A DNA stretch of 64,000 bases from Ruegeria sp. YS9. GTDB lineage: Bacteria > Pseudomonadota > Alphaproteobacteria > Rhodobacterales > Rhodobacteraceae. Where the stretch lies: the NCBI RefSeq assembly GCF_024628725.1, contig NZ_CP102409.1:191501-255500 (forward strand), read 5' to 3'. Positions 1 to 64,000 of this stretch are shown here, piece after piece. Made by a program: the position numbers and the translations under genes. The notes beneath the pieces were generated by a model. That model worked only from the letters and a program-made list of their open reading frames with translations. It was not told the DNA's origin and did no database searches. How positions within the stretch are numbered: the stretch's first letter is position 1; the number at the start of each line of letters is the position of its first letter.

Positions 1-316
1 CTTTGTCGGCGGCCTTTTCCTTGATCTTCTTGCCTGCGGCCTTGGCGTCAATCTCGGCCCACTCACCGGTCAGCGCACCGGTCAGATCATCGGCCGGCAT
101 CGGAGGCCAGTCCGTGCGCGCCCACGAAGGCCCTTCGGCCTCACGCTGCACATCCGGCGCGGCGTCGCCCATGGCCTTGAAGAACTCGACCCAGGCAGCG
201 TCTACTGCACCGGGGTTCTTGGTGTATTGGGCATAAAGTTGTTCCAGGTATTCGGCATTATGCCCCTGCATGAAGCTTGAGGCATGAAAGGCAGAGTTGG
301 GCGAGTGTTCGGTCAT
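1..316 (-). CDS. sucA: 2-oxoglutarate dehydrogenase E1 component, N-terminal part
   Basis: Partial gene; the first 105 codons are present and the rest lies beyond the left edge. It would encode the thiamine-diphosphate E1 subunit of the 2-oxoglutarate dehydrogenase complex of the TCA cycle. The visible part has the typical E1 amino end: MTEHSPNSAFHASSFMQG, then a YLEQLYAQY segment (the helix that binds E2), then a variable acidic/Ala-rich linker. The ATG overlaps the stop of the upstream DUF805 gene as ATGA, so translation is probably coupled. It is the last gene visible of a minus-strand sucC-sucD-sucA operon. Catalytic domains cannot be seen here. Confidence 0.93.
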   Translation of the reverse strand, partial: MTEHSPNSAFHASSFMQGHNAEYLEQLYAQYTKNPGAVDAAWVEFFKAMGDAAPDVQREAEGPSWARTDWPPMPADDLTGALTGEWAEIDAKAAGKKIKEKAADK

Positions 317-855
317 TGGGCTACCTCTGTTGGGTTGGGACCGTATTGATTGGTGCCTGGCTGGCTGGGGCGGGTCAGCCACCACAGCACCAGGAGGGGC
401 GACACCACCAGAACGATAAGTGTCGGGATGACGATCAGCAATGTTGCGCGGGTAAACAAAATGTCCAGAGTGCCACCATGCTGGAAATGAGAGGCGAGGC
501 CGATGCCGAAGATCAGAACCGCAAAGGCCCCAAGGATCAGCAGGATCGGCAGCAAAGCATAAAGCCCGCTGCGCCCGGTATCATGCATCCGTCGCCACGC
601 GACAGCCAGATGCGGGAAGAAAACGATCAGGCCGACGATGCTCTGCACCGGTTGCGAAGAAGTGGCGGTGATGGATTTGGACGTATCCGTCTCAGTCACA
701 GTGACCTGAGTGAAGAACTGCCAGTCAATGATCCCGGCGATGATGTTCCAGATCACGATGAACAGAAAGAAGAACCAGTATTCGGTCCGCGAGGCACGGC
801 CTGAGAAGGTGAAGAACTTGGCGAAACAGGTGCGGATGGCGTCGGAGAAGGTCAT
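313..855 (-). CDS. DUF805 family membrane protein
   Basis: Predicted inner-membrane protein of 180 residues with the DUF805 signature: an amino-terminal CFAKFFTFSGRASRTEYW segment followed by four hydrophobic stretches (roughly residues 28-48, 75-90, 100-125 and 135-160). The family (E. coli YhaH/YhaI relatives) has no established biochemical role. It overlaps both neighbours by 4 bp (852-855 and 313-316), so it is translationally embedded between a periplasmic protein and sucA. It is not a TCA enzyme, and its place inside the suc operon is a passenger arrangement. Confidence 0.85.
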   Translation of the reverse strand: MTFSDAIRTCFAKFFTFSGRASRTEYWFFFLFIVIWNIIAGIIDWQFFTQVTVTETDTSKSITATSSQPVQSIVGLIVFFPHLAVAWRRMHDTGRSGLYALLPILLILGAFAVLIFGIGLASHFQHGGTLDILFTRATLLIVIPTLIVLVVSPLLVLWWLTRPSQPGTNQYGPNPTEVAQ

Positions 856-1538
856 CGTGACTTCTCCGGTCGCTTTGTGGTTACAGTTGTGAAAACTGAC
901 GATACATCAAATTCTGGGTCTGAGGCAGATTGCATTCGATGTATGTTCAGGATCGCGCCGTTCATGCTTCTTTTGAACGTATCATTTTCGGAGAACTGTG
1001 ACCGAAGATGAAGAACTGGCGGAAGGGATTTGGGTTCGCGGTCCGAGTCCGCTAGTAACTTCTCAAAAGTAGTTGGAGAGTCTTCTTCTTTGAGCGCCAA
1101 AACACAGTTGGTTTGCTCGAAATCTCCATTCTTGTAGCTATCGACTCGCAAAACGCTACCGGTTTGGTCACGAACAAACCATCTGTCCTTCTTTTCGGAA
1201 CCATCAACTATCTTCAAGTTGCGCGCACCTGTCGCATTGGTGAGAGCTAACTCCCAAGTGCTTGCGATGCGCGTGTCTGAGTAGTCGCCAGTGCCAAAGT
1301 GATTTGGTAAATAGGTGGCTGCGTAAGACCGGATTGCCCTGTCATCAAGATTTGCAGGCACCTTGGGCGTCCACCCAACTTGAATAAGCGCATCTGTCAG
1401 TATGGCCAGATCGGTTGCTGACTGGCATGCGCTGATGGCTTCTGAGGCGATGTCAGTGTTGCTAGCGATAGCAGAGACGGGTGCGGCTGCCACAATGGCA
1501 GCCACTAGACCATACAGAAATTTACCGCCCCGGCTCAC
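852..1538 (-). CDS. predicted exported protein of unknown function
   Basis: I do not recognise the family. The 228-residue product begins with a plausible signal peptide (basic MSRGGK, hydrophobic core to about residue 25, cleavage near ASA/IAS). The mature part has two Cys residues, about 38 and 143, that could pair. The stretch is visibly more AT-rich than the flanking sucD, suggesting a different origin. It lies 3 bp after the sucD stop and overlaps the DUF805 start by 4 bp, so it is co-transcribed with the suc operon. Function unknown; periplasmic location is inferred only from the signal peptide. Confidence 0.75.
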   Translation of the reverse strand: MSRGGKFLYGLVAAIVAAAPVSAIASNTDIASEAISACQSATDLAILTDALIQVGWTPKVPANLDDRAIRSYAATYLPNHFGTGDYSDTRIASTWELALTNATGARNLKIVDGSEKKDRWFVRDQTGSVLRVDSYKNGDFEQTNCVLALKEEDSPTTFEKLLADSDREPKSLPPVLHLRSQFSENDTFKRSMNGAILNIHRMQSASDPEFDVSSVFTTVTTKRPEKSR

Positions 1539-1541
1539 AGC

Positions 1542-2423
1542 TTACCCAATCGCTTCCAGCACGGCCTCACCCAGCTGCGCCGGGCTTTCGGCCACGACGA
1601 TACCGGCCGCGCGCATGGCTTCGATCTTGTCTTCCGCACCGCCCTTGCCACCGGCGACAATCGCGCCTGCGTGACCCATGCGGCGGCCCGGAGGGGCTGT
1701 GCGGCCTGCGATGAAACCGGCGGTCGGCTTCTTGCGGCCCTTCTTGGCTTCATCCGCCAGGAATTGCGCGGCTTCTTCTTCGGCCGAGCCGCCGATCTCA
1801 CCGATCATGATGATCGACTCGGTCTCGTCATCCGCCAGGAACCATTCCAGAACGTCGATATGCTCGGTACCTTTGATCGGGTCACCGCCGATGCCCACGC
1901 AGGTAGACTGGCCCAGACCAACATCGGTGGTCTGCTTGACGGCCTCGTAGGTCAGGGTGCCCGAGCGGGACACAACGCCGACCGAACCGCGCTTGTGGAT
2001 GTGGCCGGGCATGATCCCGATCTTGCAGGCGTCGGGCGTGATGACACCGGGGCAGTTCGGGCCGATCAGACGCGACTTGCTGCCTTCCAGCGCGCGCTTC
2101 ACCTTCATCATGTCCAGAACAGGGATGCCTTCTGTGATGCAGACGATCACTTCCATCTCGGCATCAATCGCTTCGAGGATCGAGTCAGCCGCAAAAGGCG
2201 GCGGCACATAGATCACCGAAGCATTGGCTTCGGTCACATGCTTGGCTTCGTGGACCGAGTTGAACACGGGCAGGCCCAGATGCTCCATCCCGCCTTTGCC
2301 GGGGGTGACGCCGCCGACCATCTTGGTGCCATAGGCAATGGCCTGTTCGCTGTGGAATGTACCCTGCGAGCCGGTAAAGCCCTGACAGATCACTTTGGTG
2401 TTTTCGTCGATGAGGACTGCCAT
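1542..2423 (-). CDS. sucD: succinate-CoA ligase (ADP-forming), alpha subunit
   Basis: Catalyses succinyl-CoA + ADP/GDP + Pi to succinate + ATP/GTP + CoA together with SucC. The 293-residue product has the CoA-binding Rossmann start ([20 protein letters not shown]), the IGPNCPG loop, and the phosphohistidine segment [15 protein letters not shown] near residue 245. The reading frame stays open 22 codons upstream, but ATG at 2423 is chosen because it matches the family start and is preceded by AGAAAGGGACAAA. Unlike most bacteria, sucC and sucD are not adjacent: a lipoprotein gene, a duplicated sucD start and a glycosyltransferase separate them. Confidence 0.97.
2365..2423 (-). repeat. direct repeat, copy 1 (genuine sucD 5' end)
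   Basis: The first 59 bases of sucD. The same 59 bases occur at 3321-3379 in the same orientation with two mismatches, both at third codon positions. Sequence similarity ends abruptly at the GGCTCGCA end and is weak upstream of the ATG. The two copies flank the glycosyltransferase gene. Confidence 0.93.
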
Positions 2424-2436
2424 TTTGTCCCTTTCT

Positions 2437-3264
2437 CTAGGCGGTGTTGGATTGATTGGGTTCGGTCGCCGGCAGAACCTGCGGCGCATAGGTAATTTTC
2501 TCGAGCGTGGCGCGTCCCAGCGCCAGATTGGCCGTCGTGCGCAGGCCGCTGCTGATTTCAGCGACGCCGCGCCTGACTTTTTGCCGAATCAGGGGCCAGC
2601 CTGTTGGCCGCGCGCGCGGTGCACCCATATTGTATTCGCCGGGCGCTTCGTTGCCCTGTTCGACCATGGCCGGGATCACCTGATAGATGTTGATCTGACG
2701 CGCCGCCGGCGAGGCGGACGGGTTGAACAACAAACCATCCAGCGTGATGTCAAAGGGTTTCTGCGCCAGAAAGTGCCGGGCCGCTTCGCGTGTCAGCGCA
2801 TAAGCTGCACCACCGGGATGGCGCGAGCGCATCAGGCGCAATTCCCGCCCCAGATGGGGCAGCCGCTTGCGCCCAAGGGCCACGTAAAGCTTCGTGCTGC
2901 GCCAGCGTTCGAACCGCACGATGTCGGCATCCTCTGGCCACCATGATGCATCATTCAACCAGTCTGCCAATTCCGGTGTCAGAAACACATCATCCTCAAG
3001 GATCAAGGCCTGTTCCGCCCCCGAGGCGATCAGCGCCTCCCACGCTTTGGCATGGCTGAGGGTGCAGGCCATGTCCTTGGTGTGGAAATAGCCCCAAGGT
3101 CCTTCCGCCCGGCAGTCGCGCAGGAAATCCTCACGGGTGGCGGCATCGCAATCAACAGCGTTGACGCGCGTCGCTGACAGGCCTGCTTTGTGCAGCTCCT
3201 GCTCCATCAAACGCGCACGCCCTGTGGCGCGTTCTAGGCCTATGAGGAAGATGGGGATGGTCAT
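2437..3264 (-). CDS. glycosyltransferase family 25 (LPS-type) protein
   Basis: A 275-residue cytoplasmic protein with the GT25 layout: an amino-terminal [13 protein letters not shown] strand, [13 protein letters not shown], then the DxD-like metal/nucleotide-sugar motif ILEDDVF near residue 91, and an [17 protein letters not shown] segment. GT25 enzymes usually add galactose or a related sugar to lipooligosaccharide or to surface glycans; the acceptor cannot be told here. It sits between the duplicated sucD start and real sucD (13 bp gap), all on the minus strand. The ATG at 3264 has only a weak ribosome site, so translation may depend on coupling to the short ORF ending at 3290. It is unrelated to the TCA cycle. 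Confidence 0.85.
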
Positions 3265-3289
3265 GGGTTACGTTCAGTTTCCAGAAAGA

Positions 3290-3379
3290 TCAGACAGTCC
3301 ACACCGAGTGCAATCCGTTATGCGAGCCGGTAAAACCCTGACAGATCACTTTAGTGTTTTCGTCGATGAGGACTGCCAT
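3290..3379 (-). pseudogene. sucD 5' fragment forming a 29-codon ORF
   Basis: Starts with the first 19 codons of sucD (same protein sequence as the real gene, two synonymous base differences), then diverges to read HNGLHSVWTV and a TGA. It has a better ribosome site (AAAGGAGAACGCC before ATG) than the intact sucD. It lies 37 bp after the lipoprotein gene and 25 bp before the glycosyltransferase start. It is either a scar of the event that placed the glycosyltransferase between sucC and sucD, or is now used as a translated leader. Whether the peptide is made is unknown. Confidence 0.82.
3321..3379 (-). repeat. direct repeat, copy 2 (duplicated sucD start)
   Basis: Partner of 2365-2423, 57 of 59 bases identical, same orientation, separated by about 0.9 kb that carries the glycosyltransferase gene. 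Confidence 0.93.
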
Positions 3380-3416
3380 TTGGCGTTCTCCTTTATTGGA
3401 TTTCTGTGGGCAGCGC

Positions 3417-3977
3417 CTATCCGTCGAAAATCAGCGACGGGACTCTTCCCTGTGGAACTGGTTGAGAAATCAGAAACACGTTGCTTGTCGTGCTTCCCAT
3501 GTCTTTTGCGTCGTGTGTAAGAAGGCTGCCGTTTGGAAGCTGGATAGCGTATTCGAACCTTTCGGATGGAAACTCTTTTTCAGTTCCAGAACCTACCGAT
3601 GAGCGAGCTGCATTCAGAATAGCATCTCCAACGACTGACGAGGGCTCAGAACTAACTGCTCTAACACCGCAGACTTCAACGTCAGATGCACCTGGTAGAT
3701 TCTGAAGCCCGACAAAAACCTTGCTGTTCGGCACTACGTATACAGTATGAATATTGCCTAGGTTCTCTGATGGTTTCAGTGATGCGGCGCGAGCGTTAGT
3801 CTGAAAGCGATCGAAGCCGGGCAAACTCTCAAGGCATGTGCTTGAGAATGCTTTGGCTGCTTGTTGCGCAACGCTTCCTCCAGAAGAAAGCCTTGAAGGG
3901 CTTTCAACACATGCAGAAAGCAAAGCGCTCGCGGCCAATAATCCCGGCAATAGGCTTATACGACGGGCTGTGTTCAC
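3417..3977 (-). CDS. predicted lipoprotein of unknown function
   Basis: 186 residues with a lipoprotein signal: basic start MNTARR, hydrophobic core, and lipobox LLSAC with Cys at residue 23. Mature protein has Cys at about residues 48 and 103 and no domain I recognise. The region is more AT-rich than sucC. Its ATG overlaps the sucC stop as ATGA (3974-3977), so it is translated as part of the suc operon. It is likely anchored in a membrane on the periplasmic side; function unknown. Confidence 0.78.
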
Positions 3978-5167
3978 CCCTTAACCGCCTTCACGATCTT
4001 CTCGGCACCGTCTTTCAGGTTGTCCGCAGCGATCACGTCCAGGCCAGAGGTGTTGATGATCTCTTTGCCCTTTTCGACATTGGTGCCTTCCAGACGCACG
4101 ACCAGCGGAACTTGCAGGCCGACCTCTTTCACCGCGGCCACAACGCCCTCGGCGATGACGTCACAGCGCATGATGCCGCCGAAGATGTTGACCAGAATGC
4201 CTTTGACCTGCGGGTCCGAGGTGATGATCTTGAACGCCTCGGTCACTTTCTCTTTGGTGGCACCGCCGCCCACGTCGAGGAAGTTGGCAGGCTCAGCCCC
4301 ATAAAGCTTGATGATATCCATGGTGGCCATCGCCAGACCGGCACCGTTGACCATACAGCCGATCTCACCATCCAGCGCGATATAGTTCAGGTCGTATTTC
4401 GAGGCTTCCAGTTCCTTGGGGTCTTCCTCGGTCGTGTCGCGCAGTTCGGCGATATCCGGGTGGCGGTAGACCGCGTTGCCGTCAAAGCCGACCTTGGCGT
4501 CCAGCACCTTGAGGTCGCCGCTGTCCGAGACGATCAGCGGGTTGATCTCCAGCATCTCCATGTCCTTCTCGACGAAGGCTTGATAGAGCTGACCCATCAG
4601 TTTGACGCATTGCTTGACCTGCGCGCCTTCCAGACCAAGCGAGAAGGCGATGCGGCGGCCGTGATAGGGCATGTAACCGGTGGCCGGGTCGACCGAGAAG
4701 GACAGGATTTTCTCGGGCGTCGCGGCGGCCACTTCTTCGATGTCCATGCCGCCCTCGGTCGAACAGACGAAGGAAATGCGGCTGGTCTGGCGATCCACCA
4801 GCAGGGCCAGGTACAGTTCACGCTCGATGCCCGAGCCTGCTTCGATATAGATGCGGTTGACCTGCTTGCCGGCCGGGCCGGTCTGATGCGTGACCAGTGT
4901 ACGACCCAGCATCTTTTTGGCTTCTTCGGCCGCTTCTTCAACCGATTTGGTCAGACGAACGCCGCCTTTTTCACCGGCATCGGCCTCTTTGAACGAACCC
5001 TTGCCGCGACCACCCGCGTGGATCTGTGCTTTGACAACCCAAAGCGGGCCGTCCAGCTCACCTGCTGCGGTTTTGGCTTCTTCGGCGCGCAACACGGCGC
5101 GACCATCGGACACCGGTGCGCCATAGCTGCGAAGGAGGGCTTTGGCCTGATATTCGTGAATGTTCAT
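3974..5167 (-). CDS. sucC: succinate-CoA ligase (ADP-forming), beta subunit
   Basis: Partner of SucD in the TCA cycle. The 397-residue product is full length for the family. It has the [12 protein letters not shown] start, an ATP-grasp domain (about 1-230) with the HAGGRGKG loop, the Mg-binding LEINPL segment, and the carboxy-terminal CoA-ligase domain with DVGGGA and [10 protein letters not shown]. It is the first gene of the minus-strand suc operon; the 5' leader holds a pair of TGTGATCACA palindromes about 108 bp ahead of the ATG. The downstream lipoprotein gene overlaps its stop by 4 bp. Confidence 0.97.
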
Positions 5168-5274
5168 CGAAACTGTCCCGTCTGACTGCGTTTAATCGTT
5201 ATAGGGGTGTCTAGCGGGCAAGTTTAAAGGGTTTTTTGATGCTCGATGGGTTTTTAGCGAAGATTTTCGCTATT

Positions 5275-5305
5275 TGTGATCACAGTATTTTAGGGTGTGA
5301 TCACA
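5275..5305. promoter_or_regulatory. paired palindromic operator TGTGATCACA upstream of sucC
   Basis: Two perfect copies of the 10-bp palindrome TGTGATCACA at 5275-5284 and 5296-5305, centre-to-centre 21 bp (about two helical turns), so a dimeric regulator would bind both on the same DNA face. The same pair with the same spacing is found upstream of sdhC. The palindrome lacks the 6-bp spacer of a CRP/FNR site. A GntR-type or other dimeric TCA regulator is possible, but I cannot name the protein. Confidence 0.75.
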
Positions 5306-5423
5306 AACTTTCCGATGTGGCAAAACGATTCGAAAAAACGGCGCAGCATAAGAAAATCATATTCGAAAAAAGGGATTTGCGGCGTTTGCGCCAACATTTG
5401 CGACCGGGCATGCACGGGCCAAA

Positions 5424-5450
5424 CGAAAACCGGCCCTGAAACGGGCCGGT
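5424..5450 (-). terminator. rho-independent terminator of mdh
   Basis: Perfect 8-bp stem (ACCGGCCC 5429-5436 with GGGCCGGT 5443-5450), 6-base loop, followed on the minus strand by TTTTCGTTT. It lies 26 bp past the mdh stop and separates mdh from the suc operon. Confidence 0.85.
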
Positions 5451-5475
5451 CTCAAACTCGGATTGTATGGCTGAC

Positions 5476-6489
<1,014 letters not shown>

Positions 6490-6605
6490 TTAAAACGTCA
6501 ATAGGCAAGAGTTCTGCGACGTGGCATACAACCGCATACTGTTTGCAGGCCCTGCTTTGATTGCGCTAAACGGCCTTTGACACAAGCCAAAACCGGGACT
6601 GTCAC

Positions 6606-7361
6606 ATGTTCGAGCTGAACCTGATGTTTTTTGCCGTGGCGATCCCTGCCGTGATCTTTGCCGGCATTTCAAAGGGCGGTTTCGGTTCCGGCGTGGCTTT
6701 TGCGTCTTCGTCGATTCTGGCCTTGATCCTGACACCCGGGCAGGCTTTGGCCTTGATGCTGCCGATTCTGATGGTGATCGACGTGGCCACGTTGGGTCCT
6801 TATTGGAGACGGTGGAGCTGGCCGGATTCACGTCTGCTGATTCTGGGCGCGGTGCCCGGCGTGGCGATGGGAGCATGGCTTTATCGTGCAACGGATGATG
6901 ATCTGCTGCGCCTGCTGATCGGTGGAATCTCTGTCGGGTTCGTGATTTGGCACATGGCGCAATCGCAAGGCTGGGTGCGGGGGTTTGCCAGGCGACTGCC
7001 GCCGTCTTCTGGTTTGTTTGCCGGGCTGGTCGCGGGTTTCACAAGCTTCGTCAGCCACGCCGGCGGCCCCCCGGCGGCTGTCTATCTTTTGTCGCAACGG
7101 CTGACCAAAACCGAGTTTCAGGCCAGCACGGTATTGGTTTTCTGGGTGATCAATATCGCGAAATTCGTACCCTACGCTTATCTGGGCATGTTCACATGGC
7201 AGACGTTGTGGGCGGACTTGTTGCTGACACCCTTTGCGATCCTGGGGGCATGGCTGGGCGTTCGGGCGCATTTCATGTTGTCCGAACGCCTGTTCTTCGG
7301 GCTCGCCTATGTGCTGCTGACACTCACCGGCAGCAAGCTGATCTGGGACGCGCTTACCTGA
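6606..7361 (+). CDS. TauE/SafE family permease
   Basis: 251-residue membrane protein with seven to eight hydrophobic segments and the family's repeated motif layout: GISKGGFGSGVAF in the first half and FVSHAGGPPAAVYLL in the second. The family (formerly DUF81) exports sulfite, sulfoacetate and other small organosulfur or organic anions; the substrate here cannot be deduced. It is divergent from mdh and convergent with the next gene: its stop at 7359-7361 abuts the neighbour's stop with no gap. It is distinct from the two longer TauE paralogues at 28.7-30.6 kb. Confidence 0.87.
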   Translation: MFELNLMFFAVAIPAVIFAGISKGGFGSGVAFASSSILALILTPGQALALMLPILMVIDVATLGPYWRRWSWPDSRLLILGAVPGVAMGAWLYRATDDDLLRLLIGGISVGFVIWHMAQSQGWVRGFARRLPPSSGLFAGLVAGFTSFVSHAGGPPAAVYLLSQRLTKTEFQASTVLVFWVINIAKFVPYAYLGMFTWQTLWADLLLTPFAILGAWLGVRAHFMLSERLFFGLAYVLLTLTGSKLIWDALT

Positions 7362-7667
7362 TCAGGCATTGGGGGGTAGCGCCTCGGCCACCTCTTCAAA
7401 AGCCTGACCAGAAGCCACAAGGCAGGTGATCCCGTTGGGCAAAGTCACCGTGATCGTCCAACTGCCGGTTTCGTTCGAGGCAAAAAGCTCCATCACAGCG
7501 CCTTTCCGGGCCAGTCCCAAACCCCTGCGCGTTTCACCATAGGCCTCGTGCAAGCGCTCCAGCACAGCTTCTTTGGGCGCACAGTTTTGACCCTGAGCGT
7601 GCACATGTTGCGCGGCCAGGACCATGATCCCAAGCCCCATCGTCATCTTGAACACCGTCTTTTGCAT
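7362..7667 (-). CDS. small exported protein of unknown function
   Basis: 101 residues: signal peptide (about 1-24, cleavage after VHA), then a compact domain with a pair of Cys (about 29 and 81) that could form a disulfide and a WTITVTLPNGITC strand. I recognise no named family, but the layout of a short secreted protein with two Cys is plausible as a real gene. It shares a promoter region with the divergent thioesterase gene and is convergent with the TauE gene. Confidence 0.7.
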   Translation of the reverse strand: MQKTVFKMTMGLGIMVLAAQHVHAQGQNCAPKEAVLERLHEAYGETRRGLGLARKGAVMELFASNETGSWTITVTLPNGITCLVASGQAFEEVAEALPPNA

Positions 7668-7838
7668 CCCGTACCCTTTTTTGATTCCAACTGCCGATCA
7701 GGGTGGGTGGCAAGGGACGAAATCCGGTTAAGGGAACGCACGTTGCGTCGGGTTTGCTGCGGTGCGGCGATTTTAGGCTTGAACTTTCCTGCAAAAAATG
7801 CCCCATTCCGCGCAACTTTATTTCAATGGGAGTGGTCC

Positions 7839-8696
7839 ATGGATCCTCGTCAGCGCCCCTATCGTTCGGTTCTCTACATTCCTGGTTCGAAGGACCGGGC
7901 CCTGGACAAGGCCCGTTCTTTGCCTGTGGATGCGATCATCTTCGATCTGGAAGATGCAGTTGCAGCGGACGAAAAAGAAAACGCACGCGAAACGCTGAAA
8001 GGGGCCTTGGCCGCCGGGGGGTATGGGGCACGGGTCAAGATCGTCCGGATCAATGGGCTGGATACCGAATGGGGGCGTGCCGACGCCGAGGCGGTGCGCG
8101 ACATGGATGCCGATGTTGTCCTGTTGCCCAAGGTGAATGCGGCGGCTGACGTGGATGCACTGGCGGCGATCACCGGAGAATTGCCGATCTGGGCCATGAT
8201 GGAAACACCGCGCGGAATGCTGAACGCCGCCGAAATCGCCGCGCATCCGTTGATGGCCGGGTTCGTGATGGGCACAAACGATCTGGCCAAAGAACTGCAA
8301 ACCCGCTTCCGTCCTGATCGCTTGCCGATGATGACTTCACTGGGTCTGTGCCTGTTGGCCGCCAAGGCCGAAGGTCTGATCATCATCGATGGCGTGTACA
8401 ACGCTTTCAAGGATACCGAGGGTCTGGCCGCCGAGTGTGCGCAGGGCCGAGACATGGGCTTTGATGGCAAAACGCTGATCCATCCGGCCCAGGTCGATGT
8501 GGCCAACACGGCCTTCGCGCCATCTGATGACGAGATCGATCTGGCCCGCCGTCAAATCTCGGCATTCGAAGAGACCGAAGCGCAAGGACAGGGTGTTGCC
8601 GTCGTGGATGGCAAGATCGTTGAAAATCTGCACGTTGCAACGGCCCGCGAAATTCTGGCAAAAGCAGAGGCGATTTCAGCTTTGCAAGCGGGGTAA
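7839..8696 (+). CDS. mcl2: (3S)-malyl-CoA thioesterase, Mcl2 type
   Basis: 285 residues of the CitE/HpcH aldolase superfamily: FRSVLYIPGSK-like start (YRSVLYIPGSKDRALDKA), IIFDLEDAV with Mg ligand, RINGLDTEWG, and the WAMMETPRGM strand. Length and motifs fit Mcl2 of Rhodobacter sphaeroides, which hydrolyses (3S)-malyl-CoA to malate, better than the roughly 318-residue Mcl1 lyase that begins differently. It completes the ethylmalonyl-CoA pathway by releasing malate. ATG at 7839 is preferred over far upstream starts because it begins the conserved region. It starts a plus-strand series with NnrU-like, DUF1737 and mch genes. Confidence 0.87.
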   Translation: MDPRQRPYRSVLYIPGSKDRALDKARSLPVDAIIFDLEDAVAADEKENARETLKGALAAGGYGARVKIVRINGLDTEWGRADAEAVRDMDADVVLLPKVNAAADVDALAAITGELPIWAMMETPRGMLNAAEIAAHPLMAGFVMGTNDLAKELQTRFRPDRLPMMTSLGLCLLAAKAEGLIIIDGVYNAFKDTEGLAAECAQGRDMGFDGKTLIHPAQVDVANTAFAPSDDEIDLARRQISAFEETEAQGQGVAVVDGKIVENLHVATAREILAKAEAISALQAG

Positions 8697-8702
8697 GCCA
8701 GC

Positions 8703-9257
8703 ATGGGCTTTTTTCTTCTGATCTTGGGCGTGGCACTGTGGTGGGCGGCGCATCTGTTCAAACGTGTGGCGCCTGAACGCCGCGCCGCTATGGGCGACGG
8801 GGGCAAGGGGGCAGTTGCCCTGGCGCTGGTCGCGTCGATCCTGCTGATGGTGTTCGGCTATCGCATGACCGACTTCATCTATGTCTGGGCGCCGCCGACC
8901 TTCCTGATTCACGTCAACAATCTGTTGGTCCTTGTCGCGATCTACATGATGAGCCCAGCGGGCACCAAAGGTCGGGTGCTGAACAAGTTTCGCCATCCGA
9001 TGCTGGGTGGGTTCAAGCTGTGGGCCTTTGCGCATTTGCTGGTGAACGGAGATCTGGCCTCGATCATCCTGTTCGGCGGTCTTCTGGCATGGGCTGTGGT
9101 GGAAGTCATTGTAATCAACAAGTCCGAACCCGACTGGACGCCGGGTGAGCCCGGTACTTACGGCAAGGATGCGATGTTCTTTGTGGCCTCGATCGTTCTG
9201 CTGGGGATTATCGGATATATCCACGGCCTGGTCGGTCCGTCTCCGTTCGGCTCATGA
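8703..9257 (+). CDS. NnrU family membrane protein
   Basis: 184 residues with about six hydrophobic segments and the family's FRHPMLGGFKLWAFAHLLVNGD segment (residues about 98-120), which carries conserved His residues. NnrU was named from nitrite/nitric-oxide gene clusters but is also found, as here, away from denitrification genes; related proteins (MAPEG-like 15-cis-zeta-carotene isomerase family) share the fold. Function in this context unknown. It begins 6 bp after the thioesterase stop and is likely in one operon with it. Confidence 0.83.
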   Translation: MGFFLLILGVALWWAAHLFKRVAPERRAAMGDGGKGAVALALVASILLMVFGYRMTDFIYVWAPPTFLIHVNNLLVLVAIYMMSPAGTKGRVLNKFRHPMLGGFKLWAFAHLLVNGDLASIILFGGLLAWAVVEVIVINKSEPDWTPGEPGTYGKDAMFFVASIVLLGIIGYIHGLVGPSPFGS

Positions 9258-9269
9258 GGACCTGACTCC

Positions 9270-9476
9270 ATGGCGAAACTCTATCGTTTGTTGACCGAAG
9301 AAGACACGTCAGCCTTCTGCCACAAGGTGTCGGATGCGTTGGCAAAGGGATGGGAGCTGTACGGCGACCCGTCCTATGCCTTTGACTCGGCCAGCAACGT
9401 AATGCGGTGTGCGCAGGCTGTGACCAAAGAGGTCGAAGCCGACTATTCCCCCGACATGAAACTGGGACAGCAGTAA
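9270..9476 (+). CDS. DUF1737 domain protein
   Basis: 68-residue soluble protein. It has the DUF1737 pattern: a YRLLTEEDTSAFCHKVSDAL helix, then KGWELYGDPSYAFD and a short QAVTKEV strand. No function is established for the family. Its stop overlaps the mch start by one base (TAATG), indicating tight translational coupling to mesaconyl-CoA hydratase. Confidence 0.85.
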   Translation: MAKLYRLLTEEDTSAFCHKVSDALAKGWELYGDPSYAFDSASNVMRCAQAVTKEVEADYSPDMKLGQQ

Positions 9477-10504
9477 TGGTAAAAACAAATCCGGGCCGAT
9501 TTTTCGAGGATTACTCCGTAGGACAGGTACTGCAACACGCCGTGCCACGCACAGTGACCGAGGGCGAACGCGGTTTGTATCACGCGCTTTATCCCGCGCG
9601 TCACGCGCTGTATTCCTCGGACGAATTTGCCCGGGATTGTGGTTTGCCGGAAAGTCCGCTTGATGATCTGGCCGCGTTTCATCTGGTGTTCGGCAAGACA
9701 GTACCGGATGTCTCGCTGAACGCGGTTGCCAATCTTGGCTACGGCGAAGGCCGCTGGCTGAAACCTGTCTACGCCGGTGATACTCTGCGGTCCGTATCCG
9801 AGGTGATTGGTCTCAAACAGAATTCCAACGGAAAAACGGGTGTCGTTTGGGTCCGCACCCGTGGATTGAACCAATTGGACGAAGTGGTCATCGAATATGT
9901 CCGTTGGGTCATGGTGCGCAAAGCAGACGTGAATGCGCCAGCGCCCGAAACGGTTGTTCCCGAATTGAAGAAGGCATTGACACCTCAGGATCTGATCGTG
10001 CCCGAAGGTCTCGATTTCTCGAATTACGATTTCGCGTTGGCCGGTGAAGCGCATCGTTGGGGCGATTATGAAATCGGTGAGAAAATCGACCACGTGGACG
10101 GCGTCACCTTGGAAGAGGCCGAACATATGCTGGCCACGCGATTGTGGCAGAACACCGCCAAGGTGCATTTCGACCTGACGTTCCGCCCGGAAGGCAGGTT
10201 GATCTATGGTGGGCACGTGATCTCGATGGCGCGGACCTTGTCGTTCAATGGACTTGCGAACGCGCAGATGATTGTTGGCCTGAATGGTGGCGCGCATGCC
10301 AACCCCTGTTTCGCGGGTGACACGATCAAGGCCTGGTCCGAAGTCCTGGATAAAGCGGAAACCGGTGTTCCCGGCGTGGGTGCGATCCGTCTGCGCCTGG
10401 TGGCGACAAAGGGTGGCGATCCGTTCGTGTTGAAGACTGACGAGGGCCGGTATTTGCCCGATGTGCTTCTGGACCTCGATTATTGGGCACTCATGCCGCA
10501 GTAA
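9476..10504 (+). CDS. mch: mesaconyl-CoA hydratase (2-methylfumaryl-CoA hydratase)
   Basis: 342 residues, two MaoC-like hot-dog domains: the first (about 1-150) with FFEDYSVGQVLQHAVPRTVTE, the second (about 180-340) containing the hydratase-like region around IYGGHVISMARTLSFNGL. This is the layout of Mch of Rhodobacter sphaeroides, which hydrates mesaconyl-CoA to beta-methylmalyl-CoA in the ethylmalonyl-CoA pathway. ATG at 9476 overlaps the DUF1737 stop; the open frame upstream is out of the conserved region. Context with mcl2 upstream and ecm/ccr further on strengthens the assignment. Confidence 0.92.
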   Translation: MVKTNPGRFFEDYSVGQVLQHAVPRTVTEGERGLYHALYPARHALYSSDEFARDCGLPESPLDDLAAFHLVFGKTVPDVSLNAVANLGYGEGRWLKPVYAGDTLRSVSEVIGLKQNSNGKTGVVWVRTRGLNQLDEVVIEYVRWVMVRKADVNAPAPETVVPELKKALTPQDLIVPEGLDFSNYDFALAGEAHRWGDYEIGEKIDHVDGVTLEEAEHMLATRLWQNTAKVHFDLTFRPEGRLIYGGHVISMARTLSFNGLANAQMIVGLNGGAHANPCFAGDTIKAWSEVLDKAETGVPGVGAIRLRLVATKGGDPFVLKTDEGRYLPDVLLDLDYWALMPQ

Positions 10505-10558
10505 GAGAACTGACGGTAAAGTGAGCCATTTGCGTGCAAGCCGTGCTAGGCTTGCACC

Positions 10559-11221
10559 ATGCATCTTCTGCGCGCGATACTAGCCAGTATTTGTCTGGCC
10601 CCGTCGGCTCAGGCCTGCGATCTGGCATTGGCCCTGGCGGTTGACGTTTCCGGCTCGGTCGACAGCAACGAGTACCGCATCCAGATGGACGGGCTGGCCG
10701 CCGGTCTGCGCGACCCGATCGTGTCCGAGGCGCTGGTGCGGGGGCAGGCGCAGTTGATGCTGGTGCAATGGACCGGGTCATCGCGCCAGCAGGTCACGAT
10801 CCCCTGGACCCGTATCGACAGTTTCGCGGCGTTGGATCGTTTCGCCGATCAGGTTGCCGCAGATCCACGCATCTGGCGGAATTTCTCGACGGCGATAGGT
10901 GAGGCGTTGCACACGACGCTGGACGCTTTTGATTCCGTTTCCGATTGCAAGCGACGTCTGATCGATCTGTCGGGGGACGGCGTATCCAATGAAGGGGTCG
11001 AACCAACGCAGGTTCATGCCGCTCTGCGCAACCGCGGCATTGTCGTCAATGCGTTGGCCATCGAAGAAAGTGAACCGGATCTGACGGCCTATTTCTTCGA
11101 GAATGTCATCGTGGGCGAGGGCGCTTTTGTGGTTTCGGCCTCGGGCTTCGCGGACTATCCGGAACGAATTCGCAAAAAACTGCTGCGCGAAGTGACGCAG
11201 CAAACGGCGGGCCTGAAATGA
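10559..11221 (+). CDS. DUF1194 (von Willebrand A-like) exported protein
   Basis: 220 residues with a signal peptide (1 to about 19, AQA cleavage) followed by a vWA-like fold. The MIDAS start is complete (DVSGSVDSNEY), and the later ISDGVSNEG-type segment appears as LIDLSGDGVSNEG, both expected for metal-dependent protein binding. This matches the DUF1194 family common in Rhizobiales and Rhodobacterales; no partner or role is known. It is probably periplasmic. It lies 54 bp after mch and 214 bp before sdhC, and may be its own unit. Confidence 0.87.
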   Translation: MHLLRAILASICLAPSAQACDLALALAVDVSGSVDSNEYRIQMDGLAAGLRDPIVSEALVRGQAQLMLVQWTGSSRQQVTIPWTRIDSFAALDRFADQVAADPRIWRNFSTAIGEALHTTLDAFDSVSDCKRRLIDLSGDGVSNEGVEPTQVHAALRNRGIVVNALAIEESEPDLTAYFFENVIVGEGAFVVSASGFADYPERIRKKLLREVTQQTAGLK

Positions 11222-11234
11222 CAGTCAGGAGATT

Positions 11235-11322
11235 CGTGATCACATGCCTTTAGTGTTGAAATCGCTAACATTGATGACGGGGAATGTAAAATGTGATCAC
11301 GACAATATTTTGTGTGATCACA
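11235..11322. promoter_or_regulatory. three TGTGATCACA-type palindromes upstream of sdhC
   Basis: A near-perfect copy CGTGATCACA at 11235-11244, TGTGATCACG at 11292-11301 and a perfect TGTGATCACA at 11313-11322. The last two are 21 bp apart, exactly as upstream of sucC, and the inner copy ends about 113 bp before the sdhC ATG, close to the roughly 108 bp seen at sucC. This suggests one regulator controls both TCA operons, with an extra distal site here. Confidence 0.75.
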
Positions 11323-11435
11323 TACCTGAATAATCCGCCAATTTGCGCTGAATTTAGTGGTTTTTGCACCCGCAGCACGTGACAGTGTCGCAAAAACCAG
11401 TAAAACGTTCGGTAGCCAACCGAAAAGGAGCCGCC

Positions 11436-11822
11436 ATGGCCGATGTAAATCGGGGCAATCGCCCACTTTCGCCGCACCTGTCGATCTATCGTCCACAGCT
11501 GACGTCGGTCACATCCATCCTGACACGCATCACCGGAAACGCGCTTCTACTGGCGGCGCTGTTGATCGTCTGGTGGTTTCTGGCCGCAGCAACGTCGCCC
11601 GAGGCCTTCGCCGTTGCGAACGGAGTGATTACTTCGGTGCTTGGCGACCTGGTGATGGCTCTGTCCGTTTGGGGTCTTTGGTATCACACGCTGGCCGGTG
11701 TGCGGCACCTGATCTGGGACAATGCGGTTGGTCTGGACCTTCCCACAGCGACAAAGCTGGGCTGGGCGGTTGTCATCGGATCGGTCGTTCTGACCCTTCT
11801 GACCCTTGTCATCGTCGCGTGA
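11436..11822 (+). CDS. sdhC: succinate dehydrogenase cytochrome b556 subunit
   Basis: Membrane anchor subunit of complex II, 128 residues, three transmembrane helices. Shows the PLSPHLSIYRPQ signature and the haem-ligand region WYHTLAGVRHLIWD with His84 (and His91). ATG at 11436 is chosen because of AAAGGAG just upstream (11424-11430) and the family start MADVNRG; the frame is open 24 codons further up. First gene of sdhCDA(B), 13 bp before sdhD. Confidence 0.95.
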   Translation: MADVNRGNRPLSPHLSIYRPQLTSVTSILTRITGNALLLAALLIVWWFLAAATSPEAFAVANGVITSVLGDLVMALSVWGLWYHTLAGVRHLIWDNAVGLDLPTATKLGWAVVIGSVVLTLLTLVIVA

Positions 11823-11835
11823 TTGGAGGCCTGAC

Positions 11836-12207
11836 ATGCGTTATCTGACCGACCGCAAACGCGCCGCTGGCCTTGGCTCGGCGAAATCCGGCACAGCCCA
11901 TTTCTGGGCGATGAAAGTCAGCTCGGTGGCTCTGCTGATCCTTGTGCCTTTGTTTGTCTTCACCTTCGGCCCGGTTCTGGGTCAGCCGTTTGACGTGGTG
12001 CTCGAGTATTACTCGCGGCCTTTCCCAGCCATCGTGGCAGCATTGACGCTGGCGGTTGGCTTCAAACACTTCGCAGACGGTGCGCAGGTGATGCTTGAGG
12101 ACTATGTTCACGGCACGCTTGAAAAGGTCCTGATCATCTTGGTGACCTGCCTGTCCTACGGTGCGGCTGCGGCCGGCATCTTCGCCATCGCGCGCATTGC
12201 CCTTTAA
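11836..12207 (+). CDS. sdhD: succinate dehydrogenase hydrophobic membrane anchor subunit
   Basis: 123 residues, three membrane helices, with the SGTAHFWAMKVSS amino end and GFKHFADGAQVMLEDYVH, the usual quinone/haem-side segment in alphaproteobacterial SdhD. Anchors SdhAB to the inner membrane with SdhC. The ATG at 11836 follows GGAGG (11825-11829); an earlier start would overlap sdhC. Confidence 0.95.
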   Translation: MRYLTDRKRAAGLGSAKSGTAHFWAMKVSSVALLILVPLFVFTFGPVLGQPFDVVLEYYSRPFPAIVAALTLAVGFKHFADGAQVMLEDYVHGTLEKVLIILVTCLSYGAAAAGIFAIARIAL

Positions 12208-12225
12208 TTCCCGGAGCTGAAAGAA

Positions 12226-14031
12226 ATGGCTGCATACGAATACGAAACGCATGAATATGACGTGGTCGTTGTCGGCGCCGGTGGGGCCGGTCTGCGGGCG
12301 ACATTGGGTATGGCGGAACAAGGCCTGCGTACGGCCTGCGTGACCAAGGTTTTCCCAACCCGTTCCCACACCGTGGCCGCGCAGGGTGGCATTGCCGCAT
12401 CGCTGTCAAACATGGGCCCCGACCATTGGCAGTGGCACATGTACGACACCGTCAAGGGCTCGGACTGGTTGGGCGATACCGACGCGATGGAGTATCTCGC
12501 GCGGGAGGCACCCAAGGCAGTCTACGAGCTGGAGCATTATGGCGTGCCGTTCAGCCGGACGGAAGAGGGCAAGATTTATCAGCGCCCCTTCGGTGGGCAC
12601 ACCACTGAATTCGGAGAAGGTCCTGCGGTACAGCGCACCTGTGCAGCCGCCGACCGGACCGGCCACGCGATTTTGCATACGCTTTACGGGCAGTCGCTCA
12701 AGAACAACGCCGAGTTCTATATCGAATATTTCGCCATCGACCTGATTATGTCCGAGGACGGCCAGTGTCAGGGGGTCGTCTGCTGGAAGCTGGACGACGG
12801 CACCATGCATGTCTTCAACGCCAAGATGGTGGTTCTGGCGACCGGCGGCTATGGCCGCGCCTATTTCAGCGCCACCTCGGCCCATACCTGCACCGGCGAT
12901 GGCGGCGGCATGGTGGCCCGTGCTGGGCTGGCCTTGCAGGATATGGAATTCGTTCAGTTCCACCCCACCGGCATCTACGGGTCAGGCTGCCTGATCACCG
13001 AAGGTGCGCGCGGCGAGGGCGGTTACCTGACCAACTCGGAAGGCGAACGGTTCATGGAGCGCTATGCGCCCCAGTACAAGGACCTCGCGCCGCGCGACTA
13101 CGTTTCGCGCTCGATGACCATGGAAATCCGCGAGGGACGTGGAGTAGGGGCCGAAGGAGATCACATTCACCTGAACCTCAGCCACTTGCCTGCCGAGGCT
13201 CTGGCGGAACGCCTGCCCGGCATCTCGGAAAGCGCAAAGATTTTCGCGGGTGTGGATGTCACCAAGGAACCGATCCCGGTACTGCCGACAGTGCATTACA
13301 ACATGGGCGGTATCCCCACGAACTATTGGGGTGAGGTTCTGAACCCAACTGCCGACGATCCGACTGCGGTCGTTCCCGGTTTGATGGCCGTTGGCGAAGC
13401 CGGCTGTGCCTCGGTCCACGGTGCGAACCGACTGGGGTCGAACTCGCTGATTGACCTCGTGGTCTTTGGCCGGGCGGCAGCGATCCGGGCCGGCAAGGTT
13501 GTCGACGCCGAATCCGCCAACCCGGTTCTGAACCAGGCGTCGGTCGACAAGGCGTTTGACCGTTTTGATGCGGTGCGCAACGCCAGCGGCTCAATCCCAA
13601 CCGCCGAACTGCGGCTTGAGATGCAAAAGACCATGCAGGCGGATGCGGCCGTGTTCCGAACCGCCAAGACCATGGCCGAAGGCGTCGAGAAGATGACAGC
13701 GATTGCCGCAAAGATGGACGACCTGAAGGTCACAGACCGTTCGTTGGTCTGGAACAGCGATCTGATGGAAACCCTTGAACTGACCAACCTGATGCCAAAC
13801 GCGCTTGCCACCATCGTCGGTGCCGAGGCCCGCAAGGAATCCCGTGGGGCCCACGCGCATGAGGATTTCAGCGAGCGCGATGACAAAAACTGGCGCGTTC
13901 ATACGGTCAGCCGGGTTGAGGGCAACAAGGTTGAGCTCAGCTACCGTCCGGTCATCGTTGATCCACTGACGACCGAAGAACAAGGCGGTATCAGCTTGCA
14001 GAAAATCGCGCCCAAAGCGCGGACGTTCTAA
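12226..14031 (+). CDS. sdhA: succinate dehydrogenase flavoprotein subunit
   Basis: 601 residues, full length. Rossmann loop [12 protein letters not shown] (15-26); [10 protein letters not shown] carries His48, the covalent FAD attachment; [13 protein letters not shown] and the substrate/proton-transfer region [20 protein letters not shown]; capping and carboxy-terminal domains intact to KIAPKARTF. Oxidises succinate to fumarate and passes electrons to SdhB. GGAGCTGAAAGAA precedes the ATG. Unusually, sdhB is not next: two foreign-type genes (14055-15428) intervene. Confidence 0.98.
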
Positions 14032-14054
14032 GGGCTGGTCAGGAACAGGGCGAG

Positions 14055-14654
14055 ATGGCAGAGTTTTCTTCGACCGATTATTGGCAACGCCGATATGAGC
14101 ACGGCAAGACCTCGGGTGCGGGGTCTTACGGGCGTCTTGCTGTCTACAAAGCGAATTTCATCAACACGATGGTCGAGATGGAAGGCGTGGAATCGGTTGT
14201 AGAATTGGGATCGGGCGACGGAAATCAGGCGCAATTGTTTGATATCCCGAAATATACCGGCTTGGATGTCTCTGACCTCTGCGTTCGGCGCTGCAACGAA
14301 GTTTTTCGATCCCGCCCCAATTGGGTGTTCAAAAACGCCGATTCCGAGGTTGAGCCGCATGACGTTTCTCTTTCGTTGGATGTCATTTATCATCTGACCG
14401 AGGACAGCGTTTTCGACAACTACATGCGGCGGCTCTTCGGGTTGGCACAGCGTTATGTCGTTATCTATTCGTCGGATTTTGACCTGAACCCTTCCAACCA
14501 GCATGTGCGCCATCGCCCGTATTCCGCCTGGATAGAAGACTTCATGCCCGGCTGGCAGCTCTATTGTGAAGAAGAGAACCCGTTTGCCGTCAAAGGGCAT
14601 GCCCATGCCTCAAAGAACAGCTTCGCCGCGTTCAAAGTGTTCGAGCGGAGATGA
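14055..14654 (+). CDS. class I SAM-dependent methyltransferase-like protein
   Basis: 199-residue soluble protein. SAM motif I is VVELGSGDGNQAQL (about 48-61), followed by YTGLDVSDLCVRRC (motif II acidic region) and LSLDVIYHLTE (motif post-I/IV). This resembles small methyltransferases found with polysaccharide or sulfotransferase genes; the substrate is unknown. It begins 23 bp after the sdhA stop and precedes a sulfotransferase-like gene, so the pair may modify a common glycan or metabolite. Its location inside the sdh operon is anomalous. Confidence 0.8.
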   Translation: MAEFSSTDYWQRRYEHGKTSGAGSYGRLAVYKANFINTMVEMEGVESVVELGSGDGNQAQLFDIPKYTGLDVSDLCVRRCNEVFRSRPNWVFKNADSEVEPHDVSLSLDVIYHLTEDSVFDNYMRRLFGLAQRYVVIYSSDFDLNPSNQHVRHRPYSAWIEDFMPGWQLYCEEENPFAVKGHAHASKNSFAAFKVFERR

Positions 14655-14786
14655 ACGAGTGACTGGCGCAAGCACCATATCGCCCCGGGAAGCCAAACAA
14701 GCCGCTTTTGATCCTGTCAAATGCCGGTGGGGCGTTCAAAAAAGCGCATGCCATGATGAAATCCCAGGCGCATCGCGGCGTATGCT

Positions 14787-15428
14787 ATGCTGGTGCTTGC
14801 AATGACGGTCGAGAAACTCCAATCCGGGCAAAGTGATCCCAAGATCATCCTGATCGGCTTGAACCGATGTGCGACGACCTCGTTTCACATGCTGTTTCAG
14901 AACAGCGGGATTCCTTCGGTGCATTGGGAAGATGACCAGGGTCTAAACCTTGCACATCGCATGGTAACCAATATTGCCATGGGGCGCAGACCGCTGGATG
15001 GGTTTGGTACAGTCCGGGCCTTCACTGATATCGCCTTCGTCAATTCGCGCTTCATGCTGGACGGCGCGCGGTTCTTTCGAGAGCTGCACGCGGCTTACCC
15101 GGACGCCTATTTCTTGCTGAACACGCGCAATCGCGATGACTGGATCGCATCACGTGCCAACCATTCCGGCGGTAGGTACCTTGAGCGATGCTGCAAGGCC
15201 AATGGACAGACGGCCGACCAGGTGAAGCGGGGCTGGGCGCATATGTATGACGTGCACCATTCCGAGGTCGAAGCTTTCTTTGACGACAACCCGCGCTTTC
15301 TGCGTTTTGATATCGACCGGGACGACCCGCAAAACCTTGCGGATTGGCTTTCTCCGGATTTCGACGTGAACATCGCCCATTGGGGGCATTATAACCGAGG
15401 GGCGTCTGAACGCGCCCGGACAGGCTGA
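14787..15428 (+). CDS. sulfotransferase family protein
   Basis: 213 residues. The amino end has the PAPS-binding 5'-PSB loop [15 protein letters not shown], and [15 protein letters not shown] matches the 3'-PB segment of sulfotransferases; the W-rich end is short. It would transfer sulfate from PAPS to a carbohydrate or lipid, acceptor unknown. The start is uncertain: ATG at 14787 or at 14802; neither has a strong ribosome site. It is the second gene of the insertion between sdhA and sdhB, 132 bp after the methyltransferase. Confidence 0.8.
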
Positions 15429-15459
15429 AAGGCGGCCTTGTGCTGAATGGAGAATTGAC

Positions 15460-16239
15460 ATGGTTCAACTGACCCTGCCCAAGAATTCCCGGATTACCAC
15501 CGGCAAGACCTGGCCAAAGCCGGACGGCGCCACGAACGTGCGCAAGTTCCAGATCTATCGTTGGAACCCCGATGACGGGCAGAACCCGCGTGTCGATACG
15601 TATTTCGTTGATATGGATACGTGCGGTCCGATGGTTCTGGACGCGCTGATCAAGATCAAGAACGAGATTGATCCGACCTTGACGTTCCGCCGGTCTTGCC
15701 GCGAAGGCATCTGTGGATCCTGCGCGATGAATATCGATGGGATCAACACACTGGCCTGTATTTATGGTATGGATGAGATCAAGGGTGACGTGAAAATCTA
15801 CCCGCTGCCGCATATGCCGGTGGTCAAGGACCTGATCCCTGATCTGACCCACTTCTATGCCCAGCACGCCTCGATCATGCCGTGGCTGGAAACCAAGACC
15901 AATCGCCCTGCGAAGGAATGGAAGCAATCCATCGAAGACCGCAAGAAACTGGACGGTCTTTATGAATGCGTGATGTGCGCCAGCTGCTCGACCTCTTGCC
16001 CCAGCTACTGGTGGAACGGCGACCGCTATCTTGGCCCCGCGGCCTTGCTGCACGCCTATCGCTGGATCATCGACAGCCGGGATGAGGCGACGGGTGAACG
16101 TCTGGATGAGCTGGAAGATCCGTTCAAGCTCTACCGCTGTCACACAATCATGAACTGTGCCAAGACCTGTCCGAAAGGTCTGAACCCGGCCAAGGCGATT
16201 GCCGAGATCAAGAAGATGATGGTCGAGCGCTCGGTCTAA
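15460..16239 (+). CDS. sdhB: succinate dehydrogenase iron-sulfur subunit
   Basis: 259 residues. [2Fe-2S] Cys at 80, 85, 88 and 100 ([10 protein letters not shown]... LAC); [4Fe-4S]/[3Fe-4S] motifs [16 protein letters not shown] and [17 protein letters not shown] later. Carries electrons from SdhA FAD to the membrane quinone. GGAGAATTGAC precedes the ATG. It lies 31 bp after the sulfotransferase stop, and a strong terminator follows it. Confidence 0.97.
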
Positions 16240-16284
16240 CCACGAGCGCGATTTGCGGTTTTCGCATGTCCATCTTGCAAAATT

Positions 16285-16321
16285 AGGCGATGCAGCCCCG
16301 GCTGCATTGCCTTATTTTTTG
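16285..16321 (+). terminator. rho-independent terminator after sdhB
   Basis: 13-bp stem (AGGCGATGCAGCC at 16285-16297 with GGCTGCATTGCCT at 16300-16312, one G-T pair), CC loop, then TATTTTTT. Ends the sdh operon. Confidence 0.9.
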
Positions 16322-16360
16322 GGCAGGGAGGAGTGATGAGTTTTAGTCAGGATCACTCCA

Positions 16361-16501
16361 ATGAGCAAAGAAACATCCAAACGGAAAACCGACGCCCAAG
16401 AAGCGCTGGACCTGCTTGAACAGGCATGGGCCTATTACACGCCAGAACCTGCGAAGGCTGACAAGGAACCAGAGCTTTTCGAATACGCAAACGCTGCCTG
16501 A
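16361..16501 (+). CDS. short hydrophilic protein, 46 residues
   Basis: Too short for most ORF callers. It starts at the ATG at 16361, reads MSKETSKRKTDAQEALDLLE, and continues with a Glu/Ala-rich helix and a YYTPEP segment to TGA at 16499-16501. A helix-forming repeat of Ala/Glu/Leu and a polar, low-complexity composition suggest a real small protein of the kind conserved in Rhodobacteraceae; this is memory, not a search. It is downstream of the sdhB terminator and so would need its own promoter or read-through. An ATG in another frame at 16336 has a stronger Shine-Dalgarno (GGGAGGAGTG) and overlaps it. Confidence 0.5.
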   Translation: MSKETSKRKTDAQEALDLLEQAWAYYTPEPAKADKEPELFEYANAA

Positions 16502-16550
16502 TACGGGCGGCAAGACTTGAAAACCGACGGTTTATCGGCAAAGCAGAGGG

Positions 16551-16745
16551 ATGCCTGTTCTTCTGCTTCTTCTGGCGACCGGCGTGTTTGCCTATTTCCT
16601 CTGGCGCTCGCGCCATTCCGGGCTGACACGTGATTGCAGGTGGCGGCAGGACAAGAGCCACGGCATCTGGCGGTGCAGCTTCTGCGGTGCCGAAATCACT
16701 GCGCTGGACCAACCATTGCGGTGTTTGCGGGCGCGTGATCCCTGA
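16551..16745 (+). CDS. small membrane protein with Cys-rich tail
   Basis: 64 residues: one amino-terminal hydrophobic helix (about 3-18) followed by a soluble tail with RCSFCGAEI and RCLRARD, the Cys arrangement of a half zinc-ribbon (four Cys in all). It would sit in the inner membrane with the tail in the cytoplasm. Unknown function. Short gap to the next gene; the ribosome site is weak (AGAGGG immediately before ATG), so the start is uncertain. Confidence 0.6.
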   Translation: MPVLLLLLATGVFAYFLWRSRHSGLTRDCRWRQDKSHGIWRCSFCGAEITALDQPLRCLRARDP

Positions 16746-16791
16746 AAGATAGTGCTTTTCGCGGGCTGAATAATGCGCCACTCTGCCCGGC

Positions 16792-17655
16792 ATGAAAGTT
16801 TCAGAAAACACTGTCCACCCTCCCGAAGATGCCGAAGCCCGACGCGCGGTTGCCCCTGTCATCTGTTACCCGAACGAGGCATTGCCGCGACCGGATGTGC
16901 GCTGGATGAGGTCCCTTCGCGAACGCGCAAGCAAAACGGGCGAAGTGCTGGTGCCGCCACGTGATGCGCGTTGTTTTGAAGTGCCTGCCGGCCATTTCTT
17001 TCGCATCACTTCCGTCGAGGGGCCGCAGGTTGGCGATCTGAACCTGTGGAACCGAAACGACTTGTCGGAACGCTTCTATTCCGGAAAAACCCGGGCGCTG
17101 CATGGCACGCATCTGACCACCGGAGAGCGGATATGGTCCAGTTTCCCGCATCTGCGCCCGATGGCCACGATTATTGCGGATACGCTTGAGTGGTACGGAA
17201 TCGATCCCTATGGGGGGTCGGTTCATGACGTCATCGGCACGCGATGCGATCCGTATACGGGCAACCTTTTGTCCGGCACGCAATACCACCATTGCTGCCA
17301 TTCCAACCTGACCCGCGCGCTTGCGGATCACCTCAATATTCCGCTGACCGAAGCCGAACCAGCGGTGCACGACGTACTGAACGTTTTCATGTGTACCGGT
17401 TTCACCCGCGACACGGGTCAATACTTCATGAAAGCCTCACCCGTACGTCCCGGAGATTTTCTGGAGTTCTTTGCCGAGATTGATCTGCTGGGCAATCTCA
17501 GCGCCTGCCCGGGCGGGGATTGTTCGTCCGAGCATTCCTCGGACACAGCTGCGTGTTACCCCTTGCTGGTCGAGGTTTTTGCTCCGGCTAGAGGCGATTT
17601 GGAGGGGTGGGACAGCCCCGCGAGCAATGGTTATGATCGCTCGCACGGGCGTTAG
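16792..17655 (+). CDS. DUF1989 (urea carboxylase-associated family) protein
   Basis: 287 residues with DUF1989 features: VPPRDARCFEVPAGHFFRITSVEGPQ, GDLNLWN, TRALHGTHL, and a GTRCDPYTG loop. DUF1989 proteins are often encoded beside urea carboxylase/allophanate genes or amine degradation clusters and are proposed aminomethyl-/urea-related enzymes, but no reaction is established for the general family. No urea genes are visible nearby, so the role here is unassigned. It is convergent with deoD. Confidence 0.83.
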   Translation: MKVSENTVHPPEDAEARRAVAPVICYPNEALPRPDVRWMRSLRERASKTGEVLVPPRDARCFEVPAGHFFRITSVEGPQVGDLNLWNRNDLSERFYSGKTRALHGTHLTTGERIWSSFPHLRPMATIIADTLEWYGIDPYGGSVHDVIGTRCDPYTGNLLSGTQYHHCCHSNLTRALADHLNIPLTEAEPAVHDVLNVFMCTGFTRDTGQYFMKASPVRPGDFLEFFAEIDLLGNLSACPGGDCSSEHSSDTAACYPLLVEVFAPARGDLEGWDSPASNGYDRSHGR

Positions 17656-17660
17656 GATCG

Positions 17661-17689
17661 GCAGGCACCAATACTTGGTACCTGCGCTT
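17661..17689. terminator. hairpin between convergent DUF1989 and deoD genes
   Basis: GCAGGCACCAA (17661-17671) pairs with TTGGTACCTGC (17675-17685) with one mismatch around a TAC loop, followed by GCTTTGT on the plus strand. It fits a bidirectional terminator between the two stops, although the T-tract is weak. Confidence 0.55.
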
Positions 17690-17691
17690 TG

Positions 17692-18402
17692 TCAGCTGTT
17701 CGGGAATGCGGCCTGAAGTGCGATCTCGACCATATCACCAAAGCTGCTTTCACGTTCTGAGGATGGCAGAGCCTCTCCGGTCAACAGGTGATCGGAAACA
17801 GTGAGAACGGCCAGAGCGCGGCATTTGTGGCGCGCCGACAAAATATAGAGTTCGGCCGCTTCCATTTCGACGCCCAGAATGCCGTGACGCACCATCTGTT
17901 CGTTGAGATCAGGGCGCTCGTCATAAAAGACATCTGACGAGTAAATTCCACCAACATGGGTCGGCGTTCCCTTGGCCGCGGCCGCTGTGGCGGCAGCTTG
18001 CAGCAGCCCCCAATCGGCGCAGGGCGCAAAGTTGAGCTCTTTCATGATGCCGCGCGACGGTGTGCTCAGCGTGGTTGATGTCATGGCCAGAATAACGTCA
18101 CGAATTTTGACGCTGTCCTGCATCCCTCCGCAGGATCCGATGCGGATCAGGGTTTTCGCACCGTAATCGCGGATCAACTCATTTACATAAATGGAAAGAG
18201 ACGGCATTCCCATGCCGCTTCCCTGAATTGTTACGGGATTTCCCTTCCAGTTTCCGGTAAAGCCAAGCATTCCGCGAACGTTATTGACCTGTTTGACATC
18301 GTCCAAAAACGTCTCGGCTGCCCATTTCGCCCGGTAGGGATCACCGGGCAAAAGAACGGTTTCAGCTATTTCGCCTTTTTCGGCGCCAATATGAATTGTC
18401 AT
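17692..18402 (-). CDS. deoD: purine nucleoside phosphorylase, DeoD type
   Basis: 236 residues of the hexameric PNP family: [11 protein letters not shown] phosphate loop, [15 protein letters not shown], and [13 protein letters not shown] with the ribose-binding Glu pair; [19 protein letters not shown] contains the catalytic Asp. Cleaves purine (deoxy)ribonucleosides with phosphate. Start taken as the ATG at 18402; a TTG two codons upstream is also in frame. It follows the H-NS-like gene by 17 bp, so both are probably one transcript. A nucleoside-type ABC transporter is found at 30.7-35.4 kb. Confidence 0.93.
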
Positions 18403-18419
18403 TTTCAAAATCGCTCAGA

Positions 18420-18737
18420 TTAGATTTCCAGATCAGAAATATCCACGCCTGCGGTCAGCGCGTCATGCACCCATTGAGGTTTGCGGCCGCGACCGGTCCA
18501 GGTTTGATCGGGGTTTTCCGGGTTGCGGTATTTAGCCTTTGTTTTTGTTGTCTTAATACCGCGCGGCGCTTCTCCGGACAGTTCAGACAAAGAAAAGCCG
18601 AATTCTGCCGCGGCCTTTTCTGCGGCTTTCAAAGCCTCCTGACGTTCGCGTTTTTCTGCTCTGATCAAAGCTTTTTCAATATCATTACGCAAAGCCAAAA
18701 GGTCTTTACGTGACATTTGCTCAAGATTGATCCCCAT
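18420..18737 (-). CDS. H-NS family nucleoid-associated protein (HvrA/Spb-like)
   Basis: 105 residues: amino-terminal coiled-coil (about 1-50, rich in Lys/Glu/Ala) for dimerisation and a carboxy-terminal DNA-binding motif YRNPENPDQTWTGRGRKPQWV, the H-NS family signature (TWTGRGRxPxW). In Rhodobacter such proteins (HvrA, Spb) regulate photosynthesis and nitrogen genes. Which target applies here is unknown. First gene of a probable operon with deoD; a perfect 10-bp inverted repeat lies just upstream. Confidence 0.9.
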   Translation of the reverse strand: MGINLEQMSRKDLLALRNDIEKALIRAEKRERQEALKAAEKAAAEFGFSLSELSGEAPRGIKTTKTKAKYRNPENPDQTWTGRGRKPQWVHDALTAGVDISDLEI

Positions 18738-18759
18738 CAGTCTTCTCCATCAGATAATT

Positions 18760-18789
18760 ATTACGGTGCACATGAGCGCGCACCGTAAT
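18760..18789. repeat. perfect inverted repeat upstream of the H-NS-like gene
   Basis: ATTACGGTGC (18760-18769) and GCACCGTAAT (18780-18789) around a 10-base loop. It lies 22 bp before the H-NS-like start and 73 bp past the ecm stop. It could end ecm transcripts, but no T-tract follows on the minus strand (AATTATCTG), so an operator or RNA hairpin is equally possible. Confidence 0.6.
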
Positions 18790-18861
18790 TCCAAATACCA
18801 GCTTATTCCATCCCGAATATTTCAGGGACGGAAACAGGAGAAAAAGTGCCTTAAACCTTGA

Positions 18862-20829
18862 TTACTCTGCTGCGAGATTCCGAGGATCCGCCAGAGTAAC
18901 AATATCGCCCATTATCGAATTGAGTTCGAAGTTCTTCGGGGTGTAGACCTTGGCCACACCCATGGATTTCAGTTTTTCGGCATCTTCGTCCGGAATAATG
19001 CCACCCACCACGACTGGGATATGAGACAACCCCGCCTGCCGCAGTCGTTCCATGACGTCTTTGACCAGTGGCAGGTGGCTGCCGGACAGGATCGACAGTC
19101 CAATGACATGCGCGTCATCTTCGCGGGCGGCCGCAACGATTTCTTCGGGTGTCAGGCGAATGCCCTCATAGCTGATGTCCATACCGCAATCGCGGGCACG
19201 GAAGGCAATCTGTTCGGCGCCGTTGGAATGGCCGTCCAGCCCGGGTTTGCCTACAAGGAACTTCAGACGCCGGCCCAGCTTGTCGCTGACGGCATCAACG
19301 GCGGCACGCAGGTCGTCCAACCCTTCGGTCTTGTTCGAAACAGACCCCGAAACACCGGTTGGGCCGCGATAGGTTCCGTAGACCGTTCGCATTTCTTCGG
19401 CCCATTCGCCCGTCGTCGCGCCGGCCTTTGCGGCGGCAATGGACGGTTCCATGATGTTTGCCCCGGTCTGTGCCGCTTCGCGCAGCGCCGCCAAGGCGGC
19501 TGTTACGGCCGCTTCGTCCCGTTCTGCGCGCCACGTATTCAGGCGGTCGATCTGTTCTTGCTCCACGGCAGGATCAACAACCATGATGCCACCGTCTTCG
19601 GTTTGCAGGGGGGATGCCTCGCCTTCGATCCATTTGTTCACACCGACGACGACGGTTTCATTGCGCTCGATCCGGTTCAGGCGTTCAGCGTTGGAATCCA
19701 CAAGTCGGGATTTCATGTATTCGATCGAAGCGACCGCGCCGCCCATCGAATCCAGGTTGGCCAGTTCGGCCCGTGCGCCTTCTTTCAGCTCTTTGACCTT
19801 GGCATCGACAGCGGGGTTGCCATCGAACAGGTCATCATATTCCAGCAGATCGGTTTCATAGGCCAGAATCTGCTGCATCCGCATCGACCACTGCTGGTCC
19901 CACGGACGCGGCAGACCCAGCGCCTCGTTCCAGGCGGGCAACTGCACTGCACGGGCGCGTGCATTCTTCGACAGGGTTACGGCCAGCATCTCGATCAGGA
20001 TGCGATAGACGTTGTTCTCGGGCTGTTGCTCGGTCAGACCCAGAGAGTTCACCTGCACGCCATACCGGAATCGACGGAATTTCGGATTTTCAACGCCATA
20101 GCGTTGTTGCAGGATCTCATCCCAAAGATCCACGAAGGCGCGCATCTTGCACATTTCGGTGACAAAGCGGATGCCAGCATTCACGAAAAAGGAAATCCGG
20201 CCGCAGAGCGCCGGGAAATCTTCGGCAGGTACACGTGGGCGCAATTCGTCCAGCACGGCGATGGCAGTGGCCAAGGCATAGGCCAGTTCCTGCTCTGGCG
20301 TCGCACCCGCCTCTTGCAGGTGATACGAGCACACGTTCATCGGGTTCCATTTCGGAACATTGGTATAGCAATACTCGGCCACGTCCGCGATCATCTTGAG
20401 CGACGGCTTGGGCGGGCAAACATAAGTGCCGCGGCTCAGGTATTCCTTGATCAGGTCGTTTTGAACGGTGCCCTGTAGTTTGGATACATCCGCGCCTTGC
20501 TCCTCGGCGACGGCGATGTAAAGCGCCAAAAGCCATGGTGCAGTGGCGTTGATCGTCATCGAGGTGTTCATCTGTTCCAGGGGGATCTGGTCGAACAGAA
20601 CCCGCATGTCACCCAGATGACAGACCGGCACACCCACCTTGCCGACTTCACCGCGCGCCAACGTGTGGTCGCTGTCATAGCCTGTTTGTGTCGGCAGATC
20701 GAAGGCCACGGACAGACCGGTTTGGCCCTTCGCAAGATTCCCCCGATAGAGCGCGTTCGAGGCTTTGGCCGTGGAATGACCGGCATAGGTTCGGATGAGC
20801 CAGGGGCGATCTTTCTGCGTCTGCGTCAT
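18862..20829 (-). CDS. ecm: ethylmalonyl-CoA mutase (coenzyme B12-dependent)
   Basis: 655 residues, MeaA/Ecm type of methylmalonyl-CoA mutase. The amino-terminal TIM barrel starts RPWLIRTYAGHSTAKASN, with GQTGLSVAFDLPTQTGYDSD and NTSMTINATAPW. The carboxy-terminal B12-binding domain (about 525-655) has GKPGLDGHSNGAEQIA, containing DxHxxG with the cobalt-ligand His. Converts (2R)-ethylmalonyl-CoA to methylsuccinyl-CoA. The MeaA-like single-chain size and adjacency to ccr favour ecm over methylmalonyl-CoA mutase. Start at 20829 follows GAGG; the open frame beyond it is a shadow of the opposite acyltransferase gene. Confidence 0.92.
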   Translation of the reverse strand: MTQTQKDRPWLIRTYAGHSTAKASNALYRGNLAKGQTGLSVAFDLPTQTGYDSDHTLARGEVGKVGVPVCHLGDMRVLFDQIPLEQMNTSMTINATAPWLLALYIAVAEEQGADVSKLQGTVQNDLIKEYLSRGTYVCPPKPSLKMIADVAEYCYTNVPKWNPMNVCSYHLQEAGATPEQELAYALATAIAVLDELRPRVPAEDFPALCGRISFFVNAGIRFVTEMCKMRAFVDLWDEILQQRYGVENPKFRRFRYGVQVNSLGLTEQQPENNVYRILIEMLAVTLSKNARARAVQLPAWNEALGLPRPWDQQWSMRMQQILAYETDLLEYDDLFDGNPAVDAKVKELKEGARAELANLDSMGGAVASIEYMKSRLVDSNAERLNRIERNETVVVGVNKWIEGEASPLQTEDGGIMVVDPAVEQEQIDRLNTWRAERDEAAVTAALAALREAAQTGANIMEPSIAAAKAGATTGEWAEEMRTVYGTYRGPTGVSGSVSNKTEGLDDLRAAVDAVSDKLGRRLKFLVGKPGLDGHSNGAEQIAFRARDCGMDISYEGIRLTPEEIVAAAREDDAHVIGLSILSGSHLPLVKDVMERLRQAGLSHIPVVVGGIIPDEDAEKLKSMGVAKVYTPKNFELNSIMGDIVTLADPRNLAAE

Positions 20830-20973
20830 AGCGGGGCCTCGCATTTCAGTGGGCAATAAAATTTCGTCTTGAGGTTCTAAAGCGCAATTTTCGGGACATG
20901 TCAATTCGCTGCGTTGCGGCATGCCGCAATTGTTCAGATTGTGGGTCAGTGTGATTGGTGGCAATGTGCGGCC

Positions 20974-22338
20974 ATGACGCAAACCGTGGAACTTCCGCTT
21001 TGGCTTTTCGTGCTGATCGTGGTCTTTGCCATGGTCACTTTCGCATCGCATTTCCTGTTCCCATCTGTCCGCTGGTTTTTCCGCCGGAGGCTGGAACGCG
21101 CGGTGGCACGCCTGAACCAGCGCCTTCAGCGCCCGATCCAGCCTTTCAAGCTGGCGCGTCGACACGACATGATTCAGCGATTGATTTATGATCCGCAGGT
21201 CGGTCAGGCGGTTCAGCAACATGCCCGCGAAACCGGCATGCCCGAGGCTGTCGCCTCGGAGCAGGCGCGCCGCTATGCCCGTGAGATCGTGCCGTCCTTT
21301 TCGGCCTTCGCCTATTTCAGCTTTGCGATTCGACTGGCCCGGCTGCTGAGCAACACATTCTACGAGGTTCGGCTTAGCTACCAGGACGAAGAATCCGTCA
21401 GGAATATCGACCCTGAAGCAACGGTTGTCTTTGTCATGAACCACCGGAGCAACATGGATTACGTATTGGTCACGTATCTTGCAGCCCGACATTCTGCGCT
21501 GTCCTATGCTGTCGGAGAGTGGGCCCGGGTCTGGCCGCTCAGCCGATTGATCCGGGCGATGGGGGCTTACTTTATCCGGCGCAAGTCCGGCAGCGAACTC
21601 TATCGCCAGGTTCTGTCCACCTATGTGCGTCACGCAACCGAAGCCGGCGTAACTCAAGCCATGTTTCCAGAAGGCGGGCTGAGCCTGACCGGGGCCATTG
21701 CGCGCCCCAAGCTTGGACTGCTCAAATATATTATGGATGGAACGTCGCCACAGGGGCGCGATGTGGTGTTTGTTCCGGTGGCACTGAATTACGACCGTGT
21801 GTTGGAAGACACCATCCTGACCCGCGCGGCACTTGGCACTGAGCGGCGGTTTCGCGCGCGGATCGGTGTCATCACGCGTTGGATATTGAAACAGCTTTGG
21901 CGTCGTTTGATCGGCCGATACAAGCGGTTCGGTCTGGCGTCCGTCCGGTACGGCAGGCCGATCTCTCTGAAGGACTTCCGGGCTGAGGGCAGCGACGACG
22001 TGATGACGGATTTGGCCCGGGTGCTGATGCAGCGAATCCAGCATGCTATTCCGCTGGTGCCGGCACCAGCGGCCTGTTTGCTGGTACGCGACAACGGCCC
22101 GATGTCCGAAGAAGACGCTCTGTCACGAATTCAACAGATGATGGAGCGCGATGACCCGCAGACCAAGGACAATTCGCAGGCCATATCAAATGCTTTGGAT
22201 CAACTGGTTGAACGCCGGATTCTGAACCGACAGGGGAATATGCTGTCCGTATCAGGTCAGCGCGGTGATCTTCTGGACTATTACGCCGCATCCGTCCCGG
22301 CGGATTCAGGCATCGGAGTTTCTGCATCCGCAAAATAA
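20974..22338 (+). CDS. glycerol-3-phosphate/lysophosphatidate acyltransferase family protein
   Basis: 454 residues. One amino-terminal hydrophobic segment (about 8-28), then the acyltransferase block 1 motif NHRSNMDYV (HxxxxD with His and Asp) and block 3 FPEGGLS, which are diagnostic for PlsB/PlsC-type enzymes that acylate glycerol-phosphate lipids. Its length is nearer PlsB-like proteins than typical 250-residue PlsC. Probably on the cytoplasmic face of the inner membrane. ATG at 20974 is used; the frame is open 20 codons earlier with no strong ribosome site. It is divergent from ecm and 136 bp upstream of ccr. Confidence 0.83.
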   Translation: MTQTVELPLWLFVLIVVFAMVTFASHFLFPSVRWFFRRRLERAVARLNQRLQRPIQPFKLARRHDMIQRLIYDPQVGQAVQQHARETGMPEAVASEQARRYAREIVPSFSAFAYFSFAIRLARLLSNTFYEVRLSYQDEESVRNIDPEATVVFVMNHRSNMDYVLVTYLAARHSALSYAVGEWARVWPLSRLIRAMGAYFIRRKSGSELYRQVLSTYVRHATEAGVTQAMFPEGGLSLTGAIARPKLGLLKYIMDGTSPQGRDVVFVPVALNYDRVLEDTILTRAALGTERRFRARIGVITRWILKQLWRRLIGRYKRFGLASVRYGRPISLKDFRAEGSDDVMTDLARVLMQRIQHAIPLVPAPAACLLVRDNGPMSEEDALSRIQQMMERDDPQTKDNSQAISNALDQLVERRILNRQGNMLSVSGQRGDLLDYYAASVPADSGIGVSASAK

Positions 22339-22364
22339 CTTTCTGCAAGCGCTGGGTCATAAAA

Positions 22365-22396
22365 TTACAATATGATGCCAAAAACGGTTGCAATAT
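22365..22396. promoter_or_regulatory. direct repeat TTRCAATAT upstream of ccr
   Basis: TTACAATAT (22365-22373) and TTGCAATAT (22388-22396), start to start 23 bp, in the 136-bp leader of ccr. This may be a regulator site for acetate-inducible control, but no proof. It does not match exactly the TTTGCAAA-type sites I recall for ScfR/RamB regulators. Confidence 0.35.
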
Positions 22397-22474
22397 TACT
22401 CGACGCCCAATATTCCAGTCTGTGAAGCGCGCGATTCTGCGTCGCGGCAAAGGTACTGAAAAGAGGAGGCCGGC

Positions 22475-23758
<1,284 letters not shown>

Positions 23759-23784
23759 TAACCCGCCAGGGTTGTAGACAAAAA

Positions 23785-23827
23785 AACACCCGCGAATCAC
23801 CTTGTTGGTTCGCGGGTGTTTTGTGTT
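23785..23827 (+). terminator. rho-independent terminator after ccr
   Basis: 12-bp perfect stem (AACACCCGCGAA 23785-23796, TTCGCGGGTGTT 23809-23820), 12-base loop, then TTGTGTTTTT. The upstream A-run also makes it work as a bidirectional terminator. Confidence 0.92.
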
Positions 23828-23936
23828 TTTCAGGCCTCTGACGATCTTTCAAATGTTTGCATTTTTGCCCATCGCTATTTTTGGGGAGTAGAAACCGGCG
23901 AATAGGCTGAAAAAGATCATACATGTTATGGTTGTG

Positions 23937-23951
23937 TTAACCCTTCGTTAA
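23937..23951. promoter_or_regulatory. CtrA-type binding site TTAA-N7-TTAA before the quorum-sensing genes
   Basis: TTAACCCTTCGTTAA, a perfect match to the CtrA consensus. It is 19 bp before the small ORF at 23971 and may control the luxR transcript. A second perfect site is at 24833-24847. Confidence 0.7.
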
Positions 23952-23970
23952 CTGTTTCAGAGAGACCCTG

Positions 23971-24189
23971 ATGGCGCAAAATGAGTGGATATTGGACGTA
24001 TTGTCGGACCTCAATGCTTTCGCCGTTGCGAATGGTTTGAGCGCGCTTGCAGAGCAGCTTGATGACACAAGACTGATCGCGGCTGCCGAGATTGCGTCCT
24101 TGAAGAACGAGGTACGGGCGCCCGCGGATGGCAACGAAGGTCGATTTGGGTCAAATCCTTCAGGATTTGGAAAACACCAACACGCTTGA
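23971..24189 (+). CDS. short ORF ahead of luxR
   Basis: 72 residues beginning MAQNEWILDVLSDLNAFA with an amphipathic, Ala/Leu-rich helix (about 7-45) and a less ordered end that overlaps the luxR start by 62 bp. Ribosome site AGAGAG. The first 45 residues look like a real small helical protein; the end may only be the read-through over luxR. Possible translational coupling with luxR. No known family. Confidence 0.5.
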   Translation: MAQNEWILDVLSDLNAFAVANGLSALAEQLDDTRLIAAAEIASLKNEVRAPADGNEGRFGSNPSGFGKHQHA

Positions 24190-24847
24190 AGAACTCAGCG
24201 CCGTAGCGGAGCGTTTGCGGGACGCGTTGAAGGTCGAGCACCTGACGTATCACTGGGTTGACGGTGCCGGAGATCAATACGGCTACACCACCTATTCAGA
24301 CGCTTGGGATGAGCGCTACAGGGAAAAAAACTATCACCGTATCGACCCAGTGATCTTGGGGTGTTTCCAGCGGTTTCACCCGGTTGACTGGAAGTCTCTG
24401 GATTGGTCCGGCAAGGTGGCGAAAGCCTTCCTTCTGGATGCGCAAAGCCATGGCGTTGGCAATCAGGGGTATTCCATCCCAATTCGGGGTCCAAATGGTC
24501 AGTTCGCCCTGTTCACGGTCAACCACAGTTGTGATGATCAAACCTGGAAGAACTTTATCTCGACTTACGGGCGTGATTTGATTCTTGTTGCGCATTACAT
24601 AAATCGCAAGGCGCTGGAGTTTGAAAAAGACAGGCAGCCGGACTGCCCGCGCAGCTTGTCGCCAAGGGAAATCGACGCGATCACACTTTTGGCGTTGGGA
24701 TACAGCCGCGCCCAAGTGGCCCATTCCCTGACGATTTCCGAGCATACGTTGCGCGTTTACATTGAAAGCGCGCGCTCAAAGCTGGGCGCACATAACACAA
24801 CCCACGCAATTGCCACGGCACTCAGCCGGGGATTAATAGTGGTTTAA
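24128..24847 (+). CDS. luxR: LuxR-family acyl-homoserine lactone receptor/regulator
   Basis: 239 residues. Amino-terminal autoinducer-binding domain with the conserved ligand set seen in TraR: W60, Y64, D73, P74, W88 and G114. Carboxy-terminal GerE/HTH domain (about 175-239): LSPREIDAITLLALGYSRAQVA ... LRVYIESARSKLGAHNTTHAI. The start overlaps the upstream small ORF; no strong ribosome site, so coupling is likely. Cognate synthase gene follows 83 bp downstream. Would activate or repress target promoters on binding AHL. Confidence 0.93.
   Translation: MATKVDLGQILQDLENTNTLEELSAVAERLRDALKVEHLTYHWVDGAGDQYGYTTYSDAWDERYREKNYHRIDPVILGCFQRFHPVDWKSLDWSGKVAKAFLLDAQSHGVGNQGYSIPIRGPNGQFALFTVNHSCDDQTWKNFISTYGRDLILVAHYINRKALEFEKDRQPDCPRSLSPREIDAITLLALGYSRAQVAHSLTISEHTLRVYIESARSKLGAHNTTHAIATALSRGLIVV
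24833..24847. promoter_or_regulatory. second CtrA-type site TTAA-N7-TTAA, overlapping the luxR stop
   Basis: TTAATAGTGGTTTAA at 24833-24847, perfect consensus, 83 bp before the luxI ATG. A further TTAACC half-site lies at 24874-24879. This suggests luxI can be transcribed from its own CtrA-sensitive promoter. Confidence 0.65.
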
Positions 24848-24930
24848 GGGGTGAACGGCCTCCACACGCAAAATTAACCACGACTCTGTACTCCCTTCGT
24901 TCCTGCACAGGACGACAAGGGGAACAAGTC

Positions 24931-25569
24931 ATGTTGCGTTATCTATATGCCGATGAGTTACACAGATTTCCGACTCTGGCAGAGGGGATGTTCAAGGATC
25001 GCGCGGATCAGTTCAAGACCCGGTTGGGGTGGGATGTCCACGTCAACGAGAAAGGGGAAGAGCGGGACGAATACGATGATCTCAATCCGCTTTACGTCAT
25101 CTGGGAAGAGCCGGATGGCAGCCACGGAGGGTCGATGCGTGTATTGCCTACGACCGGCCGGGTGATGATCAATGAGGTTTTTGGTCATCTCAACGGCGGT
25201 AAGCCGATTTGCAGCCCCCTGATCTGGGAGGTGACCCGGTTCTGCCTGTCGCGAACAGCCAGCCCGCATACTGCCGGCGCCATCATGCTGAGCGGAGGCG
25301 AAATGATGGAAGGTTTCGGCCTGACGCATATCGCCGGCGTATTCGATGCCAGAATGATCAGAATCTATCGCCTGATCGGGTCATCGCCCGAGGTTCTGGG
25401 AACCCAGGGCAGCGGACGCGATCAGATTTCAGTCGGTTTGTGGCCCTATTCCGCGGACGACTGCAACCGGGTGGCCGCGCGTGCGGGCATCCCGCGCGAC
25501 CTGTCTCGGATGTGGTTCAAGGCCGCATTCGGCCCGAAGAAACAGCACCGGTTCGCCCTGTCCGCCTAA
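24931..25569 (+). CDS. luxI: LuxI-family acyl-homoserine lactone synthase
   Basis: 212 residues. Conserved LuxI residues in place: R24, F28, W34, Asp in the 46-50 region (RDEYDD), R70 (GSMRVLP), F84, E100 and R103. Makes AHL from S-adenosylmethionine and an acyl-ACP. Chain length cannot be told. The upstream gap (24848-24930) contains a weak dyad CTGTAC...GCACAG (24886-24910) that could be a lux box. Confidence 0.95.
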   Translation: MLRYLYADELHRFPTLAEGMFKDRADQFKTRLGWDVHVNEKGEERDEYDDLNPLYVIWEEPDGSHGGSMRVLPTTGRVMINEVFGHLNGGKPICSPLIWEVTRFCLSRTASPHTAGAIMLSGGEMMEGFGLTHIAGVFDARMIRIYRLIGSSPEVLGTQGSGRDQISVGLWPYSADDCNRVAARAGIPRDLSRMWFKAAFGPKKQHRFALSA

Positions 25570-25629
25570 GTGTCGGAAAACGCAAATCCACATCTGGTGA
25601 TGGCTGGCGCGGCCCTGTAGGGTCGCGCC

Positions 25630-27162
25630 ATGTCCTTGCCGAATGTAACGTTCTCAGATGATCAGGCCGCCGCGTATGACAGCATCGCCGAGATGCTGCG
25701 GGCAGCAGGTGTTGATCTGGAAGATGATGCCCTTCTGAAACAGCCGGGCGCAGGAAAATCCGGTGTGATGGCCGTGATCGGCAAGGCCGGCTCGGGCAAA
25801 ACGCTGCTGTTGGCCGAGCTGTACAAGGCACTGGCAGAGACGGGTGTTCAGATTGTGTCCGGCGATTATGAAAGCCGCAAATCGAAAGACAAGCGCAGCC
25901 TTGCCATCCTTGCCCCGACGAACAAGGCTGCAAGCGTTCTGCGATTGCGCGGCGTGCCTGCGACCACGATTCACCGAATATTGTACACGCCGGTTTATGA
26001 TCCGGAATACGAGCGTATTGCGGAATGGCTGGCCGGCAATGACGAACGCCCCGATATCGAAGGTTTGACGGATGAAGCCTTGGATCGCGCGGCTGCTTTC
26101 TATCAAAACAACAAATCGATCCCCGGGGCGCTGGCCGCCGCCGGTTTGCGAGGGTCGGATTTCATCACAGGGTGGAAGCGCCGTGACGAACCACTGGATA
26201 TCGGGTTTGTCGATGAGGCGTCGATGCTGGATGACCGTCAGTTCGATGATCTCAAAGAGATTTTCCCGACCCTACTGTTGTTCGGCGACCCGGCTCAGCT
26301 GGCACCGGTAAATCAGTCCGGCAGCATGGTTTTCGAGGCATTGCCCGAGCCCAGGAAGCTGACTCTCCAGCGGGTGCACCGCCAGGATGCGGACAATCCA
26401 ATTCTGGATCTTGCGCATGCGCTGGCCGATCCGGCAATGGGCTTCGAGGATTTCGAGCGACTGATCGAAGAATCCGCTCGTCGGGATGACCGGGTTGTCT
26501 GGGGCCAGCGGGTTGAGGTCGATCTTATGGCCCGAAGTCCGGTTCTTGTCTGGCGCAACGCCACGCGCATTCGTTTGATACAGGCTTTCAGGCAAGTTCA
26601 CGGTGCGCCGGATACGGAGTTGCTGGAAGGTGAACCGCTCATTTGTGATGGGATCGAGTTGCCCCTGAAACATCGCAAGAAACGGCTGGATCTAGAGGCG
26701 CGCGGGCTGATCAAAGGAGCTCAGGTGGTGTATCTGGGGCCGGGCCGGAAGCCGGGGTTCTCGCGTCTTCACGTGATGGGGGCCGAAGACCCTCAGGTCA
26801 GTGCCGCCTCGATCGTTCAGATCGAAAAACCTGACGAGGAGGAGCCTTTTATTCCCTACGCTGCCCGCATGGGGGCGACCTTTTTGCACGGGGCGGCCGT
26901 TACGATCCACAAGGCGCAAGGGTCACAATGGGATACGGTTCAGGTGTTCGCTCCGGATGTCTATGCCGCCGCTCGCATGGGCCGGACCGAGGCCGGACAG
27001 CCATTGTGGAAACGTTTGGCATATGTCGCGATCACGCGGGCGCAAGAGCGTTTGATCTGGGTGGTGCGCAATCGCCTGTCAAAGCCCACGCACCCCCTGC
27101 GTGTGGATGACTTGAGGGCGATTCCGGCGGCTTCGCTGACATTGGAGGCGGAAGAGACATGA
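25630..27162 (+). CDS. RecD-like superfamily I DNA helicase (ATP-dependent exonuclease V alpha-type)
   Basis: 510 residues. Walker A GKAGSGKT (51-58), LAPTNKAA (motif Ia), Walker B-like IGFVDEASMLD, motif III LLLFGDPAQLAP, and the carboxy-terminal UvrD-like TIHKAQGSQWDTVQVF with YVAITRAQERL. Shorter than RecD (about 600) and lacking RecBC partners nearby, so a stand-alone RecD-like helicase is the safest name. It lies 60 bp after luxI in the same direction and overlaps the SDR start by 4 bp. Confidence 0.88.
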   Translation: MSLPNVTFSDDQAAAYDSIAEMLRAAGVDLEDDALLKQPGAGKSGVMAVIGKAGSGKTLLLAELYKALAETGVQIVSGDYESRKSKDKRSLAILAPTNKAASVLRLRGVPATTIHRILYTPVYDPEYERIAEWLAGNDERPDIEGLTDEALDRAAAFYQNNKSIPGALAAAGLRGSDFITGWKRRDEPLDIGFVDEASMLDDRQFDDLKEIFPTLLLFGDPAQLAPVNQSGSMVFEALPEPRKLTLQRVHRQDADNPILDLAHALADPAMGFEDFERLIEESARRDDRVVWGQRVEVDLMARSPVLVWRNATRIRLIQAFRQVHGAPDTELLEGEPLICDGIELPLKHRKKRLDLEARGLIKGAQVVYLGPGRKPGFSRLHVMGAEDPQVSAASIVQIEKPDEEEPFIPYAARMGATFLHGAAVTIHKAQGSQWDTVQVFAPDVYAAARMGRTEAGQPLWKRLAYVAITRAQERLIWVVRNRLSKPTHPLRVDDLRAIPAASLTLEAEET

Positions 27163-27887
27163 AATCCATCATCGTGACGGGTGCCAGTTCAGGTATTGGT
27201 CGGGCGACAGCCCAGCTGTTCTTGTCCGAAGGGTGGACGGTCGGGCTGTTGGCGCGCAGCAAGGAAAAGATGGAAGCTCTGGCAAAAGAACATCAGGCGG
27301 CCATTGTCCTGCCTGCGGATGTGACCGACCCGGATGCGGTTGAACGGGCTTTCCGGGCTTTTACAGACCACACGGGGCGGCTGGATGTTCTGTTCAACAA
27401 CGCCGGGATCTTTGCGCCGGGCGGTACGATCGACGAGATCGCTCTGGACGATTGGTATCAAAGCGTCAACGTGAACCTGAACGGCATGTTCCTCTGTGCG
27501 CGAGAAGCCTTCAGGATCATGCGCCACCAAAACCCGCAGGGCGGCCGGATCATAAACAACGGCTCGATAGCGGCGCATGTTCCGCGCCCGAATTCGGTGC
27601 ACTATTCGGCCACGAAGCACGCCATTACAGGGCTGACGCGCAGCCTTTCGCTGGATGGGCGTCGCTTTGGAATCGCCTGCGGGCAGATCGATATCGGAAA
27701 CGCGCGCACGCAGATGGTGCAAGGCCTTGTGGACGCGGCGCATGCCGCTGGCGAGACACCGGACCCGACGATGGCCGTGGAAGACGCCGCGCGTTCCGTC
27801 CTGCATATGGCAAGCCTGCCGCCCGAGGCCAACGTGCAGTTCATGACCGTCATGGCCACGACCATGCCCTATATCGGCCGAGGTTGA
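27159..27887 (+). CDS. short-chain dehydrogenase/reductase
   Basis: 242 residues of the classical SDR family: TGASSGIG (7-14), NNAG (80-83), catalytic S136, Y149 and K153 (YSATK). The substrate cannot be inferred; such proteins often act on sugars, polyketides or hydroxyketones. It overlaps the helicase stop (ATGA) and converges on the TIGR02186 gene, whose stop is 4 bp away. Confidence 0.92.
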   Translation: MKSIIVTGASSGIGRATAQLFLSEGWTVGLLARSKEKMEALAKEHQAAIVLPADVTDPDAVERAFRAFTDHTGRLDVLFNNAGIFAPGGTIDEIALDDWYQSVNVNLNGMFLCAREAFRIMRHQNPQGGRIINNGSIAAHVPRPNSVHYSATKHAITGLTRSLSLDGRRFGIACGQIDIGNARTQMVQGLVDAAHAAGETPDPTMAVEDAARSVLHMASLPPEANVQFMTVMATTMPYIGRG

Positions 27888-27890
27888 CCG

Positions 27891-28658
27891 TTATTTTTCA
27901 CGCAACAGCCGGAAGGCTGTCGAGGCGCCCCAGCCTGCCGCAATCGCTATGACCAGCGACATCAGGCCGTACCAGACGGGTTGCTGGCGGGACATATTGT
28001 ACAAAAAACGCTCAAGGCCGACTTTCCGGACATCAATGATCGCTTCATATTGCGAGACGACCTCTCCGCCACGGGTCAGGAAAATCCGGGCGGCATAATC
28101 GCCTTCGGTCAGGTCGGCGGGCATATCGATTGAGGTGCGGAACAAGGTCTGTTCATCCACTGCCACGGTATTTTCGCGGATGGAATACAGGTGTTCGTTT
28201 TCTCGAATCCTTATCACGGCATCTGCAAAATCCTGTGCGCCCCGGATGTGCATCGCGGCACCGACCGAGCGGATCGCGCGTTCGATCGAAATCCGGTAGC
28301 GCAGGTCCTCGGTGTCGGACAGGATGTCGTCGAAGGGCCCGCTGGTCGCAACAGCATAAAAGCTGGGTGCAAGGTCGACAAGAACACTGTCGGTGTTCAC
28401 CCAGATCCCAAGCTTGCGTTCCTTGCGTCGCACGGTGACAGGTTCGGACGGACCCGCAACCGCGACGATGACTTCAACCGGTGGGCCAGAAGGGATTGGG
28501 GTTTCCCGCTTGATGGCCCCAAAAATCAGAAGCTCCGATCCGTCGAATGTAGCGGTGATGGCAACCCGGTCCTGGCTGAGACCAAGGACAACCTGCTCTT
28601 CCGCCGCCAAAGCGGGCACGCAGAACAAGCACAGGGCGGCAATAAGCGAACGCAGCAT
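27891..28658 (-). CDS. TIGR02186-type membrane-anchored exported protein
   Basis: 255 residues: signal peptide (to about residue 19, ALA|EEQ), a large periplasmic beta-rich domain, and a carboxy-terminal transmembrane helix (about 228-248). Matches the alphaproteobacterial TIGR02186 family that is found with TauE/SafE permeases. Likely an accessory subunit of the exporter gene immediately upstream, to which it is joined by a 2-bp gap. Confidence 0.82.
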   Translation of the reverse strand: MLRSLIAALCLFCVPALAAEEQVVLGLSQDRVAITATFDGSELLIFGAIKRETPIPSGPPVEVIVAVAGPSEPVTVRRKERKLGIWVNTDSVLVDLAPSFYAVATSGPFDDILSDTEDLRYRISIERAIRSVGAAMHIRGAQDFADAVIRIRENEHLYSIRENTVAVDEQTLFRTSIDMPADLTEGDYAARIFLTRGGEVVSQYEAIIDVRKVGLERFLYNMSRQQPVWYGLMSLVIAIAAGWGASTAFRLLREK

Positions 28659-28660
28659 CC

Positions 28661-29581
28661 TCAGTGCCCTCCGCCATTGCCAAGCGAGTAGAGCTCGGCA
28701 GGTTCAAGAAGCAGATCAAGTGCCAGCTTGCCACATACGGCCAGTACCAAAGCGGCAAGCAGCACGCGCAATTGTTCCGCCGGCATCCGGGCTCCGATCA
28801 CGGTTCCGATCTGGGCGCCAATGACGCCGCCGACCAGCAACAAGACCGCCAGAACAACATCAACCGTATAGTTGGTGGTGGCGTGCAGCATCGTGGTGAA
28901 GGCTGTCACAAAGATGATCTGGAACAGCGACGTGCCGACAACGACCTTGGTCGGCATACCCAGCAAGTAGATCATGGCAGGAACCATGATGAAGCCGCCG
29001 CCGACACCCATAATCGCGGACAGAACCCCAACGCACAGACCGACCAAGGCCGGTGGAATGACCGAGATATACAGGCCCGAGGTGCGGAAACGCATTTTGA
29101 AGGGCATGGCATGGACCCAGCCCCGCTGCCGACGCTTGGCTGGGGCCGCGCCGCCCTTCTTGGCTTTACGCAGGGCCCTCAGGCTTTCGACAAACATCAG
29201 GCTGCCTATGACGCCAAGAAAAACAACGTAACAGAGTGTCACCAGCAGATCGACCTGACCCAGGCTTTTGAGATAGTTGAAGACAACCACGCCCAAAGCG
29301 GCCCCGACAAGCCCGCCAACCAGCAATACCGTTCCCATCTTGAGGTCCACGGTCTTTCGTCGGAAATGTGCCAGAACTCCGGAAAAGGATGATGCGACGA
29401 TCTGATTGGCTTCGGTTGCAACGGCCACCGCCGGCGGAATACCGATGAAAAACAGCAGCGGGGTCATCAAAAAGCCGCCACCGACACCGAACATGCCGGA
29501 CAGGATGCCGACCATGCCGCCCAACCCCAACAAGAGGAAGGCGTTTACTGAGACTTCTGCGATGGGAAGGTAAATGTGCAT
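28661..29581 (-). CDS. TauE/SafE family permease, paralogue A
   Basis: 306-residue membrane protein with about eight helices; the duplicated family motif is clear (GMFGVGGGFLMTPLLF and IMGVGGGFIMVPAMI). By eye about 70% identical to the gene at 29673-30596, with the same amino end (MHIYLPIAEVSV) and the same central Lys/Arg-rich loop. Probably exports sulfite or an organosulfonate-derived anion. Coupled to the TIGR02186 gene downstream. Confidence 0.88.
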   Translation of the reverse strand: MHIYLPIAEVSVNAFLLLGLGGMVGILSGMFGVGGGFLMTPLLFFIGIPPAVAVATEANQIVASSFSGVLAHFRRKTVDLKMGTVLLVGGLVGAALGVVVFNYLKSLGQVDLLVTLCYVVFLGVIGSLMFVESLRALRKAKKGGAAPAKRRQRGWVHAMPFKMRFRTSGLYISVIPPALVGLCVGVLSAIMGVGGGFIMVPAMIYLLGMPTKVVVGTSLFQIIFVTAFTTMLHATTNYTVDVVLAVLLLVGGVIGAQIGTVIGARMPAEQLRVLLAALVLAVCGKLALDLLLEPAELYSLGNGGGH

Positions 29582-29672
29582 GGTACTGTTACTTTGCGTA
29601 TGGTCGTGGCTTGCCTGTTATAGGTTGAGAATTCAAGTGTGGTAATTGTCATGTGCCGTGGGTCAAACAACA

Positions 29673-30596
29673 TCAAATCCCCCCGGGTTCCGCCAAAGAA
29701 AAGATCTCTTCTTGCGGTAAAAAAAGGTCAAACCCGATCTTTCCGGCGACACCCATGACTAGAAGCGCCAAAAGGATACGCAACTGTTCGGCTTTCAGAC
29801 GTGCACCAATCTGCGTTCCCAATTGCGCACCCAAAACACCGCCCAGCAACAAGAACAGGGCGAGGACAATGTCGACACTGTAGTTGGTCGAGGCATGTAT
29901 CATCGTTGTGAACCCGGCGACGAAGATGATCTGGAACAGGGATGTCCCGATGACCACCTTTGTCGGGATACCAAGAACATAGATCATTGCGGGCACCATG
30001 ATGAACCCGCCGCCGACTCCCATGATTGCCGACAGAACACCAACGCCGAATCCGACCAGCGCCGGAGGTATGACCGAGATGTAAAGTCCAGATGCCGGGA
30101 ACCGTTTCTTGAACGGCAGGGCATGAATCCAGGTTCGCTGGCGTCGCTTGGGGGCAGGTTCATTGCCTGACTGTCTGGCCTTTCGGATGGCTGCCAGGCT
30201 TTCGATGAACATCAGGGTTCCGATGGCGCCCAAAAACGCCACATAGCAAAGCTGTACCGCCAGATCGACCTGCCCGAGATGCTTGAGGAAATTGAAAACC
30301 ACCATCCCAAGGGCCGCACCGAACAACCCTCCGGCCAGCAGAACGCTTCCCATTTTCAGGTCCACGGTCTTGCGTCTGAGATGAGCCAACAAACCCGAAA
30401 TGGACGAGGCAACAACCTGATTGGCGGATGTTGCCACAGCAACCACAGGGGGTATTCCGATAATGAACAGCAACGGGGTGATCAAAAACCCGCCTCCGAC
30501 CCCGAACATACCGGACAAAATGCCGACGGCCCCGCCGATCCCCAATAGCAGGAATGGGCTGACGGAAACTTCTGCTATGGGAAGGTATACGTGCAT
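29673..30596 (-). CDS. TauE/SafE family permease, paralogue B
   Basis: 307 residues, MHVYLPIAEVSVSPFLLLG start, GMFGVGGGFLITPLLF and IMGVGGGFIMVPAMI motifs, cationic cytoplasmic loop KKRF. It is a tandem duplicate of paralogue A, 91 bp away, and lacks a TIGR02186 partner of its own. Conserved amino ends extend to the bases around the start codon (GAAGGTA before each start region), as expected after a recent-to-moderate duplication. Confidence 0.88.
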   Translation of the reverse strand: MHVYLPIAEVSVSPFLLLGIGGAVGILSGMFGVGGGFLITPLLFIIGIPPVVAVATSANQVVASSISGLLAHLRRKTVDLKMGSVLLAGGLFGAALGMVVFNFLKHLGQVDLAVQLCYVAFLGAIGTLMFIESLAAIRKARQSGNEPAPKRRQRTWIHALPFKKRFPASGLYISVIPPALVGFGVGVLSAIMGVGGGFIMVPAMIYVLGIPTKVVIGTSLFQIIFVAGFTTMIHASTNYSVDIVLALFLLLGGVLGAQLGTQIGARLKAEQLRILLALLVMGVAGKIGFDLFLPQEEIFSLAEPGGI

Positions 30597-30613
30597 ACCC
30601 TCTTAGAACGGTT

Positions 30614-30643
30614 GCGGCATGCAAAATCAACTCTGCATGCCGC
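30614..30643. terminator. strong hairpin between ABC permease and TauE paralogue B
   Basis: GCGGCATGCA (30614-30623) and TGCATGCCGC (30634-30643) pair perfectly over a 10-base loop. It lies 44 bp past the permease stop. No T-tract follows on the minus strand, so termination is likely but not certain. Confidence 0.5.
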
Positions 30644-30686
30644 TCCGCAGCGAACAGGACTGAAACTCAGTTCGGAACTGGCCTTA

Positions 30687-31658
30687 TCAGCGCTCTTTGA
30701 CGTAGGGTTCTCCGCCCGCCCGCGGTGGAATGGCTTTGCCGACGAACCCGGCAAGAATCACCACCGTCAGGATATAGGGCAGGGCGTCCATCACCTGCAC
30801 GGGAATCACGACGCCACCCAAGTCGATATTTTGGAACCGCAGCGCGATCGCTTGCAGCAGACCGAACAGCAAGCAGGCCCACATGGCATGCCACGGGCGC
30901 CACTTGGCAAAGATCAGCGCGGCCAAGGCGATAAAGCCACGACCGGCGGTCATTTCCTTGACAAACCCTGCCTGCAAGGCCGTGGCCAGATAGGCGCCTG
31001 CAATACCGCACAGCACACCGCAGATGGCGACAGCGGCGAACCGCAGGCCAATCACTGAAACACCGGCAGTGTCCACTGCGGCAGGGTTCTCACCCACCGC
31101 CCGCAGGCGCAGACCGAACCGGGTGCGATACAGAATCCACCAGGTGGCCGGAACCATCAGGAACGCGACATAAACCAGGATCGAGTGGCCCGAGAGCAGT
31201 TCGGAATAGATGGGGCCGATAATCGGCACACCGCTGAGGGACTCGGCGAATGGGAAGTTGATCGGTTCGAACCGCCCGCCGCCAAACAGCGATGGTGTCC
31301 GCCCACCCTGCTGAAACCAGCTTTGGGCGACCAGAACAGTCAGACCCGAGGCCAGAAAGTTGATGGCCACACCCGATATCAGTTGGTTGCCCCGGAAGGT
31401 GATAGATGCCAGCCCATGCAGACCCGACAGCAACAACGAGGACGCAATACCAGCCAGCAAGCCCAGCCAAACCGACCCAGTAACAGCAGCGATGGCAGCC
31501 GAAAAGAACGCTGCCATCAACATCTTGCCTTCGAGGCCGATGTCAAAGATCCCGGCCCGTTCTGAAAACAGACCGGCCAGACAGGCAAGCAGCAGCGGCG
31601 TAGACAGGCGAATGGTCGAATCCAGAACCTGAATGAGGGTTACGAAGATTTCCATCAC
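30687..31658 (-). CDS. ABC transporter permease (nucleoside/BMP type)
   Basis: 323 residues, eight or nine hydrophobic helices, with the FSERAGIFDIGLEGKMLMAAF motif typical of the BPD_transp_2 family that partners BmpA lipoproteins. Overlaps the previous permease gene by 4 bp (31655-31658). Fourth gene of the nucleoside-type transporter operon; last one. Confidence 0.9.
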   Translation of the reverse strand: MMEIFVTLIQVLDSTIRLSTPLLLACLAGLFSERAGIFDIGLEGKMLMAAFFSAAIAAVTGSVWLGLLAGIASSLLLSGLHGLASITFRGNQLISGVAINFLASGLTVLVAQSWFQQGGRTPSLFGGGRFEPINFPFAESLSGVPIIGPIYSELLSGHSILVYVAFLMVPATWWILYRTRFGLRLRAVGENPAAVDTAGVSVIGLRFAAVAICGVLCGIAGAYLATALQAGFVKEMTAGRGFIALAALIFAKWRPWHAMWACLLFGLLQAIALRFQNIDLGGVVIPVQVMDALPYILTVVILAGFVGKAIPPRAGGEPYVKER

Positions 31659-32749
31659 TCAGCCCTCTTCCGCATACCCAGGAACAGTTTTTCAAGCGGC
31701 ATTCGCACCATGTTGTCCAATGCGCCGGTGAACAGTATGACCAGGGCCTGAATGACCACGATCAGTTCCCGCGGGATCGAAGCCCACAGCGCCAGCTCGG
31801 CGCCCCCCTGGTACAGAAACCCGAACAAGAGCGCGGCCAGAAACACACCGAACGGATGTGAACGCCCCATCAGAGCCACGGCGATGCCAATGAAACCCGC
31901 GCCCTCGGTCGAGTTCATAACAAGTCGCTCGGCTTCGCCCATGACATTGTTGATGGCCATCAGCCCCGCCAGCCCGCCGGAAATCAGCATCGCAACAATC
32001 GTGATGCGCACAGGTGAAATACCGGCATAGACAGCGCCGGTCTCGGAATGGCCATAAGCCCGGATTTCATAACCCAGACGCGTGCGCCAGATCAGCGCCC
32101 AGACAACGACGCAGGCAAGCAACGCGATGAAGAAGGTGATGTTCGCCGGGGCGCCTCGGAAAACAACGTTCTCTGCGGTCGAGAACATCTCCTGGAAAGA
32201 GGGCAGATGCACGCTTTCAGAGAACCGCGCGGTGGCCGGGTCCTGCGACCCTTGGGGGCGCATGACATTGACCAGCATGTAGTTCAGGAAAGCAGCGGCG
32301 ATGAAGTTGAACATGATCGTGGTGATCACGATATGGCTGCCGCGTTTTGCTTGCAGATAGGCCGGAATGGCCGCCCAGAGCGCGCCGAACAGCATCGATG
32401 CCGCGCAGGCGGCAAGCAAGGCAATGCTCCAATGCGGCCAGTCGACATACAGACAGACCATGGCCACGCCCAGCCCGCCCAGCATCGCCTGGCCTTCGCC
32501 CCCGATGTTGAACATACGGGCATGGAAGGCGACGGCCACCGCAAGACCGGTAAACATGAAGTTGGTCGCGTAATAGAGCGTATAGCCCCAGCCATAGGTC
32601 GACCCCAGCGCACCGGTGACCATCAATTTTACGGCTTCGACAGGGTTTTCGCCGATGGCGAGGATGACCAGCGCCGAAAGGATTGCGGCCAGTATCAGAC
32701 TGATCAGCGGGATCAGAATGACATCGGCCCATTTAGGCATTTTTTCCAT
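31655..32749 (-). CDS. ABC transporter permease (nucleoside/BMP type)
   Basis: 364 residues, BPD_transp_2 family with FNIGGEGQAMLGGLG and the multi-helix layout. The ATG at 32749 (MEKMPKW) is chosen because it lies 1 bp after the ATPase stop and is preceded by GGAGAGG; a start 8 codons earlier would overlap the ATPase gene. Forms the membrane channel with the partner permease. Confidence 0.9.
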   Translation of the reverse strand: MEKMPKWADVILIPLISLILAAILSALVILAIGENPVEAVKLMVTGALGSTYGWGYTLYYATNFMFTGLAVAVAFHARMFNIGGEGQAMLGGLGVAMVCLYVDWPHWSIALLAACAASMLFGALWAAIPAYLQAKRGSHIVITTIMFNFIAAAFLNYMLVNVMRPQGSQDPATARFSESVHLPSFQEMFSTAENVVFRGAPANITFFIALLACVVVWALIWRTRLGYEIRAYGHSETGAVYAGISPVRITIVAMLISGGLAGLMAINNVMGEAERLVMNSTEGAGFIGIAVALMGRSHPFGVFLAALLFGFLYQGGAELALWASIPRELIVVIQALVILFTGALDNMVRMPLEKLFLGMRKRAE

Positions 32750-32750
32750 G

Positions 32751-34280
32751 TTACGCGGCCTCTCCCGCAACACCGGCCATCAGCAGGCCCAGTTCTTTTT
32801 CATCTGTCTCATGGGGCAGGCGTTCTCCCATGATATGTCCGTCAAACATCACCGCGATCCGGTCCGAGAGCGAGAAGATTTCTTCCAGCTCGACCGATAC
32901 CAGCAGGATTGCCTTGCCCTGATCACGCAGCGCGACAATCTGTTTGTGAATGAACTCGATGGCGCCGATGTCCACGCCCCGCGTGGGTTGCCCGACCAGC
33001 AGCAGGTCAGGGTTGCGTTCAATCTCGCGCGCGACAACGATTTTCTGCTGGTTGCCGCCCGAGAAACTCTTGGCTGCCAACCAGGGATTGGGCGGGCGGA
33101 CGTCGAATTTCTGGATCTTGGCTTCGGTATCGGCACGCAACGCCGCGTTGTCCATGAAGATACCGCGTTTGTAGGCCGGGTCGCGGTGATATCCGAAGGC
33201 CACGTTTTCCCAGGCGTGGAAGTCCATGATCAGGCCTTCGCGCTGCCGGTCTTCGGGCACGTGGGCGATATGTTGCGCGCGGCGGGCCTGACCATCTGAT
33301 CCGGCCCCACTCAGTGCCAGCGGTTCGCCGTTCAGCTTGATCGTGCCCTGTCCGGGGCGCATTCCGCCAAGAACTTCCAGCAGTTCGGATTGACCATTGC
33401 CGGCCACGCCGGCGATGCCGACGATCTCACCTGCGCGCACGGTCAGGTCGATATTTTTGACCCGTTCAACGCCAGCCGAATCAAAAACGCTGAGATTTTC
33501 GATCTCGAGGATGGGTTTGCCGGGCGTCGCGGGCACCTTGTCGACCTGTAGCAGAACCTTGCGGCCAACCATCAGTTCGGCCAGCTCCTCGGGACTGGTC
33601 TCGGATGTTTTGACAGTCGCCGTCATTTGCCCGCGCCGCATAACCGATACGGTGTCGGTGTTTTCCATGATTTCGCGCAGTTTGTGGGTGATCACGATGA
33701 CCGTCTTGCCCTCGGACCGCAGCCGGTCGAGGATGCGGAACAGCTGATCGGCCTCGGCAGGGGTCAACACGCCGGTCGGTTCGTCCAGAATCAGAATTTC
33801 GGCCTTGCGGTACAGCGCCTTCAGGATCTCGACCCGCTGCTGCATCCCCACGCCGATCTCGTCGATACGCTTGTCGGGATCGACGAACAGTTCGTACTCT
33901 TCCTCGAGCTCTTTCAGCTCTTTGCGGGCTTTTGCCAGTGATGGCGCCAGCAACCCGCCATCCTCGGCGCCCAGTACGATGTTTTCCAGTACGGTGAAAT
34001 TTTCCACCAGCTTGAAATGCTGGAACACCATCCCGATGCCCGAGGCGATGGCCGCCTGGCTGTCCGGGATGTCGGTCTTGGTCCCATTGATCCAGATCTC
34101 ACCTTTGTCGGCTTTGTAAAAGCCGAAGAGAATGCTCATCAACGTGGATTTGCCTGCGCCGTTTTCACCGATGATCCCATGGATCGTACCGGGTGCAACG
34201 CTGATCGAGATGTCTTTGTTGGCCTGAACTGGCCCAAAGGCCTTGGATATCCCTTTGAGCTCAATGGCTGGGACGGTCAT
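32751..34280 (-). CDS. ABC transporter ATP-binding protein, double-domain (nucleoside/BMP type)
   Basis: 509 residues with two ABC domains. First: GENGAGKST Walker A (about 38-46), [12 protein letters not shown]alker B region. Second: [11 protein letters not shown] degenerate P-loop, [16 protein letters not shown] signature. This is the double ATPase of simple sugar/nucleoside uptake systems of the BMP class. Separated from the binding-protein gene by a 95-bp gap that holds a stem-loop. Confidence 0.93.
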
Positions 34281-34304
34281 GTCTTGCCCTCAACTGCCGA
34301 GAAA

Positions 34305-34330
34305 GCCATCCGGCTGTCCGCTCGGATGGC
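34305..34330 (-). terminator. stem-loop between binding protein and ATPase genes
   Basis: GCCATCCG (34305-34312) with CGGATGGC (34323-34330), 10-base loop. It lies 46 bp past the binding-protein stop. Such hairpins after binding-protein genes commonly give partial termination or protect the upstream mRNA, so more binding protein than membrane components is made. No T-tract. Confidence 0.5.
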
Positions 34331-34375
34331 GAAGTGGGTGGCGAGGCGGAAGGCACTCTCCCGCCCCGCACGTTA

Positions 34376-35374
34376 TCAGAACTGCAGTGCCGGGCAGCTG
34401 TCGTTCTCGTAATAGCTTACAACTTCGATGTCGCCGTTGATGATCGCCTTGCGGGCTTCGTCGACAGCGTCGCTCATGCGAACCGAAACAAGCTCTTTGT
34501 TGTTTTCATCCATGGCAACGCCGACCCCATCTTCGGCCAGACCCATGATGAAAACGCCGGTTTCGACGTTTTCGCCTGCTTTCATCGCTTCATAAACAGC
34601 AACGTCCACACGCTTCAGCATCGAAGTCAGCACCTTGCCTGGGTGCAGGTGGTTCTGGTTGCTGTCCACACCAATCGACAAGATGCCTTCGTCAGCCGCA
34701 GTTTGCAGAACGCCAACGCCGGTTCCGCCGGCCGCGGCGTAAATCACATCAGCACCCTGGCTGATCTGTGCTTTCGTCAACTCCGAACCTTTTACAGGAT
34801 CGTTCCAGGCGGCAGGAGTCGTACCAGTCATGTTGGCGACAACATTGATGTCCGGGTTCACGGCCTTCGCGCCCTGGGCATAGCCACAGCCGAAGTGGCG
34901 AATCAACGGGATGTCCATGCCTCCGATGAAACCAACGGTGCCGGTTTTCGACGCCATGGCGGCCATCATGCCGACCAGGTAAGAACCTTCGTGCTCGGCA
35001 AAGCCGATCTGGCGGATGTTTGGAGCGTCCAGCCAAGTCACGTCAACCGCGACGAATTTGGTGTCGGGGTAATCACTTGCAACAGCGGCCAGGGCGTCAG
35101 CGATTCCGAACCCCATGGTGATGATCGGATTTGCACCGGATTCCGCGAAACGGCGCAGGGCCTGTTCGCGCTGCGGTTCTGCCTGAATTTCGATTTCCAG
35201 ATACTTGCCGCCGGTTTCATTCGCCCAGCGCTGCGCGCCGTTATAGGCGGCCTCGTTGAAGGACTTGTCGAACTTGCCGCCCAGGTCAAAGATCACCGCC
35301 GGCTCGGCCAGAACCGCTCCGGCTGACATTGCGACCGCAGCGGCAGCACCCATCAAGGATTTCATCAGGGTCAT
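34376..35374 (-). CDS. BMP/Med family substrate-binding protein (nucleoside-type ABC uptake)
   Basis: 332 residues: signal peptide (about 1-23, VLA cleavage), then a BMP fold with FDLGGKFDKSFNEAA near the amino end, FAEHEGSYLVGMMAA, GFIGGMDIPLI, and YAAAGGTGVG. Periplasmic ligand receptor for the ABC transporter encoded downstream. Such systems in related bacteria import nucleosides; the presence of deoD in the same window is compatible. First gene of the operon, RBS GGGAGACTG. Confidence 0.93.
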   Translation of the reverse strand: MTLMKSLMGAAAAVAMSAGAVLAEPAVIFDLGGKFDKSFNEAAYNGAQRWANETGGKYLEIEIQAEPQREQALRRFAESGANPIITMGFGIADALAAVASDYPDTKFVAVDVTWLDAPNIRQIGFAEHEGSYLVGMMAAMASKTGTVGFIGGMDIPLIRHFGCGYAQGAKAVNPDINVVANMTGTTPAAWNDPVKGSELTKAQISQGADVIYAAAGGTGVGVLQTAADEGILSIGVDSNQNHLHPGKVLTSMLKRVDVAVYEAMKAGENVETGVFIMGLAEDGVGVAMDENNKELVSVRMSDAVDEARKAIINGDIEVVSYYENDSCPALQF

Positions 35375-35513
35375 TTCAGTCTCCCAATATTATTTTGTTG
35401 GCACAGGGTCAGATTAGCCCCGTTCACCCACTTTTAGCGAGCATAACTGTTGTGATGGCGGGTATTAAGGGGGTTTGCAACCACCATGGTCAACTGAATT
35501 CTGACCAAATGGT

Positions 35514-35948
35514 CTAAGAAACGGGCGATTGCCGTTGGGGCAGGCAGCATTCCATTACAAGTGCATCAGTTTTTTGGCCCGTTTCGCGCGCATAGTACGC
35601 CTTGCGCAGCCCGCACTGCCGATATCCGCATCGATTGTACAGGGAAATGGCCGCTATGTTGTCGGCCGCGACATCCAGAAAGGCACGCGTTGCCTGCAAA
35701 ACGATTGCCTGATCATGCCATTCCTGCATGAGTCGAAGTGCCAGGCCCTGCCGTTGAAACGAAGGGTGGGTCGCAATTGTCAGCAATTCGGCTTCGCCCG
35801 CAATCACTTGAAACAGTGCAAAGCACCGGGAATCTCCGGCCGCATGAGTAAAGCGGTTTTCGAGAAGGTCGGCGAATTCATCTTCTGTCCAGCCGCGCGA
35901 TTGCGAAAACGCAGCGGCATGAGTCGATGCCATCTCGTGCGGTGTCAT
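35514..35948 (-). CDS. rimI: ribosomal-protein-alanine N-acetyltransferase-like GNAT protein
   Basis: 144 residues. GNAT fold with acetyl-CoA loop in LLTIATHPSFQRQGLALRLM (Q/RxxGxA) and AAISLYNRCGYRQCGLRKAYY, the RimI pattern. It lies next to tsaB (4-bp overlap), the usual rimI-tsaB pairing in bacteria, which supports the name. Acetylates the amino end of ribosomal protein S18 in E. coli; not shown here. Confidence 0.85.
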   Translation of the reverse strand: MTPHEMASTHAAAFSQSRGWTEDEFADLLENRFTHAAGDSRCFALFQVIAGEAELLTIATHPSFQRQGLALRLMQEWHDQAIVLQATRAFLDVAADNIAAISLYNRCGYRQCGLRKAYYARETGQKTDALVMECCLPQRQSPVS

Positions 35949-36535
35949 TCGTTCAGCAGCACAGGGGGTGTATCACGGGACGGAGCCGCGTCGGCAGGCC
36001 TGACGTACAAAGGTGCCGGCGGCAAACTGGTACGATCCCAGCGCCGCGCGGCCAGAAGGGCGATGGATTGTGCCAGCAAGGCAGGGTCAGAGCAGGAAAA
36101 CAACGGCCCGCCAAGTTCCGCTTGGGCCCGGGGCAAGAGACACGGATCGGCACCGGGCATTTTCACATAAACCTGGTCGCGCGGGGCGGGGATCGCCGGT
36201 ATCTGCCCTTCTTCCGCCAATTCATGCAGGGAATCGAAGCCGGATACCCCGACCGCAGGGATTTCGAGCCCAAGCGCAAGACCCCGCGCGGCCGAGACCG
36301 AAATGCGAATGCCGGTGAAGTTGCCGGGCCCTATCCCAACGCCGATTGCGTCCAGACCAGCCCAGTCACATCCGGCTTCAGCCAGAACGTCTTCCAGCAG
36401 CGGAATCAATCGTTCTGCCTGTCCGCGTGACATCGCTTCGGCATGGGACGTCACGATCTTGCCGTCGCGCAACAAAGCGGCCGCGCAATGCGCGGCCGAT
36501 GTGTCAAACGCCAGAATCGTCGGGTTAGACGGCAA
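35945..36535 (-). CDS. tsaB: tRNA threonylcarbamoyladenosine biosynthesis protein TsaB
   Basis: 196 residues of the ASKHA fold: ILAFDTSAAHCAAALL start, GIGPGNFTGIRISVSAARGLALGL segment. TsaB is the scaffold partner of TsaD/TsaE in making t6A on tRNA. Overlaps rimI by 4 bp and the Nfu gene by 11 bp. Confidence 0.93.
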   Translation of the reverse strand: MPSNPTILAFDTSAAHCAAALLRDGKIVTSHAEAMSRGQAERLIPLLEDVLAEAGCDWAGLDAIGVGIGPGNFTGIRISVSAARGLALGLEIPAVGVSGFDSLHELAEEGQIPAIPAPRDQVYVKMPGADPCLLPRAQAELGGPLFSCSDPALLAQSIALLAARRWDRTSLPPAPLYVRPADAAPSRDTPPVLLNE

Positions 36536-37088
36536 CAGGGCGAACCTCGGTCACTTCCGGAATGTAATGGCGCAGAAGGTTCTCGATACCCATCTTCAGG
36601 GTCAATGTCGAAGACGGGCAACCTGCGCAGGCCCCCTGCATGTGCAGATAGACTACGCCGCGATCAAATCCGTGGAACGTGATGTCACCCCCGTCCTGAG
36701 CCACAGCAGGGCGCACACGGCTGTCCAGCAAATCCTTGATCTGGTTGACGATATCAGCGTCCTCACCAGAGTGCTCGGCATGGCCCGAGGCCCCGGCGGA
36801 ATCTGCGCCCATAACGGGCTGGCCGGATTGATAATGTTCCATCACCGCGCCAAGAATGGCCGGTTTGATGTGGTCCCACTGTACGTCTTCCGTTTTGGTG
36901 ACGGTGACAAAATCATTGCCGAAGAACACGCCAGCCACACCGTTGACTGCAAATATGCGCTTGGCCAGCGGGGATTTTTCGCCCGCTTCCGCAGTTGGGA
37001 AATCCGCTGTTCCAGCTTCCAGCACCGTTTGGCCGGGCAGGAATTTCAACGTGGCCGGATTGGGGGTGGATTCGGTCTGGATGAACAT
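36525..37088 (-). CDS. NifU-like (Nfu) iron-sulfur cluster scaffold protein
   Basis: 187 residues: an amino-terminal Nfu_N domain (MFIQTESTPNPATLKFLPG, about 1-90) and a carboxy-terminal NifU-like domain with the cluster-binding CAGCPSS (CxxC). Delivers Fe-S clusters to client proteins. ATG at 37088 begins the family start and has GGAG upstream; the open frame extends 15 codons further. Confidence 0.94.
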   Translation of the reverse strand: MFIQTESTPNPATLKFLPGQTVLEAGTADFPTAEAGEKSPLAKRIFAVNGVAGVFFGNDFVTVTKTEDVQWDHIKPAILGAVMEHYQSGQPVMGADSAGASGHAEHSGEDADIVNQIKDLLDSRVRPAVAQDGGDITFHGFDRGVVYLHMQGACAGCPSSTLTLKMGIENLLRHYIPEVTEVRPVAV

Positions 37089-37157
37089 GAGGGCGCTCCG
37101 TCTGATGTGCTTCTGATATGCGCGCAGGCGCACGGGAAGTCAAGATTTGGAACGATT

Positions 37158-37751
37158 CTAAATTGTCGAGGCGTATTCGAGCGCGTCATCCAGACGGTCA
37201 TCGCCCCAGAACAACTCTTCCCCGGCCAGAAAACTTGGTGCACCAAACAGGCCAAGCGCCTTGGCGCGGGCAGATTGTTCGAACAGGGCCTCTTTTATGT
37301 CCTTGTCCCCTGCGCGGTTCATCACGCTGCCGCGCAACCCTGCCTCGTCGAGGCAGGAGGTCAGTACGCTGTCCTCTGAGATATTCTGCCCGGCGCCGAA
37401 TTCGGCGCTGTAGACAGCCCGAACAAACGCCGCCCGTTCCCGATGATCCTCGATGGCCAGAACCAGACGCGCTGCCCTGAGCGAATTCTGCGGAAACGGA
37501 TCAGGCTTTGCGAAAGGAAGCCCGCGCGCCTTGCACAGGCGTTCCATATCGCGCCACATGTACCGCCCTTTGGCCGGATACAGGTTGAAAGGCGAGGTGC
37601 GCCATCCTTGATCCGCGAAAATCGGACCCAATAGGAACGGGTGCCATTCAATGGCGACGCCCTTGTCTTGCGCGGCTGCTTCGATCCGCATCGCGCTGAG
37701 GTAGGAATAGGTCGAGGCGAATTCGAACCAGAACTGTATCGTCATCGCCAT
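37158..37751 (-). CDS. DsbA-family / 2-hydroxychromene-2-carboxylate isomerase-like protein
   Basis: 197 residues, thioredoxin-like fold: FWFEFASTYSYLSAMRIEAAA (kappa GST/HCCA family start with Ser in place of a redox Cys pair), GLFGAPSFLAGEELFWGDDRL near the end. HCCA isomerases use glutathione in naphthalene degradation, but many paralogues have other roles, so the true substrate is open. Starts 9 bp after the USP stop. Confidence 0.83.
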   Translation of the reverse strand: MAMTIQFWFEFASTYSYLSAMRIEAAAQDKGVAIEWHPFLLGPIFADQGWRTSPFNLYPAKGRYMWRDMERLCKARGLPFAKPDPFPQNSLRAARLVLAIEDHRERAAFVRAVYSAEFGAGQNISEDSVLTSCLDEAGLRGSVMNRAGDKDIKEALFEQSARAKALGLFGAPSFLAGEELFWGDDRLDDALEYASTI

Positions 37752-37760
37752 CGCCGCTCC

Positions 37761-38216
37761 TCAGGTAATTTCTTCCAGTTTCTCTTTGCTCAGATTGCCC
37801 GGAACGATCGTGATCGGAATCGGCAGGCTACCCGAGTTCTTTGTCAGTTGAGTCACCAACGGACCAGGACCTTTCTTGCCGGTCCCCGCCCCGAGAACAA
37901 GAACGCCAATCTCGGGATCGGACTGAACATGTTCGATGATCTCTGGCACGGGATCACCTTCGCGAATGGCCAGTTCAGGTTCCACGTTCTGTTTGTCCCG
38001 CATCCATTTGGCAAACACTTCGAAATGCGCGTGGATACGTTCGCGGGCCTCTTCACGCATGGTTTCGGCCACCCCAATCCAGTGATTGAATTCGTCAGGC
38101 GGGATGACAGAAAGGACCGTCACACCACCTCCGGTATGGGCAGCCCGCATCGCGGCAAACCGCATCGCGTTAAGGCATTCGCGGCTGTCATCCAGAACGA
38201 CTAGGAACTTACGCAT
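37761..38216 (-). CDS. universal stress protein (UspA family)
   Basis: 151 residues, single UspA domain: FLVVLDDSRECLNAMRFAA start, LVLGAGTGKKGPGPLV ATP-binding type loop (GxGxxG), and PIPITIVPGNL end. ATP-binding class by the loop. Role in stress survival only by family. Confidence 0.88.
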   Translation of the reverse strand: MRKFLVVLDDSRECLNAMRFAAMRAAHTGGGVTVLSVIPPDEFNHWIGVAETMREEARERIHAHFEVFAKWMRDKQNVEPELAIREGDPVPEIIEHVQSDPEIGVLVLGAGTGKKGPGPLVTQLTKNSGSLPIPITIVPGNLSKEKLEEIT

Positions 38217-38293
38217 GGGTATCCTCTTTAGGTTTCCGGGATCATGCCCGACCGATCGCGCGCTGGCAACTCGGGCAAGCCTGGGGCATTGCG

Positions 38294-39157
38294 CTAGCGT
38301 TCACTTGCAGCCCAATCCCAATAGAGCGCGCGGGCACGGCGAGCAACAGGACCCACCTGAAATTGCGTGTCCTCCAGCGCAGTTACCGGTGTGACCTTGC
38401 TCATGTTGCCGGACATGAAGACCTCGTCGGCCTCGTGGAAATCCTCGAAGCTCAGAACCGTTTCGTGGACCTTTACGCCATCCGCGCGCAGGTTTTTGAT
38501 ATGCCGTGCTCGGGTAATGCCGGCCAGGAAAGTTCCGTTCGGGATCGGTGTAAAGACTTCGCCGTCCTTCACCATAAAGATGTTGGCCGTCGCCGTTTCC
38601 GCCACATGCCCCATCGCATCGGCCACCAGGGCGTTGGAAAAGCCTTTCGAGCGCGCCTCTTGCAGCATGCGGGCGTTGTTGGGGTAAAGGCACCCGGCCT
38701 TGGCGTTTACGACCGCGCTTTCCAGAACCGGGCGGCGGAAGCGCGTGGTCGACAGAGTGGCCGACGCGGTTTCGGGGGCCATTGGGATTTCTTCCAGGCA
38801 GATTGCAAAACCTGTGCTGTTTTCCTGCGGAACTATGGCCGTGCTGTCACCATCGATCCCCCAGTACATCGGGCGAATGTAAACGGCTGTGTCCGGGCTG
38901 TAGGCCTGCAACCCTTCGCGTACCAACTCGACCATCTGTTCGGTCGTCATGGTCGGTGTCAGCATCAAGGCTTCGGCTGAGCGGTTCACCCGCGCGCAAT
39001 GGGCCTCCAGATCCGGGGCCACCCCGTCAAAATACCGCGCGCCGTCAAAGACCGAAGATCCCAGCCAGGCGCCATGATCCGCCGCGCGCATGATGGGTGC
39101 GTCCCCCTCATGCCATTGGCCTTGAAAATAGGTCCGGATGTTCGTGCCGGTTGCCAT
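38294..39157 (-). CDS. branched-chain amino acid aminotransferase-like class IV PLP enzyme
   Basis: 287 residues. PLP class IV fold: WLGSSVFDGARYFDG start, catalytic Lys in VVNAKAGCLYPNNARMLQEA, and MGHVAETATANIFMVKDG and FLAGITRARHI (PLP-phosphate loops). Most similar to IlvE-type transaminases; D-amino acid or aminodeoxychorismate lyase relatives cannot be fully excluded. Start 39157 follows AAAGGAGGGCG; a start 8 codons earlier lacks the conserved sequence. Confidence 0.85.
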   Translation of the reverse strand: MATGTNIRTYFQGQWHEGDAPIMRAADHGAWLGSSVFDGARYFDGVAPDLEAHCARVNRSAEALMLTPTMTTEQMVELVREGLQAYSPDTAVYIRPMYWGIDGDSTAIVPQENSTGFAICLEEIPMAPETASATLSTTRFRRPVLESAVVNAKAGCLYPNNARMLQEARSKGFSNALVADAMGHVAETATANIFMVKDGEVFTPIPNGTFLAGITRARHIKNLRADGVKVHETVLSFEDFHEADEVFMSGNMSKVTPVTALEDTQFQVGPVARRARALYWDWAASER

Positions 39158-39216
39158 GACGCCCTCCTTTGATTCAGGCAAACCCTAGGAGGGCGTCAGG
39201 CGAAGGTCCAGCGCAA

Positions 39217-40245
39217 TCAGCGTGATCCAGCGCCGACCATGCCCACGATTTCGTAGGTCTTTTGCAGGATCGGAGCCGCGATCTCGCGGGCGCGCTCGGC
39301 ACCGCGGGCCAGAATCCGGTCGATCTCGGCCTGATCCCCCATCAGACGTGACATTTCGGTCGAAATCGGGGCCAGTTTCGCCACTGCCAGATCGGCCAGC
39401 ATCGGTTTGAAGTCACCAAACTGCTTGCCGCCAACATCGGCCAGAACCTGCTCGATGCTTTGATCGCTCAGGGCCGCGTAGATATTGACCAAGTTACGCG
39501 CCTCGGGGCGGTCCTCCAGCCCTTCGGCTTCTGACGGCAGAGCATCGGGGTCGGTCTTGGCTTTGCGGATTTTCTTGGCAATCGCTTCGGCGTCATCCGT
39601 CAGGTTGATCCGGCTCATATCCGATGGATCGGATTTCGACATCTTCTTGGATCCGTCCCTCAGGCTCATGACCCGTGTGGCCGCACCTTCGATCACCGGC
39701 TCGGTGACGGGGAAGAAATCGACGCCGAAATCATTGTTGAACTTGATGGCGATGTCGCGGGTCAACTCAAGATGCTGTTTCTGGTCTTCCCCGACTGGCA
39801 CGTGGGTTGCGTGATAGATCAGAATGTCGGCTGCCATCAGGGCAGGATAGGCAAACAAGCCAAGCGAAGCGTTCTGCTGGTTCTTGCCCGCCTTGTCCTT
39901 CCACTGGGTCATGCGCTGCATCCAACCCATACGCGCAACACAGTTGAATATCCAAGCCAGTTGCGCGTGTTCCGGCACTTGGCTTTGATTGAACAAAATC
40001 GATTTTTCGGGGTTTAGTCCAGAAGCGATGTAACCGGCACAAAGCTCCCGCGTTGCATGCTGCAACTCGATTGGATCTTGCCAGACCGTGATTGCATGAA
40101 GATCGACCATGCAATAGATGGTTTCAAACTCCTCGCTTTGCATTCTAACCCAGTTCCGAAGCGCACCGAGATAATTGCCGAGGTGCAGGTTGCCCGAAGG
40201 CTGTGCGCCGGAAAACACGCGGGGCGTGAAATGGGTCTCGGTCAT
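39217..40245 (-). CDS. trpS: tryptophanyl-tRNA synthetase
   Basis: 342 residues, class I synthetase: [13 protein letters not shown] (HIGH-like) and [10 protein letters not shown] (KMSKS). Ligates Trp to tRNA-Trp. ATG at 40245 follows GGGAGTTCCCTTTG; one codon earlier is a TTG. Confidence 0.97.
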
Positions 40246-40331
40246 CAAAGGGAACTCCCATCTGGAAAAACTAGCCTCCGTCGCTTACCCATGAGGCAAA
40301 GGGACGTCAACAGCCGCGAAAGGCCAGCCCA

Positions 40332-41018
40332 ATGAGCAGCGATCATTACACACCGCCTGTGAACCCCCTGCCACCGGTCGTGGTGGCGCTGGTTCTGTTC
40401 ATCATCGGCATTGAGCTTGTCTTCACGTTGGGCGCGCGGGGGCTGGTCGGGGGGCCAGCGGCAGTCGGCTGGCGCCTGGACGCGATACAGCATTATGCCT
40501 TCTCGGCGGATATTTTCGACTGGATGGTGCTGAACGGGCGTTGGCCGTTCGACCATGTGATCCGGTTCGTGACTTATCCCTTTGTATCCGCCAATTTCAC
40601 GCAGGCGGTTTTTGTCTGTGTCTTTGTGTTGGCGATGGGCAAGATGGTCGGAGAGGTATTCGGGGGCTTTCCCATGCTGCTGATCTTCGTCGTCTCGGGG
40701 ATTGGCGGTGCGTTGACCTATGCCGTTCTCCTTGATCCTCGCTATCCCCTGATCGGAGGGTTCCCACCTGTTTATGGCCTGATCGGAGCATTCACGTGGT
40801 TGTTGTGGCGCAAACTGTCGCTTGTGGGGGCAAATCAGGCAAGGGCGTTCCAACTGATCGCCGTTCTGATGGGCATACAGTTCCTGTTTGGTCTGATCTT
40901 CGGCGGCAACGCGGAATGGGTTGCTGATCTGGGCGGGTTTGCCACCGGCTTTGGCATGTCATTTCTGGTGGCGCCGGGGGCCTGGGCCCGGATCGTCGGG
41001 CGCATCCGCCGTGATTGA
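40332..41018 (+). CDS. rhomboid-like membrane protein lacking the catalytic dyad
   Basis: 228 residues, six hydrophobic helices and the rhomboid layout: conserved FVSANF...VFVLAMG, GGFPPVYGLIGA at 142-153 where an active rhomboid has GxSG, and ADLGGFATGF (198-207) where active enzymes have a His-containing HxxGF. Both catalytic Ser and His are missing, so it is likely an inactive iRhom/derlin-type homologue that binds rather than cuts membrane proteins. Its stop (TGA at 41016-41018) abuts the murJ stop. Confidence 0.83.
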   Translation: MSSDHYTPPVNPLPPVVVALVLFIIGIELVFTLGARGLVGGPAAVGWRLDAIQHYAFSADIFDWMVLNGRWPFDHVIRFVTYPFVSANFTQAVFVCVFVLAMGKMVGEVFGGFPMLLIFVVSGIGGALTYAVLLDPRYPLIGGFPPVYGLIGAFTWLLWRKLSLVGANQARAFQLIAVLMGIQFLFGLIFGGNAEWVADLGGFATGFGMSFLVAPGAWARIVGRIRRD

Positions 41019-42560
41019 TCAGGACCGGCGCAAGGCGCGTTTGAACTCTGACAGTTTGAACGCGCCCAGGACATGACCCAGGCAGAAATACGAGACGGCG
41101 GCGACCACGATCAGGGTCAACAGCGCAAGATAGCGCCAGCCGGCAATGTCCAGCGTCCAACCATAAAAGTGGGTCGCTGCAAACAAGACCGCGCCCATCC
41201 CGACCGAGGCCAGAACGATCCGGCCCGCACGTGCCCTGAAACGGTCATCGAAACGCGCTTCTTCGCCCATGCGACGTGCGCCGATCGCCAAAAGAACAAC
41301 CATGGCCCAGCCGGCAGTTGACGCGGCAATCGCAGGGGCGATCCAGCCCACCAGCGGAAACAGGCCAAACGCCAGTGCCGCGTTCACCACCATTGCGACC
41401 ACCGCATATCGGAACGGGGAACGCGTATCCTCGCGTGCAAAGAAAAGTGGTTGCAGCAATTTTTGCAGCATGAATGCAGGCAGACCGATGCCATAGATCG
41501 CGACCGCCAGCGCTGTCGCAGCGGTATCTTCGGGGCTGAACTGTCCCCGTTCGAACAGCACCGAAACCAGCGGGTTCGGGATGATCAGGAACGCCACGGT
41601 CGAGGGCAGCGTCAACAGCAGCATGAATTCCCCGGCGCGGGAAAACGCGTTGCGGGCTCCTTCCTTGTCGTCGGCGCGCAGACGGCGGGACAGGTCGGGC
41701 AGCAGGACAATGCCAATGGCGATTCCGACCACACCCAAAGGCAGTTGGTACAGGCGATCCGCGGCAAACAGCCAACTCACGGCTTTTTCAGTTTTGGACG
41801 CCACCAATTGCCCGACCACCAGATTGACCTGCGTAACCCCCATGGCCAAGGCGGCCGGAACCGCGATGCGAACCATCCGGCGCATCTCGGGCGTCAGGTG
41901 GGGCAGGCCGGGGCGTATGCGGATACCGGCACGCTCGGTCGCTACCCAGACCAGTACCAGCTGTGCGACGCCGGCGACCGGAATGACCGAGATCAGCCAT
42001 CGTATCACCTCACCGCCGGAGATGGCCCCGGCAATCAGCGCGGTGCAGGCAAAGATGTTCAGCAAAACAGGTGCCGCTGCGGCCGCGGCGAACCTGCCGG
42101 TTGCGTTCAATACGCCCGAGAACAGGGCCGCCAAGGACATGAAAAGGATATACGGGAACACGACATAGCCATAGTCCACGGCCAGATCGAACCGTTCATC
42201 GCCATAAAACCCTTCGGCTGTCAGCCACACCAGGCCGGGCATGAAGACCATGGCCAGCCCGACCAGCGCCAGAACAGCCACGGCCAGCAGGTTGAACGCA
42301 TCCTGCGCGAAGCCCTGTGGATTCTCATCCGCTTCCAGCCGTTTCGAGAACATGGGCACAAAGGCTGCGTTAAACGCGCCTTCGGCAAAAAATCGGCGGA
42401 ACATGTTCGGCAGGCGAAAGGCCGCCACGAAAGCATCCATCACCGGCCCGGGGCCGATGAAGGCGGTCAGCAGAATTTCCCGCAGAAACCCCAGTATTCG
42501 ACTGGCCAGCGTCCAGAAACCGACCGTGAACAGGCCCGAGACCAAGCGTATTTGCTTCAT
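41019..42560 (-). CDS. murJ: lipid II flippase MurJ
   Basis: 513 residues, 14 predicted helices of the MOP superfamily. Amino end SGLFTVGFWTLASRILGFLREILL and RRFFAEGAFNAAFVPMF are the MurJ signature. Translocates the peptidoglycan precursor. Overlaps the glnD stop by 4 bp (42557-42560). Confidence 0.95.
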   Translation of the reverse strand: MKQIRLVSGLFTVGFWTLASRILGFLREILLTAFIGPGPVMDAFVAAFRLPNMFRRFFAEGAFNAAFVPMFSKRLEADENPQGFAQDAFNLLAVAVLALVGLAMVFMPGLVWLTAEGFYGDERFDLAVDYGYVVFPYILFMSLAALFSGVLNATGRFAAAAAAPVLLNIFACTALIAGAISGGEVIRWLISVIPVAGVAQLVLVWVATERAGIRIRPGLPHLTPEMRRMVRIAVPAALAMGVTQVNLVVGQLVASKTEKAVSWLFAADRLYQLPLGVVGIAIGIVLLPDLSRRLRADDKEGARNAFSRAGEFMLLLTLPSTVAFLIIPNPLVSVLFERGQFSPEDTAATALAVAIYGIGLPAFMLQKLLQPLFFAREDTRSPFRYAVVAMVVNAALAFGLFPLVGWIAPAIAASTAGWAMVVLLAIGARRMGEEARFDDRFRARAGRIVLASVGMGAVLFAATHFYGWTLDIAGWRYLALLTLIVVAAVSYFCLGHVLGAFKLSEFKRALRRS

Positions 42561-45319
42561 GACGCAGCACGCTCGGCGCCTTCGGTGATCGCCTTGCGCA
42601 GCTTGGCCTCGAGCCCACGTTGCTTGCTTTCCGAATGGTACTTCAAGCCGAACATATCCTTGACGTAAAACGTATCGACCACCTGTTCGCCATAGGTCGC
42701 GATCACCGCATTGGCGATGTAAACATTGGCTGCGGCGAGGGTGCGGGTCAGATCAAACAGCAGGCCCGGCCGGTCGCGGGTGTCCACTTCGATGATCGTG
42801 TAAATTTCAGAACCGTCATTGTCGAAGGTAATATGCGTCGGGACGTTGAAGGCACGCTCGCGTTTCTTGATCTTGTCGCGGGATTTCAACGCCTCCTTCG
42901 CAACGACTTCGCCGCGCAGTGTCTTGTGGATCATCTGCGTCAGACGTGGCAGGCGCGAGGCTTCAAACGGGTGCCCTTCGGCGTCCTGAATCCAGAAGGC
43001 ATCGGTGACATAGCCGTCTTTGGTGGTATAGCTGCGCGCATCCACGACATTCGCGCCGACCAGGGCCAGCGCGCCGGAAATGCGGGCAAAGATACCGGGG
43101 TGATCGCCCATCGCAAAACAGGCTCGGGTTGCGTCGCGATCCTCGTCCGGTTGCAGGCGGATCTCCATCGCGCCGGGGTCGCCGCTTTGTTCCAGCGCGC
43201 GCAGCATGTTCGCAAACTCGACATGTGTAGCCAGATTGAGACCCTGCCAATACGGGTCGTAGTGGCGTCCTGTCTCGGATTTGAGGTCGGCCTTGGACCA
43301 GGCTGCAAGTTCGGTGCGCAGGGCTTTTTTTGCCTCGGCCCCGCGATTGGCGCGGTTGAGGTCCTCCATCCCGGTTTCCAGCGCGCGCTTGGTTTCAGCG
43401 TGAAGGGCACGCAGCAGCGTGGCTTTCCAGTTGTTCCAGGTATTCGGCCCCACGCCGCGAATGTCGCAGACGGTCAGAACGGTCAACAGGTCCAGTCGTT
43501 TGACTGTTTGGACTGCTTTGGCAAAATCACGCACTGTGCGGGGGTCTGAAATGTCACGTTTCTGTGCCATGTCGGACATGAGCAGATGATAGCGCACCAG
43601 CCATTCCACCGTCTCCGAATCCGCTTTGTTCAGACCCAATCGTGGCGCGACCTTGCGTGCGATCTGTGCCCCAAGGATCGAGTGATCTTCGGGTCGCCCC
43701 TTCGCGATATCATGCAGCAACAGGGCGACATACAGCACCTTACGATTGACCCCACCTTGCAGAATCGACGAGGCAAGAGGCAGGGATTCAATCAACTCTC
43801 CGCGTTCGATCTGGGCCAGGTTCACGATGCACTGGATGGTATGCTCGTCCACCGTATAGCTGTGGTACATGTTGAACTGCATCATTGCCACGATGGGCTC
43901 GAACTCGGGCAGGAAGGCGGACAGCACACCCAGTTCGTTCATCCGCCGCAAAGCCCGTTCCGGATTTCCGTGTTTCAGCATCAAGTCCAGAAAGATGCGC
44001 CGCGCCTCTTTGTCGTTGCGCATTTCGTCGTCGATCAGATGCAGATTTGCCGCCACCAGACGCATGGCATCCGGATGGATCAGCATTCCTGTTCGCAAGC
44101 CTTCTTCGAACAGGCGCAGAAGGTTCACTTTGTCGGACAGAAACTTGTCAGGGTCTGCTACGTCCAGACGGCCGTGAACAACCTTGTATCCGGCTTTGAC
44201 CCGCCGGCGTCTGCGGAAAATGCGCTCCAGCAATGGCGCGCCTTTCACGTGCAGCGCCTCAAGCTTTGTCAGAAAAATCCGCGTCAACTCGCCCACACGT
44301 GTGGCTTCGCGGAAATAGCGTTGCATGAATACTTCGACCGCACGGCGACCGGCTCGATCCTCATAGCCCATGCGCGCTGCGACCTCGACCTGCATGTCAA
44401 AGGTCAGCTGTTCGGTGGCGCGGCCTGTCACCAGATGCAAATGCGAACGAACGGCCCAAAGAAATTCTTCGGCCTGAACGAAGGTCTTGAACTCTTCCGG
44501 GGTGAACAGACCCAAAGGCACAAGTTCGGCCACGTCCTGAACGCCATAGATGTACTTTGCAATCCAGTAGAGGGATTGGAGGTCGCGCAACCCCCCTTTG
44601 CCTTCTTTCACGTTGGGTTCGACCTTGTATCGTTCCCCTTGTTTCAGGTGCCGTTCATCGCGTTCATTCAGCTTGGCTTCGATGAATTCCCGTTCGGTTC
44701 CCTTGAACAGCTCGGTTTTCAGCCGTCGCTCAAGCTCGTCGGCCAGCGCCTTGTCGCCCGCCAGATAGCGTTGTTCAAGCATTGCGGTACGGATCGTGAA
44801 ATCCTCGGTGCCCAGCCGAAGGCAGTCTTTGATCGTGCGCGAGGAATGCCCGACCTTGAGCCTGAGATCCCAAAGGATATAAAGCATCGATTCGATGACG
44901 CTCTCGGCCCAGGCGGTGATTTTGTAGGGGGTCAGAAACAGCAGATCGACATCGGAGGACGGCGCCATTTCACCGCGCCCGTACCCGCCAACGGCCAGAA
45001 CAGCGATCTTTTCACCTTGTGTTGGCGTCGCAATCGGATGCAGGCGCGTGCTGGAGACCAGCATCGCGGTTCCGACCAGCTGGTCCGTCAGGTAGGTATA
45101 GGAACGGGTCAGCGCGCGCGCGTCGAACGGACGCTCGCTGAAAGCATCGGCAATGGCTTTGCGGCCCGCTTTCTGAGCGTCGCGCAGAATGCGCACTGTT
45201 TCAGAGCGCATTTTGCTGTTGTCAGAGCAGGTCTCGAACACCTCGGCCAGCGCATCATTGACGCTGACGCTGTCAAAGATGTTTTCGGCAGGGCAAATCA
45301 GCGCGCCATCCGGCGCCAT
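42557..45319 (-). CDS. glnD: [protein-PII] uridylyltransferase/uridylyl-removing enzyme
   Basis: 920 residues. Amino-terminal nucleotidyltransferase domain with GGYGRGEMAPSSDVD (about 111-125), then the GlnD UR/UTase middle, an HD domain with LLHDIAKG, and two carboxy-terminal ACT domains (about 720-800 and 830-910, glutamine sensing). Reports nitrogen status by modifying PII. The frame stays open upstream to a TTG at 45376; ATG at 45319 (MAPDGALICPA) is the likelier start and avoids overlap with the previous gene. Confidence 0.95.
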   Translation of the reverse strand: MAPDGALICPAENIFDSVSVNDALAEVFETCSDNSKMRSETVRILRDAQKAGRKAIADAFSERPFDARALTRSYTYLTDQLVGTAMLVSSTRLHPIATPTQGEKIAVLAVGGYGRGEMAPSSDVDLLFLTPYKITAWAESVIESMLYILWDLRLKVGHSSRTIKDCLRLGTEDFTIRTAMLEQRYLAGDKALADELERRLKTELFKGTEREFIEAKLNERDERHLKQGERYKVEPNVKEGKGGLRDLQSLYWIAKYIYGVQDVAELVPLGLFTPEEFKTFVQAEEFLWAVRSHLHLVTGRATEQLTFDMQVEVAARMGYEDRAGRRAVEVFMQRYFREATRVGELTRIFLTKLEALHVKGAPLLERIFRRRRRVKAGYKVVHGRLDVADPDKFLSDKVNLLRLFEEGLRTGMLIHPDAMRLVAANLHLIDDEMRNDKEARRIFLDLMLKHGNPERALRRMNELGVLSAFLPEFEPIVAMMQFNMYHSYTVDEHTIQCIVNLAQIERGELIESLPLASSILQGGVNRKVLYVALLLHDIAKGRPEDHSILGAQIARKVAPRLGLNKADSETVEWLVRYHLLMSDMAQKRDISDPRTVRDFAKAVQTVKRLDLLTVLTVCDIRGVGPNTWNNWKATLLRALHAETKRALETGMEDLNRANRGAEAKKALRTELAAWSKADLKSETGRHYDPYWQGLNLATHVEFANMLRALEQSGDPGAMEIRLQPDEDRDATRACFAMGDHPGIFARISGALALVGANVVDARSYTTKDGYVTDAFWIQDAEGHPFEASRLPRLTQMIHKTLRGEVVAKEALKSRDKIKKRERAFNVPTHITFDNDGSEIYTIIEVDTRDRPGLLFDLTRTLAAANVYIANAVIATYGEQVVDTFYVKDMFGLKYHSESKQRGLEAKLRKAITEGAERAAS

Positions 45320-45335
45320 GGTCTCGCCCGATCGC

Positions 45336-46496
45336 TCAGAAACCGGCACCAGAGAAGCTTTGCGGGGCAGGGTCAATCACAACCACCTGTTTATTCTGAA
45401 TCGTCGCTACGGCAAGGCCGCGTTCATTGGTGCCGTTCGGGCGGAGGCGGAAGATACCGCCAACGCCCTGGAAACCGGCATTCTGAGTTAAGGCTGCACC
45501 GGTCAGGGCATTGGACTTGCCCTGACTGACCAAGGCACCGATCGCCGCTATGCCGTCATAGGCCAGACCGCTGATCGGGTGAGGCGCTTCGCCATAGGTC
45601 GCGTTGTACCGTTGACGATAGGCTTGTGCCTTGGATGGGTCGGGCAGGGCAAACCACCCCCCCTGCACGCCCGGCAGTTCCAGCGTCTGCGGGGGGATAT
45701 CCCAACGGGTCAGGCCGATGAATTGTGTCGTCGCGGGTGAAACGCCGGCCTCAGGCAGCAATTGCGAGAAAAGCGGCAAGGCACCCGCAGTCGTGGCCGT
45801 CATGAAAATCGAGTCCGCCCCTGTCGAATCGACGGTGGCCTTGATGGTGGGAACCGAGTTGATGACACCCTGTTGCGACCGGTCATATCCGACGGTTCCG
45901 GCATTGTTGACGCGGCTGTTTGCCAGAGCATTGGCGATGGCAGATTGTCCCACTTGCCCCGCAGCATCATTGCTGTGCACGATAACCATGTTTGCTTTGC
46001 CTTGCCGACCTGCGAAACTGACCAGCCGGTTGGCGGTGTTTTCAAAGGTCGGCCCAAGCACGAATACGTTGCCACCCGCAATGCTGGTGTTGTTCGAGAA
46101 CGAAAGAACATTGACGTTTTTGTTCAGCACCGCCAGTCCGGCAGCGTTTGCCGCCTGGGCGTAGACAGGGCCGACGATGATCTTGGCCCCTTCGGCAACG
46201 GCCTGCTGGGCCACCGCCGTCGCCGTGGTCGGGTTTCCTGCGGTATCGTAAACACGCAGGTCGATTTTGACGTTGGGCAGATCGGACATCGCCATACGGG
46301 CCGCATTCTCAAGGCTCTGCGCCAGCGCGGCGTCGCCCGAGCGGGGAACCAGCAAAGCAACCGGAACAGGGTTCGACGTGTCAATCGAAGGGCCACCCCC
46401 AACGCCGCCGGGTTCACAAGCGGCCAGAAATGCTGCTGTCGTCAGGGCAATGGCGGCTTTCGCCAGCTTGCTTACGGGCTTGCAAACGGTAAACAT
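45336..46496 (-). CDS. LpoA-like penicillin-binding protein activator lipoprotein
   Basis: 386 residues: lipoprotein signal with lipobox LAAC (Cys about 27), then a periplasmic-binding-protein type 1 fold resembling the carboxy-terminal domain of LpoA and branched-chain amino acid receptors (VALLVPRSGDAALAQSLENAARMAMSDL; IIVGPVYAQAANAAG). LpoA activates PBP1a in gammaproteobacteria; Alphaproteobacteria have shorter relatives of unknown partner. It stands 16 bp before glnD. Divergent from rsmI, as is common for LpoA-like genes. Confidence 0.82.
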   Translation of the reverse strand: MFTVCKPVSKLAKAAIALTTAAFLAACEPGGVGGGPSIDTSNPVPVALLVPRSGDAALAQSLENAARMAMSDLPNVKIDLRVYDTAGNPTTATAVAQQAVAEGAKIIVGPVYAQAANAAGLAVLNKNVNVLSFSNNTSIAGGNVFVLGPTFENTANRLVSFAGRQGKANMVIVHSNDAAGQVGQSAIANALANSRVNNAGTVGYDRSQQGVINSVPTIKATVDSTGADSIFMTATTAGALPLFSQLLPEAGVSPATTQFIGLTRWDIPPQTLELPGVQGGWFALPDPSKAQAYRQRYNATYGEAPHPISGLAYDGIAAIGALVSQGKSNALTGAALTQNAGFQGVGGIFRLRPNGTNERGLAVATIQNKQVVVIDPAPQSFSGAGF

Positions 46497-46584
46497 CTAA
46501 ATGAAAACTCCCTGATCCGGCGGCTGTGATTGCTTCTGTTCTGTTGCGCCGCGATAATAAACGTCACGCTGTGAGGGTCCAGCT

Positions 46585-47442
46585 TTGAATTTCCAAAAGA
46601 TCAGATTGGCTGCGGGCCTGTATTTTGTTGCCACTCCGATCGGAGCCGCGCGCGATATTACGCTCAGGGCGCTGGATGTTCTGGCATCGGCCGATGTGAT
46701 AGCGGCGGAGGACACCCGGAGCCTGCGGCGGTTGATGGAAATCCATGGCATCCCGCTGGAGGGTCGGCATATCCAGGCCTACCATGATCACAGCGGCGCC
46801 GGGGCGCGTGGCAGACTTATGGATGCCCTGGCACAGGGGCAATCGGTCGCCTATGCATCCGAGGCGGGTATGCCTCTGATCGCTGATCCGGGATATGATC
46901 TGGGCAAGCAGGCGGCCGAAGCCGGGCATATGGTGACCTGTGCGCCCGGGGCATCCGCCGCCATAACAGCGCTGACCCTGGCGGGTCTGCCTACGGATTC
47001 ATTCTTTTTCGCAGGTTTCTTGCCCAATGCATCGGGCGCACGCCGGACCCGGATTGAGGCGTTGAAAAACATACCAGGCACCTTGGTGTTCTATGAATCC
47101 CCGAAACGCGTCTCGGCCAGTCTTGCAGATCTTGCCGAATGCCTGGGGGCAGACCGTCAGGCGGCTTTGTGTCGTGAACTGACGAAAAAGTTCGAAGAAA
47201 TCCGCCGTGGAAGCCTTGCCGATCTGGCAACTGATATTCAGGAAAAACCGGTGAAGGGCGAGATTGTTCTGCTGGTAGACCGCAGCCATTCGCAAAGTGT
47301 TAACGAAGCCGACGTAGAAGAGGCTTTGAAGCGAGCTTTGGAAACCCACTCGGTTCGGGACGCAGCGGATCTTGTTTCAGAAATGTATGATCTGCCGCGC
47401 CGTCCGATCTACCAGAAAGCTCTGAAACTGGGAAAGGGATGA
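46585..47442 (+). CDS. rsmI: 16S rRNA (cytidine1402-2'-O)-methyltransferase
   Basis: 285 residues of the SAM-dependent tetrapyrrole-methylase fold: GLYFVATPIGAARDIT start, AAEDTRSLRRL, YASEAGMPLIADPG, and LTKKFEEIRRG. Methylates the 2'-O of C1402 in 16S rRNA. Starts with TTG (AGGG precedes it); there is no ATG near the conserved start. Followed by yraN one base after its stop, the usual pairing. Confidence 0.93.
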   Translation: MNFQKIRLAAGLYFVATPIGAARDITLRALDVLASADVIAAEDTRSLRRLMEIHGIPLEGRHIQAYHDHSGAGARGRLMDALAQGQSVAYASEAGMPLIADPGYDLGKQAAEAGHMVTCAPGASAAITALTLAGLPTDSFFFAGFLPNASGARRTRIEALKNIPGTLVFYESPKRVSASLADLAECLGADRQAALCRELTKKFEEIRRGSLADLATDIQEKPVKGEIVLLVDRSHSQSVNEADVEEALKRALETHSVRDAADLVSEMYDLPRRPIYQKALKLGKG

Positions 47443-47443
47443 C

Positions 47444-47815
47444 ATGGGGCGGCGTGCAATTCAGGGCTTGGTTTCCCATCAGGCGGGGCAGTCGGCCGAA
47501 CTCCGGGTCGCCACGGACTACGAGCGCCGGGGCTTTGCAATTGCGCATCGCCGGTGGCGGGGCGCCGGTGGCGAAATCGATCTGATTGCGCGGGACGGTG
47601 ACGGGCTTGTGTTCATCGAGGTCAAGAAAAGCTCCAGTTTCGAAAAGGCTGCGGCCCGGATCAGTCAAAGACAAATTGACCGAATCTGTGCCTCGGCCGC
47701 GCAATATCTGGAAAACGAACCGGGTGGACAGCTGACAGATGTCCGTTTTGACGCGGCACTGGTCGATGGCACTGGCGCGGTTCAAATCATCGAAAACGCC
47801 TTCGGTCACGCCTAA
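47444..47815 (+). CDS. UPF0102 (YraN) family endonuclease-like protein
   Basis: 123 residues, restriction-endonuclease-like fold: AELRVATDYERRGF, GGEIDLIARDGDGLVFIEVKKSS (DxnExK-type active-site layout) and FDAALVDG. Function unproven; often beside rsmI. It starts one base after the rsmI stop. Confidence 0.9.
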   Translation: MGRRAIQGLVSHQAGQSAELRVATDYERRGFAIAHRRWRGAGGEIDLIARDGDGLVFIEVKKSSSFEKAAARISQRQIDRICASAAQYLENEPGGQLTDVRFDAALVDGTGAVQIIENAFGHA

Positions 47816-47876
47816 GCCCCATTGAACCCTCAGGCCTGCTGGGCCATGTATCTTGCGTGAAACTGAGGGACACGCC

Positions 47877-48809
47877 ATGAAAATCGCCTTTCAAATGGAC
47901 CCGATCGGGGCCGTGGACATCAACGCCGACAGCTCATTCCGTCTGGCGGAAGAGGCGCAGGCGCGCGGTCATTCGTTGTTTTTCTATGGGCCGGATCAGC
48001 TGGCCTATCAGGAAGGTCGTATCACGGCCCGCGGCCATGACATGACCGTACAGCGGGTTGCCGGCGATCCGGCGGTTCTGAGCCCCGAACGTGAAGTTGA
48101 CCTGGCGGATTTCGACGTGGTCTGGCTGCGTCAGGATCCACCCTTTGACATGCATTACATCACGTCGACCCATCTGCTGGACCGCCTGAAAGGGCAAACG
48201 CTGGTGGTCAACGACCCGTTCTGGGTTCGGAACTATCCTGAAAAGCTGCTGGTTCTGGATTTTCCCGACCTGACCCCGCCGACAACGATTGCCCGTGACA
48301 TAAAAACCATCAAGGCGTTCAAGGAAAAGCACGGCGACATCATCCTCAAGCCGCTTTATGGCAATGGCGGCGCGGGCGTGTTCCGACTGGATGCCAATGA
48401 CCGCAACCTGACCTCTCTGCACGAGCTGTTCACGGGGTTCTCGCGCGAGCCTCTGATCGTGCAGAAATTCCTGCCGGATGTCAGCAATGGCGACAAGCGG
48501 GTGATCCTGGTGGATGGCGAACCTGTCGGCGCGATCAACCGGGTGCCGGCCGCGGGCGAAACGCGCTCAAACATGCATGTGGGCGGTCGCCCGGAAAAGA
48601 TCGGTATGTCACAGCGTGATCTGGAGATCTGCGCCGCCATCGGGCCGCTGCTGAAAGAAAAAGGTCAGATTTTTGTCGGGATCGACATCATTGGCGACTA
48701 CCTGACCGAGATCAACGTGACCTCGCCCACCGGTATTCAAGAGCTGGAACGGTTCGACGGCGTGAACATCGCCGAGAAGATCTGGCAGGCGATTGAAGCC
48801 AAGGTCTAA
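47877..48809 (+). CDS. gshB: glutathione synthetase
   Basis: 310 residues, ATP-grasp of the prokaryotic GshB type: [20 protein letters not shown] start, [33 protein letters not shown], and [10 protein letters not shown] (metal-binding end). Ligates gamma-glutamylcysteine and glycine. ATG at 47877 is used; the open frame starts 8 codons earlier. Overlaps comM stop convergently. Confidence 0.95.
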
Positions 48810-50320
48810 GCCATGACCCGGGCGCTGATGCGAAAGCTCAGCGCCTCTGCCACATGTGGTCTGCGGATGTCGGCTGAACCGTCCAGGTCGGCGATCGTCC
48901 GCGCCACCCTCAGGATGCGGTGAAAGGCACGTGCCGATAACCCGAACTGATCGGCTGCTTTCAGCAACACCGCTTTTCCTTCGGCGTCAGGTGTTGCGAT
49001 CTGTTCCAGAACCTTGCCTTCGGCGTCGGAATTCTGGCGCAGGTTTGGCATTCCCCGAAACCGCTCTGCCTGAAGGGCGCGGGCGTTTTCAACCCGCGCG
49101 GCAACTGTCGCCGAGCTGTCGCCGGATGGGGGCAGATCAAGATCGGTGAAACCCACGGGCGGAACCTCGATCCGCAGGTCGAACCTGTCCATCAGGGGCC
49201 CCGAGATACGGTTCAGATAGTCCTCGCCGCAGCCGGGTGCGCGAGAGCAAGCTCGTGAGGGATCCGTCAGGTAGCCGCATTTGCATGGGTTCGCAGCGGC
49301 CACCAGCATGAAACGGCAGGGGTATTTCACATGGGCATTGGCCCGCGCCACCATGACTTCTCCGGATTCGATTGGCTGGCGCAGGGTTTCCAGAACCGTA
49401 CGCGGAAATTCGGGGAACTCATCCATGAACAGCACGCCGTTATGCGCCAGTGAGATTTCACCGGGCTTGGCGCCTTTGCCGCCGCCGACAATGGCTGCCA
49501 TCGACGCCGTATGATGCGGTTCCCGAAAAGGACGGGTGCGGTTGATGCCGCCTTCGTCCAGCAACCCGCACAGGGACTGGATCATCGAAGTTTCCAACGC
49601 TTCGACCGCCGTGAGCGGAGGCAAGATGCCCGGAAGCCGTGCAGCCAGCATGGATTTGCCCGATCCCGGCGTACCGATCATGATCAGATGGTGACGTCCG
49701 GCTGCCGCGATTTCCAGGGCGCGCTTGGCGCGTTCCTGTCCCTTTACATCGCGCAGATCCCGCATGCTGGGCGTCAGATTCACCTCGCCGGGTTGTGCCG
49801 CCGGCAAAGGGGACTGTCCCGAGAAATGGCGGACAACATCACCAAGGGAATCCGCGCCGATAACCTGAGTGGCATCGACCCATGCCGCTTCGGCGCTGGA
49901 GGCTTTGGGACATAGCAACATGCGATCCTCGGACGCTGCCGTCATGGCCGCGGGCAGGGCGCCGACAACAGGCACCAAAGAGCCATCAAGCGACAACTCT
50001 CCCAGTGCAACCGTTCCTTCGGCGGCATCGGCCGGGATGATTTCGAGCGCAGACAACAGCGCGACTGCGATGGGCAGGTCGAAATGGCTGCCTTCCTTGG
50101 GCAGATCCGCAGGAGACAGGTTGATCGTAATTCGTTTCGAGGGCAGGGCGATGGCCATCGCACTCAGCGCGCTGCGGACACGGTCGCGGGCTTCGGATAC
50201 GGCCTTGTCGGGAAGGCCAACGATGGAGAAGGCCGGCAAGCCGGGCGATACGGCACATTGCACCTCGACCGGGCGGGCTTCGACCCCTTGAAAGGCAACA
50301 GTGTGGGCGCGGGCAACCAT
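48806..50320 (-). CDS. comM: YifB/ComM family Mg-chelatase-like AAA+ ATPase
   Basis: 504 residues. Amino-terminal ChlI-like domain ([20 protein letters not shown]), central AAA+ core with Walker [17 protein letters not shown], the [18 protein letters not shown]alker B region and [10 protein letters not shown], carboxy-terminal Mg_chelatase_C. ComM is a branch-migration helicase aiding natural transformation. GTTAAC-type sites upstream are listed separately. Confidence 0.92.
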
Positions 50321-50337
50321 GGCAGTCCTGTTCTTGG

Positions 50338-50381
50338 TTAACAGGACGTTGCTGCCATGGTTGTGGTTTAAGAGTCGTTAA
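50338..50381 (-). promoter_or_regulatory. TTAA cluster upstream of comM (possible CtrA sites)
   Basis: On the minus strand TTAACCAAG (ending 50341) 18 bp before the comM ATG and TTAACGACTCTTAA (50368-50381) further up. The latter has N6 rather than the N7 of a full CtrA site, so only half-sites are certain. CtrA control of comM is known in other Rhodobacterales. Confidence 0.4.
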
Positions 50382-51249
50382 CGGTTGCCCGCAAGGCAGC
50401 GAATTTGGGCCACGCGTCGGGATCTGCAACGGTTTTGTCGCGGCAGAACGGATTGCAGAAGCCCCAGCATTTGCCGTCCAACTCCAAAAACTCCACGACG
50501 GGTTTGCCGGAATAGGGGCAAACTTGGTTGATTGACGGGCCGGAGACCGGCTTGGCGGTTGAAACCCCTCCGATCGGCCAGGGCTTGGACGGCAAGTCCT
50601 GACGATAGGGAAAAGGGTCGTATCTGACGGTCAGGCCCATTGCGCGCCATTGTCTGACGGCGGGGTCTGACAACAGGTCCAGGCAATAGGTTCGGTTGGC
50701 CCTTGAAACTGGCAGTCCATATCCGATGATCCGCGCTGCGACAGGTGTGTAAAACACGTCCGCCAGCGAATACGTGCCAAACAACGGGCCTTGTTGCGCA
50801 CCGGACACTGCGCGCGCATGGTCCCAGAGTGTTTCGATACGCGCCAGATCTGCCAGTGTTTCATCCGATGGGTCGAAACTCTGCCAGACATGCAGCAATT
50901 GCATCGGGCATTCGCCTCGTAGGGCACCGAACCCTGCCACCATCTCGGCGCACAGCCAGCGGGCGGTTGCCCGGGCGGCGGGATCTGATGGCCACAACCC
51001 GGCATCAGGGTGGCGCTCGGCCAGGGTTTCAGCCATGGCCAGGCTTTCGCCGACCACAGTTCCATCCGGCAGGCGCAGGGCGGGCACAAGTCGCGCTGGG
51101 GCCAGGGGAGCCATATCCTGTGTCATGGTGCCCGAATACAGGCCAATCATGTGGCTTCTATGGGGCAGGTTGAATTTCTCAAGCATCAGCCAGCCACGCA
51201 TTGACCAGCTGGAGAAGAGGCGATCGCCGATATACAAATCATACGTCAT
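50368..51249 (-). CDS. glutathione S-transferase with Cys-rich carboxy-terminal extension
   Basis: 293 residues. GST N-terminal thioredoxin-like start (YDLYIGDRLFSSWSMRGWLML) and VVGESLAMAETLAERHP, GST C-terminal helices to about 220. The extra tail, residues 244-293, holds C244-x16-C261-x3-C265-x3-C269, unusual for GSTs and suggestive of a metal-binding ribbon. Substrate unknown. ATG at 51249 is used; 8 further codons are open. Confidence 0.85.
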   Translation of the reverse strand: MTYDLYIGDRLFSSWSMRGWLMLEKFNLPHRSHMIGLYSGTMTQDMAPLAPARLVPALRLPDGTVVGESLAMAETLAERHPDAGLWPSDPAARATARWLCAEMVAGFGALRGECPMQLLHVWQSFDPSDETLADLARIETLWDHARAVSGAQQGPLFGTYSLADVFYTPVAARIIGYGLPVSRANRTYCLDLLSDPAVRQWRAMGLTVRYDPFPYRQDLPSKPWPIGGVSTAKPVSGPSINQVCPYSGKPVVEFLELDGKCWGFCNPFCRDKTVADPDAWPKFAALRATVNDS

Positions 51250-51307
51250 ACGCAGACGATGCCGCAGGTTCACAGCCCGGTAAAACAGTGATTTGTGCGG
51301 GGTCTGT

Positions 51308-51886
51308 TCACGGAAGGTGATTGATTGTACCGACGGACCACCTGCCTGCGTCGATCAGGATATCCGTCACCGACAGGTTGTCGACTCGGTGTGAAAAAGT
51401 CTGTTGTCCATCCAGATCAAGGGCGCGCTGTACCTGGGTGAGGATAACGCCGAAATGCGCAACGATGACCAGATCGCGGCCTGAATGTGCTGAAACAAGC
51501 GTGTCGATCGCTGCGTCGACCCGATTGCGGACCTCGTTCCAGCTTTCACCTTGCGGCGGGCGGACATCGCCAGGGTTGTCCCAATAGGCAAAGGCCAGTT
51601 CCGGGTCTTCGGCTTCGATTTCGGCAAATCCGCGCAACTCCCAGCGACCAAAATGGATTTCCCGCAAGCCCGGGTGATGAGGAAGACGTTGACGTTGGCC
51701 TTGGATGGCCGTTGCCGTGTCAACTGCCCGTGACAGATCGGACGAGATCACAAGCGCCTCGGGCGGCAAATGGTCGTGCAGTCGGTTCAGTGCGGCTGTA
51801 TCGCTCAGGTCAGCGGGCAGGTCGGACCAGCCGACCATGGTTTTCGCATGTGTCGGCCCGTGTCGGACAAGGTGAAGACGCGTCAC
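51308..51886 (-). CDS. histidine phosphatase family protein, possibly alpha-ribazole phosphatase
   Basis: 192 residues, starts with GTG and overlaps the cobU stop as GTGA. RHG motif LHLVRHGPTHAKT with the phospho-His, ISSDLSRAVDTA, LREIHFGRWELRG and the second His in VIVAHFGVI. CobC, alpha-ribazole phosphatase, is the likely identity because of the cobU neighbour, but other phosphatases share these motifs. Confidence 0.78.
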   Translation of the reverse strand: MTRLHLVRHGPTHAKTMVGWSDLPADLSDTAALNRLHDHLPPEALVISSDLSRAVDTATAIQGQRQRLPHHPGLREIHFGRWELRGFAEIEAEDPELAFAYWDNPGDVRPPQGESWNEVRNRVDAAIDTLVSAHSGRDLVIVAHFGVILTQVQRALDLDGQQTFSHRVDNLSVTDILIDAGRWSVGTINHLP

Positions 51887-52404
51887 GGCAATTGTCCTTT
51901 CAGAACCAAAGGCAACCCGGCGGTGATCTGCACCACCAGATCGGCCTGCGCTGCAAGCGCGATGTTCAGCCGCCCCTGGGCTTCGCGAAACCGCCGGGCC
52001 AGGGCGTTGTCCGGGACAATGCCGTAGCCAACTTCGTTCGAGACCATCACGATTTGCGCCGGGCATGCGCGCAATGCTTCAAGCAGGGCGGTTTGTGCGG
52101 CTTCCAGATCGGTTTCGGCCAACAGGTGGTTGCTCAGCCACATGGTGGCGCAGTCAATCAGGCAAATCTGATCGGGCGACAACGTGGCCAGAACCGGCCC
52201 CGGATCGAAGGGCTCTTCAATCGTGGTCCAACCGTCGCCGCGTTGCGCGAGATGGCGCTCGACCTTCTGGCGCATCTCGTCATCAAAAACTTGTGATGTC
52301 GCAAGGTAAACTTGGCTTTTCCCCCGAGAAACAACCAGTTCTTCGGCGAAAACCGACTTGCCCGACGCGGCCCCGCCCAGAACCAAGGTTAAATCCGGCG
52401 ACAC
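51883..52404 (-). CDS. cobU: adenosylcobinamide kinase/adenosylcobinamide-phosphate guanylyltransferase
   Basis: 173 residues, P-loop GGAASGKSVFAEEL (10-23), LIDCATMWLSNHL (Walker B), and VSNEVGYGIVP (GTP-binding) of the CobU/CobP family. Acts in the late nucleotide-loop steps of cobalamin synthesis. Starts with GTG. The B12-dependent Ecm in this window depends on this cofactor. Confidence 0.9.
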   Translation of the reverse strand: MSPDLTLVLGGAASGKSVFAEELVVSRGKSQVYLATSQVFDDEMRQKVERHLAQRGDGWTTIEEPFDPGPVLATLSPDQICLIDCATMWLSNHLLAETDLEAAQTALLEALRACPAQIVMVSNEVGYGIVPDNALARRFREAQGRLNIALAAQADLVVQITAGLPLVLKGQLP

Positions 52405-52420
52405 AATACTTACCTATAGT

Positions 52421-52449
52421 TGATCCGATTGGTGCTGTTTTGCGTAAAG
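52421..52449 (+). promoter_or_regulatory. sigma-E (RpoE/ECF)-like promoter of rpoH
   Basis: TGATCC (52421-52426), 18-bp spacer, TAAAG (52445-52449). This resembles the Rhodobacter sphaeroides RpoE promoter (TGATCC-N18-TAAGA, known from cycA, rpoE and rpoHII) with one base differing in the -10. It lies 53 bp before the rpoH ATG. Confidence 0.6.
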
Positions 52450-52502
52450 GTCATAGGTCGGCAAGGCAAGTCTGACCAGTACCTGCAAACAGGGAGAGGT
52501 TT

Positions 52503-53381
52503 ATGGCACTGGATAATGCGACGGACTTTTCGATGTCCCGGCAAGCAATGAAGGCCGAGTTGCTGGATGCGGAAACTGAACTGAAACTGGCTTATGCCTG
52601 GCGTGATGAGCGTGATGAAAAGGCGTTGCACCGTCTGATCACCGCCTACATGCGTCTGGCGATTTCGATGGCGGCCAAGTTTAAGCGCTATGGCGCGCCG
52701 ATGAATGATCTCATTCAGGAAGCGGGCCTTGGCCTTATGAAGGCCGCGGACAAGTTCGATCCGGATCGCGGCGTGCGTTTTTCGACCTATGCCGTTTGGT
52801 GGATCAAGGCAAGCATTCAGGATTACGTGATGCGGAACTGGTCGATGGTTCGGACCGGGTCAACCTCATCTCAGAAATCGCTGTTCTTCAACATGCGCCG
52901 TGTTCAGGCCCGGCTGGAACGGGAAGCCGCCACCGAAGGTCAGGAACTGGACCGTCATCAGTTGCATCAGATGATCGCCACGGAAATCGGCGTGCCGCTG
53001 CGCGACGTCGAGATGATGGAAGGCCGCCTGTCCGGCTCTGATTTTTCGCTGAATGCGGTTCAGTCCGCTGATGAGGATGGGCGCGAGTGGATCGATGCCC
53101 TGGAAGATGACCGCGAACAGGCAGCCGAGGCCGTTGAGCACAGCCACGATACCGAACAATTGCGCAAGTGGTTGTTGACGGCGATGAGTGCCTTGAATGA
53201 TCGCGAGCGTTTCATTGTGCGCGAGCGCAAGCTGCGAGACCCCGCTCGAACCTTGGAAAGCCTTGGAACAGAGCTGGGCCTGTCCAAAGAACGTGTGCGA
53301 CAGCTTGAGGCCGCAGCCTTTGCGAAGATGCGCAAGAACCTTGAAGCCCAGTCGCGCGAGGTGCAACACTTCCTCGCATGA
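52503..53381 (+). CDS. rpoH: RNA polymerase sigma factor RpoH, RpoHII type
   Basis: 292 residues with sigma-70 regions 2-4: LMKAADKFDPDRGVRFSTYAVWWIKASIQDYV split over 2.1-2.4, RpoH-box-like QKSLFFNMRR, and region 4 HTH LESLGTELGLSKERVRQLE. The short amino end and MALDNATDFSMSRQAMKAELL start match RpoHII of Rhodobacter (singlet-oxygen/heat response) rather than RpoHI. Its upstream sigma-E-type promoter supports this. Overlaps the ChaN gene by 4 bp. Confidence 0.9.
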   Translation: MALDNATDFSMSRQAMKAELLDAETELKLAYAWRDERDEKALHRLITAYMRLAISMAAKFKRYGAPMNDLIQEAGLGLMKAADKFDPDRGVRFSTYAVWWIKASIQDYVMRNWSMVRTGSTSSQKSLFFNMRRVQARLEREAATEGQELDRHQLHQMIATEIGVPLRDVEMMEGRLSGSDFSLNAVQSADEDGREWIDALEDDREQAAEAVEHSHDTEQLRKWLLTAMSALNDRERFIVRERKLRDPARTLESLGTELGLSKERVRQLEAAAFAKMRKNLEAQSREVQHFLA

Positions 53382-54202
53382 AACAGTTTGCGATTCTTGC
53401 GTGTGTTCTTGGTCTTACGGTTGCGACAACGCGACCGGGGCTGGCAGAAAGACTTGTTCCTGCTGATGCTATGTCCGTGATGCGGGACGCTGACGTCGTG
53501 ATATTGGGAGAAGTTCACGATAACCCGACGCATCATCTGGTGCAGGCCGAAGCTCTCGAGGCTGTTTCACCCTCGGCCGTCGTCTGGGAGATGGTCACCG
53601 AAGAGGGCGCGCAAAGGCTCGCGCAGAAAGCTGTGTCCAACCCAGAGGAGCTGAGCCGCATTCTGAAATGGGCTGAAAGTGGCTGGCCTCCGCTCAGCAT
53701 GTATTATCCGGTGTTCGAGGCGTCAGGCGCGCCGGTTTACGGGGCCATGGTTCCGCGTGCTGCCGCGCGTGCCGCGATGGAACGCGGGGCCGCCACGGCG
53801 TTGGGTGCAGACGCGGCGCGTTATGGCCTGACGGTGCCTCTCTCGCCCGAAGAACAGGCCGCGCGCGAGGCCGACCAGTTGGCGGCGCATTGCGATGCGC
53901 TTCCGGCTGAAATTTTGCCCCAGATGGTTGCGATCCAGCGCCTGCGCGATGCTGTGCTGGCCCGTGCGGTTGTGCGTGCGATGGACGAAACCGGGGGTCC
54001 GGTTGCCGTGATCACCGGAAACGGTCATGTGCGAAAGGATCGGGGCATACCGACCTATCTTGCGCGCCTCAAGCCAGGTTGGAAAGTCGTGGCCGTCGGA
54101 CAATCCGAAGATGGAGCGATCGAAGGAGAATTCGATATCGTGATTGACAGCCCTACAGCCGAGCGCGAAGACCCCTGTGCGGCCTTTCAGGTTCAGAATT
54201 AA
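53378..54202 (+). CDS. ChaN-like haem/iron-binding exported protein
   Basis: 274 residues: signal peptide (1 to about 23, GLA), then a ChaN/Tiki-superfamily domain: VVILGEVHDNPTHHLVQAEALEA, VVWEMVT, GPVAVITGNGHVRKDRGIPTYL with His/Glu set. ChaN of Campylobacter binds two stacked haems. Overlaps the rpoH stop, probably co-transcribed and stress-regulated. Confidence 0.83.
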   Translation: MKQFAILACVLGLTVATTRPGLAERLVPADAMSVMRDADVVILGEVHDNPTHHLVQAEALEAVSPSAVVWEMVTEEGAQRLAQKAVSNPEELSRILKWAESGWPPLSMYYPVFEASGAPVYGAMVPRAAARAAMERGAATALGADAARYGLTVPLSPEEQAAREADQLAAHCDALPAEILPQMVAIQRLRDAVLARAVVRAMDETGGPVAVITGNGHVRKDRGIPTYLARLKPGWKVVAVGQSEDGAIEGEFDIVIDSPTAEREDPCAAFQVQN

Positions 54203-54265
54203 TCGCTGGAACTACCTGCGGGCCTTGCCTAATGTCGGGGCCGACCGGGACAGGAAGGGCTGAAC

Positions 54266-55462
54266 ATGCTGTCATCCAAACGCATTCTGCTGATTATCGG
54301 TGGCGGAATCGCGGCCTACAAGTCGCTGGACCTGATCCGCAGGTTGCGCGAGCGTGGCGCGGACGTGACCCCTGTAGTGACGCGCGCCGCGGAAGAGTTC
54401 GTGACGCCGCTGTCGGTATCCGCTCTGGCAGGCAAAAAAGGCTTTCGCGATCTGTTTGACCTCACCGATGAGGCCGAGATGGGGCATATTCAACTGTCCC
54501 GCTCTGCGGATCTGATCGTTGTGGCCCCCGCAACGGCGGATCTGATGGGCAAGATGGCCGCAGGGCTGGCCAACGATCTGGCCTCGACCCTTTTGATGGC
54601 CACGGACACGCCCGTTCTGTGTGCGCCCGCGATGAATGTGCGGATGTGGACCCACCCGGCAACACAGCGAAACCTGAAGCAGTTGCAGGCGGATGGCGTG
54701 CGCTTTGTGGGCCCGAACGAAGGCGACATGGCCTGTGGTGAATACGGCCCGGGGCGCATGTCCGAGCCGATGGAAATTGTAGCGGCAGTTGAGGCTCAGT
54801 TGTCTGCGGGGCCTTTGGCGGGCAGGCGAGTGCTGGTGACGTCCGGCCCGACGCATGAACCGATAGATCCGGTCCGGTATATAGCCAACCGGTCGTCCGG
54901 GGCTCAGGGTGCGGCCGTGGCGCGGGCGCTGGCGGAATTGGGGGCCGAGGTGACCTTTGTGACCGGCCCGGCAGATGTGCCGCCCCCGGCGGGCGTGCAG
55001 GTCGTACCTGTCGAAACCGCGCAACAGATGTCTGATGCGGTTGATGCGGCTCTGCCCGTCGATGCCGGAATATTCGCGGCGGCGGTCGCGGATTGGCGTG
55101 TCGCCAGCGCATCGGACAAGAAGCTGAAGAAAAGCCGCGATGGCCTGCCGGTACTGGAATTCGCCGAAAACCCGGACATTCTGAAACGTGTTTCCAGGAT
55201 GGAAGCGAACCGTCCGCCGTTGGTTGTCGGTTTTGCGGCCGAGACCGACAATGTGGTCGAACACGCCACGGCCAAGCGCCTGCGCAAAGGCTGCGACTGG
55301 ATCGTCGCCAACGATGTAAGCCCTGCAACAGGCATTATGGGCGGGTCAGAAAATGCGGTCATCCTGATTTCGGACAACGGGGCCGAGGAATGGCCCCGCA
55401 TGGGCAAAGACGAAGTTGCCCGGCGTCTGGCGGCGAAAATTGCGGACGCGTTGGCAGGCTGA
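54266..55462 (+). CDS. coaBC: phosphopantothenoylcysteine decarboxylase/phosphopantothenate-cysteine ligase
   Basis: 398 residues. Amino-terminal flavoprotein decarboxylase (about 1-180): GGGIAAYKSLDLIR and LIVVAPATADLMGKMAAGLA, APAMNVRMWTHPA. Carboxy-terminal CoaB (about 190-398): VTSGPTHEPIDPVRYIANRSSG and FAAAVADWRVA. Two steps of coenzyme A synthesis. Followed by dut after 15 bp. Confidence 0.95.
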   Translation: MLSSKRILLIIGGGIAAYKSLDLIRRLRERGADVTPVVTRAAEEFVTPLSVSALAGKKGFRDLFDLTDEAEMGHIQLSRSADLIVVAPATADLMGKMAAGLANDLASTLLMATDTPVLCAPAMNVRMWTHPATQRNLKQLQADGVRFVGPNEGDMACGEYGPGRMSEPMEIVAAVEAQLSAGPLAGRRVLVTSGPTHEPIDPVRYIANRSSGAQGAAVARALAELGAEVTFVTGPADVPPPAGVQVVPVETAQQMSDAVDAALPVDAGIFAAAVADWRVASASDKKLKKSRDGLPVLEFAENPDILKRVSRMEANRPPLVVGFAAETDNVVEHATAKRLRKGCDWIVANDVSPATGIMGGSENAVILISDNGAEEWPRMGKDEVARRLAAKIADALAG

Positions 55463-55477
55463 AGGAAAGGCAAGGGC

Positions 55478-55933
55478 ATGGTTGCAATCCGGGTGATCCG
55501 CGAAGACGGGGCAGACCCCGCCGTGGCGCTTCCCTCTTACGAAACCTCGGGGGCGGCCGGCGCGGACGTGCGTGCCAATCTGCCCGGCGGCGCGCCGATT
55601 ACGCTGGACCCTGGTCAGCGGGCGCTGGTGCCGACCGGCCTGCGTATTGAAATCCCGCAAGGGTATGAGGTTCAGGTTCGGCCCCGCTCGGGCCTTGCGT
55701 TGAAGCATGGGATTACACTGCCCAACACACCGGGCACCATCGACAGCGACTATCGTGGGCCATTGGGCGTGATCGTGATGAATGCGGGCCAGGAACGGTT
55801 CGAGATCGCACACGGAGATCGTATCGCGCAGCTTGTGGTCGCGCCGGTGGTGCAGGCCAGGTTTGAACTGGCTCAGGCGCTGGGCGAAACCGATCGCGGG
55901 GCTGGCGGTTTCGGCTCGACCGGGCGCGGCTGA
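55478..55933 (+). CDS. dut: dUTP diphosphatase
   Basis: 151 residues of trimeric dUTPase: motifs [43 protein letters not shown] (catalytic Asp), [14 protein letters not shown], and the Phe-containing GGFGSTGR end. Removes dUTP. Its TGA shares a base with the moeB-like start. Confidence 0.96.
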
Positions 55934-56982
55934 TGCTGTTGGTTTTCATCCTGGCTGCGGGGCTTTGGGGTGTCGGTTATATCGCCGGCACGTCGAAAAA
56001 AGCGCGCATGGTTTCCGTGAGTGTGCTGCTGGCCGGCGTCATACTGTCCCATCTGATCTTGCCGGATGGGCACCCTCTTCGCGAAGCAACCGGCGGGTCT
56101 GCGGCGCTGTGGCTGATCCTTGTGGGTTTCGTGGCGCTGGCTTTGCTGTATGGCAGAGTACTCAAAGCCTTGCGCAACCGTGCAGTTTCATCTGCGGACC
56201 CGGAGCCCAATATGCCCTCGGACCGATTTACCGAGACCGAGCTGGATCGCTATGCCCGCCACATCGTTTTGCGTGAACTGGGTGGACCTGGTCAGAAAAA
56301 GCTAAAGAAAGCCCGCGTTCTGGTGATCGGCGCTGGTGGTCTGGGTGCCCCTGCGCTGCAATATCTGGCGGCTGCGGGTGTCGGCACGATTGGTATCATC
56401 GACGATGACGTCGTCGAGAATGCCAACCTGCAACGGCAGGTCATTCACCGCGACGCGGATATTGGAATGCCCAAGGTCTTTTCGGCCCAGCAGGCGATGG
56501 AGGCGCAGAACCCGAACGTCGTTGTTCTGCCCTACCACCGCCGTTTGAGCGAGGAAATCGCCACCGATCTGTTTGCAGAGTTCGATCTGATCCTTGACGG
56601 GACCGACAATTTCGAGACCCGGTATCTGGCCAACCGAACCGCCGTCGCGCTGGGCAAACCGCTGATATCGGGGGCTTTGTCACAGTGGGAAGGTCAACTG
56701 AGTGTGTTTGACCCGGCCAATGGCAGCCCCTGCTATCAGTGTATCTTCCCAGAGGCCCCGGCCCCCGGTCTGGCCCCTTCCTGTTCCGAGGCCGGAGTGA
56801 TCGGCCCGCTGCCGGGCGTGGTTGGGTCGATGATGGCGGTCGAGGCGATCAAGGTAATAACGGGCGCCGGCATGGCGCTGCGCGGCGAGATGCTGATCTA
56901 TGACGCACTGTACGGCGAAAGCCGCAAGATTGCTCTGACCCGCCGGGACGATTGCCCTGTTTGTGGCATGAGAAACGATTAA
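55933..56982 (+). CDS. moeB: MoeB/ThiF-like adenylyltransferase with amino-terminal membrane extension
   Basis: 349 residues. Residues 1 to about 80 form two to three hydrophobic segments; the MoeB/ThiF core follows: RYARHIVLRELGGPGQKKL, GAGGLGAPALQYLA (ATP-binding), NANLQRQV, DGTDNFETRYLAN, and zinc Cys pairs CYQC and CPVC. Activates the carboxyl end of MoaD/ThiS-like proteins. The membrane extension is absent from typical MoeB (about 250 residues). The start is fixed by the TGATG overlap with dut; an internal ATG near residue 93 is where canonical MoeB would begin. Confidence 0.85.
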   Translation: MLLVFILAAGLWGVGYIAGTSKKARMVSVSVLLAGVILSHLILPDGHPLREATGGSAALWLILVGFVALALLYGRVLKALRNRAVSSADPEPNMPSDRFTETELDRYARHIVLRELGGPGQKKLKKARVLVIGAGGLGAPALQYLAAAGVGTIGIIDDDVVENANLQRQVIHRDADIGMPKVFSAQQAMEAQNPNVVVLPYHRRLSEEIATDLFAEFDLILDGTDNFETRYLANRTAVALGKPLISGALSQWEGQLSVFDPANGSPCYQCIFPEAPAPGLAPSCSEAGVIGPLPGVVGSMMAVEAIKVITGAGMALRGEMLIYDALYGESRKIALTRRDDCPVCGMRND

Positions 56983-57000
56983 CCTTTCTTCACATGGGTT

Positions 57001-57018
57001 GGGTGTTCTGGAACACCC
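57001..57018. repeat. inverted repeat in the moeB-peptidase gap
   Basis: GGGTGTTC (57001-57008) and GAACACCC (57011-57018) form a perfect 8-bp stem with a 2-base loop in DNA terms. No T-tract. It could be an operator or a weak terminator of moeB. Confidence 0.5.
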
Positions 57019-57057
57019 GGCCATGGCGACATAGCTATGGGATCAAAGGAGATCCGC

Positions 57058-59073
57058 ATGACCAACCCGATCCTGTCCAATTGGACCACACCGTTTGAAA
57101 TCGCCCCTTTTTCCGATATCTCGGATGATGATTTCTCGCCCGCACTGGAGCAGGCGATGAAAGAGCATAACGCCGAGATTGATGCGATAGCTGCAAATCC
57201 GGATACCCCCACATTCGCCAACACGATCGAGGCGCTCGAGGCCGCGGGTGGGCAACTGGACAAGGTCCTGTCGGTGTTCTTCACGATTGCGGGCGCGGAC
57301 AGCAACCCAAAGCGGGAAGAACTGCAACGCGCGTTTTCCCCCAGGCTTTCAGCGCACTTTTCGGGCATTTCTTCAAACAAATCGCTGTTCAAGCGTGTTG
57401 CCGACCTATGGGCACGGCGCGATGATCTTGACCTGACCGAGGAGCAGGCGCGTGTTCTGATGTTGACCCACCGGGGTTTTGTGCGTGCCGGCGCGGCCTT
57501 GGAGGGGGACGAAGACGCCCGTATGCAAGAGATCAAGTCGCGCCTCGCGTCGCTGGGCACGGCGTTTACCCAGAACCTGCTGGCGGATGAGCGGGACTGG
57601 TTCATGGATCTGACCGAAGAGGATCTGAACGGCCTGCCGGATTTCGTCGTGGACGCGGCACGTGCCGCGGGGCAGGAGAAGAAAGCCAAGGGACCAGTGG
57701 TCACCTTGTCACGGTCGCTGATCGTGCCATTCCTACAGTTTTCGCCCCGGCGGGAGCTGCGCGAAAAAGCCTATCGTGCCTGGGCCGCGCGCGGTGCCAA
57801 TGGGGGCGAGACCGACAACCGAGACATCGCGGCCGAGATCCTGGCCTTGCGCGAAGAGCGCTCCAAGCTTCTGGGCTATGACACGTTCGCCGACTACAAG
57901 CTGGAAACCGAGATGGCGCGCACGCCGGATCGGGTGCGTGAGCTTTTGATGCAGGTATGGGAACCGGCCAAGTCCCGCGCAGATGCTGACGCGGATGTTC
58001 TGACGCAGATGATGCAGGAAGACGGCATCAACGGCCCGCTGGAAGCCTGGGATTGGCGGTACTACGCTGAAAAGCGGCGCAAGGCGGAACACGATCTGGA
58101 TGAGGCCGCGTTGAAACCCTATCTGCAACTGGATCGCATGATCGAGGCTTCGTTTGCCTGCGCCAACCGGCTTTTCGGGCTGGAATTCAAACCGTTGGAC
58201 GTACCCCTCTATCACCCGGATTGCCGGGCTTGGGACGTTACCCGCGACGGGCAGCATATTGCCGTGTTTATCGGAGACTACTTTGCACGAGGGTCCAAGC
58301 GGTCAGGTGCCTGGTGCAGCGCGATGAGGGCACAGGCCAAATTCCCAAAGAAGCAGACACCGGTTGTCATCAATGTCTGCAACTTCGCCAAGGGGGATCC
58401 CGCCTTGCTGTCCTATGATGACGCGCGGACCCTGTTTCATGAATTCGGCCATGCCCTGCACCAGATGCTGTCCAACGTGACATATGAAAGCATCTCGGGC
58501 ACGTCGGTCGCGCGCGATTTCGTGGAATTGCCCAGCCAGCTTTACGAACATTGGCTGGAAGTGCCAGAGGTCCTTGCCGAATTTGCGACCCATGCGGAAA
58601 CGGGCGAGCCGATGCCGCAGGAAATGCTGCAAAAGGTGCTGAAGGCGGCCAATTTCGATCAGGGATTCCAGACGGTGGAATATGTCGCCTCGGCCCTTGT
58701 CGATCTGGCCTTCCACGATGGCGAGGCACCGGCAGATCCGATGGCGAAACAGTCGGAAGTTCTGGCCGGGTTGGGGATGCCGAAGGCCATTGGAATGCGC
58801 CACTCCACTCCGCATTTCGCGCATGTCTTCGCAGGCGACGGCTACAGCTCGGGGTATTACAGCTATATGTGGTCCGAAGTGATGGATGCCGACGCCTTTG
58901 CCGCCTTTGAAGAGGCGGGTGGTGCCTTTGACCCCGAACGCGCCAAGGCGCTGGAGGACAACATCCTGTCCACTGGCGGTTCGCGCGAGGCAGAAGACCT
59001 GTACCTGGCGTTCCGGGGAAGATTGCCGGGGGTTGACGCCCTGTTGAAAGGCCGCGGTCTGATCGCGGCCTGA
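57058..59073 (+). CDS. M3 family peptidase (oligopeptidase A/Dcp type)
   Basis: 671 residues, zincin fold: HEFGHALHQML with HExxH (about 460), plus the downstream ARDFVELPSQLYEHW Glu ligand and HFAHVFAGDGYSSGYYSYMWS near the end. Cleaves short peptides in the cytoplasm; no signal peptide. ATG at 57058 follows AAAGGAGATCC; 7 more codons are open upstream. Confidence 0.95.
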   Translation: MTNPILSNWTTPFEIAPFSDISDDDFSPALEQAMKEHNAEIDAIAANPDTPTFANTIEALEAAGGQLDKVLSVFFTIAGADSNPKREELQRAFSPRLSAHFSGISSNKSLFKRVADLWARRDDLDLTEEQARVLMLTHRGFVRAGAALEGDEDARMQEIKSRLASLGTAFTQNLLADERDWFMDLTEEDLNGLPDFVVDAARAAGQEKKAKGPVVTLSRSLIVPFLQFSPRRELREKAYRAWAARGANGGETDNRDIAAEILALREERSKLLGYDTFADYKLETEMARTPDRVRELLMQVWEPAKSRADADADVLTQMMQEDGINGPLEAWDWRYYAEKRRKAEHDLDEAALKPYLQLDRMIEASFACANRLFGLEFKPLDVPLYHPDCRAWDVTRDGQHIAVFIGDYFARGSKRSGAWCSAMRAQAKFPKKQTPVVINVCNFAKGDPALLSYDDARTLFHEFGHALHQMLSNVTYESISGTSVARDFVELPSQLYEHWLEVPEVLAEFATHAETGEPMPQEMLQKVLKAANFDQGFQTVEYVASALVDLAFHDGEAPADPMAKQSEVLAGLGMPKAIGMRHSTPHFAHVFAGDGYSSGYYSYMWSEVMDADAFAAFEEAGGAFDPERAKALEDNILSTGGSREAEDLYLAFRGRLPGVDALLKGRGLIAA

Positions 59074-59075
59074 AA

Positions 59076-60008
59076 TCAGTAGCCCAATGTGCGATCCACC
59101 AGGTGCACGAAGGGCTCTCCGGCTTCGCCACGCCGGATGTTTTCGCAAATGACCTGCGCGGCTGTGACCGGGCGGGTCTCGGACGCGATATGAGGGGTCA
59201 CGGTCACGTTCGGATGTGACCAATACGGGTGGTCGGGGGGCAGGGGCTCGACCCGGAACACATCCAGCGTCGCGTGACCGACCTGACCCGAGTTCAAGGC
59301 ATCCAGCAGCGCTTCGTCATCAATCAGGGGCCCGCGACCCGGGTTGATGATCCGCGCGCCTTTGGGCAGCAGGGCCAGCGTTTCAGCATTCAACGCGTTT
59401 TCCGTGGCAGCGGTGTCAGGCAGCAGCAGAACCAGTATCTCGGCCCGGGAAAGCGCATCACGCAGCCCGTCGGGACCGTGCAGACAGGTTACGCCGGGGA
59501 TGTCCTTGGCGGTGCGGCTCCAACCAGTGACCGTGAAATTCAGCGAGGCCAGGGCGCGGGCCGCGGCTTCACCCAACGCGCCGAGGCCCAGAATGCACAG
59601 GTTGCGCTGCTGCGCCAAAGGTGGGGCATCCGGGGCCCAGACGCCATCCTGGATGGTGATGTGGCGATCCATTCCCAGATGATAGCGCAGCACATGGCCC
59701 ACCACCCACTCGGTCATTCCCTGCGTCAGCCCGTGATCCACCATCCGTGCCAATGGGACGCTCAGCGTGTCATTGTCCGCGATCTTTTCGACACCGGCCC
59801 AAAGGCTCAGAACCGCCTTCAGGCGCGAAAAGGGCGAAAAATCCAGTAACCCGCCATTCGGAGCGTAGACAACGTAATCAACCTGATCCGGGTCAAACTC
59901 CGTACTGATCTCCGCCTCTACGCCAGCTTCTGCAAGGTATCGAGTGAGCAGCGGTTCATACACGGGCCACAGGGCAGGGCGCGCGGAAAACAGAACGTTT
60001 ACGGGCAT
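59076..60008 (-). CDS. ghrA: glyoxylate/hydroxypyruvate reductase A-like D-2-hydroxyacid dehydrogenase
   Basis: 310 residues, D-isomer specific family: LGLGALGEAAARALASLNFTV (NAD(P) loop), LPKGARIINPGRGPLIDDEALL with the catalytic Arg region, and HPNVTVTPHIASET (catalytic His). Closest in layout to GhrA, acting on glyoxylate or hydroxypyruvate; substrate not proven. Its 3' end meets the peptidase gene at 59073 with 2 bp between. Confidence 0.86.
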   Translation of the reverse strand: MPVNVLFSARPALWPVYEPLLTRYLAEAGVEAEISTEFDPDQVDYVVYAPNGGLLDFSPFSRLKAVLSLWAGVEKIADNDTLSVPLARMVDHGLTQGMTEWVVGHVLRYHLGMDRHITIQDGVWAPDAPPLAQQRNLCILGLGALGEAAARALASLNFTVTGWSRTAKDIPGVTCLHGPDGLRDALSRAEILVLLLPDTAATENALNAETLALLPKGARIINPGRGPLIDDEALLDALNSGQVGHATLDVFRVEPLPPDHPYWSHPNVTVTPHIASETRPVTAAQVICENIRRGEAGEPFVHLVDRTLGY

Positions 60009-60023
60009 CGGGGGCCTTTCAGA

Positions 60024-61163
60024 TCAGCGGGGGCGATGGATATGAGCGCTTTGGACGATGCCGAACGCGGCCATCAGCACCAGCATGGCCGATCCGCCAT
60101 AGCTGACCATGGGCAGTGGGACGCCCACGACCGGTGCCATGCCCATCACCATCGACATGTTGACGGCAAAGAACAAGAAGAAGTTCAGCGCGATGCCCAG
60201 AGTAACCAGAGAGGAGAACCGATCCTTGGTGGCCAGCGCGGTCGCCATGCAGAACACAAGGATCAGGGCGTAGAGAACCAAGAGCGTGATGCCCCCGACA
60301 AAGCCGAACTCCTCGGCGAGGGTGGTGAAGATGAAATCGGTGTGTTTCTCGGGCAGGAAGTTCAGCCGGGATTGTGTACCCTGCATGAAACCACGCCCGT
60401 TCCAGCCCCCCGATCCAAGGGCGATCTTGGATTGCGTGATGTGATACCCGGCACCCAGAGGATCGGTAGAGGGGTCGAGAAACGTGTCGATCCGGCGGAA
60501 CTGATAATCCTTGAGCAACTGCCATTCGGTCCCGCGACTGTTGAACACGGCGGCGATCAGGCCCACGACGGCGGCAATGACGGCTGCAAAATACGCCCAG
60601 TGCACACCCGCAAGAAACATCAGCCCTCCACCGGCGGCCAACAGCAGGATCGACGTGCCGAGATCCGGTTGCTTAAGAACAAGCAAGGTGGGCAGAACAA
60701 TCAGGGCCACGGGGATGAAGACCCACAGAGGGCGGGACGTCTTGTGCGATGGAAGCCAGTCGTAATACGCCGCCAGAACCATGACCAGGGCCACCTTCAT
60801 GACCTCTGAGGGCTGAAGGCGCATGAACCCAAGGTCGATCCAGCGCTGTGCGCCCATGCCGATGGTGCCGAACAATTCCACGAATACCAGCAATGCGACC
60901 GACCCGAGATAGGCCAGAACGGACATGTTGCGCCAGAACCAGATCGGAACCAGAGCAATGATGAACATCGCGATCAGGCCAAGCCCGAACCTCTCCATCT
61001 GTGGCTCGGCCCAGGGTGTCCACGACCCGCCTGCAACTGAATACAGCATCAGGAACCCAGCGCTGGCGGTGCTGATCAGCAGCAGGGTCAGCGGCCAGTT
61101 CATGTACAGGAACTTCCGAAACCCCGACGGCGTGGATTTCACGGCATATTCTAGATAGCTCAT
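60024..61163 (-). CDS. rodA: rod shape-determining SEDS protein
   Basis: 379 residues, about ten helices, SEDS family peptidoglycan glycosyltransferase: FLEYAVKS... start, GSGGWNGRGFMQGTQSRLNFLPEKHTDFIF (the SEDS loop with conserved acidic/basic residues), VNMSMVMGMAPVVGVPLPMVSYGGSAML near the end. Works with PBP2. Overlaps mrdA by 4 bp. Confidence 0.95.
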   Translation of the reverse strand: MSYLEYAVKSTPSGFRKFLYMNWPLTLLLISTASAGFLMLYSVAGGSWTPWAEPQMERFGLGLIAMFIIALVPIWFWRNMSVLAYLGSVALLVFVELFGTIGMGAQRWIDLGFMRLQPSEVMKVALVMVLAAYYDWLPSHKTSRPLWVFIPVALIVLPTLLVLKQPDLGTSILLLAAGGGLMFLAGVHWAYFAAVIAAVVGLIAAVFNSRGTEWQLLKDYQFRRIDTFLDPSTDPLGAGYHITQSKIALGSGGWNGRGFMQGTQSRLNFLPEKHTDFIFTTLAEEFGFVGGITLLVLYALILVFCMATALATKDRFSSLVTLGIALNFFLFFAVNMSMVMGMAPVVGVPLPMVSYGGSAMLVLMAAFGIVQSAHIHRPR

Positions 61164-63109
61164 GCGCGGTCCTTTCCGTCTGGACGCGCTTTGGGACGAC
61201 GGTCGCCCTCGAGCCGTTTTTGCTGTTCCTTGATGCGCTCGCGGTCGGCAACCGGATATGCCTCAAGCGGCGGAGTACCGTTGTAGAGCGCCTGAAGCAT
61301 GATATCGCGGGCCACCGGTGCCGCCGCCTTGGACCCGCCGCCGCCATGTTCAACGACCACGGCAACCGCGTATTTCGGATTGTCATAGGGCGCGAAGCAG
61401 ACGAACAACGCGTGGTCGCGACGTTCCCATGGCAGGTCTTCGTTGCGGATCACGCCGGCGGCACGTTCGGCCTTGGTGATGTTTCGAACCTGACTGGTGC
61501 CGGTTTTGCCGGCCATGCGGAACTCGTCCGCGATGATGCGGCTGCGATAGGCAGTCCCCCGCCGGTCGTTCGAGACCGAATACATGGCCTTGCGCACCTG
61601 TTCCAGATTGTAGGAGTTGATGCCCAGCGGTTCCCCCGCGCCCGAAGTCTGTTCGATACCGTCGATCGAACGCACAAGCCGCGGTGTCACAGATCGGCCG
61701 GTGGCGATACGAGCCGTCATTACGGCCAGTTGCAACGGTGAGGCCAGCATGAACCCTTGCCCGATGGACGCGTTGGCCGTGTCGCCCACCAGCCAATCCT
61801 GACCGTGTGTTCGCTGCTTCCATTCCTGATTGGGGGCAAGTCCAGCGGCAACCGCCGACATCGGAATATCGTGCTTGACGCCCAGCCCCAATGTACGGGC
61901 CATCTCGGATATCTTGTCGATGCCCACCCGCAAGGCCACGTCGTAGTAATAGACGTCGCAGCTGCGTTTCAGCGACAGGTTCAGATCAACCGTGCCATGC
62001 CCGCCGCGTTTCCAGCAGTGGAACCGGCGGCTGCCGACCTTCAGGTGCCCGGGGCAATACACTGTGTTTCCGGGGCCTATCACGCCAGCCTCCAGCGCGG
62101 CCAATGCAGTGACCATCTTGAACGTCGACCCCGGGGGATAAGTGCCTTGCACGGACTTGTTGGCCAGGGGGCGATACTTGTCCTGCGTCAACGCCCGATA
62201 ATCAGCGACCGAGATACCGCGCACAAACAGATTTGGATCGAAACTGGGTGTAGAGCTGACGGCGCGCAGATCCCCGGTTTCGCAATCCAGAACAATGGCA
62301 GCCGCGCTTTCACCTGCCAGCCGCGCTTGCGCGTATTGTTGCAGGTCGGCATCGATCGTCAATTGCAGGTCCGCACCCGGCTGACCTTCCTGCCGGTCCA
62401 GTTCGCGCATGACGCGCCCGGTGGCGTTGACTTCGACACGCTTTGCGCCGGCTTTGCCACGCAAGGCAATTTCCTGTTTGGCCTCCAACCCGACCTTGCC
62501 GATCTGGAACCGGGGAATCCGCAAAACCGGCTCGGGGTCTTCGAGCTTGCTGAGATCATAGTCGCTGACCGGGCCGACATAGCCGACGATATGGGCGAAA
62601 TCCTCATAGCGTGGGTATTGTCGCGTCAGGCCGACCTCGGGCGTCACACCCGGCAGGGCCGGGGCATTGACCGCGACTTTCGAGATGTCTTCCCAAGTGA
62701 CCTGATCCGCCAGAGTCACTGGCAGGAACGGCGCTGATCGGCGCATTTCGGTCCGGGCGCGCTCGATCTCATCATCGTTCAGCGGGATGAGTTCCGACAA
62801 TTTGGCAATCACCTTGTCGACGTCACCTGCGTCTTCACGCACGATGACGATGCGATAGGATGGTGAGTTCTGACCGATGATCTGCCCGTTGCGGTCATAG
62901 ATACGTCCACGGGTTGGCGGGATCAGTCGAATGTTGATGCGGTTTTCTTCGGCCAGCAGGCGATATTCGTCGGCCTGATCCACCTGCATGAAGCGCATCC
63001 GTGCGGCCAGCCCGCCGATAAAAGCCGCCTGCAAACCGCCCAGCAGCAGCGCCCGGCGTGGCAGGCGTTTATAGGCAAGGCCCGGCGACTTGGGTTTGCG
63101 TTGCTTCAT
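61160..63109 (-). CDS. mrdA: penicillin-binding protein 2 (peptidoglycan transpeptidase)
   Basis: 649 residues. Amino-terminal membrane helix (about 18-38), PBP dimer domain, transpeptidase with PPGSTFKM (SxxK), the SCD-type motif (RSCDVYYYD) and GKTGTSQV (KTG). Forms the elongasome with RodA. ATG at 63109 overlaps the mreD stop by 4 bp; the long frame upstream overlaps mreD and is not coding. Confidence 0.96.
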   Translation of the reverse strand: MKQRKPKSPGLAYKRLPRRALLLGGLQAAFIGGLAARMRFMQVDQADEYRLLAEENRINIRLIPPTRGRIYDRNGQIIGQNSPSYRIVIVREDAGDVDKVIAKLSELIPLNDDEIERARTEMRRSAPFLPVTLADQVTWEDISKVAVNAPALPGVTPEVGLTRQYPRYEDFAHIVGYVGPVSDYDLSKLEDPEPVLRIPRFQIGKVGLEAKQEIALRGKAGAKRVEVNATGRVMRELDRQEGQPGADLQLTIDADLQQYAQARLAGESAAAIVLDCETGDLRAVSSTPSFDPNLFVRGISVADYRALTQDKYRPLANKSVQGTYPPGSTFKMVTALAALEAGVIGPGNTVYCPGHLKVGSRRFHCWKRGGHGTVDLNLSLKRSCDVYYYDVALRVGIDKISEMARTLGLGVKHDIPMSAVAAGLAPNQEWKQRTHGQDWLVGDTANASIGQGFMLASPLQLAVMTARIATGRSVTPRLVRSIDGIEQTSGAGEPLGINSYNLEQVRKAMYSVSNDRRGTAYRSRIIADEFRMAGKTGTSQVRNITKAERAAGVIRNEDLPWERRDHALFVCFAPYDNPKYAVAVVVEHGGGGSKAAAPVARDIMLQALYNGTPPLEAYPVADRERIKEQQKRLEGDRRPKARPDGKDRA

Positions 63110-63645
63110 GCCCTGCCTCCTACGGCTCCGGCATCCGCAGCAGACAGGCGGTGGACGCCAAATACGCTTTGGGTCAGCAGCACGATGACCGGGTAGAAGG
63201 CGATTGTCAGCACAAGTTGAATCACCACTGGCCACAAGGCGGCCTGCTGCACCGACAAGATCGACAGAACGACTCGGTTCATCAAAAACACCATGGCAAT
63301 CACCACACCGACCGACACCCATTCTCCGACAAATCCAGTGTCCTTCATACCCGGAGCGGCGGCGCGCAGATAGGCTGCGCCAAACACCACCAAGGCGGCC
63401 AGAAGGCCGGGCGGGCGTTGCAGCAGCAGATCCGCCATCAGCATGACAAACGCGACCAACAGGGTGGGCACATAATCAGGCCGCCGCAACACCCAGGCAA
63501 AGGTCAGCGCAATCAGCACATCGGGAAAGGGCCAGCGATCCGGTTGCGCATCAAGCGGCAGCAAATGCAGGAACAGCACGACAAAAGCCAGTGCCGCGTA
63601 AAGGCTGCGCATGGCCCAGTTGTATGAGGCGGGCCTATCCATCAC
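63106..63645 (-). CDS. mreD: rod shape-determining protein MreD
   Basis: 179 residues, five to six helices, with the LFLHLLPLDAQPDRWPFPDVLIALTFAW MreD segment split at charged turns. Links MreBC to the elongasome. Overlaps the mreC 3' end by 11 bp and mrdA by 4 bp. Confidence 0.9.
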   Translation of the reverse strand: MMDRPASYNWAMRSLYAALAFVVLFLHLLPLDAQPDRWPFPDVLIALTFAWVLRRPDYVPTLLVAFVMLMADLLLQRPPGLLAALVVFGAAYLRAAAPGMKDTGFVGEWVSVGVVIAMVFLMNRVVLSILSVQQAALWPVVIQLVLTIAFYPVIVLLTQSVFGVHRLSAADAGAVGGRA

Positions 63646-64000
63646 TTACCTCATCCGGTACAAGCGCAGTTTCTGGTCGCGTTGGCCCGACGATCCCACC
63701 CGGATCCTGAATTGGTGGGGGCGAATGGAAGCGCAGAACACGAAGAAACTCGAGCCGTTCAAAATCCGCCGAAAGGCGAACGCGCAGGCGGCCGCCCGGA
63801 TCCGCGGCGATCTGGCCGATCAGCAGACCTGCCGGAAAAACGCCACCGTCGCCGGATGTGATCACTCGATCACCGGGACGGACCAGCTCTCGGTTTTCCA
63901 GGAACTCGACCACTGGGGCCGGGGTGTTATCTCCTTTGATCAGTGCGGTCTGGCCAGAAGGCTGGATCGTTGCCGGAATGGCGCTGGTCGCGTCCGTCAC
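63635..64000 (-). CDS. mreC: rod shape-determining protein MreC, carboxy-terminal part
   Basis: Only the carboxy-terminal 121 codons are inside the window; the start lies beyond the right edge. The VVEFLENRELVRPGDRVITSGDGGVFPAGLLIG segment (in parts) is the MreC beta-barrel end and is followed by a Pro-rich tail. Bitopic cell-shape protein of the elongasome. Order mreC-mreD-mrdA-rodA fits the usual mre cluster. Confidence 0.92.
   Translation of the reverse strand: MTDATSAIPATIQPSGQTALIKGDNTPAPVVEFLENRELVRPGDRVITSGDGGVFPAGLLIGQIAADPGGRLRVRLSADFERLEFLRVLRFHSPPPIQDPGGIVGPTRPETALVPDEVSDG

Follow-up and report, generated by a model that had tools for sequence, protein, structure and literature searches.

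A copy of the sucD start between two passenger genes in a Ruegeria suc operon as the probable trace of stacked alleles

Organisation of the suc operon in the window

The window, that is, the whole stretch of 64,000 nucleotides from Ruegeria sp. YS9 analysed here, carries on its minus strand a suc operon in which mdh, sucC, an upstream passenger gene (X), a copy of the sucD start, a downstream passenger gene (Y) for a glycosyltransferase of family 25 (GT25), sucD, a 228-aa gene, a DUF805 gene and sucA follow one another in this order. The features are the following, those recognised by eye being marked as such.

1-303, minus strand: beginning of sucA (by eye)
313-855, minus strand: DUF805 gene
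852-1538, minus strand: 228-aa secreted-type gene (type by eye)
1542-2423, minus strand: sucD, succinyl-CoA ligase alpha subunit, intact (Pfam CoA_binding 2.1e-32, Ligase_CoA 1.1e-27)
2424-2436, minus strand: GT25-allele ribosome site before the true sucD, AGAAAGGGACAAA
2437-3264, minus strand: downstream passenger Y, GT25, 275 aa (Pfam PF01755, 3.1e-19)
3265-3320, minus strand: linker from the scar to GT25, with homologues in five other two-gene loci that contain GT25
3290-3379, minus strand: 29-codon frame opened by the ATG of the copy (3377-3379), made of 59 bp of sucD plus linker
3321-3379, minus strand: copy of sucD nt 1-59, a repeat of the true sucD start and the putative scar at the right-hand end of the X module
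3388-3394, minus strand: Shine-Dalgarno (SD) sequence of the copy, AAAGGAG, the native type of empty loci
3417-3977, minus strand: upstream passenger X, 186-aa lipoprotein-like protein (by eye), whose GTG start overlaps the sucC stop
3974-5167, minus strand: sucC, succinyl-CoA ligase beta subunit (Pfam ATP-grasp_2 1.4e-73, Ligase_CoA 1e-35)
5476-6453, minus strand: mdh (by eye)

The assignment of Y to GT25 is supported by PF01755 at 70.1 bits against a cut-off of 24, and no Pfam family was found for the 186-aa X of the window. This upstream passenger was not mentioned in an earlier, sequence-only reading of the same DNA, which had described the repeat and the frame that it opens. That description holds: the first 59 bases of sucD recur at 3321-3379 on the same strand with two synonymous differences, as part of a direct repeat of 61 nt (2365-2425 and 3321-3381, 97% identity) of which 59 nt belong to sucD, and the leader frame of 29 codons ends at 3290, 25 nt ahead of the GT25 start (3264). 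The strong ribosome site attributed to the copy (-8.8 kcal/mol) and the weak one attributed to GT25 (-3.3 kcal/mol) were confirmed as well, against a mean of -3.0 and a 5% quantile of -6.8 kcal/mol in 500 22-mers drawn at random from the window, the SD energies being computed against an anti-SD sequence.

In a blastn scan for same-strand repeats (E up to 1e-4, at least 40 bp, at least 80% identity, spacing up to 5 kb), the sucD start was the sole hit in the window, and the same scan over 663 kb of suc regions from 54 genomes returned sucD copies in eight genomes and four other hits. The latter are a 45-bp repeat in G358 and a direct repeat of 182 bp in three genomes; this longer repeat, about 80-82% identical and carried by G342, G343 and G358 in the downstream part of the suc region (L070/L073, 10450-10928), is possibly a duplicated domain. 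Since clear sucD copies occur in 8 of the 54 Ruegeria genomes, with an eroded one in a ninth, the repeat is unlikely to be an assembly artefact.

The sucC-sucD junction across Ruegeria

The comparison covered 54 Ruegeria genomes, the window's own (G000) included; sucD was found in all of them, and the sucC-sucD gap was read in all 54. The gap is empty (79-85 bp) in 18 genomes, holds one passenger (251-938 bp) in 27 and two (1291-1714 bp) in nine, so that the junction is occupied in 36 of the 54. The passengers belong to mutually unrelated families, among them GT25 (12 genomes), lipoprotein-like (10) and methyltransferase-like (6) proteins, a sulfotransferase and an RDD membrane protein; the Pfam scan of the passengers covered the proteins of eight relatives, and its methyltransferase-like matches lay below the cut-off. 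Several modules occur singly, with GT25 alone in five genomes, the methyltransferase alone in four and the X of G002 alone in G362. Relatives of the window's X lie at the same site in nine other Ruegeria genomes, and this X was not seen as sole passenger among the 54 loci. The pairing of modules also varies, G000 and G007 having a common X (91% DNA identity) and a different Y. On the upstream side, sucC adjoins X directly and is 88-96% identical in the six pairs compared.

Outside Ruegeria, the gap was read in 60 genomes of the family, namely those whose sucC ranks closest among the 289 genomes that gave a sucC match; it is occupied (>150 bp) in 37 of them and unoccupied in 23. A second variable site was observed at the sucD-DUF805 junction (852-1538 in the window), which exceeds 150 bp in 41 of the 54 Ruegeria genomes; its contents are additional DUF805-like genes and proteins of secreted type (by eye) that are unrelated to one another. 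A search of this second junction in the Ruegeria genomes for scars of the sucD type found none and gave weak DUF805-like matches only.

Copies of the sucD start in two-gene loci

A sucD start lies between the two genes in nine of nine two-gene loci, in eight of them as a clear copy (0 of 200 shuffles each, against the genome's own sucD) and in G361 in a badly eroded form. The match of G361 to its own sucD is marginal (5 of 200 shuffles), that to each of five sibling scars of the GT25 class stands at 0 of 300, and the sequence ahead of its GT25 gene has the ribosome site, the start codon and the 29-codon frame all present. The aligned length of the copies ranges from 41 nt in the diverged G355 to 134 nt in G341.

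The 27 loci with a single passenger yielded no clear copy, and their lowest results against their own sucD were 6 (G337), 17 and 19 of 200 shuffles; the G337 match has a score of 16, equal to that of G361, but lies inside the passenger gene. When the single loci were compared with the eight scar-linker sequences (216 tests, 100 shuffles each), the three lowest results per locus included at least five zeros, slightly above chance, namely two in G350 and one each in G354, G001 and G351. These five zeros, with scores of 15-19, were put down to noise; G361 scores at least 20 against at least three of the scar-linker references. The 37 occupied loci outside Ruegeria were tested in the same search for scars, and the weak matches in L135 and L146, which have no start site, were attributed to chance.

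The ancestry of the eight clear copies, G361 being left aside, was examined by comparing each with its own and with foreign sucD genes. The copies of G002, G013, G341 and G358 are nearer to the sucD of another species than to their own, and for those of G000, G007, G016 and G355 the own and the best foreign sucD are equal or within one mismatch.

Ribosome sites as markers of alleles

Because many passengers carry their own sequence up to the sucD ATG, the ribosome site of sucD often reveals the allele. Before the true sucD, GGAGGCC is found in six of six methyltransferase loci, a site of the AAAGGGACA type in 12 of 12 GT25 loci and GGAGACTCC in several other passenger loci. Empty loci have the native AGGAGAACGCC or AGGAGAATGCC, and the native site is also retained by the passenger loci G005, G337, G340 and G345. 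As a separate observation, the GT25-allele site before sucD (2424-2436 in the window) reaches -5.2 to -6.2 kcal/mol against a mean of -8.1 kcal/mol in empty loci (n=18) and is thus weaker than the native one, so that the passenger may lower SucD translation.

None of the eight clear copies is preceded by AAAGGGACA or GGAGGCC: the type of the downstream passenger stands before the true sucD in every case and before a copy in none. Such a locus thus reads as (sucC-X-sucD5') plus (Y-sucD), two stacked alleles. The site on the copy is of native type in the window, G007, G341 and G358, and for this reason the window's copy does not by itself point to the allele of X. In G002, the left half matches the single-X allele of G362 in its passenger (93% identical), its ribosome site and its sucD start; excision between the repeats is possible in principle, and G362 could be an excision product or else the precursor of G002.

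We consider it highly probable that the copy is the leftover edge of incoming DNA that added a second passenger, and that the locus consists of two alleles stacked head to tail. As one part of this whole explanation, the copy would with high probability be the right-hand edge of the module of the upstream X.

Linkers and the preserved joint

The linkers between the scar and Y fall into four classes, the GT25 class (G000, G002, G013, G016, G355 and G361) and those of G358, G007 and G341. The window's linker stands at 0 of 500 shuffles against each of the five others of its class; 13 of the 15 pairs within the class are at 0 or 1 of 500, G002 giving 63 against G355 and 480 against G361, and the cross-class pairs range from 12 to 500 of 500. 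These classes suggest at least four stacking events. The GT25-class loci have a common linker and a differing X (genes of 186, 173, 151, 236 and 105 aa), which indicates that X was swapped after the scar had formed or that the stack spread by recombination; the window's own scar probably did not arise there but was already formed when it was inherited or imported.

The sequence to which the incoming end would have been joined can be recognised in G341 alone. There, 134 nt of sucD run into about 34 nt from the end of sucC, stop codon included (0 of 500 shuffles). Next come an intergenic sequence that matches that of G010, a methyltransferase-only allele, at 0 of 500, and the methyltransferase gene; the other methyltransferase-only alleles, G019, G339 and G020, give 37, 61 and 186 of 500 for the intergenic part. 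At the joint, AAAGRCGG, seven of eight bases are shared between sucD (AAAGGCGG) and sucC (AAAGACGG). Among the eight clear two-gene loci tested, the linkers of the other seven, the window's included, contain no second-sucC residue, and no further sucD was found in any of the eight; the window's linker has no significant match to either. The GT25-class linkers were also compared with the sequence upstream of GT25-only alleles in 25 tests, mostly with noise as the result, and five of the ten tests against the upstream sequences of G083 and G006 fell at 3-27 of 500 shuffles, so that a distant relation may exist. No imported tract was found in the sucC or sucD of the window relative to its sisters, and the first GT25 bin, 95% identical to G013/G355 and 92-93% to the sisters, shows a difference too small to use.

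The G341 joint, in which a sucD 5' part meets a sucC 3' part, would also fit an unequal crossover between sister copies, as expected if sucC-X-sucD had been tandemly duplicated within the genome and then altered by deletion and replacement, with no foreign DNA involved. This course of events is very improbable, however, since X and Y are unrelated genes, which means that the two halves stem from different alleles, and since four copies are nearer to the sucD of other species.

The position of the scars bears on a further explanation. Linkers of three unrelated classes begin at sucD nt 56, 59 and 61, a regularity that would favour site-specific integration or transposition at the 5' end of sucD, with a 59-bp target duplication or a displaced gene start as its product. 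This is nevertheless extremely improbable: the window's passengers include no integrase or transposase, the copies vary in length between 41 and 134 nt, the G341 joint runs from sucD to sucC, and the sole inverted pair across the scar is weak (26 nt, 73%) and has its arms inside both passengers. No integrase match was obtained for the two passengers of the window or for the passengers of the eight relatives scanned. A transposon or insertion sequence and an integrase island were rejected as candidates, since the gap of the window holds no gene of either kind, its terminal repeats are unconvincing and the copies differ in length. The clustering at 56, 59 and 61 counts at the same time against the random joining assumed in the stacking model, which does not predict it; one possibility is selection against longer, less stable repeats.

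Relative age of the two passengers

Relationships were taken from a tree built on mdh, sucC and the greater part of sucD, that is, on genes that lie beside the site and may themselves have recombined, and G361 was labelled GT25-only on it. The window groups with G351 and G352, both GT25-only (SH-aLRT 100), G355 groups with the GT25-only G001 (SH-aLRT 99), and the clear scar takes at least seven changes over its eight genomes. In a search of 394 genomes of the family, GT25 relatives (E up to 1e-20) were found in 25 genomes besides two Ruegeria. Among the 18 non-Ruegeria GT25 loci listed, the seven best, from seven genera, adjoin sucC or sucD; for the remaining 11, neither gene lies within about 1.5 kb. 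The 393 genomes searched besides the window's own, one other Ruegeria among them, gave no match to the 186-aa X (E up to 1e-5). As GT25 stands alone in the sisters and beside sucC or sucD in seven other genera, in which X has no match, GT25 appears to have occupied the site before the lipoprotein-like gene came in.

The sequence-only reading had pointed the other way, to a GT25 insertion that left behind or captured the sucD start; in terms of the two passengers, GT25 would have inserted into a lipoprotein-sucD locus and duplicated or captured that start. The anatomy alone is symmetrical, and for one pair there is indeed an X-only relative (G362 for G002). Even so, this direction is quite improbable given the GT25-only G351 and G352 that group with the window, the seven best relatives from other genera beside sucC or sucD, and the missing match for the 186-aa gene in the other genera searched. 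Comparison of the junction across relatives likewise found GT25 between sucC and sucD with no clear copy in five Ruegeria genomes, G351 and G352 among them, and clear copies only in two-gene loci. The more general part of the earlier proposal, that the repeat arose as a side effect of a gene being gained at the sucC-sucD junction, is supported, with the order of arrival reversed.

GT25 also has other companions outside Ruegeria. In Sulfitobacter sp. F26169L (L092), GT25 shares a two-gene locus (4179-5863) at the sucC-sucD site with a gene judged by eye to be of membrane type; the stop of that gene and the start of GT25 overlap, and there is no scar. In L160 and L162, from other genera, GT25 lies beside a sulfotransferase-like gene (by eye) at sucC-sucD, in either order, hinting at a recurring cargo set of GT25 and a sulfotransferase-like gene. 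No convincing scar was found in the other-genus GT25 two-gene loci L092 and L162, for which both flanks were covered.

Properties of the leader frame

A function of the copy after its formation could coexist with the stacked-allele explanation. As a captured leader, its SD sequence and short frame would load ribosomes that reinitiate on the weakly initiated GT25, in the manner of a natural bicistronic leader. Consistent with this, the SD is strong (-6.6 to -8.9) and a start codon is kept (6 ATG, 2 GTG) in eight of eight clear copies, the leader stop lies within 25 nt of Y in six of them (25, 24, 22, 21, 4 and -1 nt, with 31 and 70 in the other two), and the 29-codon frame is present in five of six GT25-class loci, the two most diverged scars included.

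The codons, however, evolve as if unconstrained. The eight copies differ from their nearest real sucD by 27 nonsynonymous and 7 synonymous changes, out of 141:39 possible, 13 of the 27 falling in G355, without which the ratio is 14:6; the real sucD start has 4 nonsynonymous to 65 synonymous changes over 53 comparisons with G000. Pairwise dN is about equal to dS in the leaders, and third positions show no excess variation; the window's own copy differs by two synonymous changes only, too few to judge. An open leader frame would be expected by chance with a probability of 0.36-0.62 per locus, and the leader of G013 is frameshifted relative to the others. Moreover, GT25-only alleles exist without any leader. 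The GT25 ribosome-site energy is -3.3 to 0.4 with a leader and -3.3 to -1.2 without, and the start of GT25 is about equally accessible in both kinds of locus, with an unpaired fraction in the predicted structure of 0.41-0.68 in two-gene and 0.46-0.65 in GT25-only loci. Judged by these substitution patterns, the leader peptide appears neutral. A captured leader that drives GT25, as the earlier reading proposed, is an unlikely addition to the history of the locus; a role of the copy in loading ribosomes, and with it a coupling of leader and GT25 translation, may exist.

A model of allele stacking

In the stacked-allele explanation, the sucC-sucD junction of Ruegeria would be a site of passenger exchange at which the conserved sucC and sucD serve as homology arms, very probably sucC as the left arm and sucD as the right one. 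An incoming (sucC)-X-(sucD start) piece would recombine through sucC, its other end would be joined with little or no homology to the DNA ahead of the resident GT25-sucD allele, and the 59-bp sucD start would be left as the edge of the incoming piece. In G341, the incoming sucD end would have been joined at a short similarity to the end of the recipient's sucC. The route may have been homology-facilitated illegitimate recombination of taken-up or transduced DNA. The window's genome contains a ComEC-family gene and a DUF2460 gene, DUF2460 being a family known from gene transfer agents.

The observed basis of this explanation is the two-module anatomy, the differing ribosome sites, the scars in nine of nine two-gene loci, one of them eroded, the G341 joint and the GT25-only sisters. 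Against it stand the second-sucC residue missing in seven of eight clear loci and the negative search for an imported tract, together with the four copies that are at most one mismatch nearer to a foreign sucD than to their own and the single-locus passengers that keep the native site. A broader version is rather unlikely as a whole: the junction would act as an integrase-free cassette dock, where modules with their own sucD ribosome site swap and occasionally stack, and where the scars would provide landing homology for left-hand swaps and also raise the translation of the older module.

If the stacked-allele explanation is right, the locus would be a readable record of gene entry and pile-up within an operon of central metabolism: it would identify the most recent module, the point reached by the incoming end and the way in which the downstream gene kept its start. 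The direction found corrects the natural first guess of a passenger capturing a housekeeping start. With occupied junctions in 36 of 54 Ruegeria and 37 of 60 other genomes of the family, the site could be used to gauge allele exchange among marine bacteria, be it through gene transfer agents or through transformation.

Relation to known systems

For Roseobacter, a comparison of R. pomeroyi with seven genomes has reported novel, variable genes of low conservation within the sucCD and sdhCDAB operons and in the interval from sucCD to sucAB, and for SPO_PG006, between sucC and sucD, five peptides were detected and the gene lies on the sucCD transcript (Christie-Oleza et al. 2012, PMC3305630). The site is the same as the one studied here; the passages of that paper on sucCD are silent on stacking, a sucD-start scar, reassortment and allele-type ribosome sites, all of which are described here. 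A sucD-start scar was not found reported in the literature searched, which left most subscription journals outside, and as far as this search goes the scar, the reassortment and the direction are new.

In bicistronic leader designs, a strong SD and a short frame are followed by a stop near a weakly initiated downstream start. The window's copy resembles them in its strong SD, short frame and stop close to a weak start, and differs from them in that no selection on the leader was detected here and the stop-start spacing is variable.

A closer parallel is found in the immunity-gene arrays of the Vibrio cholerae T6SS, for which homology-facilitated illegitimate recombination has been proposed (Kirchberger et al. 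2017, PMC5361080), a proposal repeated in PMC8189183. According to the relevant passages of PMC5361080, plain allele swaps by homologous recombination are commoner and stacking is rarer, stacking keeps the old module, and fragments of displaced genes can remain between the modules. The two systems have in common variable modules between conserved flanks, an old module that is kept, a gene fragment in between and no evidence of an integrase. The site described here differs in lying within a TCA-cycle operon, in that its scar consists of a housekeeping gene's start together with a ribosome site, and in its cargo (glycosyltransferase, methyltransferase-like, sulfotransferase, lipoprotein-like), which follows no recognised effector/immunity logic. 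The analogy with integron gene cassettes drawn in the same passages (PMC5361080) applies here too, in so far as single-gene modules are added at a fixed place and stacked; unlike in integrons, no integrase is seen among the window's passengers and the homology arms would be core genes.
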